The position numbers and the translations under genes are program-made. The notes beneath the pieces were generated by a model. That model did no database searches, was not told the origin of the DNA, and saw only the letters and a program-made list of their open reading frames with translations. From Roridomyces roridus (lineage: Eukaryota; Basidiomycota; Agaricomycetes; Agaricales; Mycenaceae): a DNA stretch of 64,000 bases. The stretch covers positions 186,001-250,000 of the forward strand of contig JARKIF010000027.1 in the NCBI GenBank assembly GCA_029378245.1. The letters run 5' to 3'. This document shows positions 1 to 64,000 of this stretch, piece after piece; the first letter of the stretch is position 1, and each line of letters starts with the position of its first letter.

Positions 1-961
1 GTGCAGCTGGACCGGGCGCGTTCTGCGCCGCTCTGCATCCGTCTCTTTCAGCCGCCACTCGATGGGATGGACGTCTTGCTAGACGTTCCCGCTCAATGGG
101 AAGAGGTCCAATTCAGAGACGCCCCATCTCTTGGATTTTTTAAGCGGGCACTCCCATTTCTCACGGCTCATAAGACTCGAAATCACCAGCTATTCTTCTT
201 TGCTAGAGGGACGAACCGGCATAATTAACATCGTTAATTCACTCCCTGCTCTTGAGCATTTGCAGTTGAACCTCGGCTTCAAACTATTCCCTCGACAATT
301 GCTACTGCCATGGTCGCAACTCGGCACATGTATCCTTTCGGGACTCCGTGCATTGGATATCCTCTGGATACTTTCTCTTGTCTCGAAGGACACCCACGTC
401 TCCATTACCGACCTCGGCCACGGACTCGAGCTTGTCACTAGGCGGTCCCCAATTCGCTCGGTACAGATCGCCCGCAGCAACAGCTTACATACGCATGCGC
501 TTTTGAGGACAATGACTTTGCCAAACCTCGAGAAGCTCGAAATTAGTTGGGATGAAGGCCCTGATATATCGCAGGGGTTTATTTCCTTCTTGGACAGATC
601 GACCTGCCATCTGAAGCACCTACGCTTGCCGCGAGCAAGCTGCTTTCAATTGTTATTCAGCACACTGAATTCGCCGCATGCTCACGACGTTGTGCGCCTG
701 GACGTCCCCCACGTTCCGGGCTTGGCGCATATTTCTTTACTCGCCATGCTTTCGGAAAATGAGGAACTTGTCCCGCACCTTCGAATTTTGGCTATTCGTG
801 GAGATTTGAGGGATATCGAGGCGTTGAATGTCTTGGAATTGCTCGTTGATAGGAAATCTACTATCCGTAGGCTTTCGTTCAAGCTTTGGGGGTGGGATTT
901 TCAGGAGAGGGAGAGGGATTCGATGGATACTGGATTGGAAGTCGTGATCCTCGAGGGCTAA
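1..961 (+). pseudogene. F-box/LRR-like protein, 5' cut by window edge, frameshifted
   Basis: C-terminal two thirds of an F-box protein of the same subfamily as the copies at 6169-7643 and 9601-11100. Shared blocks include QLDRARSAPL near the left edge, LLEGRT, PRQLLLPWSQL, DILWILSLVS and the terminal WGWDFQERERDSMDTGLEVV. The frame read from base 1 runs through the DVLLDVPAQWEEVQ block, but homology then continues in the next frame from about base 131, so there is a frameshift at or near the T-run at 134-141. The F-box itself lies outside the window. Stop at 959-961. Downstream comes an intron-like 3' UTR segment ending in a CCAGGCGAT motif that the paralogues also have. Either a pseudogene or, less likely, a gene with an unusual splice at the shift. 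Confidence 0.7.
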
Positions 962-1099
962 ACAGGCAAGTAAAATCCTTTCTGATCTCCTCAATTCATT
1001 CTAATACTTCTTTCAGTTTAATCCAGGCGATTCGAGGAGGATGCAGTGAGTGCATACGAGGATATCTTCAGAGACTTGACTAAGGTTTGCAGCACAAGG

Positions 1100-1345
1100 G
1101 CTTTTTTGTCGTGTTCAATGTACATACGGATTTTTTGTTCGGACTGGACAATTCAGGCAAGCCAGCATTAATTCCTAGGAGCTACAGACTGTACTTGAAG
1201 GACGGGCTCTCGTCGCCGAGTTGACGAGCGCCAGGGTCTTCCTCGACCCTTTCCTTCTGGCTATTTCGTACAGAAAAGATACCAAATATTCACCTGCAGC
1301 AATCAATACAGAGAAAATCAGTGGCGAGGGTCTGAATACAGGGGT
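1100..1345 (-). pseudogene. Truncated duplicate of the 3' end of the MFS transporter gene
   Basis: This stretch matches 3695-3920 closely, with a few substitutions and small indels. Both contain TTTTTTGTCGTG, then CAATGTACATACGGA, then GGAGCTACAGACTGTACTTG and GATACCAAATATTCA. In the complete gene this is the 3' UTR plus the last coding exon of the minus-strand transporter, so here only the C-terminal tail survives and no transporter precedes it. It lies directly behind the F-box fragment, as the full transporter lies behind an F-box 3' UTR remnant at 3.6 kb. That indicates an old duplication of an F-box plus MFS tail-to-tail pair. Confidence 0.75.
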
Positions 1346-1390
1346 ATATCCTAATGTCACATGTGACTCCGACTTCTCCTTTCGCCCATA

Positions 1391-2829
1391 ATGGCCGCCC
1401 TCAATCTGTTGCCGCAGCTGAACGGTCCGCCTCCTCTGACACAGGCTATCCTTCCGGAAACGCCGCCTTTTGACGTAGCTCCCCTTCTCAGTGCTTATCA
1501 TCTAGTCATTGTCGCCGAAAGCGAGGCCGTCCAGCGCTATGGACGTTGTCAAGACCAACCGAAGGTGGCCAAGGACGCAGCCGCCTATAACGTTCTCGCC
1601 TCACGTGTCGTCGGGTTTCTGTTCCCAGCTCTTTGGAACATGTGACACAGTCTGGGTGATACACCTGTCAACAGAGTTGCGACCGAGGTTGTGTCGGCAG
1701 AGGGCGACACCGAACTTATATACGATCTCGGGAGAAAGTATATTGATCATCTAATTTGCTCCTGTGCGTTTCATTCCTTGATTTCCTTGGGAATCATTGA
1801 CACGGCCACGATAGTCCGTACGACCACCGTGCCACTCCGTCCTCCTTCCAACCATCCATCGCGCCCTTCGATGGACCAATTGGAGGACATGTTGACCGAT
1901 GCGGTTCAGGGCTCAGCGACCGATCATCGCAGCGCAAGGACCAGAGTACGTGCTACCAGTGATCTTCCCCGATTCTCAAGCCTCGTTCCATTAAGGCACT
2001 TGCTCGCGATGGCTATCATTGCATGCTCACAAACGCTGTCGACGCCGACTCTTTCGATAACCATGGGGCCATTAAGAAACTTCGATCGGACACTGGCGCC
2101 GCGGTTCGTCTTGTCCGGACTTGCCATATATTAAACGAATACATCTTACAAAACATCGAGCCGGACGACGAGTATCCACGGCAAGCTCGTGTTGGTATCT
2201 CACTTTCACAATGAACATAAGCGCTTACCTGATTTGCATTTCTGCAGCGCCAGAATGCGGGGGGGAGCACTAGAAATTCTTAGGATGTTTGGGCTTGAGG
2301 ACGTTGTTGAACACCTTATGACCATCATCCCGGGCGACACCGCATCTGCGTCCGGAGTCCATGATCTACTCAACATCCTCTCCCTCATCAGCGACCTTCA
2401 AATCCTTTTCGACATGCTCAATCTCATGCTCGCTTTGGAGCCCACTGCGGACAATGAGGTATGACAGTTCGTTATTTCCCGGGCTATCATACTATTAGCT
2501 CAATGCTACCACAGCCCAACACATACGACGTCGTTTTCGCCTGCCCCGAGATAGCTATCGGCTACTTCGGCTTGAAGAACCGGATCACACTGTCCAATTT
2601 TGCGGACACGCGCAAATTCAAGCGGGCCGGTGGTCAACTTGAACTGCCGCTTCCGGAGCCTCGCCTATTGGCTCTGCATGCGGTGTGTGTACGTGTCGCG
2701 CACATGTCGGGCGCCGCAGAAGCCCTGGACAAGTTCGACCGGGATGTGGAGGAGACCTCAGTGCTCGCGGAAGATGGATCGTCAGCGCACTTGTTGAATA
2801 TGATCCTTTCGCCGCTTGTTTCGGCTTGA
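1391..2829 (+). pseudogene. HNH-nuclease-domain protein, probably decayed
   Basis: Resembles the lineage-expanded HNH-endonuclease-like proteins of Agaricomycetes. Likely exons: 1391-1763, 1815-1945, 1981-2188, 2248-2458, 2515-2829. The core reads RSIKALARDGYHCMLT (the 'RDGxxC' entry of the HNH fold), later VHDLLNIL..DLQILFDMLNL in place of the histidine/asparagine helix, then PNTYDVV, PLPEPRLLALHAVCVRVAHM and EDGSSAHLL, all typical of the family tail. Two defects: an in-frame TGA at 1643-1645 inside a well-matching block (ALWNM stop HSLGDTP), and a frame mismatch around the seven-G run at 2258-2264 that none of the visible splice options fixes. The 35-nt intron at 1946-1980 is also very short. 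I read it as a recent pseudogene. Unusual splicing around both sites is the alternative. Confidence 0.6.
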
Positions 2830-3579
2830 GTCCCAACTGCGGGCGGAGGCGCTCCTTCTGAGGTCTGTATCAACTCCTTGCACGCAAATCCGGCCTGGTC
2901 TCGCTGTCTCCGGGTCGCTGGCATCGCCCCCCTTTTGATCTCCCTCCTGCGAGCCATCTTCGTGCTCTCCTTCCGGTGCGGCACTGGAGCCTCTGTGTAA
3001 CTTTCAGTGTGAGTCTTTCACCCACAACCAGATCCTGCGGTTTTGAAGCCTTTGAACTCCGCGGATCCACGAGATTTAAACTGTATAAAAACAAGAGGTA
3101 CGGGACTGACCTCTCCCTGCTTCCTACGCATCAACAGCGCTGTTGTCGCCCTCTTTGTGTCCCTGCGACGCCGGGAGAGCAGCGTCGCCCACCGCGCGAA
3201 AGCCGAAGCGTGACGAGATAGCGATGGATTTGGGAGCTTTATGGGGTGTTGTCATTCTCAATTACCATCCCTCCCTGTTCGTCCTTGTTTCCTGCGGAGA
3301 ACGCGAGTTTCTATCCATTGTTCATGGGCACATGCAAGGCTACAGCATCTTCCTTGTACCCCGGATTGCCTGAGGTAGTACTTAGCCTGGACCAAATTTC
3401 AGCGCACTTCTTTCCCGTGTCTTGTATCTATTTCCCCGTCTTCAGACCACGCTGGGTTCTTCCCGCGCCCAAGCGACATCCCAAGTGTCTTGACTCTGGG
3501 ATTGCTGGGTATGTATATGAGGCAAGTAAGTCAAGTTGTTAATGAACGCGGCAATTCATCTAATACTCAAAGGTCACTC
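2830..3579. other. Intergenic, no supported gene
   Basis: About 750 bp between the HNH gene stop and the F-box 3' UTR remnant. Only short open frames without recognisable homology or splice-consistent extension. I see no RNA gene or repeat here. Confidence 0.5.
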
Positions 3580-3700
3580 CTCCATTGAATCTAAGCCAGG
3601 CGATCCTGAGTGATTTGGAGAAGATCAGGTGGAGTGCTGGATACAACTGTGTAGGTTATCTTCAGAGAATCGAAGGAGATCTTCAGACTATGCGCTTTTT
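3580..3700 (+). repeat. Remnant of an F-box gene 3' UTR
   Basis: Contains the CCAGGCGATC...TTTGGA..A...TATCTTCAGAG pattern seen just after the stop codons of the F-box genes (1025-1076, 7714-7775, 11165-11235), but no F-box coding sequence precedes it. It marks where an F-box gene once stood upstream of the transporter. Its body appears to have been lost or replaced by the sequence that now carries the HNH gene. Confidence 0.55.
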
Positions 3701-3778
3701 TGTCGTGTTCAATGTACATACGGAGTTTTTGTTCGGACTCGAAAATTCTCAAGGCAAGCCAACATCAATTTCTAGGAG

Positions 3779-5568
3779 CTACAGACTGTACTTGAAGGAG
3801 GGGCTTTCGTCGCCGAGTTGTCGAGCGCCAGGATCTTCTTTGACCTTTTCCTTCTGTCTATTTCGCACAGAAAGATACCAAATATTCAACCCAGAAAGTA
3901 CACCCATCAATACCGAGAAAATCAGTAGCGTCTTGGTCGCTTTCGTGTATCGCGGCGCAGGGGATAGATCGCCGAAGAGCCATGTAGCGAGAATACCGCC
4001 TGAATTTGTCATGATGAAACCGATGGCCATGGTTGTTGCGCGGCGGATGTACGGCGCGGAGTTGTTGGCGTTCCATGCCGCCAATGCGGGTTGGATGAGG
4101 TATGTTCCTGGAATAGAAAGAAATAGGGAACCGTATTGGACGTGGTGGTTAGATGAGCCTGTGTTGAATGAGATTGGGGACTTGGTGCGCATGAGACGCA
4201 CCGAGGAATAAACCGAAGCCGACGACGCAGATGAGCGAACCGACGATAATGACCACGCCACGGCATTTGTAGTAGTCCGAAATCAACCCTGCTGCCAATG
4301 TTACTGAAAATCAAGTCAGTCGCTGCACTCATCGGGCAACAGGCATCATACCGACGGCGGAAACGACGAATGGAGGGACGGTCATCAACTGAGCCGCCGC
4401 TGCAGTGAATCCCAGACTCGCGACAATGGAAGGCGTGAAGTATGCCAACCCATACAGAGCGACACCTGAGATTGAATTCAGCACATTCCAGCGGGTTGGC
4501 AGTGCTGTACACACCATTCATGAAATAAATAATACCCACAAGGACGACCTGGGGCGACATGAACGATTTAGCCACCTCTGACCACCGAAACCCATCCGCC
4601 TCCAGCTCCTTGCTCATCACCCCATCCACGACCAGTGTTTCAGCGACGTGAGACTTTTCTTGTTCGTTCAGAAACCAGGCGTCCGCTGGTGATCTGGGTA
4701 GGAGGAAGTACCCAAGCAGTCCACATGCAATGGTGATCGTTCCCTCAATGAGAAATATCCACGACCAACTAGAATGTCCTCGTTTCCCATTGAGATGAAT
4801 TATCCCGAACGCGAGGATCCCAGAGAAGGCGCCGGAAAGAGAAGCGGCGGAGAAGAAGGCGGCGATCCTGTTAAATATTAGGTGCTTGGAAGAAATGTGG
4901 ATTGTCGATCTACCGCGTCTGTAATCTTCTTCTAGGATAGAACATGGAAAGATAGAGCACGATTCCTGGGACGGCACCTGCGTAACGGCTTGATATTGAG
5001 TTGAAAAGCTGAGGATCTAGCACGCACCTTCAAAAAGGCCGATGAAGAAACGGCAGACGAGAAGTCCATGATAACTCGTTACTATCCCTGCTGGGTGTCA
5101 GAAGGCATTCACTCTGTTCGACCGTGTACCTTGCAAGGTCGCGACTAGGCCCCATAAAATCATCACACTGGGTAGAAGGATGTTCGGTCCAATGCGCTTG
5201 AAACCAACTAAGAGACGCACCAACCTCAAATTCAGTGTGACGCACCTTTAGCACGAGATTCGAGGGCAGCTCCGAAGCAACGTAGGTAACATATGTCACG
5301 GTCAAAGCGATAGTGTACTGCTTGTTGGACATCTTCAAGTCGGTTTGCAATCCTGCTATGCGGGCGTTCCCCACATTGGTACGATCCTGCCAGGTTCGGC
5401 ATGAGCAAAACGCCAAGGCGCGGGGCGGCTTACCAGAAATGATAGCAAATAAAACATGGTGATTACGGGGATGATCCTGTAGTCGAGTTTCCGCCATGCA
5501 GTGCGGCCGGGGTGGAATTTAACGTCGTCAGCGAGCTTTGAACTTGGCCGTTCTTTCGAGTCCGACAT
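3779..5568 (-). CDS. MFS transporter, anion:cation symporter (allantoate/nicotinate permease-like) family
   Basis: Plasma-membrane major facilitator of the fungal ACS group, relatives of which take up nicotinate, allantoate and other small organic anions. The substrate cannot be told from sequence. Nine exons read cleanly: 5568-5434, 5386-5246, 5196-5130, 5087-5028, 4977-4914, 4867-4515, 4465-4352, 4303-4202, 4158-3779, all GT-AG, giving 471 residues. Family signatures: DRTNVGNARIAGL after the first helix, ALTVTYVTYVASELPSNL, GPNILLPSVMILWG, GLLVCRFFIGLFEG, SWSWIFLIEGTITI, SPADAWFLNEQE and GLISDYYKCRG; about 12 hydrophobic segments and a charged tail. Start: ATG at 5568, behind a TATA-like site. 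Its 3' end is duplicated at 1.1-1.35 kb. Looks intact. Confidence 0.9.
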
Positions 5569-5603
5569 GAAGGGAGGCGTCCAATCTGATCCATGGCCAA
5601 GGG

Positions 5604-5613
5604 TTTATATATA
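5604..5613 (-). promoter_or_regulatory. TATA-like element of the MFS gene
   Basis: Reads TATATATAAA on the minus strand, 36-45 bp upstream of the transporter start codon. Inferred core promoter. Confidence 0.45.
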
Positions 5614-6114
5614 TGGGCTTCCCCGCCGTTCGCCGCACTTCCAGGGTGTTGGGTCAGCTCGGAAGCACGAAAGTGAATGGGGACCGATATAAGTGTGTGC
5701 GATCCATATCTGCTTGAGAAAAAAGAAGTCAAGTGGGTGAGCCAAGAGTAGCTTGAGCGCTGTTCTGGTAGTGGTGGCGTTTCCAAAGTGAATTCCTTCC
5801 CAGAGATGGAGCAAGACCAGATAAAAGGACCGCGGGTGCTTCCGGCGACTCCGATTTTGAAAACTTTACATCTATGTAATTTCGCCATCTCAGCGCGCGC
5901 TTGGAGCAGTTTGTGTTTCTTGAAGAAGCTCGAGTTCAGTCAGACGCACGGGGAATCAGTTGAACATGTTGAGCAAATTGACCGGTGATCAGGCATGGAA
6001 GAAAGCTGAGAGAGACAGAAAGAGGCTGACCATCATCTGGCGAGCGCGCGATCATCGTGCGCGTGATGCCGGATCCGGATTGTACATTTTTGGCGATGGC
6101 CGTGTTTTGCCGCC
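5614..6114. other. Divergent intergenic region between MFS (-) and F-box gene (+)
   Basis: About 500 bp without a supported gene. It must hold the upstream regions of both divergently transcribed genes. Confidence 0.45.
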
Positions 6115-6168
6115 ATCAAAGTGCTTTCCTTCCGTCCACCACGACTTGACCACGACTTGAGCTTTAAA
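6115..6168 (+). promoter_or_regulatory. Conserved F-box 5' flank, copy 1
   Basis: The block running from GTGCTTTCC through CCACGACTTGACC and CACGACTTGAGCTTT up to the ATG recurs at 9553-9600 in front of the next plus-strand F-box gene. The duplication that made these genes therefore included their proximal promoter and 5' UTR. Confidence 0.55.
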
Positions 6169-7643
6169 ATGAATTCAGGGTGGGCTGAGCTACTGGTTTC
6201 TCAGAGACATTTGCTCATCTCACTTGCATCTCACACAGACTTTCCTGCGACGCGTCCTCCTGTTCCCTGCACTGTGTCTCGACATCGCCGCTTTCCAGCC
6301 CCTTCCCCGAGCTTCATTCCCATAATGGCGTGCCTTCAGACTTTCAGCATGCCATCATATACAATTCTATCCGAAGAGCCAGAGAGAATCTCGCACGGGT
6401 CGAGGCCGTAATTGCGACTTTGGCCACGCGGCGCGCAGAGCTAGACAAATTCATCCGGGACCACACGGGCATGGTATCGGCAATGCGTCGATTCCCAAAC
6501 GAGATTTTGGCCGAGATATTCTCTCGCTGTGTCGACCCCGACGCTGAATTCGACCCCCTTCGTAACGGCGTCTGGATTCTGGGGCGGGTGTGCCAACGAT
6601 GGCGTGCCGTCGCGCTTGGGACTCCAGAACTCTGGCGCCACTTTTTACTCAGGGAGACCGGCGAGCAAGATCCCCTAAAACCCTTTTTGAACATCCAACT
6701 GGACCGTGCGCGTTCCGCACCGCTCTTCATTCGTTTCTCGGCTCGACGGTCAATCGAGCTCATGGACGTCCTCCTCGATGTTTCATCTCAATGGGCAGAC
6801 GTTCAATTAGGCAGCACGGAGCTGTGCAACCGTTTTCTGAACCAGGATTCCCATTTCCCCCATCTCAAGAGACTCGAAATCTACAGTTATCTTCCCTTGC
6901 TAGAGGGAAGAACCAGCAGCATTGACATGGTCGCTTCACTCCCCGCTCTTGGCCATCTGCTGATGGATCTCGAGGGCAAACCATTCCCGCGGCAACTTCT
7001 ACTTCCGTGGTCCCAGCTCCGCACATGTAGCGTGTGGCAATTCCGTGCAGTGGATATCCTATGGATACTTTCTCTAGTGTCCCACGACACCCACGTCTCC
7101 GTTTTTGACTCTCGCTTGGAACCCGGCCTTGCTGCGAGGGAGTTTCAAATTCGCTCGATGCGGATAGGCGGTCTTTCTACCTGTGAGCTCTTGAGCGCGA
7201 TGCTTCTACCAAACCTCGAGAAGTTCGAAATTGGTTGGGATGAAAGCCCTGATCCGTCGAAGGCAGTTATTTCCTTCTTGGACGCTTCCGACTGCCATCT
7301 GAAGTACCTAAGCATACCACAAACAGGCTACCGATCGGCCTCGTTGATCAGCATACTGGAGTCGCCGCATGTTCGCGACATTGTGCGGTTGGATATCTGC
7401 CACGTTTCAGGATCCATGTACATCCCTTTCTTCCTTGCAGAGCTTTCAAAAAACGGGCAGCTTGCCCCGCAGCTTCGAACTTTGGCCATTCGTGGGGATT
7501 CGAGGGACATGGACGAGTTCAATGTCTTGGAATTACTCGCCAACCGGAAGCCTACTATTCGTAGGGTTTTGTCGTGGGAGTTTGAGGAGAGGGAAAGGGA
7601 TTCGGTGAACGATGGATTGGAAGTTGTGGTCCGTGATCGCTGA
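6169..7643 (+). CDS. F-box/LRR-like protein
   Basis: Predicted adaptor of an SCF-type ubiquitin ligase: the F-box would bind Skp1 and the leucine-rich C-terminus would bind a target. Two exons, 6169-6179 and 6239-7643, 471 residues. The 59-bp intron follows the ATGAATTCAGG exon, the same site as in the paralogue at 9601, which settles the start. Order: Cys/Ser-rich N-terminus; PFPELxxxNGVPSD motif (residues 25-38); a short coiled coil (about 45-75); F-box core FPNEILAEIFSRC then LGRVCQRWRAVALGTPELW (about 89-140); then irregular leucine-rich repeats to a conserved EERERDSVNDGLEVV end. Very similar to the copy at 9.6-11.1 kb over the F-box (long identical stretches), more diverged over the LRRs, as expected if the target-binding part evolves faster. 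Intact. Confidence 0.85.
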
Positions 7644-8027
7644 GCGGCAGGTAAGTGAATTATTAATTTTGTTTACCAACTTGAATTCAGTAATAGGTCA
7701 CTCATCGCACTCCAGTCCAGGCGATCCCGGGTAATTTGGAAGAGGTCGAGAGTAATATGTACCACTGTGTTAGAATATCTTGGGAGGTGGTTTGTGGCTC
7801 GAAATACGTGCATTTTTTTGACTTTTGTAGACTCAAGTTGACTGAAGCAGCCCTTACATAAGAAAGAAGCTCCCTCAGCCAATAAGCAGGTGAATGTTGA
7901 TATTAATATGCTCAGCCTTCCCAAAAAATTGGAGCATGGATATAATTCTTCGAATTCCCGCTTTATACATACAAAGGATGAAAGTAAATGCGAACGAGCA
8001 ACGTTGGACGGGCCCAACCCACTTGAT
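7644..8027. other. Convergent 3' region between two F-box genes
   Basis: About 380 bp. The plus-strand gene's 3' UTR carries an apparent intron (GTAAGTG...AATTCAG, 7650-7690) and the CCAGGCGATC motif. The rest is the 3' flank of the minus-strand gene. Confidence 0.4.
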
Positions 8028-9478
8028 TTACGACGGGGCATCAAGCTGCGAAAAATAAGGACGTGCTGAGAGTTGGGAAGAAATGAACATACCATTCTCG
8101 CGTTCATCGCGTCTTTCAACCAGTCGTTTTTGGATGGGATGTCGACTTTCAGGCCCGCTACACACAGCTGGTGGAGTTGATCGACGGCGTCTTCCAGGTC
8201 GTCATCAGCGGTGTATACCACACCATCCGTTTCCACTGCTGTATCCTTGTCGACAGTCAGTTTGAACGAGGTGAGGCGCTGGTTGCTTTGAAGCATGTCG
8301 ACAAGCGACGTCAAGCGAAGCTCTGCCGTGCACTCGCGCAACGTGAGAGACGTTAGCGCTGGGCAGATGGATGAGCCGAGTAGTTCAAGTAACTCCTCGA
8401 AGGAAACATCGTCCATGCTGTCGCAGTCCAACTTGAGGCTGGAAATTGTGGGCAGGACGGCTAGAATGGATGCAATTCTATGCAAATCATTGGGATCCTC
8501 CGTTGAAAGGAAGAGCGTTGTCGGGGAGCATTGGGATCGTTCCATCAGATTCTCCAAAATGTCGGCGCAGTCGGTGCCGGGCTGGATTACACTGAGGTCG
8601 CGCAGGGCCGGGAGAGTGAGGTAGGGGATGATGCCATAACTGTATATGTTGGAAAAGTCGAGGGTGTGAAGACGAGCGAGAATCTGATGTTGCCGTGATT
8701 CATCGGGTTCGTCCAACATGTCGTCGGCGTAATGGGAGAGCTCGAGTATCTCCAAATTTGGCGTCTGGAGCACCATCTCCAAACACTCGGCGAGTGGCTT
8801 CTGATGGAGACGGAGCGTTGTGAGTTGACTCCACGGAAGACGGTTGCGCCAATCCAGAAGAGAGATACTCTGGAGCTCAAGCTCCCTCAAACGCGGTGCG
8901 TCGAGCAAAGGAGGGAGAGTCACAGACTCGGAGGAGCCCCCGCGGAAATTAAGGCTGGTGAGGTGCGGCACTTGTACGGGGGTGTTTATAGGGATAGAAG
9001 TCTGTGCAGCGAATTCGAGCTCCAAGCTTCTACACCGCGAGAAGTGTTTCCCCACGAGATCTAGAACCTCCGAGCGGGGCAATGATATGCGGAGATCCAA
9101 TGGGAGTACGCCGGATCGAGAGATGAAGGTCCTAAGTAGATCAACTGTGTGGTCCCAAGCGCCAGGACTGCGGTTCGTAATATCGAAACGGGTCCACAGG
9201 CAAGGGTTCGACAGTGCGACCTCCCGCCACAATGCGCAGACGCTGGCAATGAGTATGGGCCTGCATGTTGAGGAGAGATCGTCATCGTCCTCGTGTACGT
9301 AGCGCAGAAAAATTTCGGCAGTAACGTCGTGCGGGAGGGTAAGAACGGGATACACGACCACCGCGAGCTGGTCGATGATGTCCTGTCGATCGGCCTGCAG
9401 ACGGGTGAGATGCGACTGGAGCGAAGCAATCTGCTCCTCGATTTGTGCTAGGCGGGAACGGAGTTTTGCACCACTCAT
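8028..9478 (-). CDS. F-box protein, second type
   Basis: A more distant F-box protein in the middle of the cluster. Exons 9478-8093 and 8045-8028, 467 residues. The 47-bp intron (GTATG...CGCAG) near the 3' end brings the stop TAA at 8030-8028 into frame, so the protein ends NARMLDAPS; reading through the intron would instead add an unlikely hydrophobic tail. N-terminal coiled coil (about residues 5-42, SRLAQIEEQIASLQSHL), F-box LTLPHDVTAEIFLRYV followed by ASVCALWREVALSNPCLW, then leucine-rich repeats (SLNFRGG, LTTLRLH, LEILELSHY, TSLTLRE). Probable SCF substrate adaptor. It faces its neighbours tail-to-tail and head-to-head. Intact. Confidence 0.82.
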
Positions 9479-9552
9479 AATAGCAGGAAAAAGAGCAGAG
9501 AGAGAGAGTGAATTGAAATTGTGTCTTGTTTGTCACCATCAACGTTTGATCA

Positions 9553-9600
9553 ACGTGCTTTCCGTCCACCACGACACTTGACCACGACTTGAGCTTTGAA
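9553..9600 (+). promoter_or_regulatory. Conserved F-box 5' flank, copy 2
   Basis: Second copy of the flank seen at 6115-6168: GTGCTTTCCGTCCACCACGA, then CTTGACCACGACTTGAGC, immediately before the start codon. Part of the duplicated promoter and 5' UTR. Confidence 0.55.
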
Positions 9601-11100
9601 ATGGATTCAGGGTGAGCCCAGCTACTTTTTTCCCAGAGGCATTTGCTCATCTCACACAGACTTTCCTGCGACTCGTCCTGTTCCGTGCATTGCGTCCCGA
9701 CTTCGCCGCTCTCAAGCCCTTTCCCCGAGCTTTATTCCAACGGCGTGCCTTCCGACTCGCAGCATGCCATTATTTTCGACTCTATCCAAAGAGCCAAAGC
9801 GGATCTCGCACGCATTGAGGCCGAAATGGCGACCTTGAAAGCGCAACGCGCAGAGCTGAACAGGTTCATCTGCTACCACACGGGCATGATATCCGCGGTG
9901 CGTCGGTTCCCAAACGAGACTTTGGCGGATATATTCTCTCGCTGTGTCGATCCCGATGCCGAGTTTGACCCCCTTCGTAACGGCGTTTGGATTCTGGGGC
10001 GGGTGTGCCAACGATGGCGTGCCGTCGCGCTTGGGACTCCAGAACTCTGGCGCCACTTTATACTTAGGGAGACCGGCGAGCAAGATCCCCTAAAACCCTT
10101 TTTGAAGATTCAGCTGGACCGTGCGCGTTCCGCACCACTCTCCATTCGCTTCTCGGCTCGACGGTCAATCGAGCTCATGGACGTCTTCCTCGATGTTCCA
10201 GCTCAATGGGAAGACGTCCACGTGAACAGCTCCGACCCAAGGATGGGCGCGTGTTTTATGAGATGGCCAGACTCCCACTTTCCCCGCCTCAGGAGGCTCG
10301 AAATCACCAGCTACCATCCCATGCTGGAGGGGAGAACCAGCAGAGTCAACCTGGTTGATTCGCTCCCCGCTCTTGAATATCTGTGGTTGGATATTGGGTT
10401 CAAACCGTTTCCCGGACAACTCCTGCTTCCGTGGTCGCAGCTCCGCACATGCATCCTGCGACAATTTTCTGCATCGGATGTCCTACGGGTACTCCCTCTT
10501 GTGTCCCGCGAGACTCACGTCTCCATTATCGACCCTTGGATCAGTCCCGCCATCCTTACCGCCACAGATTCTCCAATACGCTCGGTACAGATAATCGGTC
10601 GCGGCACCAATGTTTCTGTTCCTACGGAACGCCTGTTGATCGCAATGATTTTACCAAACCTCGAGAAACTCGAAATCGGTTGGACTTTGGGCCCTGAACC
10701 ATTGGAGGGGGCTATTTCCCTCTTGAACACATCAGCTTGTCATTTGAAGCACCTATCCTTACCACAAGGACCCTACCCATTGACACAGTTGATTAGCCTA
10801 TTGGAGTCGCTGCATGTTCGCGACATTGTCCGGCTGGACATACCCCACATTTCAAACTCCGAGTACACCCCTTCTTTGCTAGCAAAACTTGAGGGAAATG
10901 GGGCGTTTCTCCCGCATCTTCACACTTTGGCTATTCGTGGAGATTCAAGGGATATCGAGGCGTTGAATGTCATGGATATCCTCCGCGATCGGAGGCCTAC
11001 CACGCGCAAGGTTTCGTTCACGCGTTGGGGGTGGGATTTCCCAGAGAGGGAAAGGGATTCGAGGGATACTGGTTTGGAAGTGGTGGTTCTTCACGGCTGA
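9601..11100 (+). CDS. F-box/LRR-like protein
   Basis: Paralogue of 6169-7643. Exons 9601-9611 and 9660-11100, 483 residues; the 48-bp intron (GTGAGCC...CACACAG) joins ATGGATTCAGG to the long exon in frame. Same plan: PFPELYSNGVPSD motif, coiled coil (DSIQRAKADLARIEAEMA), F-box FPNETLADIFSRC with LGRVCQRWRAVALGTPELW, then leucine-rich repeats ending GWDFPERERDSRDTGLEVV. Over about 60 residues around the F-box it is almost identical to the sister copy, while the LRR half differs in many positions. The 3' UTR carries the same intron and CCAGGCGAT motif. Likely a functional SCF adaptor; target unknown. Confidence 0.85.
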
Positions 11101-11387
11101 GCAAGCGGGTAAGTGATTCGTTTACCAACTTGAATTCAGCAATAGTCACCTATCTCACTGTAGTACAGGCGATCAGAGGATTTGGAGGAGGTTGGGTAGA
11201 GTATGAGCAGTACGACTGTTGGAATATCTTCAGAGGTGTAAAATATTCGTGTTCTTGCTCAATTTGAAACTTCGAGAACTCTCCATCACGCCGGCTTTGT
11301 TGCCGTGCGCCTCAGTCATCATCGACGCGCGTCTACCGCACTTGATTTCATTTCTCTTCCACTCTCACCTTTGGACCCTCACAGTAT

Positions 11388-14300
11388 ATGCTGCCGATAT
11401 TCGGAGAAACCAGACGACGTGAAATCAACCTCGGCGGCTCCTCATCGTCCTCCACACTCTCGTCGATACAAGATCAAGCCAAAGCAAGGCGCGCTGAAAG
11501 AGAAGAACAGAAACGCAGGAACGAAAATGCAACTCGCATACAGGCCTGGTGGCGAGGTGTCTCGGCCATCCGCGCCGCCAAGGCAGAGATGCGTCGGGTC
11601 TTTGAGTCGGATGTGCAGAGCATAATGGGCCTGCGATGTCTTGTACTGCTCGGGAGGGACCAGGATGCACTACGGATGTGGGCTCGGGCGATGGAAGCTG
11701 GAGGAGAGGGTACGCATTGTGCCTCTGGATGTTGCGTCAACTGACTGGGCTTGCAGGATCGTTATTCTCGCCTGCGGTCGGACCACAGCAGGCCAGTTGG
11801 CTTGTCCTCATCCGACAGATATCTGTCCTGTTGCTTCGTTCAGTCGCTGTTTCTCCCCAGTGAGCCCATCGCCCGGTTTTCTTGGCCCACTTCTCATCTG
11901 AAATGTAGATCCCTCGACGCAGTAACGTATCTCAAGATACTTAACCTATTGCTCTCTCCCGACACGGTGGCCCGAACTCTGGGACCACAGGGTCGTCAGG
12001 TCGCAGCGGACATCCTCATGTATGCCCTCAAACGCGACCTTTACCCCTTGTTGTCCCAGTCCATTTGGTCTATAGTGCGTCGCCATCTTTTTTTTCTCCA
12101 GCCGTATGCTCATGGAGAATCAGCCAGTGGCAGAGTCCAAAGCCTCGTTGTCGTTACCCCTCCTCGTTCCATTGACGACTGTAGCCTTCTCTGCCTTCCC
12201 GTCTGGCATGGGCGCGTATTCGGCGTCGATTACCGCGCTTATCGCGTACATCCTGACTATTCCGCTGTTGCCCAATCGCCTGCCCATCCCAAGCCTTGTC
12301 TACCTATCCGCCCACCTCCCGCTTGGATCCCTAGCCGCTACCATGCCATCACCAAACTCTCCAACGATCGCCGACAAGATCCATCTCATCGCCAACTTCA
12401 TGGCCTTCGTGCCACCGCGCTATGCCGCCCTCCCCGCCCCAGCACTCACCGCCTACCTCAATCTCCTCACGGAGCTTTTCGACTCCCTACCCGTCAACGC
12501 CCTAGAAGGGCATACCCAACGCACTGCCCCCACTCTCTCCACTCCTGTCGACTCGGATTCTGACGATGAAAATCGACCCGTCGTGTCTCTCGTCTCTTCC
12601 TTCACGCCAGATGCACCACCCCCGCCCCCTCTTCCCACCCTCGACGCCCGGACACTCAAGCGCCTCGCCACGCTCGTGTCGCCAGCGCATGTCGCGTCCT
12701 TGCTTTCTGTCACGCAGAAGCACCCCGACGCCACGAGGCGCGCCTTGTTTGGCATGCTCCTTGCGCTGGAACGAGTTTGGCCCGGGAAAAAGAGTGCGTT
12801 GCTGGGCACAATCGTGGGCGGTGGTGCTGGGACTGGTGTCATCAAGGAGTTGTGGCGGGGCTCGGTGAGGAGGACGAGTGCGGCTGCTGTTCTACGGGCC
12901 CGTGAGTTCCCTTTCCTCTTCTTTCGCCTTGATCATGACCAAACTGTGCTTCCAGGTGCAGGCCGCGAAGAGGCTCCCGATGGGACGATACAGCCGTTAC
13001 TATTCCTTGCGGATCTGTACGCGCATGTGCTCCTTACGATGGGCGACGACGAGTTCTTTGGGACGTCTCAGCAGCATGTGGCCGCGAGGAATCCGATGAG
13101 CTTGGACGAGTTGGTGGTGTTTAGCCGGTTGTTGCTTGATATCGCGTTTGGGCTTTATCAGGGACCGCAGGACGCTGATGGTGCCGATGCGAGCATGTCG
13201 GGGACGGCGGGCCCCAAGGGTATGAGGTTCACATGGGAGGAGGTGAGGGAGAAGGTGACCAAGTGTTTGGTGGCCATTCATGCGCGGGAGTGAGTACTTG
13301 CTTGGTTTCCTTATCCGCCCTGCTGACATTTTGTTATAGCTCGAGGAGGCCGTTTACGCCGCCTGATCATTGGCTGGTGTCTACGCAGGTCGATCTGCGG
13401 TCTTTTGTCGAGGCGGCGTTGTAAGGATCTTTCCTTTCTTCCATGACAATCACTTACATGTAATGCAGATTCGAAGAACAACAGATCTCTACCTCCAACG
13501 CACGCGCCGTCACCGCTCGTCAGATTGCGCGCCTCGCACCTCGGCTTGGTATCCTGCATAATATACCCTTTTCCATCCCGTTCTCGACGCGCGTCTCGGT
13601 GTTCAGGAGCTTCATCTACAACGACGTCATGACACGGCAGGATGAGATGTACGGGGGCGGGAGGCTGCAGGTTACTGTTAGGCGGGAGAATATTGCCCAG
13701 GATGGGTTTGATAGGTTGAGGGATGCGGATTTGAAGGGACGGATTGGGATTACGTTCATTGATAAGTTTGGGGAGGAGGAGTGCGTTGTTCTCGTTCTTT
13801 TTTTTTTTCGCTTGACTGACGGGTGCTTGTAGGGCGGGTATCGACGGGGGAGGTGTCTTCAAGGAATTTTTCACTTCGCTGTGTAAAGAGGTCTTTGATA
13901 CCGACCGGGGGCTTTGGCTTGCGAACAAGAAGAATGAGCTGTACCCCAATCCTCATGCGTATGCCGTCGAGCGTGCGTGATCGTTTTTTTTTTCGTGAGA
14001 TGATGGTGGCTGATGGACGCTGTAGAGCATAACCTTAACTGGTACCGCTTCATCGGGCGGATTGTCGGCAAGGCCATGTACGAGGGTATTCTTGTTGATA
14101 TCGCTTTTGCTGGGTTCTTCCTTGCCAAGGTGGGGAGATTGTCTTGATGACTTTGTTTGTCTTCTGACGTGTCGTCAGTGGCTGGGCAAACAGAGCTTCT
14201 TGGACGACCTCGCTTCGCTCGACCCCGAGCTCTATAACGGCCTTATCTTCCTTAAGCACTATGCTGGGGACACGGAGGACCTGTCTCTCAACTTTACCGT

Positions 14301-15147
14301 AGCGGTGGAGGGTGTGTGTCGTCCGTTCTTCCTCGAGTGCAAGCTGATTGGATACTAGATTTCGGAGTCACGAGGACGGTGGACCTCATTGCGAACGGGA
14401 GCAACATCGCGGTGACCAAGGAGAATAGGCTGCAGTACATCTACCTTGTGTCGCACTACCGCTTGAGCAAGCAGATCAAGGCGCAGAGCGAGGCGTTCTT
14501 TGAGGGGTTGTCGGAGATTATTGATTCCAAGTGGCTCAGGTGCGTTCTGCGAGTGGGTGTACGTGCGTATACTGATGATGTGTCGACGCAGGATGTTCAA
14601 TCAGCAGGAGCTGCAGATCCTCATTGGTGGTACCGACTCGCCGGTGGATTTGGATGACTTGCAGGGCAATACACAGTATGGAGGCGTCTTTGATGCGAAT
14701 CATCCGACTATCGTCGCCTTTTGGAGGGTGCGTATCCGCCGGGCTGCGAGCGCGTTGACTCACTGCCGTTTCAGGTCGTACACTCGTTGGACCAGGAGCA
14801 GAGGAGGGCCTTGCTCCGTTTCGTCACGAGCTGCAGCCGACCGCCGCTCTTGTGAGTGTCTTCTATGTACTCGATATGGACGCGGCTGATGGCGGTGACA
14901 GAGGATTCAAAGAGTTGATACCCAACTTTGCGATTCGTGATGCAGGGTCTGACGAGCTGCGTCTGCCGACGTCGAGTACGTGTGTGAATCTGCTCAAGGT
15001 GTGTCTTTGTCTTGTCCCTCTTCTCCTTGCCGGTTCTTTGGGCTCACTCTACGCTCGCTCTAGCTCCCTCGATATCAGAGCGAGAAAGTGTTGAGGACCA
15101 AGCTGTTGCAGGCGATCACTGCGAATGCTGGATTCGACTTGTCGTAA
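11388..15147 (+). CDS. HUL5: HECT-type E3 ubiquitin ligase, Hul5/UBE3C family
   Basis: Transfers ubiquitin from an E2 through a thioester on its HECT cysteine; family members extend chains on proteasome-bound substrates in nucleus and cytosol. Fifteen exons: 11388-11709, 11757-11859, 11909-12074, 12124-12901, 12956-13289, 13340-13420, 13469-13780, 13833-13972, 14026-14129, 14179-14311, 14359-14539, 14592-14727, 14775-14851, 14902-14998, 15064-15147, total 1015 residues (yeast 910, human 1083). N-terminus MLPIFGE followed by a basic helix and an IQ motif (TRIQAWWRG, about residues 48-58). Mid-region DDEFFG and PPDHWL are family hallmarks. HECT: GIDGGGVFKEFF, GRIVGKAMYEGILV, LNFTV, FNQQELQILIGG, LPTSSTCVNLLKLP. 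Catalytic Cys is residue 983, 32 from the C-terminus, as in UBE3C. Intact. Confidence 0.93.
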
Positions 15148-15634
15148 AGTGTCCATGGCGGAGTCACGACGGCTTTTCTTGCATATTGTTTGTACATAAT
15201 TTCATTCCATCAGGGAAGGAGGGGTGGTGTACGTAGTTGAATGTATCCATACAAGTCTAGATAGAACAAGGTTTTTACCGCTACATGCTGGCGATGGCGT
15301 ATTGATTCAAGAATGGTGAAACCAACGGTGGAGCTACATGCATTCAAGCCACTGAAACCCAAAACCCATAAGTAATGTGAATAGGCTACATAGGATACAC
15401 TAGACATGGCCATGGTGCGTGCGGCGATCCTGAATCGAGTCAAGGGAGGAGTTCATCGAATTCTTCAAAGAGGACCGTTTGAAAATTGTCAGACCCTTGG
15501 TGGCCAAAGGCCCTGTGCGATCGCGGCCAACGCTTGGCCGGCAGCATTTTCTCGAGCGGTTCGTCTATTACGACCTTGGCCTGAACCCCACTGGTAGCCG
15601 TTTACTAGTGTGAGATTAAGCTGGGAGAACGAGG
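15148..15634. other. Convergent 3' region of HECT gene and pseudokinase copy A
   Basis: No coding feature of its own. From 15339 onward it is the 3' flank of the pseudokinase gene and belongs to the tandem duplication: 15339-15600 matches 18792-19060. Confidence 0.5.
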
Positions 15635-17756
15635 CTAAACGCAAAAGAACTCACAACGCACTGTGGAGCTCCAGGTTTCACTGTCGATCCAACCGTATCT
15701 CACATCCTCATAGTCAACAGTCCATCCAGAATCCTGTGCTCTATTGTTCAAATTGTTTCTGTTGGATTGAGGGTGAGCGTTGTTGGTAGCTGTGTTTGCT
15801 GCAGTATCCGCTGGGCGCGTTGACGTGACTTGTTCGAAATCAAGTCTCCCCGGATCGGCTTCAGCGACACCTTCCTGATCTTGAGCACCTGCTGCTCGAG
15901 TTGAGCCTGAGGTTTCCAGAAAGCACGGCTGGCAAGCAGACTCGTTGGCAGCGGGAGCACAATCTCTGTGACTCCACGTCTTGCATGATCGACATTTGAC
16001 CGTAGGGCGCGACCCTGGGTCTGGATGGTGGCGAGATAAGTGAATCGCACGGCAGCTAGACTATACTTACCTGCTCCGCAAACACAACTGAAAACATCTC
16101 CCGGATTCACGGCTTCGTGGCACACGGAGCACACTTCCTGAATAGCGGGCGCATTGTGGGTTACGACGGCGCTATCTGCCGTCCTCGTCGTAAGAGTTAT
16201 TTCTTGCCGAACGTAGCCGGGACAGCGGTGCACGCTCCGTGCATCCATCCAAGTCAACCTATTGATGGATCTCCAGCGCACCTCCAGATCGCGAGTGATT
16301 TCAGTGGCGATGCGACCCAAGGACTGGGGCAGCTCTAGGGTTCGCCAGACGTATTCCCTCCGAGGCGGCACTGGGGGTGCCTCCTCGAGATCATTTGACA
16401 TGGCTTGTTCCTCTTCAGGTGTGATAGCTTGGCCCTGAGCAGGGGACGATATCGGTGGTGAGGAGTCGAAAACGGGGGTCCTCTCGATATCCTCGTCTGT
16501 GGCAAATAAATTATTCAAGTGATAAGTTGTCGGTAAAAGCAAACGGCCACACCATGTAATACGAGATTGGCAGACCTGAGAACCTAGGCACCCAAGATGA
16601 GCGTTCCACAGACAGGAGAATTGCGAACTGAATTGACCTTTTGACACAACACGTTGAATAAATTCCAAGCGCCATTAGCAACGTCACGGTTCTCAGTGGT
16701 ATCGGGGTCGCTTGGTGGAAAGTCGATACTAAATAAGAAGCGATCGTTGACGTCCAGGAAGACGTCGAAGTTCTATCAAATTTAGTGGGGACTAATCGAG
16801 GGAAGTCGTGCACTATACCTCTACTCCCGGTACAGTTATACCCTGCGCGTCGAGATAGTTCATGCCCGACTGGAATAAATCAGAATCAATGGCAAAAAAA
16901 ATAAGACGGGAAGCCTACAGAAAGCCCGGCAACCTGGCGATTGTGACAGTGAGATAAAGACAGTCGTTATCATGAAGTTTACAGACCAACTTGAATCCAA
17001 GAACGATGCTTTGTTCAAGATCGTCCTTGAGAGCCACTGCCATTGGGGCTTCCGCGGCTTTCCAATAGGCTGGCTGAAGATGAGGCACATTGCTGACACC
17101 GCAAAGATAGACATTACCGGATTCATATACTATGAAATGATGAGAGGATAAGGGAGAAGATCTGCCTCGCATACGGAGTACATTTGGATGCCTGGAGGTC
17201 TTCGTGAGTGGCTGGCACGGGCTGTTCCTTGGATTTTACGCTTACAGTAGTCCTTTGGTATTTAAGACCGTCGCCTCCACGTGCTTAGAAGCTATTTGAG
17301 TCTTGGGGCCAAGGAAGACCAAGGCACATCACCACCTCACGGACAGTCGGGCCTGCATTGAACACCTTCACGATGACCGCTCGGCCTTTGAATTCGCCCG
17401 CATGAAGAAAATAGCCGGGTCCGCTCCCTATCTCGAGCACAAGATCGAGGTACTTGTCCCGGATAACCTGTTTAGATTGGTGACTGGAAAATCTTGAAGC
17501 TGGAAACCTCTACGCACCTTGAGTCCATCTATTTCGGTTTCTCTCCTTGGTTTTCGCTTCAAATCTCCCATCTCAGAGATATGAGGAAGATCTGTAAGAC
17601 AGGGAGTGATTAGATTCCTGCGCCCGGAATCGCAGAAACCTGACCTCCAAGGTCTGCTCGCCGGCCATCGTGGAATATATTCACCAGGTTCCCGTGTACA
17701 TTGTTGAACGTGCCTTCACCCAGGGTGATACCATTGGCGTTCGAGATAAATGACAT
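15635..17756 (-). CDS. Pseudokinase-like protein with C-terminal PHD-type zinc finger, copy A
   Basis: Member of a multi-copy family (others at 19095-21408 and 49567-52066). Start MSFISNANGITLGEGTFNN at 17756. After a basic segment the kinase N-lobe is visible: glycine loop GSGPGYFLHAGE and beta-3 lysine VIVKVFN. The helix PMAVALKDDLEQSIVLGFK follows. Where a kinase would have HRD-K-N it reads GITVPGVENFDVFLDVNDR, so catalytic Asp, Lys and Asn are absent. Then a conserved RREYVWRT block, STHRCPGYVR-like segment and a zinc finger CSVCHEAVNPGDVFSCVCG...CRSCKTWSHRDC...CQPC (C4HC3, PHD-like). About a dozen short GT-AG introns; frames join throughout. Stop TAG at 15637-15635 (ends CEFFCV). Function unknown; the PHD finger suggests a nuclear or chromatin role. 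It may be a non-catalytic scaffold. Confidence 0.75.
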
Positions 17757-18767
17757 GTGGGGGTGGGGATGGATGAGAGGAAGAAGGAAGTTGCACGCAA
17801 TAGCCGGGGCTGTGGCCTCGTGTGAGCAGCTGTTAAAGCTATGCCACTCGATTTGGCATCAGGCGCGCCCCCCCAAAAAGAAGCAGGCTGTTATTGCAGA
17901 GTATTGCAGTGACACTGCACAGGGAAGCCATCGGTCCAGGGCCGACATGGCCAAAAAAAAGGAGTTCTTCCCCGAATTTCAAGCAGTGTCCGAGTCCTCA
18001 GTGGACCCAGAGCACGACTTCGACGAGACATTCAAGCTGTCGCTTCAACTTGGGGCAACCCCAAGGGCCAATCATGGATCTGAGTCGGGCACAGCAGATG
18101 AAAACCATGTAAAAACTGGGAGATATGCCAAGGATATGCAGAAAGGATTCCGGCCAGTTAGAAGCCGGCTGCCCAGTGCCAGCTGATGCCTGCGATATTT
18201 CGGACCAGAGCGAGAGAATGGAGTCGGGAAGGCCCGCAAAACCAGTTGGAAGATGATGGAACAGGAGAAAGACCGTAGACGCGGGGCGCGCCGTTGATGG
18301 CGGCTCCGGCGGCATGTGAAACACGTGCACGACATCACGTCTCCGAGTCACTCCTGCTCTTGTCCTGCTTCTTCGGTTTCTCGGGCAGTTCCCGCTGAAA
18401 TTTCGAGCTCTGTGCAAGGTTTCTGGTATATTTCTATCCGGGAAGTTCCCTTGGCCGCCCCTCAGCGCTCAGCGTCGGAATTGTTTGCGTTGAAAGTGCT
18501 TCACCTCACCCATGCCGCTCTCACATCTTTCGTTGTGGCACCCTCTGGATGACTTGAGTAAAAGCTTGGCGCGACGCAGGAGCGGCGACGCGGCCGCAGC
18601 GGACAAGGTACTTAGTGGAATGATGAATCTGGATCTCGGTGAGTTGGACTGCTACAGAACCAATCCCTAATTGTTTATTATCCTTCATCCTTGCATTCCG
18701 CACTTCCATTTGGCGCGTTTACGTCAAGTAATACTGCTTGCGCCCGCCGCAAGTCAGCAAAACGAAA
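17757..18767. other. Intergenic block of duplication unit 1
   Basis: About 1 kb divergent intergenic sequence matching 21409-22944 in patches, including CACGTGCACGACATCACGTC, CGGGCAGTTCCCGCT, GAAATTTCGAGCTCTG and CCCTCAGCGCTCAGCGTCGG. Presumably the bidirectional promoter between pseudokinase and monooxygenase, now leading only into the truncated monooxygenase start. Contains a CACGTG E-box inside the shared block. Confidence 0.5.
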
Positions 18768-18790
18768 ATGTCTTCTTCCCTAACCACCAA
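18768..18790 (+). pseudogene. Start-codon fragment of FAD monooxygenase at duplication junction
   Basis: Begins ATGTCTTCTTCC and encodes MSSSLTTK, against MSSSPTTNSS in the complete gene at 22945. After 23 bases the sequence switches to the 3' flank of the next pseudokinase copy. The upstream 80 bp also match the real promoter (TTTACGTCAAGTA...GCCCGCCGCAAG), so a transcript might still start here. Confidence 0.75.
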
Positions 18791-19094
18791 GTGCATTCAA
18801 GCCAGCACTGAAACCCTATAAGTAATGCGAATAGGCTACACAGGCTACACTAGATATGCGTGCGTGCGGCGATCCCGAATCGAGTCAATCCGGGAGGAGT
18901 TCCTCGACTTCTTCAAAGAGAACCGTATGAAAACTGTTAGACCGTCTGTTTCGTTGGTGGCGGCCATTGGCCCTGTGCGATCGCGCCCAGCGCTCGGGCA
19001 GCAGCAGCTTCTCGAGCGGTTTTTTTATTGGAACCCTGGCCTTGACCCCACTGGTGGCCGTTTACTAGTATGGGATTAACCTGGGAGAACGAGG

Positions 19095-21408
19095 CTAAAC
19101 GCATAAGAGCTGCTCACTGTACACAATGGCGTTCCAGCGTTCATCGTGCAACGGGCCATCTCTATGCGTCGAATACTCAATGCTCAATCCATGACACTGT
19201 GCTAGATTGTTCAATTGGGATCTCTTGAAAGGACTTTGAGCGTTGTTTATGGTCGGTCCACTGTAGAGGCTGGCGTCTTTGACTTGATGAAGCCGGATGT
19301 CGCGGTCGTGGTCGCGAAGAGGATCGCCTTCGAGGACAAGTGGCTGCGATGGGTCAATGTGAAACGCATTGGCCAGAGGCCCCGCGACCATAGTTATGTC
19401 TGCTGTGATATCCGCTGGGCGCTTCGACGCGGTTTGGTCGAAATCCAGTCCTCCCTGGTCGGAATAGGGAGCTTCAGCGACACGGTCCTGCTCTTGAGCG
19501 TCTGCTGCTGCTCCCGGTGAGCCTGAGGTTTTCGAAGAACACAGTTGGCAAGAAGAATCGTTGGGAGTGGGAGCACAATCCCTGTGACTCCACGAATTGC
19601 ATGATCGACATTTGACCGTGGGGCGCGACGCTGGTTCTTGAAAGAAACGAATTAAGATATATTGCCCGACACTTCGACTGTGTTTACCTTCTTCTCCGCA
19701 AACACAACTGAAAACCTCTCCCGAATTCACGACTTCGTGGCAGACGGAGCACACTTCTTGGACAGTAGGCGCATCGTGGGATACGACGGCGCTATCTGCA
19801 GCCCTTGTCGCCAGCGTTACTTCTTCCCGAACGTAGCCGGGGCAGCGGTGTATGCTTCTGGCATCGCTGCGAACCAACCGATTGATAGATGCGCGGCGCA
19901 CGTCCAGATCTCGCGCGATTTGAGTGGCAATGGTAGCCAAGGATTGTGGTGCGGCCATCGTTCGCCAGACGTATTCCCGCCGAGGCGGTACTGAGGGAGC
20001 CTCCTCGAGGTCATTTGGCATGGCTTGTTCCTCTTCATGTGCGATAGTTCGGTCCTGAGAAGGCACCGTGGAGGATTGAAGGAACGGTGTTGAGGAGTCG
20101 AAAACGGGGGTCCTCTCAATATCCTCGTCTGTGTGTCAAATAAATTATCCAATTGCAAGTTGCAAGTGATTTGCCGGTAAAAGCAAACGGCCATACCATG
20201 GAGTACGCGATTGGCATACCTCAGAACCTAGGCACAAGCTGAACCCTCCACAGACGGTAAAATTACGAACTGAACTGACCTTGTGACACAACGCGTTGAA
20301 TAATTTCCAAGCGCCATTGGCATCGTCACGGTTCTCAGAGGTATCGGGGTCGCCTGGTGGAAAGTCGATACTGAATAAGAAGCGATCATTGACGTCCAGG
20401 AAGACGTTGAAGTTCTATTGAATTTAGTGGGAAGTAATGGAGGCAAGCTGTGAGCTATACCTCTACTCTTAGTGGCACAGTTAATCCCTGCACATTGAGA
20501 TAATTTATCCCCGACTGGAATACATCAACTCCGGGGCGAAGAAGAAGAAGAGTCGCCTACGGAAAGTCCAGCAACCTGGTGAGCAACCAGTGAGATCAAG
20601 AGAGTCAATACAATGGAGTTTCCAGACCAGCTTGAATCCGAGAACAATGCTCCTTTCGAGATCATCCCTCAGAGCCACTGCCAATGGGTCTTCCGCAGCT
20701 TTCCAGTAGGCTGGGGCAAGATCAGACACGCAGCGTTAACGTTGCAAAGACGGAAATTGCCGTTTTCGTAGACTATGAACTGGTACGAGGAGGTAGGCAA
20801 AGATCTGCCTTGAATGCGGACCACATTGGGATGCCTGGATATGTCAGTGAGAGCCTCCGTTCCTTCGGTTTACACTCACATTAGTCCTTTGGAATGTAAG
20901 ACCGTCGCCTCTAAGTGCTTTTAAATCGCCAATAGTTCAGTAGGGTGCCCACTAAGTGGCATATAATAACCGACCTCCCGAGCTCTCGGACCTACGTTGA
21001 AGACCTTCACGATCACCACCCGACCCTTGATTTCGCCCGCATGAAGAAAATAGCCCGGTCCGCTCCCTATCTGAAGGGTAAGATTGAGGTACTTCTCCCG
21101 AATAACCTGTTTCGGTTCAAGATTCAATCATCAGTTTCAAGTCGGAAACCTTTACGCGCCTTCAGTCCATTGTCAACTTCCATTTCTCTCCGGCCTGGCC
21201 TACAGTCTCCCGAGCCACAAAAATTCGTCGCATCCAAGGAAAAAAGGATGAGATTCCTGTGGGTTTCATCACACAAAAAAGACTCACCTCCGTGCTCATC
21301 TCGCTGGTCATGCACGCCGTGGTTGCAGATCTTCACCAGATTCCCGTGTATATTGTTGAAAGTGCCTTCACCCAGAGTGATACCACTAGCGTTCGAGATG
21401 AAGGACAT
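19095..21408 (-). CDS. Pseudokinase-like protein with C-terminal PHD-type zinc finger, copy B
   Basis: Close paralogue of copy A. Start MSFISNASGITLGEGTFNN at 21408; N-lobe IGSGPGYFLHAGEIKGR and VVIVKVFN; helix PLAVALRDDLERSIVLGFK; catalytic-loop region GLTVPLRVENFNVFLDVNDR without HRD. The zinc finger reads CSVCHEVVNSGEVFSCVCG...CRSCNSWSHRDC...CQLC, followed by a 150-residue tail ending YSEQLLCV at 19095. The frames join, but two introns have GC donors where the paralogues have GT: AAG/GCGCGT near 21156 and ACG/GCAATT near 20770. If these are not spliced the protein is truncated. Otherwise an intact, probably non-catalytic protein of unknown function. Confidence 0.7.
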
Positions 21409-22944
21409 CCAGAAGGGCGGGGATGAGAGTAAGATGATAGAGCTGTGGCCGTGTGAGCAAGCTATTATTGCGCAGTAAAGCTGTGACTACCGGCATCGGA
21501 CCGAAATCGTTACAAGACACGTTGAATGAAGACGCGCTGGCGTCGAGAGTCGAGACTCTCAGCTTGAGGGCGCGCAGCCCGCTGCCAGTGCCAGTGCCAC
21601 ATCGAAGACGTTCCCAGTCAATTCCTTGTCACTTCCCAGTGCTCAGGGCCCGTAAAAACAAATGGATGATGCTCGGGCACGGCCAGGTCTTGGCGAATTA
21701 CCAGTCAGTTCGCCAACGTAAGGACTGCAAAGATCATGGAACAGGACAAAGACGCGCGGCGCTAGTTGTCAAGCCGTAAGCTGTAGCTCGGCTTGCGGCT
21801 AAGCCACGGCTCCGGCTCAAAAGCACATATCTCTCACCGATTCCACAAGTGCGATAAAATAAGAGTCAGCCTCGTTTGAAACCTTGAATGTCAGTAAGTT
21901 ATACTTGGAGTAGCGCTTCGAGAGGATTGCAAGGACTTCACTGTGGGACTATTTGTGATCTTGGAAGTTGGTATGGCGTACGGAAGGAAGTGCCGTGAGT
22001 GGCGACCTGCCGAACTTCGAATAACAGCTTTGTGTCCGGATCCTTGGGACAGCTCTCGGGGGCAGCTTCTTTTTCACTGCGTTCCGAGCTCAAGCTGTAT
22101 CCATTCTCGTGGACACGGCAGTCTCATGTGGCGACCCTAGTGGATGTATTAGTGGCGAGGGTGGATACAGGCCGCAGCCCTCACCGTAGGATCAGCGAGA
22201 CACTGCTGCGAGCGAGAGTCGGCGCGAGACCAACGCGAGACAGAGGTCTGTCCAATTTCCCAGTGGTATAAGATTGGATGGAGCCTGGGCACGGCCAGCG
22301 GTCTTGGCGAATTACCAGTCAGGCCTCCAAGCTAAGACTCCAACTGTCCGTGGCCGTAGTCATCATTGAACAGGACAAAGACGCGCGGCGCGCTGTTGAT
22401 GGCGGCTCTCGGCACCGCGTGAAACACGTGCACGACATCACGTCTCCTCCTGCTCCTTCGGCTTCTCGGGCAGTTCCCGCTTGGTTCCCGCTGAAATTTC
22501 GAGCTCTGCAAGGTTTCTGTCATATCTGTATCCGGGAAGCTCCCTTGGCCACCCCTCAGCGCTCAGCGTCGGAACTGTCATGGGTGTTGCCTTGCAAGTG
22601 CGGCATGCCTCACCTCACCCATACGGCTCTGGCATCTTTCGTTGTCTGGATGACTTGAGATCTCTCTTTTCTGCAACACCAGCCATGACCTCTTTGGTGC
22701 CTCCAACCTGTAAAAGCGCTTGGCGCGACGCAGGCGCGACCAGGGGCCGACGCGACGGCAGCGGACAAGGTCGTGGAATGATGAATCTGGATCTCGGCGA
22801 GTCACTTGGACCGCTACAGAACCATTCCCAAATCCTTGATTACTTACCCTTGAATCATCCTTGCATTCTACTTACACTTCCATTTGGCGGGTTTACGTCA
22901 AGTAGTAGTGCCGCTTGCGCCCGCCGCAAGCCAGCAAAGCAAAA
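21409..22944. other. Divergent intergenic region between pseudokinase B and FAD monooxygenase
   Basis: About 1.5 kb with no supported gene. It contains the block CACGTGCACGACATCACGTC (22427-22446), shared with unit 1, holding an E-box CACGTG. This is the presumed shared promoter region. Confidence 0.45.
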
Positions 22945-24422
22945 ATGTCTTCTTCCCCAACCACCAACTCGTCACCTCTGAATGTCCTCATCGTCGGCGC
23001 GGGGATCGGTGGACTGACCGCTTCTGTTGCGCTGCGACGAAATGGCCATAGTGTTCGGGTATGTGCCAAGTACTTCTCAATCCAACAGGCGCTGAGTGGT
23101 GGCAGATTTTTGAAGCCGCAGAAATCAAGACGGAAGCTGGCGCTGCGATTACAGTACAAGAAAACTCGATGAGAGTCCACGACTACATCGGTGTGTCCAG
23201 AGAAAACTTTCGCGGTGTGCCGTGGGCGGGTGTGCGTGCTTCTCTCTGCGGCATCCCTAGCTGACCTTGCGTTAGGCGGAGATCATCTGCAGCGATGGGA
23301 GCCAAGGTGATTCCTTCAAGTGGCTTGTTCCAGGCATGGTTTCAAATGTACGTTTCCGTGCATTTTCCAGGAGTATTTGCGTTGATGAAGAACAGGGATT
23401 GCTTTGCCATCGGAGCGACATGCATCAAGAACTCATGCGTCTTGCTGTGGGTCTCGATGGCCAAGGTCCGCCCGCAAAATTGCATCTCGGGGCCAAGGTG
23501 GTCGACTGCAACACCGAAGAGGGTACCATCACTTTGGACGGCGGCGAAATCGTTCGCGGCGATTGTATCCTTGGGGCTGATGGAATTTACGTGCGTCGCA
23601 AGAATATCTTTTCTTCTTCCAATCATTCAACCAACAGTCCGTCATCCGCAACCATGTCTTGGGTTCTGTGGTCAACCCCCAGGATTCGGGGCTTTCTTGT
23701 TTCCGCATAGTCTTGGAGACCGCGACCGTTCATGACGTCCCCGAGCTCGAATGGCTTCATGGTATCGAATCAGGCATTGCCCGCAGCATCGTTTCCAAGA
23801 ATGGGCCGCTACGGATGCTGTACATCTATCCCTGCCGCAACGGGACGCTCGTCAACATTGTTGGTATCCACGTGGATTCACCCACACACCTTAGCGGAAC
23901 ATCAGTCACCACACTCGAGGAGTTCAAAACGACGTACGCTGATTTCCATCCCACGTTTCTGCGCATTCTGGATCTACCGGTGCACAACCCGATTCACAAG
24001 TACAAACTGCGGGTATTGCCGACTTTGGCTGGCTGGGTCAGCGGAAGGGCTGCGATTCTGGGAGACGCGGCGCATGCGACTCTGCCTCTGTTAGGCCAGG
24101 GTGCGGGCTCCGCTGTGGAGGAAGCTGTTACTCTGGGGTGTTTCCTCCCAAGTGGAACACTGCCTGAGGACGTCCCGGCGCGTCTGAGAGCCTACGAAGA
24201 GCATTGCAAACCGCGTGGGGATTTTATTAGTGCCGAGTCGGTCGTGCAAGCGGAGAAGGGGTTTTCGTTTTATACTTGTGAGTGTTCAACGTGACTGCGG
24301 TGGTGTGTGTTGACTTGAACGGAACAGCGGAGGAACTACAGATTAAGCTCCTGGCGTACGATCCGGTCGAGGCTGCGAGCGAGTTCTTCGCATCACGGTT
24401 GGCGAGAAGATGTAAATACTAA
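22945..24422 (+). CDS. FAD-dependent monooxygenase, salicylate-hydroxylase-like (copy 1)
   Basis: Flavoprotein hydroxylase (PHBH fold) using NAD(P)H and O2 on an aromatic or polyketide-type substrate; substrate unknown. Six exons: 22945-23058, 23106-23231, 23276-23347, 23396-23590, 23638-24277, 24328-24422; 413 residues. Dinucleotide-binding GAGIGG at residues 18-23, preceded by LNVLIV. The FEAAEIKTEAGAAI block follows; then LGADGI; then LGDAAHATLPLLGQG (GD motif at 311-315, contacts the FAD ribityl chain). Exons 1, 2 and 4 have exactly the same lengths as in the tandem neighbour (114, 126, 195 nt), so the two arose by duplication. Its promoter and first codons are copied at 18.7 kb. Intact. 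Confidence 0.88.
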
Positions 24423-24782
24423 CAGAAGTTGGCAATCCATAGACGTTTCCTCCGGTGCCATCGCGTTTTGCAAGATGAACAATGAGCAGCAGGAAAGGTT
24501 TCTCCGATTCTTCGAGTTCTCCCATCCCAATATAGGCCCCCATCTTTTCGTCTCACGAACGGACACGAGTCCCGTCATCTTCTCTGCATTCCCTCAGTCT
24601 CACGTCAAGGCTCGCTCTGGATCCGCACTCGTGCCGCGTACGACGGCCGACTCGAAGGATAAACGGCCTTGGGCTGACTGCGAAGTTTTCACCAAATCGA
24701 TCCACGCATGCGCTGTATATAAAGGAATCTAGCTCCACCCAAGCTCCAAGTAGGCTTCTCTGACGACTCGATTCCCACTGGC
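24423..24782. other. Intergenic between the two monooxygenases
   Basis: 360 bp holding the terminator region of the first gene and the promoter of the second. A TATA box is at 24716-24723. No other feature seen. Confidence 0.5.
24716..24723 (+). promoter_or_regulatory. TATA box of monooxygenase copy 2
   Basis: TATATAAA, 60 bp upstream of the start codon at 24783. Core promoter by position and sequence. Confidence 0.5.
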
Positions 24783-26332
24783 ATGTCCTCTCCTCCACAC
24801 TCATCCTCATCACCTCTGCAAATCGCCATCGTTGGTGCAGGTCCCGGTGGATTGGCTGCGGCGCTCGCGCTACGGAGGAGTGGGCATCATGTCCAGGTAC
24901 TTCCTTCCGTCAATAGGAATAACCTAACCTGAAGTGACGTTGAACTAACCGCAATCCCCATAGATCTTCGAAGCCTCTCAAATCAAGACCGAGCTCGGCG
25001 CGGGGATAGGTCTGCAAACCAACGCGTTGCGGGCGCTGAGGGCTCTCGGGTTTGGGAAGGGGAATTTGAGAGGGATGGACTACGACGGGGTACGCATGCA
25101 TCGCATTCAATAATTCCATACCGTTTGATCCTGATCGAGTTTAGATAGTAGTTTTCGACGCCAAGACGGGAACGATTACGCCCTCGCCGTTGGGAGCCCA
25201 AAGGCACGGAGGTGAATTGCGCGTGAGTGCAAGTGCGCGACTGTGGTTGGTTCAATATACTTATATTTGTCGACAGTCGGTGGCTTGTCATCGCAGCGAC
25301 CTGCACGACGAGCTCAAGCGTCTTGCTATGAGCCCCGAGGGGACAGGCCCTCCCGTGCAGCTTCATCTCGGCAACAAAATCGTGGGCTGTGATCCCGAGT
25401 CTGGAAATTTAACACTGGCCAACGGAGAGTGCATTGTTGCGGACCTCATCATCGGCGCGGACGGAATCAATGTGTGTACCCTCCTTTGCCCTCTTGAAAT
25501 AACTCTCCGCTCTGTTCTGACGCCGCGCCTAATGGCAGTCCACAATCCGCACGAGCATCCTAGGATCCCCGGCCAAACCACGTCCCTCGGGCTTCTCGTG
25601 TTTCCGCTGCCTTTTCGATGCGTCTGGGTTGGCCCGTATACCCGAGCTCGCATGGCTTACGGATGGCCCGCTGAGTGGCCCCAGGGCAATCACTTGGAGC
25701 GAAAGGTCATTCAGGATGTTCTTCATCTACCCCGTCCGGGACGGTTCGCTCATTAACTTTGGGGCGTTCTTCGAGGATGAGCCTGGGCAGGAGAATCCAG
25801 ACGGCATTCCGATTCCCACCACACGCGAGGAGATGCTCGAAAAATACACGGACGCGCAGCCCAAGTTCTTGCGTCTTTTAGACCTGCCGATTGCTACACC
25901 AATTTTGAAGTGGCAATTGCGAGTGGTGCCTATCCTGCCGACTTGGATTCGGGGTCGGGCGGCTCTGCTTGGTGATGCCGCGCATGGGACGCTCCCGCTG
26001 CTTGGTCAAGGCGTAGCAATGGCGATCGAAGATGCTGTCGTCTTAGGAGCTTTGCTACCATCGGGAACCACGAGAGAGGAAATTCCAATCCGGCTTGAGG
26101 CGTATCAGAAATTGCGGAAGGAACGGGGAGAGTTCGTCCGGACAGAGTCGGTTGAGCAGGCAGCGGTTCCGACGAAGAGAGGGTCGTATGCGAGGTGTGA
26201 GTATTTGCCGTTGCCACTGGTTCTGCGATATTTGACCGAGACTTTCGTACAGCGCGGGAGCTTCAGGAGATGATACTTGAGTATGATGCACTCAAGGCCG
26301 CGCAGGATTATTTGGGGATATGTATTGAATGA
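24783..26332 (+). CDS. FAD-dependent monooxygenase, salicylate-hydroxylase-like (copy 2), 3' end altered by retrotransposon
   Basis: Tandem paralogue of the gene at 22945. Exons 24783-24896, 24964-25089, 25145-25222, 25277-25471, 25539-26196, 26253-26332; 416 residues. FAD fold: IAIVGAGPGG (GxGxxG at 18-23), FEASQIKTELGAGIGL, IGADGI, LGDAAHGTLPLLGQG (GD at about 316). The copia element inserted seven codons before the present stop: the 5-bp target duplication ATATG lies at 26318-26322 and the last codons (TAT TGA frame giving ICIE stop) come partly from the LTR. The pre-insertion end can be read across the other side of the element at 40159, where the frame would give ICSSV stop. So the enzyme loses almost nothing, but its natural 3' UTR is now 13.8 kb away. 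Confidence 0.85.
26318..26322. repeat. Target-site duplication of the copia element, left
   Basis: ATATG, identical to 40159-40163 on the other side of the element. Five bases is the usual duplication length for Ty1/copia integrases. Confidence 0.85.
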
Positions 26333-27119
26333 ACGGACTCAAAAGTGGGGGAAAACTTGTTCATACTACGAAAATTTACAGGCCTTATATACTACTCGGG
26401 TACTGCGGAATGATGGCCTGCGGACTGTGCCGCAGTGCGAACTCTTAGTGATGTAACGGGCCCGGCTCGGCCTGAAAGCCCGGGCTTGGGCCCGGCTTTG
26501 GTGGGCTCGGGCTCCAAGTTCTCCAGGCCCGAGCCCGAGCCGTCCTCAGGCGGAGCCAAGCCCTAAGCCCGGGCTCAGGCCCGGGCCTGGCACATCCTGG
26601 CACAAAAATCCACGCTGCCTTCAATTGTTGCCCGTGTCCTGGTTCACATTTGTCAGGAATAATGGTCAGAATGGAATTTAAACAGTGGTTCCCTGTAAGT
26701 GGTCTTGAATTCGCTCGCTTTATCATGCCGGAGCTCGCCGAGGTGCAATTCCACCAGGATTCGTTGAGTTGAAACGTTGAAATGCAAATAATCAACATCA
26801 GTATGATGGGAACGGTGATCGGCAAGATTCGGCAGACATCTTTGATACTGCTTGCATCAATCATCAATACCGGCAGCCAGGCCCGGGCTTGGCGGGCTCC
26901 GCAGGGCCTGAGATTCTTGAGGCCCGAGCCCTAGGCCCGCGCAAGCCCTTCATCGGGCCCGGCCCGGCTTGATGAAGCCCCGGCTCGGTTTGGTCGGGCC
27001 TGACGGCCCAGGCCGAGCCTTTTACATCACTACGAACTCTCTACTGTCTTGTCCGATATTTCTCCGAGGTCTTTCCACCAATCCCAGCAGATTCCAAAAC
27101 GAGGTTTGCTTTCCCAACA
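26323..27119 (-). repeat. 3' LTR of the copia element (interrupted by MITE)
   Basis: 26323-26445 plus 27041-27119 equal the 202-bp LTR; 26446-27040 is the nested MITE plus one copy of its 8-bp target duplication. Confidence 0.9.
26446..27032. mobile_element. hAT-type MITE, 587 bp
   Basis: Perfect 11-bp terminal inverted repeat TAGTGATGTAA at the left and TTACATCACTA at the right, flanked by the 8-bp target duplication CGAACTCT (26438-26445 and 27033-27040). An 8-bp duplication and a TAGNG terminus are hAT hallmarks. No coding capacity. Subterminal regions are packed with GGGCCCGG / CCCGGGC palindromes, which would form strong hairpins. It sits inside the 3' LTR, so it arrived after the retrotransposon. 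Confidence 0.88.
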
Positions 27120-27128
27120 CTCCCCCTC
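27120..27128 (-). other. Polypurine tract of the copia element
   Basis: GAGGGGGAG on the element's strand, directly abutting the 3' LTR. Primes plus-strand DNA synthesis. Confidence 0.7.
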
Positions 27129-30100
27129 AAACCGAACAAAGTCCCAGAGCATTAGCGAAGTGCTTTGCCTTGGGACTGGGCAGGGCCTTGGTCAACGTAT
27201 CCGCGACCATATCATTGGTTGGACAATAAACCAAATGAATTGAGCCATCCGCAATCACATAGCGAATGAAATGATATCGAATATCAATGTGTTTGGTGCG
27301 TGCGTGAAATTGACCGGCTTCGGAGTGGGCGAGAGCGATTGCTGATTGGTTGTCTCCATGCAAAGTAATGGGACGTTCAAGAGGGCGAAATAATTCACCA
27401 ATCAACTGGCGAAGCCACATAGCTTCCTTCGCGGCATAGGTCATCGCGACATATTCAGCCTCTGTGGTTGAGAGTGTAACGAGTTCCTGTTTCTTGGAGC
27501 TCCACGAGATCGCTCCCCCATCAACAATAAATGCGTAGCCAGAAATGGCCCGCCTGTGCTCTTGTGACATTCCATCTGCGTCTGAATATCCTTCCAGACC
27601 AGCCTTTCCTCCACCATAGGTGAGTCTCCAATCCTTTGTGCCTTGAAGGTAACGGAAGACGCGCTTGGCGGCTTCCCAGTGTGAAAGTCCCGGGTTGTCG
27701 AGAAATTTCGACAGAACTCCGACGGCGAAGGCAATATCAGGCCGAGTACCAACTGCAGCCCACATCAAGGATCCAACAGCCTCTCGGTAGGGAACACGCT
27801 TCATAGCGGCAATCTCCCGTACGCTCTTGGCACAATGATCCGTCGTGAGTTGAACATTGGGATCCATAGGCATCGCAAGGGGTTTGGTGTCGGCAAAGTT
27901 GAACCGTTCGAGGATTGATTCGAGATATGATTTCTGCGAGAGTGAAATCGTACGTGCCTCGCGGTTTCGTCGAATTTCTATGCCGAGTAGCCAACTGACA
28001 GACCCAGGGTCTGTCATCTTGAAGTGTGCCCCAATCTTGGACTTGTATTGCTCAAGCAGCTGTCTCGAGCTACTGGTGATGGTGCAGTCATCCACATGGA
28101 TGGCTATGATCGTGATGTGGTCGCCGTCGCGGGCGAAAAATACCGCGTGGTCTGCAGCACACTGTGCCAGACCAATCTGGGCCAGAAAACGAGACAATGT
28201 CTCGTACCACTTCCGTCCTCCCTGCTTCAACCCGTACAATGCCTTCTTGAGTTTCAACACAAAAGTCGTACGGTCGGAAAATTCGTAGCCCGGAGGTTGC
28301 TCCATGTAGATGTCCTCGTCGGGGTCAAGTTCCCCGTTGAGGTACGCGCTGTTGAAATTGAACATATCAATATCCCAGTTGTTGCGCGCTGCGATCGCGA
28401 GAATTAGTCGAATAGACGCGAGCTTGGCAGTCGGTGAGAATGTCTCGTAAAAATCAACTCCGTGGACTTGAGTGAATCCTCGTGCAACGAGACGCGCCTT
28501 GTATTTCTCAATTTCACCGGCAGCGTTCTTCTTGATGCGTAGGACCCACTTGCAGTCGACAATGTTTCTGTTCTCGGGGCGTTCAACAATCTCCCACGTG
28601 CCGGCAGCTTTGAGCGAGTCAAGTTCCGCTTTGATCGCCGCTTCCCAATGCGGCCAATCGGGCCGTCGCGTGGCTTCATCAAAACTCGGGTCCAATGCTT
28701 CTGACTGTGACGTCGCAGCCACGAGCCCATGCTCGAGGATGTGGACCATCTCCCAGTCCTCCGACATGTTGGCCTGCGCGGCCATCTCTGCTACATCCTC
28801 CTCCTCGACAATCTTCGGTGCTTCGGGCACTCGCATGCTGACGGGGACTTTGGGGTCTCGAGATGGATAGTGGGTCATCGTCCCGGCGCCACTCTGCAGA
28901 TTTCGGAGGTACGCTGATGGTTTTCGCATGCGCTGACCTCTTCCAGTAGGTTCGTCCTCTGGTGCTTCGAAATCTGGACCCAGCGGGTCCGTCTTGGCCA
29001 ATTCCGACTTGAGCTTTGCGATGGACGGTGACTCTGCTAGCGGCGTCGACTTTGACGGCGGGGTTTTGGGTGCTGGTGCAGCGGGAGCGGGAGCGGTTGT
29101 TTGAACGGAAGGAGGTGGATTCTGGTGCGTGCTTGAATTTTGAATTGCAGACGATGGCTGATTGCCACCATCCTGCTCCCCCTCAAGCCGCCACTCGTCT
29201 GGAAATGGTACCAGAACGTCGTCCTTGTCGAATTTCACACTCCGTTCAACAGCTATCCTGTGCTTCCCCTCATAATATATCCTGTGCCCGCTGCTCACCT
29301 CGTCGAATCCAACCCATCGTCCGATCGTCGATCGACCGTCAAGCTTCGTGTTATCCGGGTCATGCACCCAGACCTTCGCCCCAAACTCCGGCAGATATGC
29401 AAGGTTGGGCTTCCTCTTGTAAATCATCTCATACGGCGTCTTGCCGTTGAGCGTGCGGGTCGACGTACGATTCTTCAAGTACGTTGCATGATTTACCGCC
29501 TCTGCCCACAAGAACTTGGGCAGTCCGCTAGCGTGTAGCATAGCGCGAACGCGTTCCAACAGCGTCCGATTCAAGCGCTCTGAGATTCCGTTGTGCTCGG
29601 GTGTGCCGTGGACTGTGAAGCTTCGTTCTGTCCCAGCGCTGGCGAGGTGTGCGTCGAAATCCTCGCTCCAGTACTCTCCACCTCGATCTGAGTGGAGTTT
29701 CTTGATCTTGACGCCGAATTGCGTCCAGAGCCATGCCTCATATGCACGGTAAGAGTCGAATGTTTCGTCCTTGGTATGCTGAATGTAAATCTTGCTCCAG
29801 CGTGAATGGTCGTCCGTGAAGCTGGCATAGTACTCTCGATGGTTGATCGACCGTGTCGGGGACGGTCCCCAGACGTCCGAGTGAATGGTATCACCCAGGT
29901 TTGTGGCACGCTCCTCTTGTCGTTCTTTGGCGATAGGTTTGCGTGTCATCTTGGCATACTCGCACGAATCACACGAGTGTATGTTCGTTGAGTTGTCGAG
30001 CTTGATCCCAGTCACTAACCCGTCCTTCACAAGACGTTTCGCGGCGTCCGGCGCGATGTGACCCATACGGCGATGCAGGTCCTCGATGGAGACCGTCTCG

Positions 30101-30624
30101 ACAGCACTCCCAACAAAAATGGGCACTTCTCGTGTGTGCTGCCCTCGGTACGTCCCGTTCTGTTTGTGAATGAGACCCAAAAGCTTACGCTTCTTGTCAA
30201 AAATCCGGCAGACATTGTCTCGAAACAATGCCGCATATCCCGCGTCCGTAATCTTGCTGATTGAGACCAAGGTGAGTCCCAGTTTCGGCGCGTACCAGAC
30301 TCCTTTCAACAGGATTCTGACCGTTGTGGTGCCGTTCGGGATGTTGATGTGCATATCTCCCTGACCAATTGCAGTGAACATTCCATTGTCCGCCGCGGTG
30401 ATAGATTGCGGCGAGATTGGTTCGTAGTTGATCAGGCGGTGCCGATAGGGGGTCATATGTCGCGAGGCGCCCGAGTCGTAGAGCTCTGTCTCGACTCCGG
30501 GTGGGTCTCCTGTGCTGGCCAGTAGAGCTGAGTCGTAGGTTGAAATGACAATTTCATCTTCCTCTTGCTCGCTATCTGCCACACCTGTCAGCCAGTCTTG
30601 AATAGATGGCTTCCTGCTCTCCAA
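27127..30624 (-). CDS. Copia pol polyprotein: protease, integrase, reverse transcriptase, RNase H
   Basis: One open frame of 1165 residues. Aspartic protease DSGASRHMT (about residue 50). GAG-pre-integrase HRRMGHIAPDAAKRL with CDSCEYAK supplying the HHCC zinc site. Integrase core: HSDVWGP, GGEYWSEDF and HGTPEHNGISERLNRTL, the D-D-E set. Reverse transcriptase: NIVDCKWVLRIKKN, KARLVARGFTQ, YMEQPPGYEF, KKALYGLKQGGRKWY and the catalytic IHVDD. RNase H: GYSDADG, STTEAEYVAM, HGDNQSAIALA, RTKHIDIRYHFIR. Full length for the family with no internal stop, so the enzyme set may still be active in trans. Confidence 0.93.
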   Translation of the reverse strand: MESRKPSIQDWLTGVADSEQEEDEIVISTYDSALLASTGDPPGVETELYDSGASRHMTPYRHRLINYEPISPQSITAADNGMFTAIGQGDMHINIPNGTTTVRILLKGVWYAPKLGLTLVSISKITDAGYAALFRDNVCRIFDKKRKLLGLIHKQNGTYRGQHTREVPIFVGSAVETVSIEDLHRRMGHIAPDAAKRLVKDGLVTGIKLDNSTNIHSCDSCEYAKMTRKPIAKERQEERATNLGDTIHSDVWGPSPTRSINHREYYASFTDDHSRWSKIYIQHTKDETFDSYRAYEAWLWTQFGVKIKKLHSDRGGEYWSEDFDAHLASAGTERSFTVHGTPEHNGISERLNRTLLERVRAMLHASGLPKFLWAEAVNHATYLKNRTSTRTLNGKTPYEMIYKRKPNLAYLPEFGAKVWVHDPDNTKLDGRSTIGRWVGFDEVSSGHRIYYEGKHRIAVERSVKFDKDDVLVPFPDEWRLEGEQDGGNQPSSAIQNSSTHQNPPPSVQTTAPAPAAPAPKTPPSKSTPLAESPSIAKLKSELAKTDPLGPDFEAPEDEPTGRGQRMRKPSAYLRNLQSGAGTMTHYPSRDPKVPVSMRVPEAPKIVEEEDVAEMAAQANMSEDWEMVHILEHGLVAATSQSEALDPSFDEATRRPDWPHWEAAIKAELDSLKAAGTWEIVERPENRNIVDCKWVLRIKKNAAGEIEKYKARLVARGFTQVHGVDFYETFSPTAKLASIRLILAIAARNNWDIDMFNFNSAYLNGELDPDEDIYMEQPPGYEFSDRTTFVLKLKKALYGLKQGGRKWYETLSRFLAQIGLAQCAADHAVFFARDGDHITIIAIHVDDCTITSSSRQLLEQYKSKIGAHFKMTDPGSVSWLLGIEIRRNREARTISLSQKSYLESILERFNFADTKPLAMPMDPNVQLTTDHCAKSVREIAAMKRVPYREAVGSLMWAAVGTRPDIAFAVGVLSKFLDNPGLSHWEAAKRVFRYLQGTKDWRLTYGGGKAGLEGYSDADGMSQEHRRAISGYAFIVDGGAISWSSKKQELVTLSTTEAEYVAMTYAAKEAMWLRQLIGELFRPLERPITLHGDNQSAIALAHSEAGQFHARTKHIDIRYHFIRYVIADGSIHLVYCPTNDMVADTLTKALPSPKAKHFANALGLCSV

Positions 30625-30634
30625 ACTTCAACAT

Positions 30635-31163
30635 TCAGATGTGTGTGTGCGAGAGAAAATCATTCATTGCCGACGGGCCTTCTTGATCTTCAGAGGCCGA
30701 GACACTTTGCAGATTCGGCATTGGTTCATCATCCAAGCCATCTTCTTCATCACTGCTATTTGACATGCTCATCAAGTCCGGCATGTCATCGTCTGTGTCT
30801 TCATCGTAACTGTCCGCCATACTCTGCAACTCTGGCATTGAAGCGTAGTCGGAAGTTTCAGAGCCTGCCGCTCCGCATGCAAATCCTATGTCTGCCGAGT
30901 TTCCTTGCTCGGCGATCGGACCCGCATCAATGATGCCATCTTCTTCATCACTCACAAAGAAGTCTTCATCGTCACTGGACCAGTGTCCATCCTGGCTGGC
31001 GCCGCGCGCACATGCCACAATGCTTTGTTCGATCGCGTCGAACTCGGCGTGGAATGACCGTAGGTTTTCGTCAGCCCACGCCATCCAAACTCCGTCATCG
31101 TCCTTCTCAGTGGCGACATTTGCGTTGTCCCTGCCCCTTCCCCTGCCTTTGCCCTTCCACTAG
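30635..31163 (-). pseudogene. Acidic gag-pol linker of the copia element
   Basis: Reads WKGKGRGR, then MAWADENLRSFHAEFDAIEQ and a run of Asp/Glu/Ser-rich repeats (SSDDEDFFVSDEEDG, SMADSYDEDTDDDMPD). It belongs between the gag zinc knuckle and protease but is in a different frame from pol: it ends in a stop at 30635-30637 just upstream of the pol frame, and the 6.9-kb element cuts its other end. So gag and pol are joined neither by frame nor by continuous sequence in this copy. Confidence 0.65.
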
Positions 31164-31687
31164 ATACAGTAGGTCTTTTGCAAAAGACCATACTATGTAA
31201 TGGACAGGTCTTTTGCAAAATGTCCAACTAAATATTATCTATCTCAATCAGGTCTTCAATCCGATATCTCTGGCCCGGCTGGCACTCGGATCACCCAGTT
31301 CATCATTTCTCATGTTGCCAGATCAATCGTGCACAGAGGTGATGGCATGGCTGATGGCATCAATTGTGGCATGCAGGCCATCAGCGCAGGACCGGTGCAG
31401 TACACACCAAACTGAAACCCATCTGGATTCCAGCTGCCAACAATCTATGGACCACACGGATCCGCCAGCCCTTCTTGACATGTAGTCCAGCTGGGGTCCA
31501 GAGTTTCCATCGAATGGACTCCACGTGGGTCCAGGATAGCCTGGATACAGCCGGAGTAGTCGGCCGGTATCCAGCAGGACTTCCGGCGGGGAGACATCCC
31601 TTTCCTCGGCCACTATTTACCAAACACCACATCTGTCGTGTACATATTCTCTCAGCGTTCACTCATGGGACAAAAAAAAAAAAAAAA

Positions 31688-33145
31688 ATCATCAGCAAAA
31701 CTACAAGTTGCCTTACCGACGCTTACCGACGCTTAAATCAGCTTCGATCACCTTTCCGCGGCTTTTTTTGTCTTCGACGACCTTCCGCTTTTTCCGGCTT
31801 CTGGCTTTTCTGCACTTTTAATACCAGGAGACTCAGATCTTCACATTTTCCAAGTCCTTATGAGCTTTTGGTCTTTTTGTGTGCATGTGCCCAGATAGAA
31901 ACAAGCTTCAATTCAGTATTTTACTGCCCGCAATACTGATAATGAAATTGACCCTGGTCTTCATCGTATCCAGTCGTGCCGGCGTCGATGTCGATGTCGA
32001 CAGGCGCACAAAAGTCCCACTGGAATGACATGTCCGAATCGGAGCCGGGCGGAGGGCAGAAGTGTTGACGGGCCTGGACCCTGGCCACAAGACTCTTTGC
32101 TGACATCGCGCGGCTGTGGCGAACGCTGGCGGCGGGATGGGAGTGGGCCAGGGCGGCGGGAAGTGGAAAATTGGATAAGTCCGTTGCCGAGATGACATGA
32201 CACCGGCGTTTCCAAGGCCGGCGTGCACGTGATGTTTGTTGATGACTGGATTGGGAAAGACGACAACGGCCGTCAACAGCTCTTTGCTTCTTTCTCCCAT
32301 CTTCCTCGCTTTGCGCTCAGCGCTGCCCTCCCTCTCGGTGCATCCAGTCGCCCGTGGTGCGTCCTCTCGGTGCCTCTGCGCACATCTCATTATGTCTTCC
32401 AGACCTGCCCGCCCGCCGATCGTTGTGCATCCTGCCAGGTACGTGGCTGGTACCACAGTCTCTCCCGGCTCACTCCCCACTAGACCACCTCGATGTTGGG
32501 CACCACTCAGAATCTGTATTAACCGGTCAGTCCATTCATCACGCTTGGCATCCATCAAGCCTCGCTGACGACGGACGTTCTCAGGTTCTCTTATTCTGGG
32601 CCGCAGAGGGATGGTGACGACGGGCCTCCGCCGTGCATATCTTCGGGTGTGTTGAGGATAGCTGGTGCGTAATCGTCTCACATTCACGCGGACCGAATCT
32701 CACCTTCACCTTTGTTGTAGTACGTGCGCTCGTTGCGCGCCGCTCCCTTTTCTACCTGCCACATATCCTACTCTCCTTCATCCCGTTGCGCGGTGTGCGA
32801 CCTCGCGTGTATCTATCTGTCCCTACGCGGGGACTGAATATGCACCGGTGCCAGGTCCGGGTTGATTGTGCCGCTAGTAGTATATATAAGTATGTACCAT
32901 GTACTGTCGCTATTGTCGCTATTGCAATAAATGGATGATTTCAAGCGCTCTTTTCGTGTCCTTTTTGAAGCTTTTGTGGGCCAGAGCAGCTGTTGCTTCA
33001 AGGAGCTTTCAGTAGCTTTCCGTGTCTTCTCGGATCTTAAAAAAGGAAACGGACCTGGCTTGAAAAAGCCGAAAAGATCTTTTGGCTTTTCTGGCTTTTT
33101 GGCTTAAAAAAGCCAGAAAAGCTGACTTGTACTTTTGCTGATGAT
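31688..33145. mobile_element. Nested 1.46-kb inverted-repeat element
   Basis: Ends are a 21-bp inverted repeat, ATCATCAGCAAAACTACAAGT at left (one mismatch) against its complement at 33125-33145. Subterminal TGGCTTTTCTGGCTTTTT blocks occur at both ends. A related end sequence appears alone at 44515-44552. An A-run precedes the left end; no target duplication is evident. No coding sequence recognised inside. Confidence 0.55.
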
Positions 33146-35518
33146 GCAGATCAAATTCGGATAAATAGAAGGATTATAACTATCACGACGTTGCGCCGTG
33201 CCCTTCCTCCTCATCGCCATCGTTGGTTGCACTCTGGCCACTGTTTCGTGCTTTGATTTTGTGTGAATAGCAGCTTGATAAGAGATGACCGCGTGGGTGA
33301 CTGTACTCGCATCCAGGGTGTCTTGAACTGCGCCAATTCAGAGAGCTTGAAGGTATTTTCTTCGAGAGGGTAACAAGTTGAGCTTGAGAAGTTGAAGTAA
33401 TGACTTGAAGAAGCTGTCTTGGGAGCTCAGCCCTCGAGAACTTGAAGGTTGAGGCCGTGAATGTTGAGGTTGGCTTGAGGTTGGCTTGGGGCGGGAATCC
33501 GGCATCAGAGTCTTCAAGTCAACTTCAAGTTGCAGGTGCCAGACTTGTGAGGGAGGGGATGACTCATGAGGGAGGATGGTGGTAGGAGGAGAAGAGAGAA
33601 CAAACAGCCTGCGCCCACCCGGAGCTTATAAACGGTTCGGCTAAAGAACAATGGCGGTTGAGAACAATGAAGTTGATGGGACGGTTTGGGAACCGAAGGA
33701 ACAATGGCAAGTAAGTAGCCGAAATGAACAATGACGCTGGCCCTGCCAAGTTAAATTAGACTTGAAGGTCGTATTTTGGTGTCGGTGGCGGCCATCCATT
33801 TCTTGAAGCATGCATACACCACTCACTAATAGTCTTGAACTTGCACGCATTCAGCAGCCTTCGCGATGAGACTCTAAAGTAAGAGATCGGAAAGTCCAAA
33901 TTTCATTGACACGGCGAGCTTGAACTTTTGCAAGTGAAAAGGAAAAGAGAAATATCCATACATCCCTCCTGGCTTCCACCAAAGGCCGTTGACGGGATAT
34001 CAGCTGGGAACCACCTGGATTCCAGGTGATTCAATCAGCCCAACAACCACCTGGATCCCAGGTTGGCACAGCCTGGTACCCAGTTCGTGTTCCCAGCGGT
34101 ATCCAGCTGAAACGTTCAGCTGCCACAGGCATGGCGACCATTTTGGTGTGTATCAATTGGTGATCATATTGGCCTGGCATTGGAGCGGCCATCAAAAAAT
34201 GATGATGAGATCAAAGTTGTAGCCCTCCCTCCGAGCTACTGAAGATCCCAATAAAGTTGTGCCTGAGAATATGTGGTTGGTCTGTGAGATTCAAAATACC
34301 GCCCAAAAATCAGCATCATAATGACAATCAACACAAGACGTTCCTCCGCTTCGCTCCGGAAGAAAGCAACTTGAAAGAAATGCCAGAATACGAATTGAAA
34401 CTGTGCATCATCTACTCAATTACGACACAGTTGAGTGCACTAGAGAGATGGAATCAAGATGGAACTGTTATGAATACTGCACTTCTGTAATATCTTTGTA
34501 CACAGCGCCGAAAAAACGCTCTCCTTGAGAGATGGCAGCTCTACGAAGGTGCGAGCCAGGGAAAGCAGTGATTAATCGACGGATACTCACAGCTCAGCCA
34601 CGACCTACACTCTGAGCTGTGCGCCGCCCACCATCATCCCCGACTGCGGCTCTCAACCGGAACCCGCTCGGCACGGGTACTGGGCCTACATGGAGAGGTC
34701 AGCGTGGTTTGTGGTCGAGGAAGTTCAGTGATGTGCGCACCATGATGAACAACTGGAGCTGGAGCAAACGGTCGTCGGGAACTGGATTGTGGCGGGATTG
34801 GAAGTTGTTGGGTTATCTGACTCGGCTACTGCGTCGCCCGAGAGCCGGCAGCAGTCGATGGGAGAGTTCTGCAAGTACACGATGTAGGCCACCAGGACTT
34901 GTTCAGGTTGAAATTGAGACTTCTGTGACGCAGCAGGAATTTGCCTTGAAGGTGTAGCTACGTGCCGCAGGCTCAACCAGTTCACATTGACCATCCCATA
35001 GAGAAGTCGGCCAGTACGATAGGCAGTGGAAAACAACAATATCGGCGGCAGTGGCAACATCCACCAGAAAGAGAGGGAGCAGAGGAACCAAATGGATGGG
35101 AGGAACGACAGGGGACTGGCTTCCAGTGGAATGTAGTCGAGAGACTTCAAGAGAAGGTTGAAGATTGCCGAGCAGTAAGAGGAACTGTGCAGAGGGGAAG
35201 GTAGTGCGGGGAGGAGGAAATGATTGAGAGTAGCAATGGTTGGTCGTTGTTGCCAGATTATATGCTCAGACTCTGCCGGAGAGACGCGTCATCTTGCCGC
35301 TGAAAGCTGTTGCGCCGGCAGAAGGGATTTTATCAAGAGCTGTATCGGAGCTGTAGAACTGTCAACTGTGGAATGATGGATGAAACGGTGAAGATCCGGA
35401 GTTGAGGGGAGCAAGCCCAAATGGGGATTGAACAAATAAAAGACCAATGAATCGCGAGCCATTTCGTTAAAGAACGGATAATTGTGATTTGAGAGCAGCT
35501 CACCAGGTAGATATACAC

Positions 35519-35640
35519 AGACAAGAACCTACTTGTATGCTTGCGTAGTCTATATGTAACACCCTCCCTTAATCTTCCACTCATGTGTCCTTTTGCTCTG
35601 GGTTCAAACCCCGGATATGTCTTTTTTTTCTGCCTTGTTT
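35519..35640 (+). repeat. tRNA-derived SINE-like fragment
   Basis: B-box-like GGGTTCAAACCCCGG at about 35600, preceded by TAGTCTATATG (A-box-like, 35546) and followed by a run of eight T. The spacing is too loose for a tRNA and no cloverleaf can be drawn. Confidence 0.4.
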
Positions 35641-37486
35641 TCCTGTCCTTTTTTAATTGCTGCCATACTTTCACAACATGCATCATTATAACTCCAAAGT
35701 CTGCAATGTGTTACAATCACAGGAAATAGTTGAATCCAGGTTGAATCCAACCACTGATTGGCAGCTGTCAATCCGGAGCCACAACGCTTTCTTCCCAAAA
35801 AGGAAGTTTTGGCAGTTTGGAGTGCATTTGAGAAGACTCTTTACTCATTGGGCTGAATTCTGCCCAGGCATTGAAGTTTCAACCATCTTACATCCTTTGG
35901 CTTCCATTGGAGCCCTACAAAGGGTAACCAAGAGGCTGTATGGGTTGTATAGTGATCACATTTTTCCACCCAATACAGTATCTGCTATTGTTGCTCAAGC
36001 CTTGAGAGCCTTCTCCATGGTGCTTCTACAGATGTTTCAATGAATTTTATGTGTCAATACCAAGCACCAAAAATGATGTGGAGGCATAGCTGGTGCATCA
36101 ACCCAGCTGGTGATGCTGTGGTATGTGCTGATAGAGTGACTATCCTGTCTGATCCCACAGGCTGTGGGCTACCCAGAAGCTCCCCAACCTCGAATTTGAT
36201 GTCAGCTTCATGGTGCTTTCTCATGCCATAGGGATACTTACACAATTTGGGTAAAATGAAGTCTGCCATACATTTCCTCCTGTGCAGTTGCTGTGACCAG
36301 TCCCATGGCCTATTAGGCATTCAATAGACTTAGATCACCTGTTTGACTCAAGAAACCAAAGATTCAGTGAGGTGTAGCATGAATTACAACCAACATCATT
36401 TTGCACTGATGCCACAAATTCACCCTCTGGAAGGTTATGGAGCTCAAATTAGGTGCTCAAACCTGGGTGGAGTATGATATTTCTGGTCAAGACATACATT
36501 GGAAGTGGAAAATGCACAGGTTGCATCTGAATGGGTCATGGGGTGTTCGGGTTGTAGGGTAAGATTTTGGCCATTTGCTCGGAGACCACTTGAACAGAAC
36601 TCTGTCAATTCTTGACCAAATCTGATAAACCAAAGCATCTTCAGGATCCTGTAGGTTCACTGTGCCCGTTTTCAGTCTCCAATCCGGTCTGAATGGTCTC
36701 CTTGGTGCTCATTCAATCAATTGATCTAGAAATGTATGTCCATGAAACTCATGTTTATCACTGCATTAACTGGTGATCTTTGGCTCCAGATCGTACCTGG
36801 GAAGTTCAGAATACGTCCTGAGCCATGGGAATGACCTGGAAGATCCCAGGGCAGATGCAATGTAAGCACCAGTCTTCCCCAGCCAACCTCACACAGTATC
36901 CCTGTCTGTGGGATACTGTCCAGTTCAAGGCTACTCAAAAATGGTAGTGTGACATTTACTGCACTTGAGAAACAGTAGGATCAGAAGTTCTGTGGATTCT
37001 ATCAGGGTTATCATTGAGATCAACATTCTCACTGAATCATCCACAGGGCACCTTGAGAGCATGTGTATCCTAGCAAAATTAGTTAGGGCTCATGGTTACT
37101 CATGGCACTAGTCATTGGAGGTATTAAGTGGTGATTGGAGAGCTAAAGTGCAAGTCATATCAACAGATCAGCCAACCACAGTCTATTTCAGCAATTAGAG
37201 CCCTGAAACAATGACATTGGATACTCAGATGTCTTCAAGCATGCATAAATGCAATAGAGGAAGGATCCTCTGGTGCAAATTCTCCCACACAACAACACGG
37301 AAAGCGTGGGAAGGGCACAAAGTCGAAAATTTCCTCTTTGGGACAAAAGCGTAGTGGCTACATTCAGAATTGCCCATCAAACTCAGATCAAACTTCAATA
37401 GCAGTCAGTGTGGGTGAGAATTTTAGCTTTCAACTCAAATCTGTGTAGTTGAGAGATGGTTTGGGCTCATATCCAATAAAAAGAAC

Positions 37487-37602
37487 AGAAAAAAAGAGAG
37501 GGAGGAGGATTGAACCCGGGAGCTCCAGCAAAAGGAGAATCAAATAGAAAGAGCACTATACAAGTAGACAAAGCAGACTATGATATGGCATGTGCGGGGA
37601 GG
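37487..37602 (-). repeat. tRNA-derived SINE-like fragment
   Basis: On the minus strand a B-box-like CCCGGGTTCAATCC (37507-37520) with an upstream TAGTCTG (37574-37580) and a downstream T7 run. Same order of elements as at 35.5 kb. Confidence 0.4.
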
Positions 37603-38927
37603 ATTGTATCCATGGGCTCAACTGGAATCTTCCCTTATAATAACCCAGTCCATTCAAAACACCGTCTCCTCCCAGCAAATGTGAGCATATGATTGGCAGA
37701 TGACTTCAATATACTTTTGAGACACTTTATATTGGAACCTAGTTGAAAAGACTCTGGTTTGAAAAAGTATTTTGCATTTTTCAGGCCAACCAAGCATTTT
37801 GAGCTAAAACATATGTTGACAGCTCCTGTAGCCGTGAATCAGCTCTATAACTTTGATTTTTTTGATGCAATGATGGTGCCATGTATGCCGGATGTGTGCA
37901 TTCTGATGGGTTGCAGTTGGGATTGATGGTTGATTATCTATATCAGAAATCCAGTGAAGGCCTGATACCTGCAGTGATTCCCGAGCCATATATGCCATAT
38001 ATAGGCTCTCCGGTGGCTGTACGCCAACTAGTTGGACACTTTGCAAAATAGCTGTCTATTACATAGTGTGGTTTTTTGCAAAACATTTACTGTACCAGCT
38101 GGCCCTTCTTCCACTTCCCACTTGGACCCTGTCCTTCCTTGCCTCCACCCTTCGCCCAACAGTCAGCCTTGACATGTCCTTTCTTGTGGCAGTTGTAGCA
38201 CTCCACGTTGGACTTTGGCGCGCCGCCGCGACGGCCGCCATTACCGCGATCACCTGCTGTGAACGCAATGTCGTTGTCATCCTTCTTGGATTTCTTCTTT
38301 AGACTGCGGCGATCAGCCTCTTCATTGAGGCCACGGATGAGATCATCGGGAGACAGGGTTTTACCGAGTAGAGTCGAGGTGGCCGTGATGGCCGACAAAT
38401 AGGGATCATATGAAAGGGGAAGGGAGCCGAGAATGATTGCTGTAAAATTATCATCTCCAGGATCGGCGGTCATACTAATTAAATCAGTCCGAAGCATTTG
38501 AAGCTTGACCAGATGTGCTCACACATCATTTCCCTCGGTGCAGCGCTCATCCTGTAGCCTGCGTCGCAAATCCACCGTAACCATCTTCGACTTGATCTCA
38601 AACTCATCTGACACCTTCTTCCATAGTCCCGCTGCCTCCTTGATATCCTTGACGCGCAAGAACAGTGCATCAGGAATGGCACTCGCGATAGCCTGTTTGA
38701 TTATCGCCTGGCCCGACTTGAACACCTTCGCCTCCTTCTTGTAAGCCTCCATTGCCGCAACTTCGGCGGCAGTCGGACTACTTGACATCGGAGGTGCCGT
38801 GGGTGCCGTGTGAGTGGCATCCAAATGATCTGCCAAGCCGGCAGCATCAGCGGCAAATTTGAATCGGCTCTTGAATATGCTCCAGTTCGAGCCGTCGGCC
38901 TCGCATTTGGGTACACGCAAGAAGTAG

Positions 38928-39847
38928 GGCTCTGGTGTCATATGTGGAACTGATCCAGGCCCGATTTGGTCTGGCCAGGACACATTTGGCCTGGCAGACA
39001 GCGGCGACCAACGGCAGGCCCATTTAGGCCTGAGGTACTCCCACAGCTGTCTCCCGCTTCTGCTGCCCAAATCACACCGCGGTTTTAAGCATTTGTGGGC
39101 TCCTTTGTGTGTAGATAAATGCTGGAAACATGTATACCCCAAACTAATGGCACCCCAGTGCCGCAGGCCCGAAAAAAATGGAAATTATCCCACTGTGATG
39201 TCGCTGTGATAGCTCTGTCCTGCGGCATTCTCACGCCAGGATTGCGGCCATTTTAGAGTCGTGTTGGGGTCTCCCGGCTGTATAGAATACCATGGGTGCC
39301 TTCTTGACTCTCAGGGAGTGCCGCAGGCCGGAAAAATCAGTTTCTGTTGGGTGTGTAAGTAGTACATGGCACAAAGAAATTTGAAAAGCAAAATGAAATC
39401 TTTTTCCAGCATTCAACTGAGCCATGGGTAGGATACTTACAGCTCACTGGCCGCTGAGGCGGGATTCATAATGGTTTGAAGCAAGCGAGATCTCATGGTT
39501 CAGGTCTTGTTTGCTTCAAACCTTGCTCAAACTCATTGCATATCAATCAGGACCAGTTCAACCGGGTGTGTGAGATCCACAACAGATTGAGAATGAAGGA
39601 AGCGGGTAGGTAAGATCTCAAGTCAATGAATGTTGTATGGGCCATCAGGGCGGCATAAGAAAAATAAAAACACTGGCGGTGTTTGAACTGCCGCCTGGAT
39701 TAGCTGAGACATCAAAAAAAAAAAAAAGATCAGGAACAATAACCAGTAGACTAAACAAGAGTTTTTGAGAGTTGCTCGAGGCTATACCGTGGACTTTTTG
39801 AACATTTTTGAATATAATTTTTTTGTTCCACATATGACACCAGAGCC
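38928..39847. mobile_element. 920-bp TIR element inserted in gag
   Basis: Perfect 23-bp terminal inverted repeats beginning GGCTCTGGTGTCATATG (38928-38950 and complement at 39825-39847), flanked by the 8-bp target duplication AGAAGTAG (38920-38927 and 39848-39855). Removing the element plus one duplication restores the gag frame exactly, confirming both ends. The 8-bp duplication suggests hAT-like mobilisation, though the terminus is not the usual TAGNG. No transposase; contains an A14 run and a tRNA-like segment. Confidence 0.88.
39670..39755 (-). repeat. tRNA-like (SINE-type) segment inside the 920-bp element
   Basis: Minus strand GGCAGTTCAAACACCGCC resembles a B-box and T-arm; TAGTCTACTGG (39743-39753) lies upstream. 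A T14 run lies between them, so it is degenerate. Confidence 0.35.
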
Positions 39848-39940
39848 AGAAGTAGTCACTCAATTTAGAGTTGGGCGTGGACATGGTGTCAAGATTAGAT
39901 TAGTCGTGTGAACAGATGTATTTGTGGATGCTTAGTCAAG

Positions 39941-39956
39941 ACCGGGGCCCATAACC
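39941..39956 (-). other. Copia primer-binding site
   Basis: On the element's strand GGTTATGGGCCCCGGT directly follows the 5' LTR. With one mismatch it is complementary to the anticodon stem-loop of initiator tRNA-Met, the internal site used by copia-type elements that prime with a half tRNA. Inference from a remembered tRNA sequence. Confidence 0.55.
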
Positions 39957-40158
39957 TATTGAATGAACGGACTCAAAAGTGGGGGAAAACTTGTTCATAC
40001 TACGAAAATTTACAGGCCTTATATACTACTCGGGTACTGCGGAATGATGGCCTGCGGACTGTGCCGCAGTGCGAACTCTCTACTGTCTTGTCCGATATTT
40101 CTCCGAGGTCTTTCCACCAATCCCAGCAGATTCCAAAACGAGGTTTGCTTTCCCAACA
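39957..40158 (-). repeat. 5' LTR of the copia element
   Basis: Intact 202-bp LTR, identical to the 3' LTR after MITE removal. Followed by the target duplication ATATG at 40159-40163 and then the native 3' end of monooxygenase copy 2. Confidence 0.92.
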
Positions 40159-40529
40159 ATATGTTCGTCGGTTTGAAATGATTGTTCGATTTTGTGTACG
40201 CCGATCATGCGATCACGGAGAATTCAGCACGAGCATCAAATTCTGATCTTGTCTGCATGCTCTCTTCCAGAACCGTCACAACCACATGCTCCAGGATCAC
40301 GCATAGCAGTTGCATAGCAGATAGCAATGCTGAAAGGGTTCCGGTTCCTCTGGTTACCTTCGGTGCCCTGGAGTCTCCTGGAGTGCCCTGGATTCGTCCC
40401 AGTTTGGTGACCAATGCGCGGTCGCCGGTGAAAAGCACCCAATGGAATACGCAACATACGTACTACGCCCGTGTGTGACCTCGGCTTCTCGTATATATAG
40501 TGCTTCCGGTTTCATCTCCTCTTCTTAAC
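40159..40529. other. Displaced 3' flank of monooxygenase copy 2 and GH16 promoter
   Basis: Begins with ATATGTTCGTCGGTTTGA, the original end of the monooxygenase reading frame and its stop, separated from its gene by the retrotransposon. The rest leads to the GH16 gene; TATATATA at 40492-40499 lies 31 bp before its ATG and is the likely TATA box. Confidence 0.6.
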
Positions 40530-41737
40530 ATGCCTTCCCTTACTCTCAACTTCCTCGTCGCTCTCGCGATCTCTGGAGTGCAGGTTACTGCCCAGAACTG
40601 TGCTTGTGGGTACAAGGACTCGAGTGGCCATGTCTGGGTACGCCGTGCGCCATCCATATGTGGCTTCGCAAAACTCAACGTCGTTTTGCACAGCGGGAAG
40701 CTATCATCTCGACCTTCACACAAACTGCGGGCGCTCTCGCCGCAGTCAACAACGACTGGATCATCGCTACGGATTTCGAAGCCCAGGGCGGCACTGCGAC
40801 TGCCAACATCCAATACACCCAAGCCAACGTCTTTGAATACCAAGACGCGCTGGGATTGAAGGCCTCGGCGTACACTGGCGGCGGCTCTGTCAATTGTGCC
40901 GAGATTTTCACCAACAGGAAAGATATCCTGTATGGGTCGTTCAGGATGCGGGCCCAGGTGCCTTCGGTGCCGGGTGTCGTCTTTGGTTCGTTGCATTACG
41001 GCTACAACTACAAGTTTCATCTCTATTCAATTCTAAATCCATTCACAGGTTTCTTCACGTATATCTCCGACACGCAAGAACAGGACATTGAATTCCTTTC
41101 GTCCGATGTTGACTACTACCAGCAAGTGCATTACACCAATCAGCCTGGGTCCTTGAACGGCAATACGGACCCTGATGCTGCCAAGGTGGGTGCTACGCCC
41201 GCCGGTCAATCAATCGACTCTAACGCCGTTCGGCCGCGCAGGATGTAACGATTCCTGGGGCTGATTTCACGTACGTAGGAACAAGGCGCAGACTGCATGC
41301 CCCATCTTACTCGGAAATATTCCAGGACCTTTGGTGTCCACCGCTTTGATTGGCTTCCTACGCAGACCGTGTACTCTTACGACGGATCGGGGCTCACGGT
41401 CAGACTTTGTCCAATTCCAGAGCTGCTTAGTGCTGATCGGTATTCCTTGAATTTTCCCAGTCACAAACCATTATCTCCAAAAACGTGCCTACGACTCCGT
41501 CGGAATTCATTCTGAATGTGTGGAGCAACGGCGATCCGTGAGTCCCTTCGCTGGTATTTCTTCGCCAGCTGGATTGAATTTATGTACTCTAGTGGATGGT
41601 CCCATGGTCCCCCGACCGCCGACGCCATCGCCACGGTGCAATACGTCAACTTGTACTTCAACTCGACGAGTTTCTCTGTTACGGCGTTCAACTCTGCCTG
41701 CAGTGCGGCGGGGAATATCGCTCCTTGCAGTGTTTGA
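40530..41737 (+). CDS. Secreted glycoside hydrolase family 16 (beta-glucanase-like)
   Basis: Predicted extracellular endo-beta-glucanase or related wall-active hydrolase. Seven exons: 40530-40637, 40694-40985, 41049-41185, 41242-41270, 41326-41398, 41461-41537, 41593-41737; 286 residues. Signal peptide MPSLTLNFLVALAISGVQVT, cleavage likely near residue 21 (VTA-QN). Catalytic motif EQDIEF at 144-149 fits the GH16 E-x-D-x-E pattern (E144 nucleophile, E148 acid/base). Flanking TFTQTAGALAAVNNDW, FGVHRFDWLPTQTVYSYDG and PSEFILNVWSNGDPGWSHGP match the jelly-roll strands. Two cysteines close to the C-terminus (ACSAAGNIAPCSV). Substrate (beta-1,3, beta-1,3/1,4 or beta-1,6 glucan) not decidable. Intact, between the transposon nest and broken F-box genes. 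Confidence 0.88.
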
Positions 41738-41814
41738 GGTTCAGTCGTATTATTGTAAAGCGAATCGACTGTCAGTACGACCGAGATGTAATGGGGATTC
41801 AAAGACAAAAAAAA

Positions 41815-42765
41815 CTATTTGAGAACGACAACGTCCAATCCACCCTCGAGAACCTTCTCTGGAAAATCCCATTCCCAGCGCATGTCAGAACGAGTCCATG
41901 CGAACGGTGGGATTTCTCGCGGCAAGGACACTGTTGAAATTGGACATCTCGACGCTCTTGTTGTGGCGGATAGCCAGAGTACGAAGGTTTGGAACGATCT
42001 CGTTCCTTGCCAAGGCTTCCAACAAAAGAGATAAATCCCACGGGTCGCAGAAGGATATATGCAGTCGCACAATGTTGCTTGTGACAGGAGATTTGAGGGT
42101 TTGGATCCAAAAGGTCGTGTTATCGCTTTGTCGGATGCGTAGGTGCTCCAAACGACATGGCGCACTCTCATGAAGGTTGTAATGGATCCTCCGTCCTGCC
42201 CGATCGCGAGGCGCTCGATCATATCGAGCTTCCTCAGAATTAGTCTCGGGACCAGACTGTAAATACAACTGACGATGCAAGCATGTAGTTTGTACCTCAG
42301 AATTGGGGCGAGCAATTCGCTGAAAACGAGGGCGGAATGTTTCAGCTGGAGGGATGATTTCGGAAGTCGTGGACGAGTTCCAGACGAGTTCTTTGAGAGC
42401 GAGCAGGGAGCCGGCCACATCTGCGTCGAGAGGCAGGCCCGGGGTAAGTACACATTGCCTCCCAGAGGCCAGAAACACAATTTACGAAGCAGCGGATAGT
42501 GGCATTTGGCGAAAAAAAGCAAGCTGTTTCTCAGTAAAGAAAGTAATTGCCTCCCACTGAGCCGCCGCTGTAAAGAGAACATCCATGACATCGAGCATTG
42601 TTGGCCCGGCGGCGAGCGGGCGAGCTGGATGGAAAGCGGTGCGTGACGTGCACGTTTTGGTTGCAACGAGTCCTGCGTATTCCAGGTCAGCGACATTTCC
42701 ATGGGCACCGATGGACGTATTTCGAACAGAGATTGAGAAGGAAGAGGAAGAGGGACGAATCAATT
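41815..42765 (-). pseudogene. F-box gene copy, F-box deleted and frameshifted
   Basis: Minus-strand relative of the second F-box subfamily. Its 5' flank (GAAGGAGAAGAGGG-like purine tract on the complementary strand, then a TACGTCC intron start) matches those at 42.8 and 52.8 kb. Right after the intron acceptor the sequence jumps to KRARHAPLSIQLA, so the coiled coil and F-box are missing. The rest is spread over two frames: DVMDVLF.AAAQWEAITF, LLRKLCF, then SAPCRLEHLRIRQSD and NLRTLAIRHNKSVEM in another frame, ending WEWDFPEKVLEGGLDVVVL. Head-to-head with the next copy. Confidence 0.8.
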
Positions 42766-43932
42766 AATCACGGACTCGTGAGGCGCGTTGATCCGCCTAC
42801 ACGTGATCTTTCCTCGGCTTGTCCTCCTCCTCGATCTCGCCGCTCGAATGTGAGTCCAATCCTCGATGCTCGTGGATACATCAGCTAACTCACATACGTA
42901 GGACTTCTTGCCACTCTTCTTGCCCTGCCCATTGTCCCGCGACTCTACCATTGCAAACCCCGTTTCCTGAGTTCCTTTCCAGCAACATCGCACCTTCCAC
43001 CGATGCCCAATCTGCCATCATCTACGAGGCCATTCAGACAGCAAGAATGGATGCTTCTCGCGTCGAGACCGCCCTCTTGCAATTGAGCGCGCGGCGATCA
43101 GAGCTGAATGACTTCATTCGCAAGAACTCGTCTATCCTGTCAGTGCGTCACCCATCCGTCGTTTCCCTGCCGAGATCCTCTCGCAAATCTTCGACCGCTG
43201 CGTCCACCCCAAGGATACATTTAATCCCCGTCGTCACGCTGCTTGGGTCGTGGCCCGAGTCTGCCGTCGATGGCGCGCCATCGCGATCGACACGCCGGAG
43301 CTCTGGCGCCATTTCGTCCTTCAGGACAGTCAGTTCCCGCAGACGTACCTGAGGAACTCGGTGAAGATGCAACTACAACGTGGCCGTCACGCACCGCTTT
43401 CCATCCAGCTCGCCGCCGGGCCAACAATGCTCGATGTCATGGATGTTCTCTTTGCAGCGGCGGCCCAGTGGGAGGCAGTGACTTTCTCTACTGAGAGACA
43501 GCTCGCTTTTTTCGTCAAATACCGCTCCCCCTATCCGCTGCTACGAAAACTGTGTTTCCGAGAGCCAAAGTTAACGATGCGATTCGGAGCTCCATCCCAG
43601 CCTCTGGATGCTGACATGGTCAACTCTCTCCCCGGCCTAACGGATCTCGTCTGGGACGCACCCAGATTCCCTAATCAGCTGCCCCTCCCATGGGCACAAT
43701 TGAGCTTGTGCGAGCTTCGTCGAGTTCGCATAGCAGATGTCCAGTGGATTCTTTCCTTCCTCCCGCCTACCACTCACGTCACTGCAATCGACATCGGCGC
43801 GGGGAACCGCCCATCGCTGATCGCAAAAGAGTCGCAAATCCAGTCCCTCCGGCTCGAGCACTCCAGCATCGTTCTCGTCGCCCTGACCGCTCCGATGCTG
43901 AAGAAGCTCGATATGGACGCGCGCACAAACCA

Positions 43933-46740
43933 CATCAGGAAAAATTGCTGAAGATTTTGCGGCGCGCCAAGGCTATCACGCGCATCATCGTTCTGTGTAG
44001 CTCCAGGCATCGGCTCTGTATGCAATGTTGACATGGTAGTTGATGCGGCGGGAGATGTAGATCAATAAAGCTGTAAGGCCGGCAAGCGGCACGGCCTGCT
44101 ACCATTTGAGCGGGGCCAACGTCAAATCAATTCTTGAGCATGACAAGTTCTATTGAACCTGATACTTAAATTTAATAGTGGACGCCGGGCTAGACTCTAG
44201 TACTTATTCATCCCTGAAGCAATTGCAAGCAGGACTAGAATCAGTGCATAGGAGTTGTAAAACAGCATTTGGCGGGGTAACATAAAGTACATACAATCTT
44301 ATTATCCACCATGTTGCAGTGGTCGCTCGTCCGTGCGCCGCTTCGCGCCGCACTCCCTCGCTCCTGCCATCCAACTTGAAGGATCCAAAAGAGAATGGAG
44401 TCAAAAAAAATGCCAGTTGAAAGTCACAGAGGATGGGAGCAAGGCACTCAGTGTGGCCCGTTACTCTTGTCACTACAAAGAGAAAACTTATCAACCCAAT
44501 TGAAATCGACCTCCATCAGCAAAAGTACAAGTTGGCTTTTCTGGCTTTTTTAACCAGTCGTTGACGACTCGAGCCTCAGCCCAGGAGAAGCTCACCAAAT
44601 TTGAAATGAGCACGGGCAGCACACTGAGCTTCGTTGGCTGCCGTGCCGCCGCACGGTGCCGGTTGCGCGCCGGCCTGTGGAGGAGGCTCAGCCTGTCAGG
44701 ACTCAGGAGGGCAGCGTAAAATCTTGGGGAACATGAATCAAGTTATATTGCCGAGCCTTCCAAGGTGGAGGTGGTGGTATGTGGTGGCAGTTGAGAACGG
44801 AAACTAGCAGAGAGCAAGGCGTTCGGAAGGGGGTTACCTCACTGTGGCACTCTTGGGAATCTCTTTCAGCAAGGAACCCAACATCTGTGCATGACATTTG
44901 CACAGATGTTGAAAAGCCTGTCGGATACGACTGCTCCCGGAAGACAAGGTCATCAATATTGCGTTGAGAGTTCGGCATTCATCGGCTTGGGGCAGCAATT
45001 TGGCTGGATACATCAGTGCTGACGCAAAAACTAACGACAAAAACGTGATCGCCCGCAAAAACCAGAAATTAGGGCGCCCTATAGAAACCTGTACCTAACG
45101 GTAGCAGGAATGTAGATCGAAGCCATTGCTACTACGATCTACATTAGCTATCTAAGCGTTGAGCTGGGAAGATGTAACCAACATTGGCAATACTTCCAGC
45201 TTGATTTAAGTTGAGAATCCAAGATTCAAGAAAGGTTAGCAGGCATTCAGTGAAGCAAGATTCAATAACGCAACGGCGGCAACGCCGAGGGAAAAATGGC
45301 AGGCGGAGTGAGTGAATGGAACGGCAACATGACACACATGCGGGGATGCGGGTGACCTGCGCGGTCCCATAGAGATAGGTACATGTCGGGGGCCTCAAGG
45401 GTGGACTTGAAATTCGCCAAGTCTTCCTCGGCGTTCGACTCCGATCGGATCAGTCGGGTTGCAAGGATGACTCACATGGCAACCCAATGGCACCATTTCT
45501 TTTCTTCTTTCTTCCCACCATCATCTCCCTCACCACCACTGTCCCTTCCCTCGTCCTTCGCCTCAAGCTCACCCTGCCCACCCTCCCTCGGGAACTCCGG
45601 CTCGCATCGCCTCCATCCCTTCTGTGGTCACCTGGGGTCGATACTCCACGGCCGTCATCCACCGGCTCGTCCACTCTTGTCACTCGTTCGGGGCGGCCGC
45701 TATCATTCTCTCTCCCACTCCAACTCCCATCATATCGCCGTCGTCCTCCCCACACCCCTCGCGCTCAAGTTTTCACGCACGGCAAGTGTCAACCTCGCCT
45801 CCGTCAGCACACCACTGCCTCCGGCGCATCGAAGACCGCCCTGTGTACCAAAATGGACAAGCAAGAAGAGCGGAGCCACAAGCCTGGTGCCTGCCTGTTG
45901 CGCGGTCTCCACCTATTAATCAAGTCAAGCTGCCGGAATACCAACTTCAAGCCCACTTCGTGCTCACCCCAGACTCTTCACTAACCGCTACTATACTCGG
46001 CATCTGTCTGCCTTCCCCGCCATCTCATTGTACCCATCCGTTCTACTTTCCGCAACTGGGTGCCTGCCGTCCCTTTCCCGATGGCTGCTGGGTTGTTGGT
46101 CATTTGACGCTGTCGCTATCATGGTCCGTCCTTTCCGCGTTGAAGGAGGTTCGAGACAGGTGGGGAGGAGGAGGGGTGATGGGATGGGTGCCGGAGATGC
46201 GCACGATGATGAGTAGCTAGATATTTAGGCTGCACTAATCTTTATTGCCGAACCTTTAGGTTTGGCCTTAACAAGAATTCCTTGTCCCGTGGTTAGTGGC
46301 TGTGTCAGCGCTTAATGGGTGCTTTTCTGTAATGCCTAGTAGAACTTGTCCGTGGTTAGTGGCTGTGTATGCCGGTGTTTCTCTTATTTGCCGATTTACG
46401 GAACTGCAAAAAAAAAGGTTCGGCCCTCGCCGCTTGCGGCATTATCCGTACTCATTTCTTTTTCCTATCCCTTTTGTGCACTCCCTGAGTAAATGATTTG
46501 GGTTTTGAATATGGTGAGTCTGAAGTGTGATTACCCTGCTCTACATTGGTCGATGTACAGCTACAGCCGTACAGAGCTCTGACTTGACATAGATCGCCTG
46601 CCAAGGAATGTAGATCACTGTAGTCAGATATAATTCAAGGGCTCAACTACATACACCTATAAACTAGGGGGCAGTTGACAGCACTACCGGCTCTATGTTG
46701 CTTACATTACCCTCCATGGCCCAGTGAATTTTTCCTGATG
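43933..46740. mobile_element. 2.8-kb element with CATCAGGAAAAATT inverted ends
   Basis: Exact 14-bp inverted repeat: CATCAGGAAAAATT at 43933-43946 and AATTTTTCCTGATG at 46727-46740. It splits an F-box gene and its removal restores that frame with nothing left over, so there is no clear target duplication. No transposase seen; the interior is pyrimidine-rich with weak open frames (45.5-46.2 kb), a 22-bp direct repeat around CGTGGTTAGTGGCTGTGT (46.29 and 46.35 kb), and a fragment of the element type seen at 31.7-33.1 kb. A similar end pair occurs at 47400/49492. Confidence 0.65.
44515..44552 (+). repeat. Isolated end of the AGCAAAAGTACAAGT element
   Basis: ATCAGCAAAAGTACAAGT followed by TGGCTTTTCTGGC matches the termini of the nested element at 31688-33145. 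No second end nearby, so a truncated relic. Confidence 0.5.
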
Positions 46741-47146
46741 CAGTGGCAAGACACCTACCTCATTTACATATATCACAACTTTCATGAGACCTTCGAGGTC
46801 CACTCCGTGTCATTTGGAGCACCTACGCATCCGATCAGGCGATGATTCGGCCTTTTGGATCAGACTGCTCGACTCGGGTTGTGTTCGGGACATCGTGCGG
46901 CTGGATATATTCTTCCCGCGGCCTCTGGAGCTCTTGCAAGCGTTGGCGAACAGCGATCTCGTTCCGAATCTTTCGATTTTAGCTATCCGAGTGCGTGGTA
47001 CAGGTAACACGGACATCGAGCTGGTGCACAGAATGCTCGCGGCACGGAAACCCACCGTTCGCACTGAGTCGTTCAAGCGCTGGGAATGGGATTTCCCGGA
47101 GAGGGATGATCTTGAGGGTGGATTGGATGTCGTCTTCCTCGAATAA

Positions 47147-49566
47147 TAAGTGGTTTTTTACTGTTGTTCTACGTTGGTCAAATTCTGAATACGGTGCCGT
47201 AGTATGGGCTCTGGGAGAGCTTGTGAACCAGGAATCTGACGGCTGTGGTTCCGCAGGAATATGAACCAAATCTCCGGCCGACGACCTGAATCCTCCTCTC
47301 GGTTCCACCTCTCCTTCGGACATTTCCCAACTTTGCTGGGATTCTAAATACATACTCTTTTTTTGCTGTGTCTCGGTACATAGCACGAGTGGCTGTTCTC
47401 ATCAGGAAAAAATCTCCTTCGGAAATGTGGGGGGAATTTGGTATCACCCAAAAGAAATACCGCCAGTTTGGTCAGATCGCGGTAAGATGAGAAGATTGGC
47501 GAAATTTGAGCCAACTTGGTTCCAACCTGGACCAAAACCTGGGAGCATGGTCAGTTGAGCTCGAGTGGTGTCAGGACATTCAAATCTCATGCATCTGAAT
47601 GATGCGGGTCGTTGACAGTTTGAAGCTTTATGTTTCTGCGAGTGTGTCCCCACACTTGTAAGTCGATGAAACAAGAACGTCGATTGGAGATGAACTACTC
47701 CGAACGAGGAGCTGAATAAGTGGGCCTTCCGTGAACATGAAGATGAATAAGTGGGCCGACACGTCAGGCGCCAACGGAAGGCGGGGACATTTTTCGGCAC
47801 AGTAAGAATGGATGACCATTGACAGCTTCGAGAGGACAGTCATATACGAGGAGATTCGAGAATTTGAATCCCAGTCAACTCTGTATGCAGACTCAAAAGG
47901 TAGGTGCAAGCCTGGTACAGGCCATACATAGATACAAGGAAAGTGTGACTTGCCGAGCTATGAAACGTCGATATCACACCAATATCCAACAGTACTACTT
48001 AGCCATCCAATCAGTCCATGACGAACCGTCACGAGAGCCGAGCGCGATGCTGATAGTAGCTTGATATCGAGAATCCGTGAATTCGTAGGGACGGCGGAGA
48101 AGAAGACGAATGGCTGGCAGATGATAGTGGGGGGACCAGCGTCGCAGGAAGTGGGCGTCGGGAGGCGTCCGGCGAGTGGAGACGATGGGAGTGGGAGGAA
48201 AGAGTATGCGGTGCGACGGCCCGTATCCGCATTGCATCCGGTGAGCCTAGACCTTGATCGGATAATGGATTGCGTGATCATATTGTTTGGCTCGGCTTGT
48301 ACGGCCGCTAACCATACACCTTTCTCTTCCGCCCACCACCATCCTCCCACACCCATCTCCCTCAGTGTCTCTCCTCCCGGGATTCGTCTCTCTCTCAGCC
48401 TCCATGCCAATGTGTCTCCCGCCATGCAAGCCTCGCGCATCCCCAGCATCCGCTGGACCCTATGGGACTGCGCATATGGACATGCGTGGATAGGTGCGTT
48501 CGTCTAGGCGCGTCTTGTGTCAGATGTATAGGATGAATGCTGAGCGCTGAGCCTCCTTTCAGCGTGTCTTGTTCCTCACGGCCGTGCTGGTGAGTCATCT
48601 TTCGCGTCGCGCTTGTGATCGCTACCCCATACCTAGGCACCATGGCTCTGTTTATGCGCAGAGGTAAGCTCAATTGTGATACCATTCACTTTCACTCATG
48701 AACCTTCATCTGCTCTAGGCTCCCGGCTCGTAGTTCACCTTCTCGGCCACCGCTTCGATTGTCACCCTCCTCCTTCTCGGACCTCAAGTTAACTTTAATA
48801 ACCTCTTTTGAATCAAACGGTCACTGCCCATCCTCACGCCCGTGTCCCTCACTCATTCCCTCCTTCCTCCGTGGTGCTTGTGGTTACCATCGCCTTCCAA
48901 GACTCGTCAAGTGCGGTGGGCATCAACGTTGTTCGCTTAAGCTTGATCCATGTGAGTAGCGTCCCTTGTTTTCAAACGGTCATTGATGTCTCCGTCCTTT
49001 CAGTTCCTCTCCCTGATCGGCCAGCCACCTATCATCGTTACTCTGGCAGCCCTCTTGCCCCCCGCTTTTGCTGCATCATTGTCTATCGTCTGCCGTCGCA
49101 ATGCCCATTCGCCATCGCACACAAACTCACACTCGCTTGAATTCTCCGCATTGGCCATCACTGTCATCGTCACCATCCGCCCCCGCGCCGCACCACTCCC
49201 TACACCGATCAGTCTGATACCTTCTCGTAGCTCTCCGTTTATATAGTCTGAATATAATCTTTCTTCAACATCTGTCCTGTTATGAATGGTCAAAATGAAA
49301 GCTTTCAAACCTTTGCAGCCTCTTGTAATCTGGGGCAAACTGCTCCTGAATTCCCTCCTTTTGGGGGCGGATTATTTTCAAGGTTACAAAATAGGAAACG
49401 GACCCAAACTCCCGAATATGGTTAGTTTGGACCTTTTTTCTGGGTAAGCTGGCCGAATCTTACCATATTTCCAAAGGAGGCTTTTCCTGATGCTGGCGCT
49501 CCACGCAATGACAGCTTGCTTGTTACAGCTTTGCGCTTTCTGCTCCCCTTTCTCTCTCCCTCTCAG
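47147..49566. other. Long gene-free interval
   Basis: 2.4 kb with no supported gene on either strand. Pyrimidine-rich stretches at 48.3-49.2 kb give overlapping open frames in several phases, a composition effect. Mostly occupied by the putative element at 47400-49492. Confidence 0.5.
47400..49492. mobile_element. Putative 2.1-kb element with CATCAGGAAAA inverted ends
   Basis: Left end CATCAGGAAAAAATCTCCTT (47400) and right end complement CATCAGGAAAAGCCTCCTT (49492) pair over about 23 bp with a few mismatches, sharing the CATCAGGAAAA core with the element at 43933-46740. No target duplication and no coding sequence recognised. Covers most of the gap between the F-box 3' half and the fusion gene. 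Confidence 0.4.
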
Positions 49567-52066
49567 ATGGCTTTTATCTCGAACGCCAGTGGCTTCACGC
49601 TGGGCGAAGGCACCTTCAACAACATCCACGCGAATGTGGTGAATATACACCACGGAGGCAAACGCCGGCGAGGAGAGCACCAAGGTCCAGTTTCTGCTAT
49701 CCTGTCCGCAGAGCTAATCCTTTCTCTTCAGATGATCCAGATGCTGAACTGAGCCGTGGAGAAACCACTCAACGCCGAAAACGAAGGCGCGAGGAAGAAA
49801 GAGATGGACTGAAGGTGCGTGGTGGTTTAGGGCTTCACACACTATTGTGGGATCTCAAACCGACACAGATTATTCGGGCCAAGCACCTCATGCTCCATCA
49901 TCAGCTCGACATCGGTGTAAGGTCAGAGTATCTGCTCCACACAGGCGAAATCAAGGGCCGAGCGGTCATAGTCAAGGTGTTTCACGCAGACTCTAGGGCT
50001 CGTGAGGTGTGTCACGTCGAATCCGCCCATTGGTGTCGAATCAAATTTGCATAGCACTTGGAGGAGACGGTATCGCTATCCAAGGGACTCTTGTAAGTGC
50101 AGACGGGAAAGAATTGACAGTGTTTAATGACTCTTCCATTCAGACACCCCAATCTAGCACGGATTGTGGGAATATCTTCGCCTTCGTCTCCAGCTCATTT
50201 CATAGCGTACGAGAACGGTAATTCCCCGACAGAATCAAAGTTGTGCGGCTGATGCTTGCACCAGGTGGTTGGCAAACAGCGGACAGACCGCTCGCAACTG
50301 CGCTGAGGGACGATCTTGAAAGGAGTATCGTGTTAGGATTTAAAATGGTCCGTTTCTTCTGTAGCGGCAGCTTGTTGCAGCGACTCACTGGTTTACAGGT
50401 TTCTAACCTCTCTGTAGGTTGTCTGCTGGTGTATCCATAACTAATGCTGAATTTCATCTCTCAAGTCGGGATTGAACTATCTGAATTTGCACGGCGTGTG
50501 TTTGGGAGCTCAGGTATATTTCGTCCCTTACTCCCCCGTTTACCTTGCTTCAAATTCAACAGAGTTTCGACGTTTTCTTGGACATCAACGACCGGTTTTT
50601 GATTAGCCTCAGTCCCCCTGCTCCATCCTCGATCGTGAACGGTTCGGAACAAGATCAAACAGATGATCCGGGCAGCGTCTGGGATCTATTCAACGCGTTG
50701 TGCCAGAAGGTATGAGTTTTTCCACCAATAGATGCATGATGTTGAACTTCACTGGCATGTAGGTTTTGAGATCCGCGAACCGCGTGTTGCATAGTTGGTT
50801 GATTTCTTCTGACACACATTGGCATTCTGAAATTCCCGGTAGACGAAGATCTTGAAAGGACACCTGTCGATTTCGATTCACCGTCTCCCTCGAAGTCAAC
50901 CCTTTCGCCTTCTTTGTCTTCGGTGTCTCCACAGGCACAAGATCAACAACCAGGATCCCTTCTCAATGATACAGAGGAGCTTGCTCCTGCTCCGCCGATC
51001 CCGCCGCGGCGAGAGTACGTCTGGCGAACGAAGGGGTTTCCGCAACCTTTGGGCACCGTTGCCGCCCAGATCAGTCGAGATCTCGACGTGCGCCGGGCCA
51101 TTGTCCATAGGCTCACTAGGAGCGATGGCAGAAGCCGACACCGCTGCCCAGGCTATGTACGTGAAGAGATAACACTCGCACCTAGCCCGGGCGATAGCGC
51201 GGTCGTATCTCATGATACACCCACGCTCCAGGAAGTGTGCTTGATCTGCCATCAGGTCGTTGACTGGGATGATTTTGAATGGAAAAATGTGGATGCTATT
51301 ATCGAGAACAAGGTGTATTTGGGCAAGTCAGTGGTTTCTTCCTCGAGTTCAAGAGCTTTTTTCGAGTGCTAAAAACCATCTATTCAGCCTTGTGGCCGCT
51401 CGTTCCACCAGATCGCTAACAGGTTCGTTCCTTTCATGGTCGATGCCACTCGACTGACTGGGACCGACAAACCGTAGAGCGGCGCATCACCCATGTTTTA
51501 TCTATCTGTACCGATGCATTACCAGCGGAGTTGCCGCAATCTGGATTTCAGCACATGCGCATCCCTATCGAGGATGTGGATTCTGCAGATCTTCTGGTCC
51601 ATCTTCCTGCAGCTTGCCAATTCATTAATCATGCGTTGCAAACCGGGGGAGCAATTTTGGTCCACTCTGTTCAGGCTCGTGATTTGTTTATTCGGGTTCA
51701 TCTGACCTGATGACTTGACGCCAGGGTATTTCTCGGAGTGCCGCAGTCGTGGCGGCCTACCGTAAGCTCTTTTTATTGCTAGCTCATTCGATTGACGAGT
51801 CGCCGTCAAGTTATGTGGTTTCAGCGTATTGCACTGACTCAAGCATTGCAAGCAATTCGAAAAGGTCAAGTCAATCCTTCTGGTTCAAGCAGCCGGTCCT
51901 GATGTGTCGAGTAGCGCGGCCCCAAATTTGGCCGAACGCGGACTTTCAGGAACAACTTGTGCTTTTTGAACTTTGTCAATACGCACCGTCGCCGGCAAAC
52001 GGTATCTATCAGAGTTGGAAATCGAAGCGCGATCGTCAGCTCAGGGCAGCAGGTATTGACGGTTAA
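49567..52066 (+). CDS. Pseudokinase fused to a dual-specificity phosphatase domain with Cys-to-Ser active site
   Basis: Sixteen exons: 49567-49684, 49732-49814, 49869-50006, 50055-50092, 50144-50217, 50265-50347, 50399-50413, 50466-50513, 50563-50709, 50763-50793, 50843-51326, 51388-51422, 51478-51674, 51725-51761, 51811-51864, 51915-52066; 577 residues, phase correct throughout. Residues 1-400 parallel copies A and B: MAFISNASGFTLGEGTFNN, N-lobe VIVKVFH, no HRD (GVCLGAQSFDVFLDINDR), RREYVWRT, HRCPGYVREE, first zinc pair CLICHQ. At about residue 400 (base 51268) the PHD finger is replaced in frame by a phosphatase: DDFEWKNVDAIIENKVYLGN, RRITHVLSIC, IPIEDVDSADLL, then HSVQGISRSAAVVAAYLMW, ARPQIWPNADFQEQL. 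The HCxxGxSRS signature has Ser495 (TCT) for Cys; Arg501 is kept. Intron 51675-51724 has a GC donor. Probably a non-catalytic binding protein. Confidence 0.78.
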
Positions 52067-52829
52067 AGTCGGGTTTTGCGAGGGAGGACAATTGACGGCT
52101 AGGTAGCATAAATTTAAATGGGGCACAGAAGATTCCGCCAGGCTCGGCAGTGTTACACTGTTAGGTAGTGTTTCGAGTCTTTTCGAACTTTGAAGAAGTA
52201 GGGGACTGAGTATTCTGTTCCTGAACATCGAGACGGATCCAATTATTACATAGTACTAACGACATGACTCTTCGCGAATCGCGAGGATTTCCAACCCAAG
52301 ACACTTTTTTCACCATTCAAGTGATGGCTCCAAGCTGCCCAAGGGGGCATCGGGATCCGAATTTTGGATATAGGGTCGAAAAGTTTTTTTTTTTCAACCC
52401 TGGCTGGCCCCCCCCACCCCCCCCACCCCCCCCCCCCCCCCCCCCCTCCCCTCCTATATAAGGCAGATCATTCCCACGGTCATGTGATTTACCGGCAGTC
52501 CGAGCCATCTGTGGTTCCCAACCATAGGAAAAATATGTATTACAAACTTATTAGAGGACCCCAGTGTCCATTAGACCCATCTCATGTGTACTTGAGCAAT
52601 GATACACTTGTTGTCTGTGGCAATGTCTTGTGAGAGTCGGTGAGACTGGCAGCTGTATTAACTAATATATCAGTCCCGATTTGGAAATTTCAATCAAGAG
52701 TGTCCAATATGCTCCAAAACACATTTACTAATATACATCTAGAAATTTTTTTTGAGCCCTCTCGGGACCCCCCCCCCCTCCCCCGGTACGGTCGTCACTC
52801 TTCCTCTTCCTTCTCAATCTCTCCCCAAA
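52067..52829. other. Intergenic with poly-C low-complexity tracts
   Basis: No gene. Contains a T10 run followed by a C-rich stretch of about 45 bases (52409-52455) and a second C-run at 52771-52787, each just after a T-run. Homopolymers like these are prone to slippage and assembly error. Confidence 0.6.
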
Positions 52830-55468
52830 TGTACGTCCAATCCTTGATATCCGTGGATGCATCACTCAATCTACATATGCAGGACTTCTTGCCACTCTCC
52901 TTGCCCTGCCCATTGCGGCACAACTCTACCCGTGCAAAGCCCGTTTCCCGCATTACTTTCCAGCAACATCGCACCTTCAACCGATGTCCAATCTGCCATC
53001 GTCTACGAGGCCATCCAAGCAGCAAAGGTGGAGGTTGTTCGCGTCGACACCGCCATCGTGCAATTGAGCACGCGACGTTCAGAGCTGACCGAATTCATTC
53101 GGAAGCAGTCGTCCGTCTTATCAGCCATCCGCTGTTTCCCTCCCGAAATCCTCTCGCAAATCTTCATGTACTGGTGCATGCTGGAGACTACTTCAATCCT
53201 GTTCTTCACGCTGCTTGGGTCATAGCACGGGTGTGTCGTCGATGGCGTGCGGTTGCCCTCGACATTCCGGAGCTCTGGTGCCATTTCGTCGTTTTCGGAC
53301 AGCCAGTTTTCACAGAGGTACCTGAAAACCTTCTTAACGATGCAATTAGATCGTACCCGTCACGCACCACTTTCGATCCAGCTCGCAGCTGGGCCAGCGA
53401 TGCTCAATGTCATGGATATCCTCTTCGCCGCGTCGGCCAAGTGGAAAGCAGTTTCCTTCTCCAGCGACGCCCACTCGACCGCTTCGCCAAACATCACTCC
53501 CACTATCCTCAGCTCCAGAGATTGTGCTTTTCGGTGAAACTTAGCACTAATGTGCTGCAGTGAAATTGGACGAACTAACGAGCAAGACAAAAGTCGAGCT
53601 CTCAAATCAAATCCAATCACTACAACCTCAATGCACGTGTGTGTTTTCGGGGAGGTGGGTCAGGCGTATCGACCGTCAGTCTAAATCACACAAGGAATTC
53701 CGAGCAGAGTAGAACCAATGTATTAAACGAGCCTAGAGCTACGTCCACAAAACCACAAGTATTGGGCTTCAACAGATGCTTGACCTCGCTGTAGGTATCC
53801 AATAGACAAGTACAGAGAACTTCTAGGATTGCCACTACTCCGTTGCAACGGCAGGCGATCCACAGCTCAACCTATTCACGCTACTGAATTTAACCACACC
53901 AAATCCACTGGCGTCAGAGGATGCACACAACACAGTCCACCCGGGGGACGATCAGGGCACTCTCACAGCTATGCGCTGGGACAGGTCGAACTCAACAAGA
54001 CGAATAGGGCGCTACGCAGTCAATCAACGTTGTGCAGCCACAGCTCAATCAAGAGAGATTCGGTCGTATATTATGCCAACAAAAAGGGTGGGGGGTTCGC
54101 TCCCGTATTCTACTTTACAAGTGTCCTATATACTAGCTACAGATAAGAGGCTGATATTCCGTGAGAGCGTGCTTTGAAATCTCCGAGGTGGCCGATGGTT
54201 CTTGAATTGAATTCCCTTGGTGTCGTGGGACGCCGAGCCGTTCTGCAGCATTGCAAGAAGGGTATTGGACAGCTGTCTGAGATTCTCCCAAGACACTCAG
54301 GCTTGTAACTACGCCGGTGGGATTTATCCCATGCCTGTCAAGTTGTGCCCGAGTTCAACTCCTACATATCCTGATTTTAAATCCAAAGTTCAACCATATA
54401 TTGTGGGGCAAGTAGCTGGTAGATAGTCCTTCCAATGTCCCATGTTATTTAAGTGGCCTCGCGCTATCGTTTGGACTCGAGCTCCGTGCGAGAAGCACGG
54501 AGCTGTCATGATACATGTAATTATAAAGCCGTGATGTGGGTTGGTAAGTTGGTGGCGGCTACTCGATAGGCATTCTGCGGCCCGGTACACGGTCCTGGGA
54601 ACGACCTGCACCCTATCTCGTCCTTATTAACTGGTTTTATCAATCTAATCAATTGAAAGGTTGCAAAAATCGATTTTATTCCGGGCGTGTACAGTTGCAC
54701 GCCTCATCATCGGAGCCAGAGTCCAAGCGATTGCGAGCTTCGTCCCCGTCCCTGCCTCTGGACGCTGACATGGTCAGCTCTCTCCCCGCCCTGCCGGAAC
54801 TCGTCTGGAACGCATCCATCTTCCCTCAACAGCTGGTCCTCCCATGGTCTCAGCTGAGCCTGTGCGAGCTACGTCGTGTTCAGATATCCGATGTCCACTG
54901 GATCCTTTCCTTCCTTCCGCCCACGAGCCGCGTCACCGCGATCGGCATAGTTGGAAGCGGGTTCCACCCCGCGAAAGAGTCCCAGATCCGGTCCCTCAAG
55001 CTCGAGCATTCTAGCCTCGTCCTCGTGGCCCTGATCGCACCCATACTGAGGAAACTCGATATGAATGAGCGCCTGGTGGACCAAGACGCTCATTTTATCA
55101 GATCTTTCATGAACTCCCCGAGGTCAGCGTGCCATTTGGAGCACCTACGCATCCGCCCGGGCATTAATTTGTGGTTTTGGTTCAAGATGCTTGAATCTCC
55201 TTATGCGAGGGATATTTCGCGGCTGGATATATCCTGCCGAGATCCGGAGGAGTTGTTGGCGGCATTGGCGAAGGGTAATCTCGTCCCGAGTCTTCGTACT
55301 TTGGCTATCCGCGGTACTGGTACGGGTAACGCGAACATTCCAATGCCGAGGACTTTTCTTGCGGCCCGGAATCCTACCGTTCGCATCGAGTCGTTCAAGC
55401 GCTGGGAATGGGATTTCCCGCAGAGAGACGATCCTCAGGATGGTTTGGATGTCGTCTTCCTCGAATGA
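52830..55468 (+). pseudogene. F-box/LRR gene split by an insertion
   Basis: Third member of the second subfamily. 5' part: intron acceptor at 52882, SPFPALLSSNIAPSTDVQSA, coiled coil, CFPPEILSQIF. It then shifts frame near 53165 (VLHAAWVIARVCRRWRAVAL in the new frame) and again near 53340 (QLDRTRHAPLSIQLAAGPAM). Homology stops near 53538 after QRLCFSV and resumes near 54713 with LPLDADMVSSLPALPELVW, running uninterrupted to WEWDFPQRDDPQDGLDVVF and stop at 55468. The 3' 250 codons are clean, so the 5' frameshifts and the insertion killed the gene. Confidence 0.82.
53540..54712. mobile_element. About 1.2-kb insertion in the F-box gene
   Basis: Defined by where alignment to the 42.8-kb paralogue stops and restarts; ends are approximate. 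I see no convincing inverted or long terminal repeat and no coding sequence. A solo LTR or decayed element would fit. Confidence 0.4.
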
Positions 55469-56152
55469 TAAGTAGGTTTTCCACTGTCCTTGTCCGGATG
55501 TTGGTGAAATGATCCAATTCCATGTGTCCTCGGTGGGAGAGCTTGTGGGCAAGGAGTCTGAAGACCGTGCTGCGGCTTTGTTGGTGATGCGACGGTGGGG
55601 ACATTTTCAAACGCTTGATTCAATGCGTTCATGAACATGAGGCTCCTTCTGTAAAGCCCAATGTATATCGAGTTTCCTATTATGCACATCGTAACCCGGA
55701 AGCGAGAAAAACTCGATTCCGGCGCGCGTTTCCCGAACGAGTGGCGTCGGGACGTAAAAGTTGGCAGCTTCTAATTCGCCAGGTACTGTGTGCGCACTTC
55801 TCGGTCGGTCCAGGTCTTTGGCATGGAAACCAGCTCTTGGCATCTGTGAGCATCATCCAGAGAATTCAAAGACCTCAACAGAGGCACGAAACGCATGACC
55901 AGATTGAATTTGAGACGAAAGGGACGCAGCCGGACCGCTAGATACTATAGTAGTAGGTCCAACGCAATATTTTTAAGCTTCACTAGTCTGCTTCCCTGTC
56001 ACCGTCCATCTGTTCACGCTTCTTCTTCTCAGCTCTTCACAGCTTCACAGAACCTCAATTGATCAAACCGAACAACTTCGGGACATGCCGTGACTCGCCA
56101 ATCACGACTTCCTTCTTCTTCATCCTCTCCGGTCGTCTGCACTCCCCTCTTC
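55469..56152. other. Intergenic
   Basis: 680 bp between the F-box 3' end and the zinc-finger gene. No gene or repeat recognised. Confidence 0.5.
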
Positions 56153-57945
56153 ATGGACCGCCGAGTTAGAGCCATCGAGCGCGACTTTGTGTGTCTTCCT
56201 CTTCCTCGTCGTACGCTCAGGTTAGGACCTTTCGACAGTGTACCAACTTCAAATGCTGCGCGATCCAGCTCCCAGACCTTCACGCGCTATTCGAGCACCG
56301 CGAGAGGTGTCATCCAGACGGCCATATTGAGATCGATTCGGTCTCAACGTACGACTATCCCGCTGCAGCAGCCCGTCCTCCGTCCCGAGCCATCTCCAAC
56401 GCCGATTCAGACTCGAGCTTCCTTTCGACGCCCAGTCTATCCTCCATCGCATCGTCTTCCGGGTCTTTCTCCTCCGAATCGTCTTTTAGCAGCGTAGAAT
56501 CAGAACTTATCGAGGAGTTTGACAGACCACCGACATTCGACTCGGATGCAGTATACGATCACTACGATTCACCCCATGTAGACCATGCAGCTGTCTGGCC
56601 GACGTGGCCTCCTGCGTACCCATACGCCGTCTACTACGAGCACGTCGCGACCCCCCTTGAACCCGAGCATCCGATCTCCTCCTCCTCGTCGTCGTTTTCA
56701 TCTTGCCCAATCCCAATCATGTCTACGATTCCCATTCCGATTGCCGTTCCGGTCCCGAATCATATTGTTCCCAACACGCAGAGTCCGAACCATGATCAAC
56801 CCGACGCGCAACCCAGCCCAATTAATATTGTTCCCAACCTGCCTACGAGCCATGATTCGTCCGCACAACCCGGCGCCATCCCCGTGGTCTCCAACCTTCC
56901 GCCATCGCCCTCGCGCACCCCCTCGAGGAACCTCAGCGCGCTCGTGAGTAATCTGCGGAGTCGGTTTGCGAGTGTGAGTGCGAGTTGTACTCGGCTTGGG
57001 CTGGAGGTTGGGAGTTCCGGTGGCGAGGAAAGTTCGACCTCGAGTCTGGAGAGTCCGAGTGCGCCGGAGACTGTGGTAGTGGAGGAGGAGGTGAATACGG
57101 TTGCTGTGGAAGAAAATAAGGAGATGGAGACGAAGGTGACGGAGACTGCCGATGAGATGCTGCAAGATGATATTCACGACGGTCAAATGGCTGAGAACGC
57201 CGCGCGGATGGATGAGGATGACGCGCCGAAGGAAGTGTTTGAGTTGGAGGTGGACAGCCTGGAAGCTGGCGATGTTGAGCCGCAAGTCGAGTTTGAGGAT
57301 GTCGCCGATGTCGACGCGCCGGGGATGGAGGACGATGAAAGTATGGTCACGTCGGAGTCTGAGGAAGAAGAGGAGGAGGTGGAGGAGCCATCGAACGTCG
57401 AGGTGTCGTTAACCTCGGAGGGAAGCCTGAGATGCCCTGTACGTCTACATTCACGCATTTGACTCTGGCTTATCGTTGGCAGAACACCACCTGCATCAAA
57501 GTGCGTTCCCGTTTCTCGTTTCTTTCATTTTTTATCTAACGATTACCAGGCATACCAAACCACGGCGGGTCTCCGATACCACCTCATGCGCAGCTATTGT
57601 GTCAACAAGAAAGGGAAACGGTGCTCCAAGGCTACGCAGGCGGCAGCGAGGGTGGAGATAAAGGGGTTCGTGCAAAGGGCGACGGTAGCGCAGGCTCAGG
57701 ACCAGGCGAGGAGGGAGAACGAGAGGAAGGCAAAGGCGGAGGCGAGCAGGCTGGCGAAGGAGGGAGCTCAAGGTCAAGCGGATAATGAAGCTGAAGGCGC
57801 GCTTCCGCCCACGCCCACGCCTCCGATCGCGTCGAGCTCTCGTTCCCATTTGAAGCCGCGGCGTCGGACTCCGACTCGGCAGTCTGTGCGTCTGGCGTCT
57901 TTGAACCAGGATTCTAACGCGTCGACGTTGGGGTCGGCGCGTTGA
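56153..57945 (+). CDS. C2H2 zinc-finger protein, Sfp1-like
   Basis: Probable nuclear transcription regulator related to yeast Sfp1, which tunes ribosome-biogenesis genes. Exons 56153-56188 (uncertain), 56221-57438, 57483-57500, 57550-57945; 555 residues. First zinc finger CTNFKCCAIQLPDLHALFEH (about residues 17-45). Then Ser/Pro-rich and Asn/Pro-repeat regions (three VPN repeats, HIVPN / NIVPN), an acidic region before the second finger. The second finger RCPNTTCIKAYQTTAGLRYH is assembled from three exons, one only 18 nt long (57483-57500), and matches the Sfp1/JAZF1 'CP...C.K.Y....GL.YH' type. C-terminus is a basic, Arg/Ala-rich coiled coil. The first intron would be only 32 nt, so the true start may differ; the frame is open upstream to 56191 in any case. 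Confidence 0.75.
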
Positions 57946-58979
57946 AATTCGCTCTGTTCTTTCCGTTGTTTGTCTTTTCGTCGACGTGGACACGGTATCG
58001 CACCCTTGCGTTGAATTCGTGAGTCTCATGATTCAACTCTGTTCGAGTCTGCGTTTGTTGATTGAATCTAGGAGGCTGAACATTGAACAAACCAAACTTC
58101 CAAACTTCGACCTTCTTTGGTACAATCAAACGCAACAAACCATTCGTCTCGAGCATCCATTTTTTCTTCTTCTTCTCCCACTCTTCGCATAGCATCGCAT
58201 CGCATCGCATTCCGTTTAGACTTTGGTTGGTGTCGGCCGACATGGCGCACCGCCCTGCAACGATACAGATTGTTGTTTTACACTAGTATAATGTTACGCC
58301 CGACGATAGAAGAGAGTCGTACGCTCCGAGCTTATCCACACGAGTTGAAATTTAAATAAAAGAGTTGAAGTTGAGTTGAACCAATCACGTGCTGGGTTGA
58401 ACCAACGTTGAATTGTGAGTTATTATAGAGCTTAGATACAGATTAGTATCGTAGGTCTCATTTGGCTCGACAGCATTTCAACAAATACAACGGAAATCAG
58501 GAGTCGACTGTTGCCTCTGGTCCAATGCCGAATTTGAACCAAAGTTGAACCAAGCACGTGCTGTATGATGTGTGATGTCGGATCAATTACCAAGAGGGGA
58601 GATCAAAGTTACTCTGGTTGAGGCTGGTCGAGGCTACGATACGTCATGCTGCACAATGGAAGCCGCAGGGATAACGAAAAATGTGCCTGGGCTTTGCCGG
58701 AGCGAGTTCGCCTGGTCGCCAAATCGGAGTCGAAGTTGAATCACCGAGTTGAACCCGGCACGTGCTGGGTAACCTGGGTGGAACCAACGCTGATGTATTG
58801 GGATTGTTGGGATTGCGAGTTGGATACAAGTTGTTGTTTCATCTGTCGGCGAGCAGAACATTTGAAGCCGACCGGAAACTGAGTTTATTGCATGCAGATG
58901 TTCAGAATAGCATGATATACCAAATTACTCACTTCCCGGTCGAGAATCGAGATGAATCTTGGTTCGGAAAAATCGCAGC
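57946..58979. other. Intergenic with repeated CACGTG-containing motif
   Basis: No gene. Three related blocks of the form GTTGAACC..(G/A)CACGTGCTG occur near 58376-58410, 58545-58563 and 58750-58770, each carrying the E-box CACGTG with conserved flanks. Direct repeats of unknown origin. Confidence 0.5.
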
Positions 58980-59644
58980 ACGCTCCAGAGATTCCTTGTT
59001 GGCAACTTTCTCCCCTCGCTCCTTCCTCGGTGTCTCCGAGGGGAAGCTGTACGCCCAGTGCGCCGGCGTCTTCTATCGCCATCGCTGGTCGAATGAGAAT
59101 TCTAGGTAGATAGCGATAAGAACGATTGTAGATACTTGTCCCATGAATTCCATGTGCGGAATCACCGAGGAGCACCGCGCGGCTTCGGACCCAGGTCAGT
59201 AGTGCGGGTGGTAGGTACTGTCCCGAAGTTTCCATTTCAAGATGGGTGAGACGATGGGCAGATCCAGGAGGCGTAGGAATTTGGGGTGCGCGTCGTGGAA
59301 TTTGTCGAGCACGTCCTGGCGAGTGGCACCGGAGCCCCAGTCTGGCTGTTCCTGGTCCTCGTCTGCGAAAGAACCAACAAAGTTGATGAGAGTCCCATCC
59401 CGCCCCGAAAGTTCATTGTCACGCCAACACCAGTGATGCCGGCCCTGATTTCTGTTTTGACCTCGGCAGGTTCAAAGACCTGGGACGAGGCTTTCAAAAT
59501 ATATAGTGCGGTTTGCTGCGTTGACAGACCTGGACAATGTGGCGGATTTTCATAGTGCGATAGCAGCAGCCAGTCCACCGAGACCGACCGACAATTGACA
59601 CCTTGCAAAGGACGCAAGGAAACAACTTCGTGAGCGGACGCCAT
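58980..59644 (-). pseudogene. Decayed FAD monooxygenase with internal deletion
   Basis: Minus-strand relic related to the genes at 22.9-26.3 kb. The N-terminal FAD loop survives as VGLGGLAAAIAL followed by an in-frame TGA, then an intron and VFEPAEVKTEIRAGI. The next block is already GTLINFVGSFADEDQEQPDW and DAHPKFLRLLDLPI.SPILKWKL, which in intact genes lies about 150 residues later, so the middle of the enzyme is deleted. The GD-motif region is scrambled by frameshifts. Lies immediately upstream of, and divergent from, the PKS. Confidence 0.75.
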
Positions 59645-60298
59645 CGAGTCAAGCCAGTAGCACAGTCCAGACCGCCGTTCGAAGCACTTCAGTGGCCGCT
59701 TATTACGAGCGAGATGAGTTCGAAGCCACAGTGTTCAGGAACGGATTCTGAGCCAGTGAATGGGGGCAAGGCCGCGAAGTTCACGCCTGCGTCAAGGCCA
59801 TCTTGCTGATTGCATGGCCTCGGATATGGTGGTGTACTTATTTGCTATTAGTCTAGGTGGGAAGTTGTCGAAGAGCAATTCAAGAGAGGGGCTGCTAGTG
59901 AATCCGTCATGGATTTGCAGAAGGAGTACCTGTCTTGCGCAGGAAATCCCAGATGCGCTCTGCAGGGAGTGCGCCACGCCAAAGTTTGACTTTTTCTGGT
60001 TCGCGACGGCCCGTGCCTGGACGGTGCGGTAGATCTTTCCCTATAAGTGAGCGACTCGGACTGCGTGCAACTCGCTGCGAGCAGTTCTCACAGGTAGTTG
60101 GATAATCCTTTACTCGAGAGCGGGGGCAGCAGAGTCTCTTCCTTGGTATGTATTATGGTAGAAATATTACCGCTCCCTTCGCGGGGCTTCCGTGGACCTC
60201 CCCAGCCAGCTTTATCGCCGAGAGCACTATATAATGAATTGAATTCAAAGGCGCTCCAAAATACATCCCACAACCCTCACCGTATCGCTGCGGCCTGC
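59645..60298. other. PKS upstream region
   Basis: 650 bp with no supported gene. TATATAA at 60227-60233 lies 66 bp before the proposed PKS start and is the likely TATA box. Confidence 0.5.
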
Positions 60299-63200
60299 AT
60301 GCAGGTCCCATTTTTCGGAGGCCACGGTGCCGGCACGACAGGGACACCTGAGGCGTTCGTCCAAGCTGTTCAAGACGTATCTTGTTCTTCAGCGGCGGCA
60401 ACTCTGCTTGCTGCGTGCCATCAAGCATTTCGCACGGAGACTTCGACACTCTCGGCTCGCGAGCTTTCTCTGTGCGGGATTTCGTTGGAGGACTTCAAGA
60501 CGCCGGAATCGTTACTCGACCTTCCCACTCGCTATCACCATAACACTATTCTTTCGTGGGGCTTGCTCATCGCACAGGCAGTGCGGTACTTGCGTTTCGT
60601 CGAGAAAAAGGCAGAGGACGCGTCGAGTGTGAGCCCGTTCGCGGAAGTTCTCGGCCAGACGGGTGGCGCGGGCATTCTTGGATTCTCGGCCGGGATCGTG
60701 ATGGCGAGCGTGGTGGCTTCGTCCGAGAGTCTAGGCTGCTTCCTCGCCAATGCGGTGCAGGCGTACCGACTTGTGCTTTGGATGGGGGTGCGTTGCCAGA
60801 TTTATCGTGCCAATACCACTCGGAGGGACGAGCTGTTGCCGTTTGCGGAGGATGAACCGTGGGGCGTGGTCGTGATCGGGATGACGAGGTCGGAGATTGA
60901 GGAGCGGATTCGCGCGTTCCAGACGGTGAGTGCCTTTTCACCAGAGTTGAAACCACATCTGGACCGTCTTCTAGCCGTCGAAACGCGTGTATTTGACGAC
61001 GATTATGGACAGCAAGTGCGTCACCGTCTCTGGACTGCCAGACGTTATTGCAGAGTTCTCCGGTACTTTGAGCTCCCAGTATGTGGTGCACAAGACGAGC
61101 CTTAATATGCTTTACCACTCTTCGGTGCACGTTGATGGCGTTCGCCAACAAGTTCTTGCAGATGTGGCCAGGCGCCGAATCAAGTTCCCTGACCTAGAAG
61201 ATTTAATAGTCCCTATTTGGAGCACCGAGACAGGCGAGGTCTTGAACCAAATCCGCGGAGGTAGCCTCGTGGAGCTGGTGGTCGACATGATTCTCACTCG
61301 GCCCCTCAACTGGGACGTCCTCGTTAGCAAATTCTTGGAGGCACATCGAGACTCGTCGATTCGGCTCATTAATTTCGGGCCAGGGACTGGGTTGCCTAGG
61401 ACCGTAGAACGTGCGTTTCCAGCAGGGCGCGTCGTGAGCGTAGACGAGACGCGTGGTGAGGGACATGGTGGCGGGAAGCAAACGCCCATCGCAATCGTGG
61501 GAACGGCCGTAAATGCACCCGGCGCATCAAATGCCACCCAACTTTGGCAGCTCCTTCAAGATGGCCGCAACACGATTTCAGAGGTGAGCTCTTCTCTTTC
61601 TCTTTTTGAGGATCGGTTCTGACGCGCTGGTAGATTCCTGGGCATCGCTTCAAGGTCTCGGACTACAATGGCGGCAAGTACCCGGGCCGCCAGATGAAGA
61701 CTCACACGGGAAACTTTTTGGACAACGTCGACGAATTCGACAATGCCTTCTTCAAAATCAGCCCGCGGGAGGCCAAGAGCATGGACCCACAGCAGCGGGT
61801 ACTACTCCAGGTCGCATACGAGGCCTTGGAGGACTCTGGCTACGTCCCTAACGCCACTCCAACCTCAAATCCCCATCGTTTTGGCTGCTACATCGGCGCC
61901 GTCGCTGATGACTATGTACACAATCTTCGGGACGAGATAGATGTGTACTACAGTACAGGTGCGTTGGTTTCGTCTGATTCTTTTATCTAAACTGATAGTT
62001 GCAGGGACTTTGAGGTCTCTTTTGAGTGGGCGGGTTTCCTTTGTCATGCAGCTCAGCGGCCCGTCTATGGTCGTCGATACCGCGTGCTCGTCTGGAAACG
62101 TGGCGCTCTATCAAGCTTCCCGTGCTCTGATGAACGGGGACTGCGACGCTGCGCTTGTCGGTGGTGTCAATACCATCACCAGCCCCGATGTATGTCTTCT
62201 CTCCCTCCTTTATGAATCTCCGAACTCACTTTTACAGATTTTCTTTGGCTTGGATCGCGGTCACTTCCTCAGCCCCACAGGCCAGTGCAAACCCTTTGAC
62301 GCCTCCGCGGACGGCTACTCTCGGAGCGAGGGCTGCACCGTCTTCATCGTCAAGCGCCTCAGCGACGCCCTTGCGGAGAACGACAACATCCTCGGTGTCA
62401 TCCGGGGCATTGAGGTCAATCAGAGCGGGCTCGCATCCAGCATCACCCACCCGCACGCAGAAACGCAGGCGACCCTCTTCCGTCAAGTTCTCGCCAATGC
62501 GAGGATTGAGCCCAACCGAGTCAACGTGGTGGAAGCACACGGAACGGGTACCCAAGCGGGCGACCCCAACGAGGTGCAGAGTCTTCGCGCCGTCCTCGCG
62601 ACCAACCGGCCCAAGGACAACCCGCTGCATCTCACCAGCATCAAAGCAAATGTCGGCCACCTCGAGGCTGCGTCCGGCGGTGTTGGGCTTGTCAAGCTTC
62701 TCCTCATGCTTCAGCACAACAAGATTCCGCCCCAGATCTCGTTGAAGAATCTCAATCCCCTGCTCACGGCGCTTGACCACGACAACGTCGTCATCGACAC
62801 GGAGGAAGCAGAGTGGATATCGAGCCATCCGGGGAAACCACGCGTGGCGCTGCTGAATAACTTTGGCGCCTCTGGGTCCAACACCGCTTTGATACTCGAG
62901 GAGCATGTCCAACCCGCGACTACAGTCGTTCCCAGCGACATGTCTTTCGTCTTTGGGCTCTCGACCAAGACACTCCCCGCCCTCGAAGAGCTGCGAATGA
63001 AATACCTCGACTGGCTGCGCAGCCCTGCTTCTGCCGCACTTTCCCTCGGGGATATCGCCTACACGATGACGGCTCGGAGGCAGCTCTACAGCTATCGTCT
63101 CGCTGTTACGGCTTCCAGCCACCAGACTCTGCTCGACAAGCTCACGACAGCAGCTCCGGTTCTCGTCCCACCGCCGGATAGCCCACCATCCGTTGTCTTT

Positions 63201-64000
63201 GTGTACTCGGGTAACGGGGGGCAGTACGTTGGCATGGGTGGCCGGCTGTATCACGAGTCTCCACTCTTCCGTGCCTGTATCGACGAGTGTGAGGTGATTC
63301 TCGTCGGTGCTGGGTTCCCTGGTATGCGAGACGACATTATCTTGGGGTCGGGTGATTCTGGATTGGGGCCTCTGCAGGAGTTTGAAAAGTACCACTCTGC
63401 GATCTTTGCTATCGAGTATGGCTTGACGCAAATGTGGACTTCGTGGGGTGTAGTACCTTCTGCGGTCGTCGGGCACAGGTGCGTTCTTTTTTGATCTATA
63501 TCCGCATTCTGACGTTCTATAGTCTTGGGGAGTATGAAGCCCTGGTCACCGCTGGCGTTCTCAAGCTCAAGGACGCCCTGCTCATCGTTGCCCATCGGGT
63601 CCGACTCATGGTGCAGAAATGCGCCATCAACTCGAGTACCATGATTGCTGTCAATCTTGGCGCAGAAGCCATCCAGGAGATCCTCCGTCAATCGAGCGAC
63701 TTTGCGGACCTCAATATCGCGTGCTACAACAGCCCCGTCGACTGCGTGGTCGCCGGCCCGCTCACCCAGTTCATGGATTTCAAAGAGCATCTCGCTGCTG
63801 AAGTCGGTTGCAAGAGCGTCATGCTGCCGATGCCCTTTGGCTGTCACAGTCCTGCCATGACACCGCTCCTCGACGACCTTACTTTATTTGTCAAGAACGC
63901 CCCGCTTCGCGCGCCCACTATCCCTATCATCTCCAACGTCCTGGGTGATGTCATCCTCCCTGGGAACGCCTCCGTCTTCACGCCGGCGTACTTTTCCCGC
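60299..64000 (+). CDS. Non-reducing polyketide synthase (SAT-KS-AT..., cut by window edge)
   Basis: Iterative type I PKS of the basidiomycete orsellinic-acid-synthase-like kind; makes an aromatic polyketide from acyl-CoA starters and malonyl-CoA. Exons: 60299-60925, 60975-61583, 61634-61958, 62005-62189, 62238-63478, 63523 onward; 1155 residues visible. Start chosen at [12 protein letters not shown], where SAT homology begins. SAT: residues 1-about 370. KS from PIAIVGTAV (about 379): DTACSSG (Cys548), EAHGTGT and [10 protein letters not shown] give the Cys-His-His triad. [18 protein letters not shown], then GHSLGEYEA, where nucleophile Ser996 is split between two exons by the intron 63479-63522. 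Product template, ACP and release domains would lie beyond the window. The SAT GXCXG-like site is not clear (the region reads LGFSAGIV). Intact as far as seen. Confidence 0.9.

Follow-up and report, generated by a model that had tools for sequence, protein, structure and literature searches.

A gene of Roridomyces roridus, lying in a 64,000-nucleotide stretch of DNA that was analysed as a whole (the window), appears to join a pseudokinase to a dual-specificity phosphatase (DUSP) domain that has lost its catalytic cysteine. Our main reading, to which we give a probability of about 0.55, is based on sequence comparison: this would be a maintained double-pseudoenzyme gene, formed by capture of a duplicate of a Cys-less DUSP and later loss of a PHD finger, whose product would act as a non-catalytic, phospho-dependent tether or shield. 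The model rebuilt from the sequence has a coding sequence of 1734 nt in 16 exons, read in a single frame of 577 aa, in agreement with the original prediction. The gene, its parts and its relatives in the window are as follows.

49567..52066, + strand: whole gene, 16 exons, 577 aa
49567..51276, + strand: residues 1-403, the pseudokinase module, spanning exons 1-10 and the greater part of exon 11
50843..51326, + strand: exon 11, one open exon with the end of the kinase module, the PHD remnant and the start of the phosphatase
51232..51264, + strand: remnant of a PHD finger, EVCLICHQVVD, with the first CxxC only (the PHD finger is whole in the related gene C1c and in both window relatives)
51277..52063, + strand: pseudophosphatase half, residues 404-577 (DSPc match 416-546, Pfam E 2.3e-26)
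51573..51575, + strand: general-acid candidate Asp464 (EDVD), kept; position derived from exon coordinates
51663..51739, + strand: P-loop HSVQGISRS with Arg501, split by the intron 51675-51724 (GC-AG)
51669..51674, + strand: alternative GT donor (GTTCAG, preceded by TCT), six bases upstream of the GC donor
about 16096..17756, - strand: relative, with a PHD finger at the end of the pseudokinase module
about 19716..21408, - strand: relative, with a PHD finger at the end of the pseudokinase module

In DNA searches the kinase-phosphatase gene turned up as four near copies: the window gene, C1b, C190b and C1a. These and the more distant members of the group are listed by contig.

C1:320846-323342, - strand: C1b, near copy
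C190:257278-261598, - strand: C190b, near copy
C1:298831-302552, + strand: C1a, near copy
C1:475503 to the stop at 478379: C1c, with kinase module, PHD finger, acidic linker and a phosphatase reading HSVQGLSRS
C1:231830-233030: C1d, HGVQGISRS (GGT), with a different upstream sequence
C442:1839370-1840098: C442, stand-alone 175-aa DUSP, HDVQGVSRS (GAT), identical to P0121

Fourteen of the 15 introns of the window gene are GT-AG, and the remaining one (51675-51724) is GC-AG. Spliced alignment returned identical exons and no frameshift, which is a consistency check only, the query being the same 577-aa protein. Exon 11, which bears the junction, is open over its 484 bases in the frame used, as were 23 of 5000 first-order Markov shuffles. 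No in-frame Met was found between residues 178 and 458, so that any separate ATG for the phosphatase half would come no earlier than mid-domain. The junction also falls within a single open exon in C1b and C1c. Public annotation splits the gene at this point, into models P0143 (partial), P0200 and P0230, which were assigned by sequence match to the window gene, C1b and C1c. The kinase half was absent from six annotated proteins (317-1010 aa) with this phosphatase domain, no alignment being better than E 0.4. Just 3' of the window gene there are C-rich runs (about 52405-52455 and 52770-52785).

The phosphatase half scored 92.6 bits for DSPc against a curated cut-off of 33.5. Its P-loop was confirmed as HSVQGISRS: the catalytic Cys of HCx5R is replaced by Ser495 (TCT, 51666-51668), and Arg501, Asp464, the SRS end and the Asn of LGN are retained. 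The general-acid Asp and the Arg were invariant across a 48-row phosphatase alignment, in which the window protein has Asp at a nearly invariant Gly position (NADFQEQ). The donor of the P-loop intron is GC in the window gene, C190b, C1a and C1d and GT in C1b and C1c, and its use yields the full loop. Splicing at 51669 keeps the frame and turns the P-loop into HSGISRS, two residues fewer; the public partial model P0143 has this form, and the same internal GT splice, with a P-loop two residues short, occurs in six Mycena models (P0125, P0128, P0132, P0137, P0140 and P0142). With its short phosphate loop, the HSGISRS form is unlikely to bind phosphorylated ligands. When solved structures were searched with the paralogue P0121, DUSP19, DUSP28 and DUSP22 came first and STYX followed at 4.5e-13, so that vertebrate STYX and MK-STYX were not the nearest solved relatives of this paralogue.

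The kinase-like half lacks both HRD and DFG and retains the Lys of VIVK. Its glycine loop reads VRSE, against SGPG in most family members, and its Pfam kinase match (13.8 bits) falls below the cut-off of 23.1 bits. An alignment of the pseudokinase family showed [HY]RD in 0 of 121 rows and a DxG-like string in two (P0062 and P0107). The predicted structure of the paralogue P0001 was well modelled in the N-lobe alone, and has a kinase N-lobe fold there; a sequence search of the PDB with the kinase profile returned one PHD finger and nothing else. As anticipated, the window contains two further copies of the module, each running into a PHD finger. We found 178 matches to it among 8000 scored candidates, and the best 120 of the 178 were all named Mycena, Roridomyces or Favolaschia. 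The C-terminal modules seen in 50 members, which were chosen from those 120 partly for visible domains and thus speak to variety and not to frequency, were PHD, PAH, SCA7, dsRBD, homeodomain, C2H2, bZIP, GATA and DUF6699. The phosphatase is one more C-terminal module in the habit of this family.

Matches to the pseudokinase genes form two clusters, at C190:20-262 kb and C1:299-595 kb. The two are probably the same region in two haplotypes, in inverted order, collinearity having been compared around the window gene only. Some members of the kinase family carry a homeodomain, and homeodomain matches lie inside both clusters (C190:45032 and C1:522689). The HD mating-type locus is linked to the MIP gene, its usual flank, which belongs to the Peptidase_M3 family. 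Matches to Peptidase_M3 were found on C491, C63, C37 and C223 and none on C190 or C1, and we rejected the idea that the kinase cluster is the HD mating-type locus; on C491, homeodomain matches lie within 14 kb of Peptidase_M3.

The sequence that flanks the window gene runs collinear with that around C1b, though inverted, and the two genes were therefore taken as alleles on two haplotypes. C1b is intact, with 577 aa, the same 16 exons and GT-AG at all 15 introns; its exon lengths differ from those of the window gene by +6, +3, -6 and -3. Within exon 11, a compensated pair of indels (-1/+1) leaves about 20 linker residues, between the kinase and the PHD remnant, in different frames in the two alleles. 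C190b and C1a are 98.9-99.5% alike over three blocks. Exon 3 of C190b is interrupted by an insert of about 1.85 kb (C190:259330-261177), which has the inverted termini CACAGGGGG..CCCCCTGTG, is flanked by AGA at each side and is CACTA-like; exon 14 of C1a is interrupted by one of about 1.2 kb. On both contigs, then, one of the two loci is intact and the other, its inverted counterpart, is interrupted, the inserts being different. The junction recurs in the four near copies on two contigs, which argues against a collapsed assembly at 51.27 kb, a concern raised with the original prediction. The 3' part of the window gene (51323-52045) is 97% identical to C190b versus about 85-88% to C1b, which suggests gene conversion.

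The model of C1c is one frame of 707 codons, with no stop and no frameshift, and none appeared with the window protein as query; it has two weak points, in that its kinase part contains one short GC-AG intron (476412-476454) and that inside the PHD finger about 60 bases, probably an intron, are read through. The window gene had been thought to switch directly from kinase to phosphatase at 51268. C1c still has the PHD finger and linker between the two, and the simplest history is probably that kinase-PHD-phosphatase came first and that the PHD finger was lost in the ancestor of the near copies. A DNA search found no counterpart of the C1c phosphatase on C190. Over the phosphatase, dS was 0.53 between C1c and the window gene, 0.64 between C1c and C1b, and 0.285 between the window gene and C1b. 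A counterpart of the final intron of the window gene is present in C1b, C1c and C1d and absent from C442. The phosphatase of C1d is in frame with several hundred open upstream bases that resemble part of another protein, and C1d is possibly a second fusion.

The loss of the Cys extends well beyond the window gene. It is absent in all seven R. roridus members of the group found by DNA search, and the codon at this position is TCT in all five fused copies. A more distant DUSP of this genome, C246, bears the Cys (HCVMGISRS), and so does P0241 of Mycena haematopus (43% identical), with the same loop. Among the best 120 of 355 homologues of C442, 36 rows were assigned to Mycenaceae (four R. roridus duplicates, P0143, P0151, P0200 and P0230, included); they have Asp in 29, Ser in three, Gly in two and a model gap in two, and hence Cys in none of the 34 scorable rows. 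The other 84 rows have Cys in 79, Gly in three and Ser in two. NCBI places Mycena floridula, whose rows P0222, P0233 and P0235 carry Cys, in Mycenaceae. We counted these rows outside the family, since the tree places them among other Agaricales and the species has been transferred to Atheniella; if the NCBI names are followed strictly, Cys is present in 3 of 37 scorable Mycenaceae rows. The five Cys-less rows outside Mycenaceae (P0206, P0215, P0197, P0228 and P0236, with Ser or Gly) come from Macrolepiota, a metagenome protein, Collybiopsis, Dentipellis and Auriscalpium, and occupy three places in the tree.

The Mycenaceae rows lie on one side of a branch, with support of 69 in a first tree and of 94/84 (not starred) in a second. 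The first omitted P0143, which equals the window phosphatase half save two P-loop residues, and the short P0140, P0156, P0189 and P0205; from the second, P0200 and P0219 were dropped as well, and the outside rows were represented by 22 of the 84. In both trees the Ser rows fall among the Asp rows. The codon steps lean the opposite way, TGT to TCT taking one and GAT to TCT two, and AU tests of four groupings (Ser origin, Cys versus Asp) rejected none (p 0.37-0.48). As judged from these alignments, the catalytic loss belongs to the phosphatase of the clade and not to the window gene alone. A recent, private change of Cys to Ser, as first supposed, does not fit the shared TCT or the Asp, Gly or Ser of the Mycenaceae-assigned rows. 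The Asp-for-Cys change in the stand-alone Mycenaceae DUSP is arguably a bigger story than the fusion.

Both halves are under purifying selection, clearly on the C1b allele and not significantly on the window allele. Between the window gene and C1b, dN/dS was 0.36 (0.24-0.50; 401 codons) for the kinase half and 0.41 (0.23-0.65; 173 codons) for the phosphatase half, both intervals excluding 1. When changes were polarised with C1c, in a test that ignores transition bias and dropped 31 and 11 unpolarised changes, the C1b branch gave 0.31 (p 2e-4) for the kinase and 0.34 (p 0.003) for the phosphatase, and the window branch 0.53 (p 0.07; 22 N:13 S) and 0.51 (p 0.08; 18:11). The possible gene conversion makes the estimate for the window branch harder to read. 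Against C442, pN/pS was 0.14, with synonymous sites saturated. These values suggest that the Cys-less domain has long been maintained and that the window allele alone may be slipping.

This bears on two alternatives that we hold to be unlikely, and about equally so. In one, the gene is decaying, having been functional in the ancestor and in the other haplotype, relaxed in the window allele and broken at the sister locus. The window-branch omega of about 0.5 in each half, the insertions in C190b and C1a and the lost glycine loop favor this, and the GC with which the P-loop intron begins, in contrast to the GT of C1b and C1c, may, like the Asp at the nearly invariant Gly, be a sign of decay. Against it stand 577 codons without a stop or frameshift and the constraint on both halves of C1b. 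The suggestion of a young pseudogene sits poorly with a frame intact in both alleles and a pairwise dN/dS well below 1, the window branch standing at 0.5 (p 0.07-0.08). In the other, there is no single protein: transcription or translation would end near the junction, and the phosphatase half would be separate or an untranslated remnant. P0143 (marked partial), P0200 and P0230 do model that half as a gene of its own, but the missing in-frame Met, the junction in one open exon in the window gene, C1b and C1c, and the constraint on the phosphatase half since the fusion, both pairwise and on the C1b branch, speak for one chain.

Very improbable, to our mind, is that the domain is not a pseudophosphatase and that catalysis continues with another residue in place of Cys. 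The invariant Asp and Arg of the 48-row alignment and the persisting constraint would be in keeping with this. However, the nucleophile position is variously filled by Ser, Gly or Asp in R. roridus, Gly is no nucleophile, and Cys-to-Ser forms of DUSPs are standard inactive constructs.

The ingredients are known and their combination is unusual. STYX, MK-STYX (DUSP24) and DUSP27 are pseudophosphatases that, unlike the window protein, are not fused to a kinase-like half. The window protein keeps the His of the P-loop, which is Phe in MK-STYX, and phosphatases of its type are nearer in sequence and fold to DUSP19/28/22 and DUSP12 than to the STYX group. In view of this nearness, and because related fungal proteins keep Cys, we regard the loss of Cys as separate from the STYX-type loss. 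The stand-alone DUSP of Agaricales (P0141, named dual specificity protein phosphatase 1B at its source) is about 175 aa long and unfused, aligns over the whole phosphatase half and is 78% identical to C442; among the 84 rows outside the Mycenaceae-assigned set, Cys is retained in 79. In GAK (cyclin G-associated kinase) the PTEN-like domain is inactive and the kinase active; the likeness to the window protein is that one polypeptide combines a phosphatase-like domain with a kinase. GAK has in one chain a kinase domain that phosphorylates AP2 mu2 and a PTEN-like, phosphatase-like domain that binds lipid, together with clathrin-binding and J domains (PMC12146748). Receptor PTPs and Janus kinases carry a pseudo-domain within a signalling chain (PMC5106787), but there a dead domain lies beside a live one of the same family, whereas the window protein pairs two apparently dead domains from opposite families. 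The claim of an undescribed architecture holds in part: among the papers listed when mostly open literature was searched for pseudokinases together with pseudophosphatases (PMC10211241 and PMC5106787 included), none showed a double-dead kinase-phosphatase protein, but a chain with a kinase and a phosphatase-like domain was already known in GAK. On the genome of R. roridus, the same literature gave a single paper, on luminous fungi of Japan.

In the maintained-gene reading, a stand-alone DUSP, its Cys already missing in the sampled Mycenaceae, would have been duplicated, and a Mycenaceae pseudokinase-PHD gene would have taken up the duplicate as its C-terminal module, as C1c still shows; later the PHD finger would have been lost at the window locus. 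The fused protein would be without catalysis. By analogy with Cys-to-Ser DUSP forms and STYX-type proteins, its P-loop, with an uncharged Ser and with Arg and Asp kept, could bind a phosphorylated partner, the kinase-like half could provide a second contact surface, and the whole may tether or shield a phosphoprotein. Its likeliest role would then be that of a non-catalytic, phospho-dependent scaffold. The stand-alone Asp form, with a negative charge at the phosphate position, may bind something else, and we speculate that Ser or Gly there would reopen the pocket.

More tentatively, we can envisage that near the base of Mycenaceae a conserved, active DUSP became a constrained pseudophosphatase (Cys to Asp) and was then taken up by an array of pseudokinases that is specific to the lineage and whose C-terminal modules are interchangeable, yielding double-dead kinase-PHD-phosphatase and kinase-phosphatase readers of phosphorylation. 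If so, such proteins would read phosphorylation, neither writing nor erasing it. Pseudokinases and pseudophosphatases have mostly been studied singly, beside an active partner; here both dead kinds meet in one fungal chain, the same genome contains a relative with three domains, and other mushrooms have homologues that bear Cys. With Cys outside and Asp, Gly or Ser inside the clade, this set could test why a phosphatase fold persists without phosphate hydrolysis.
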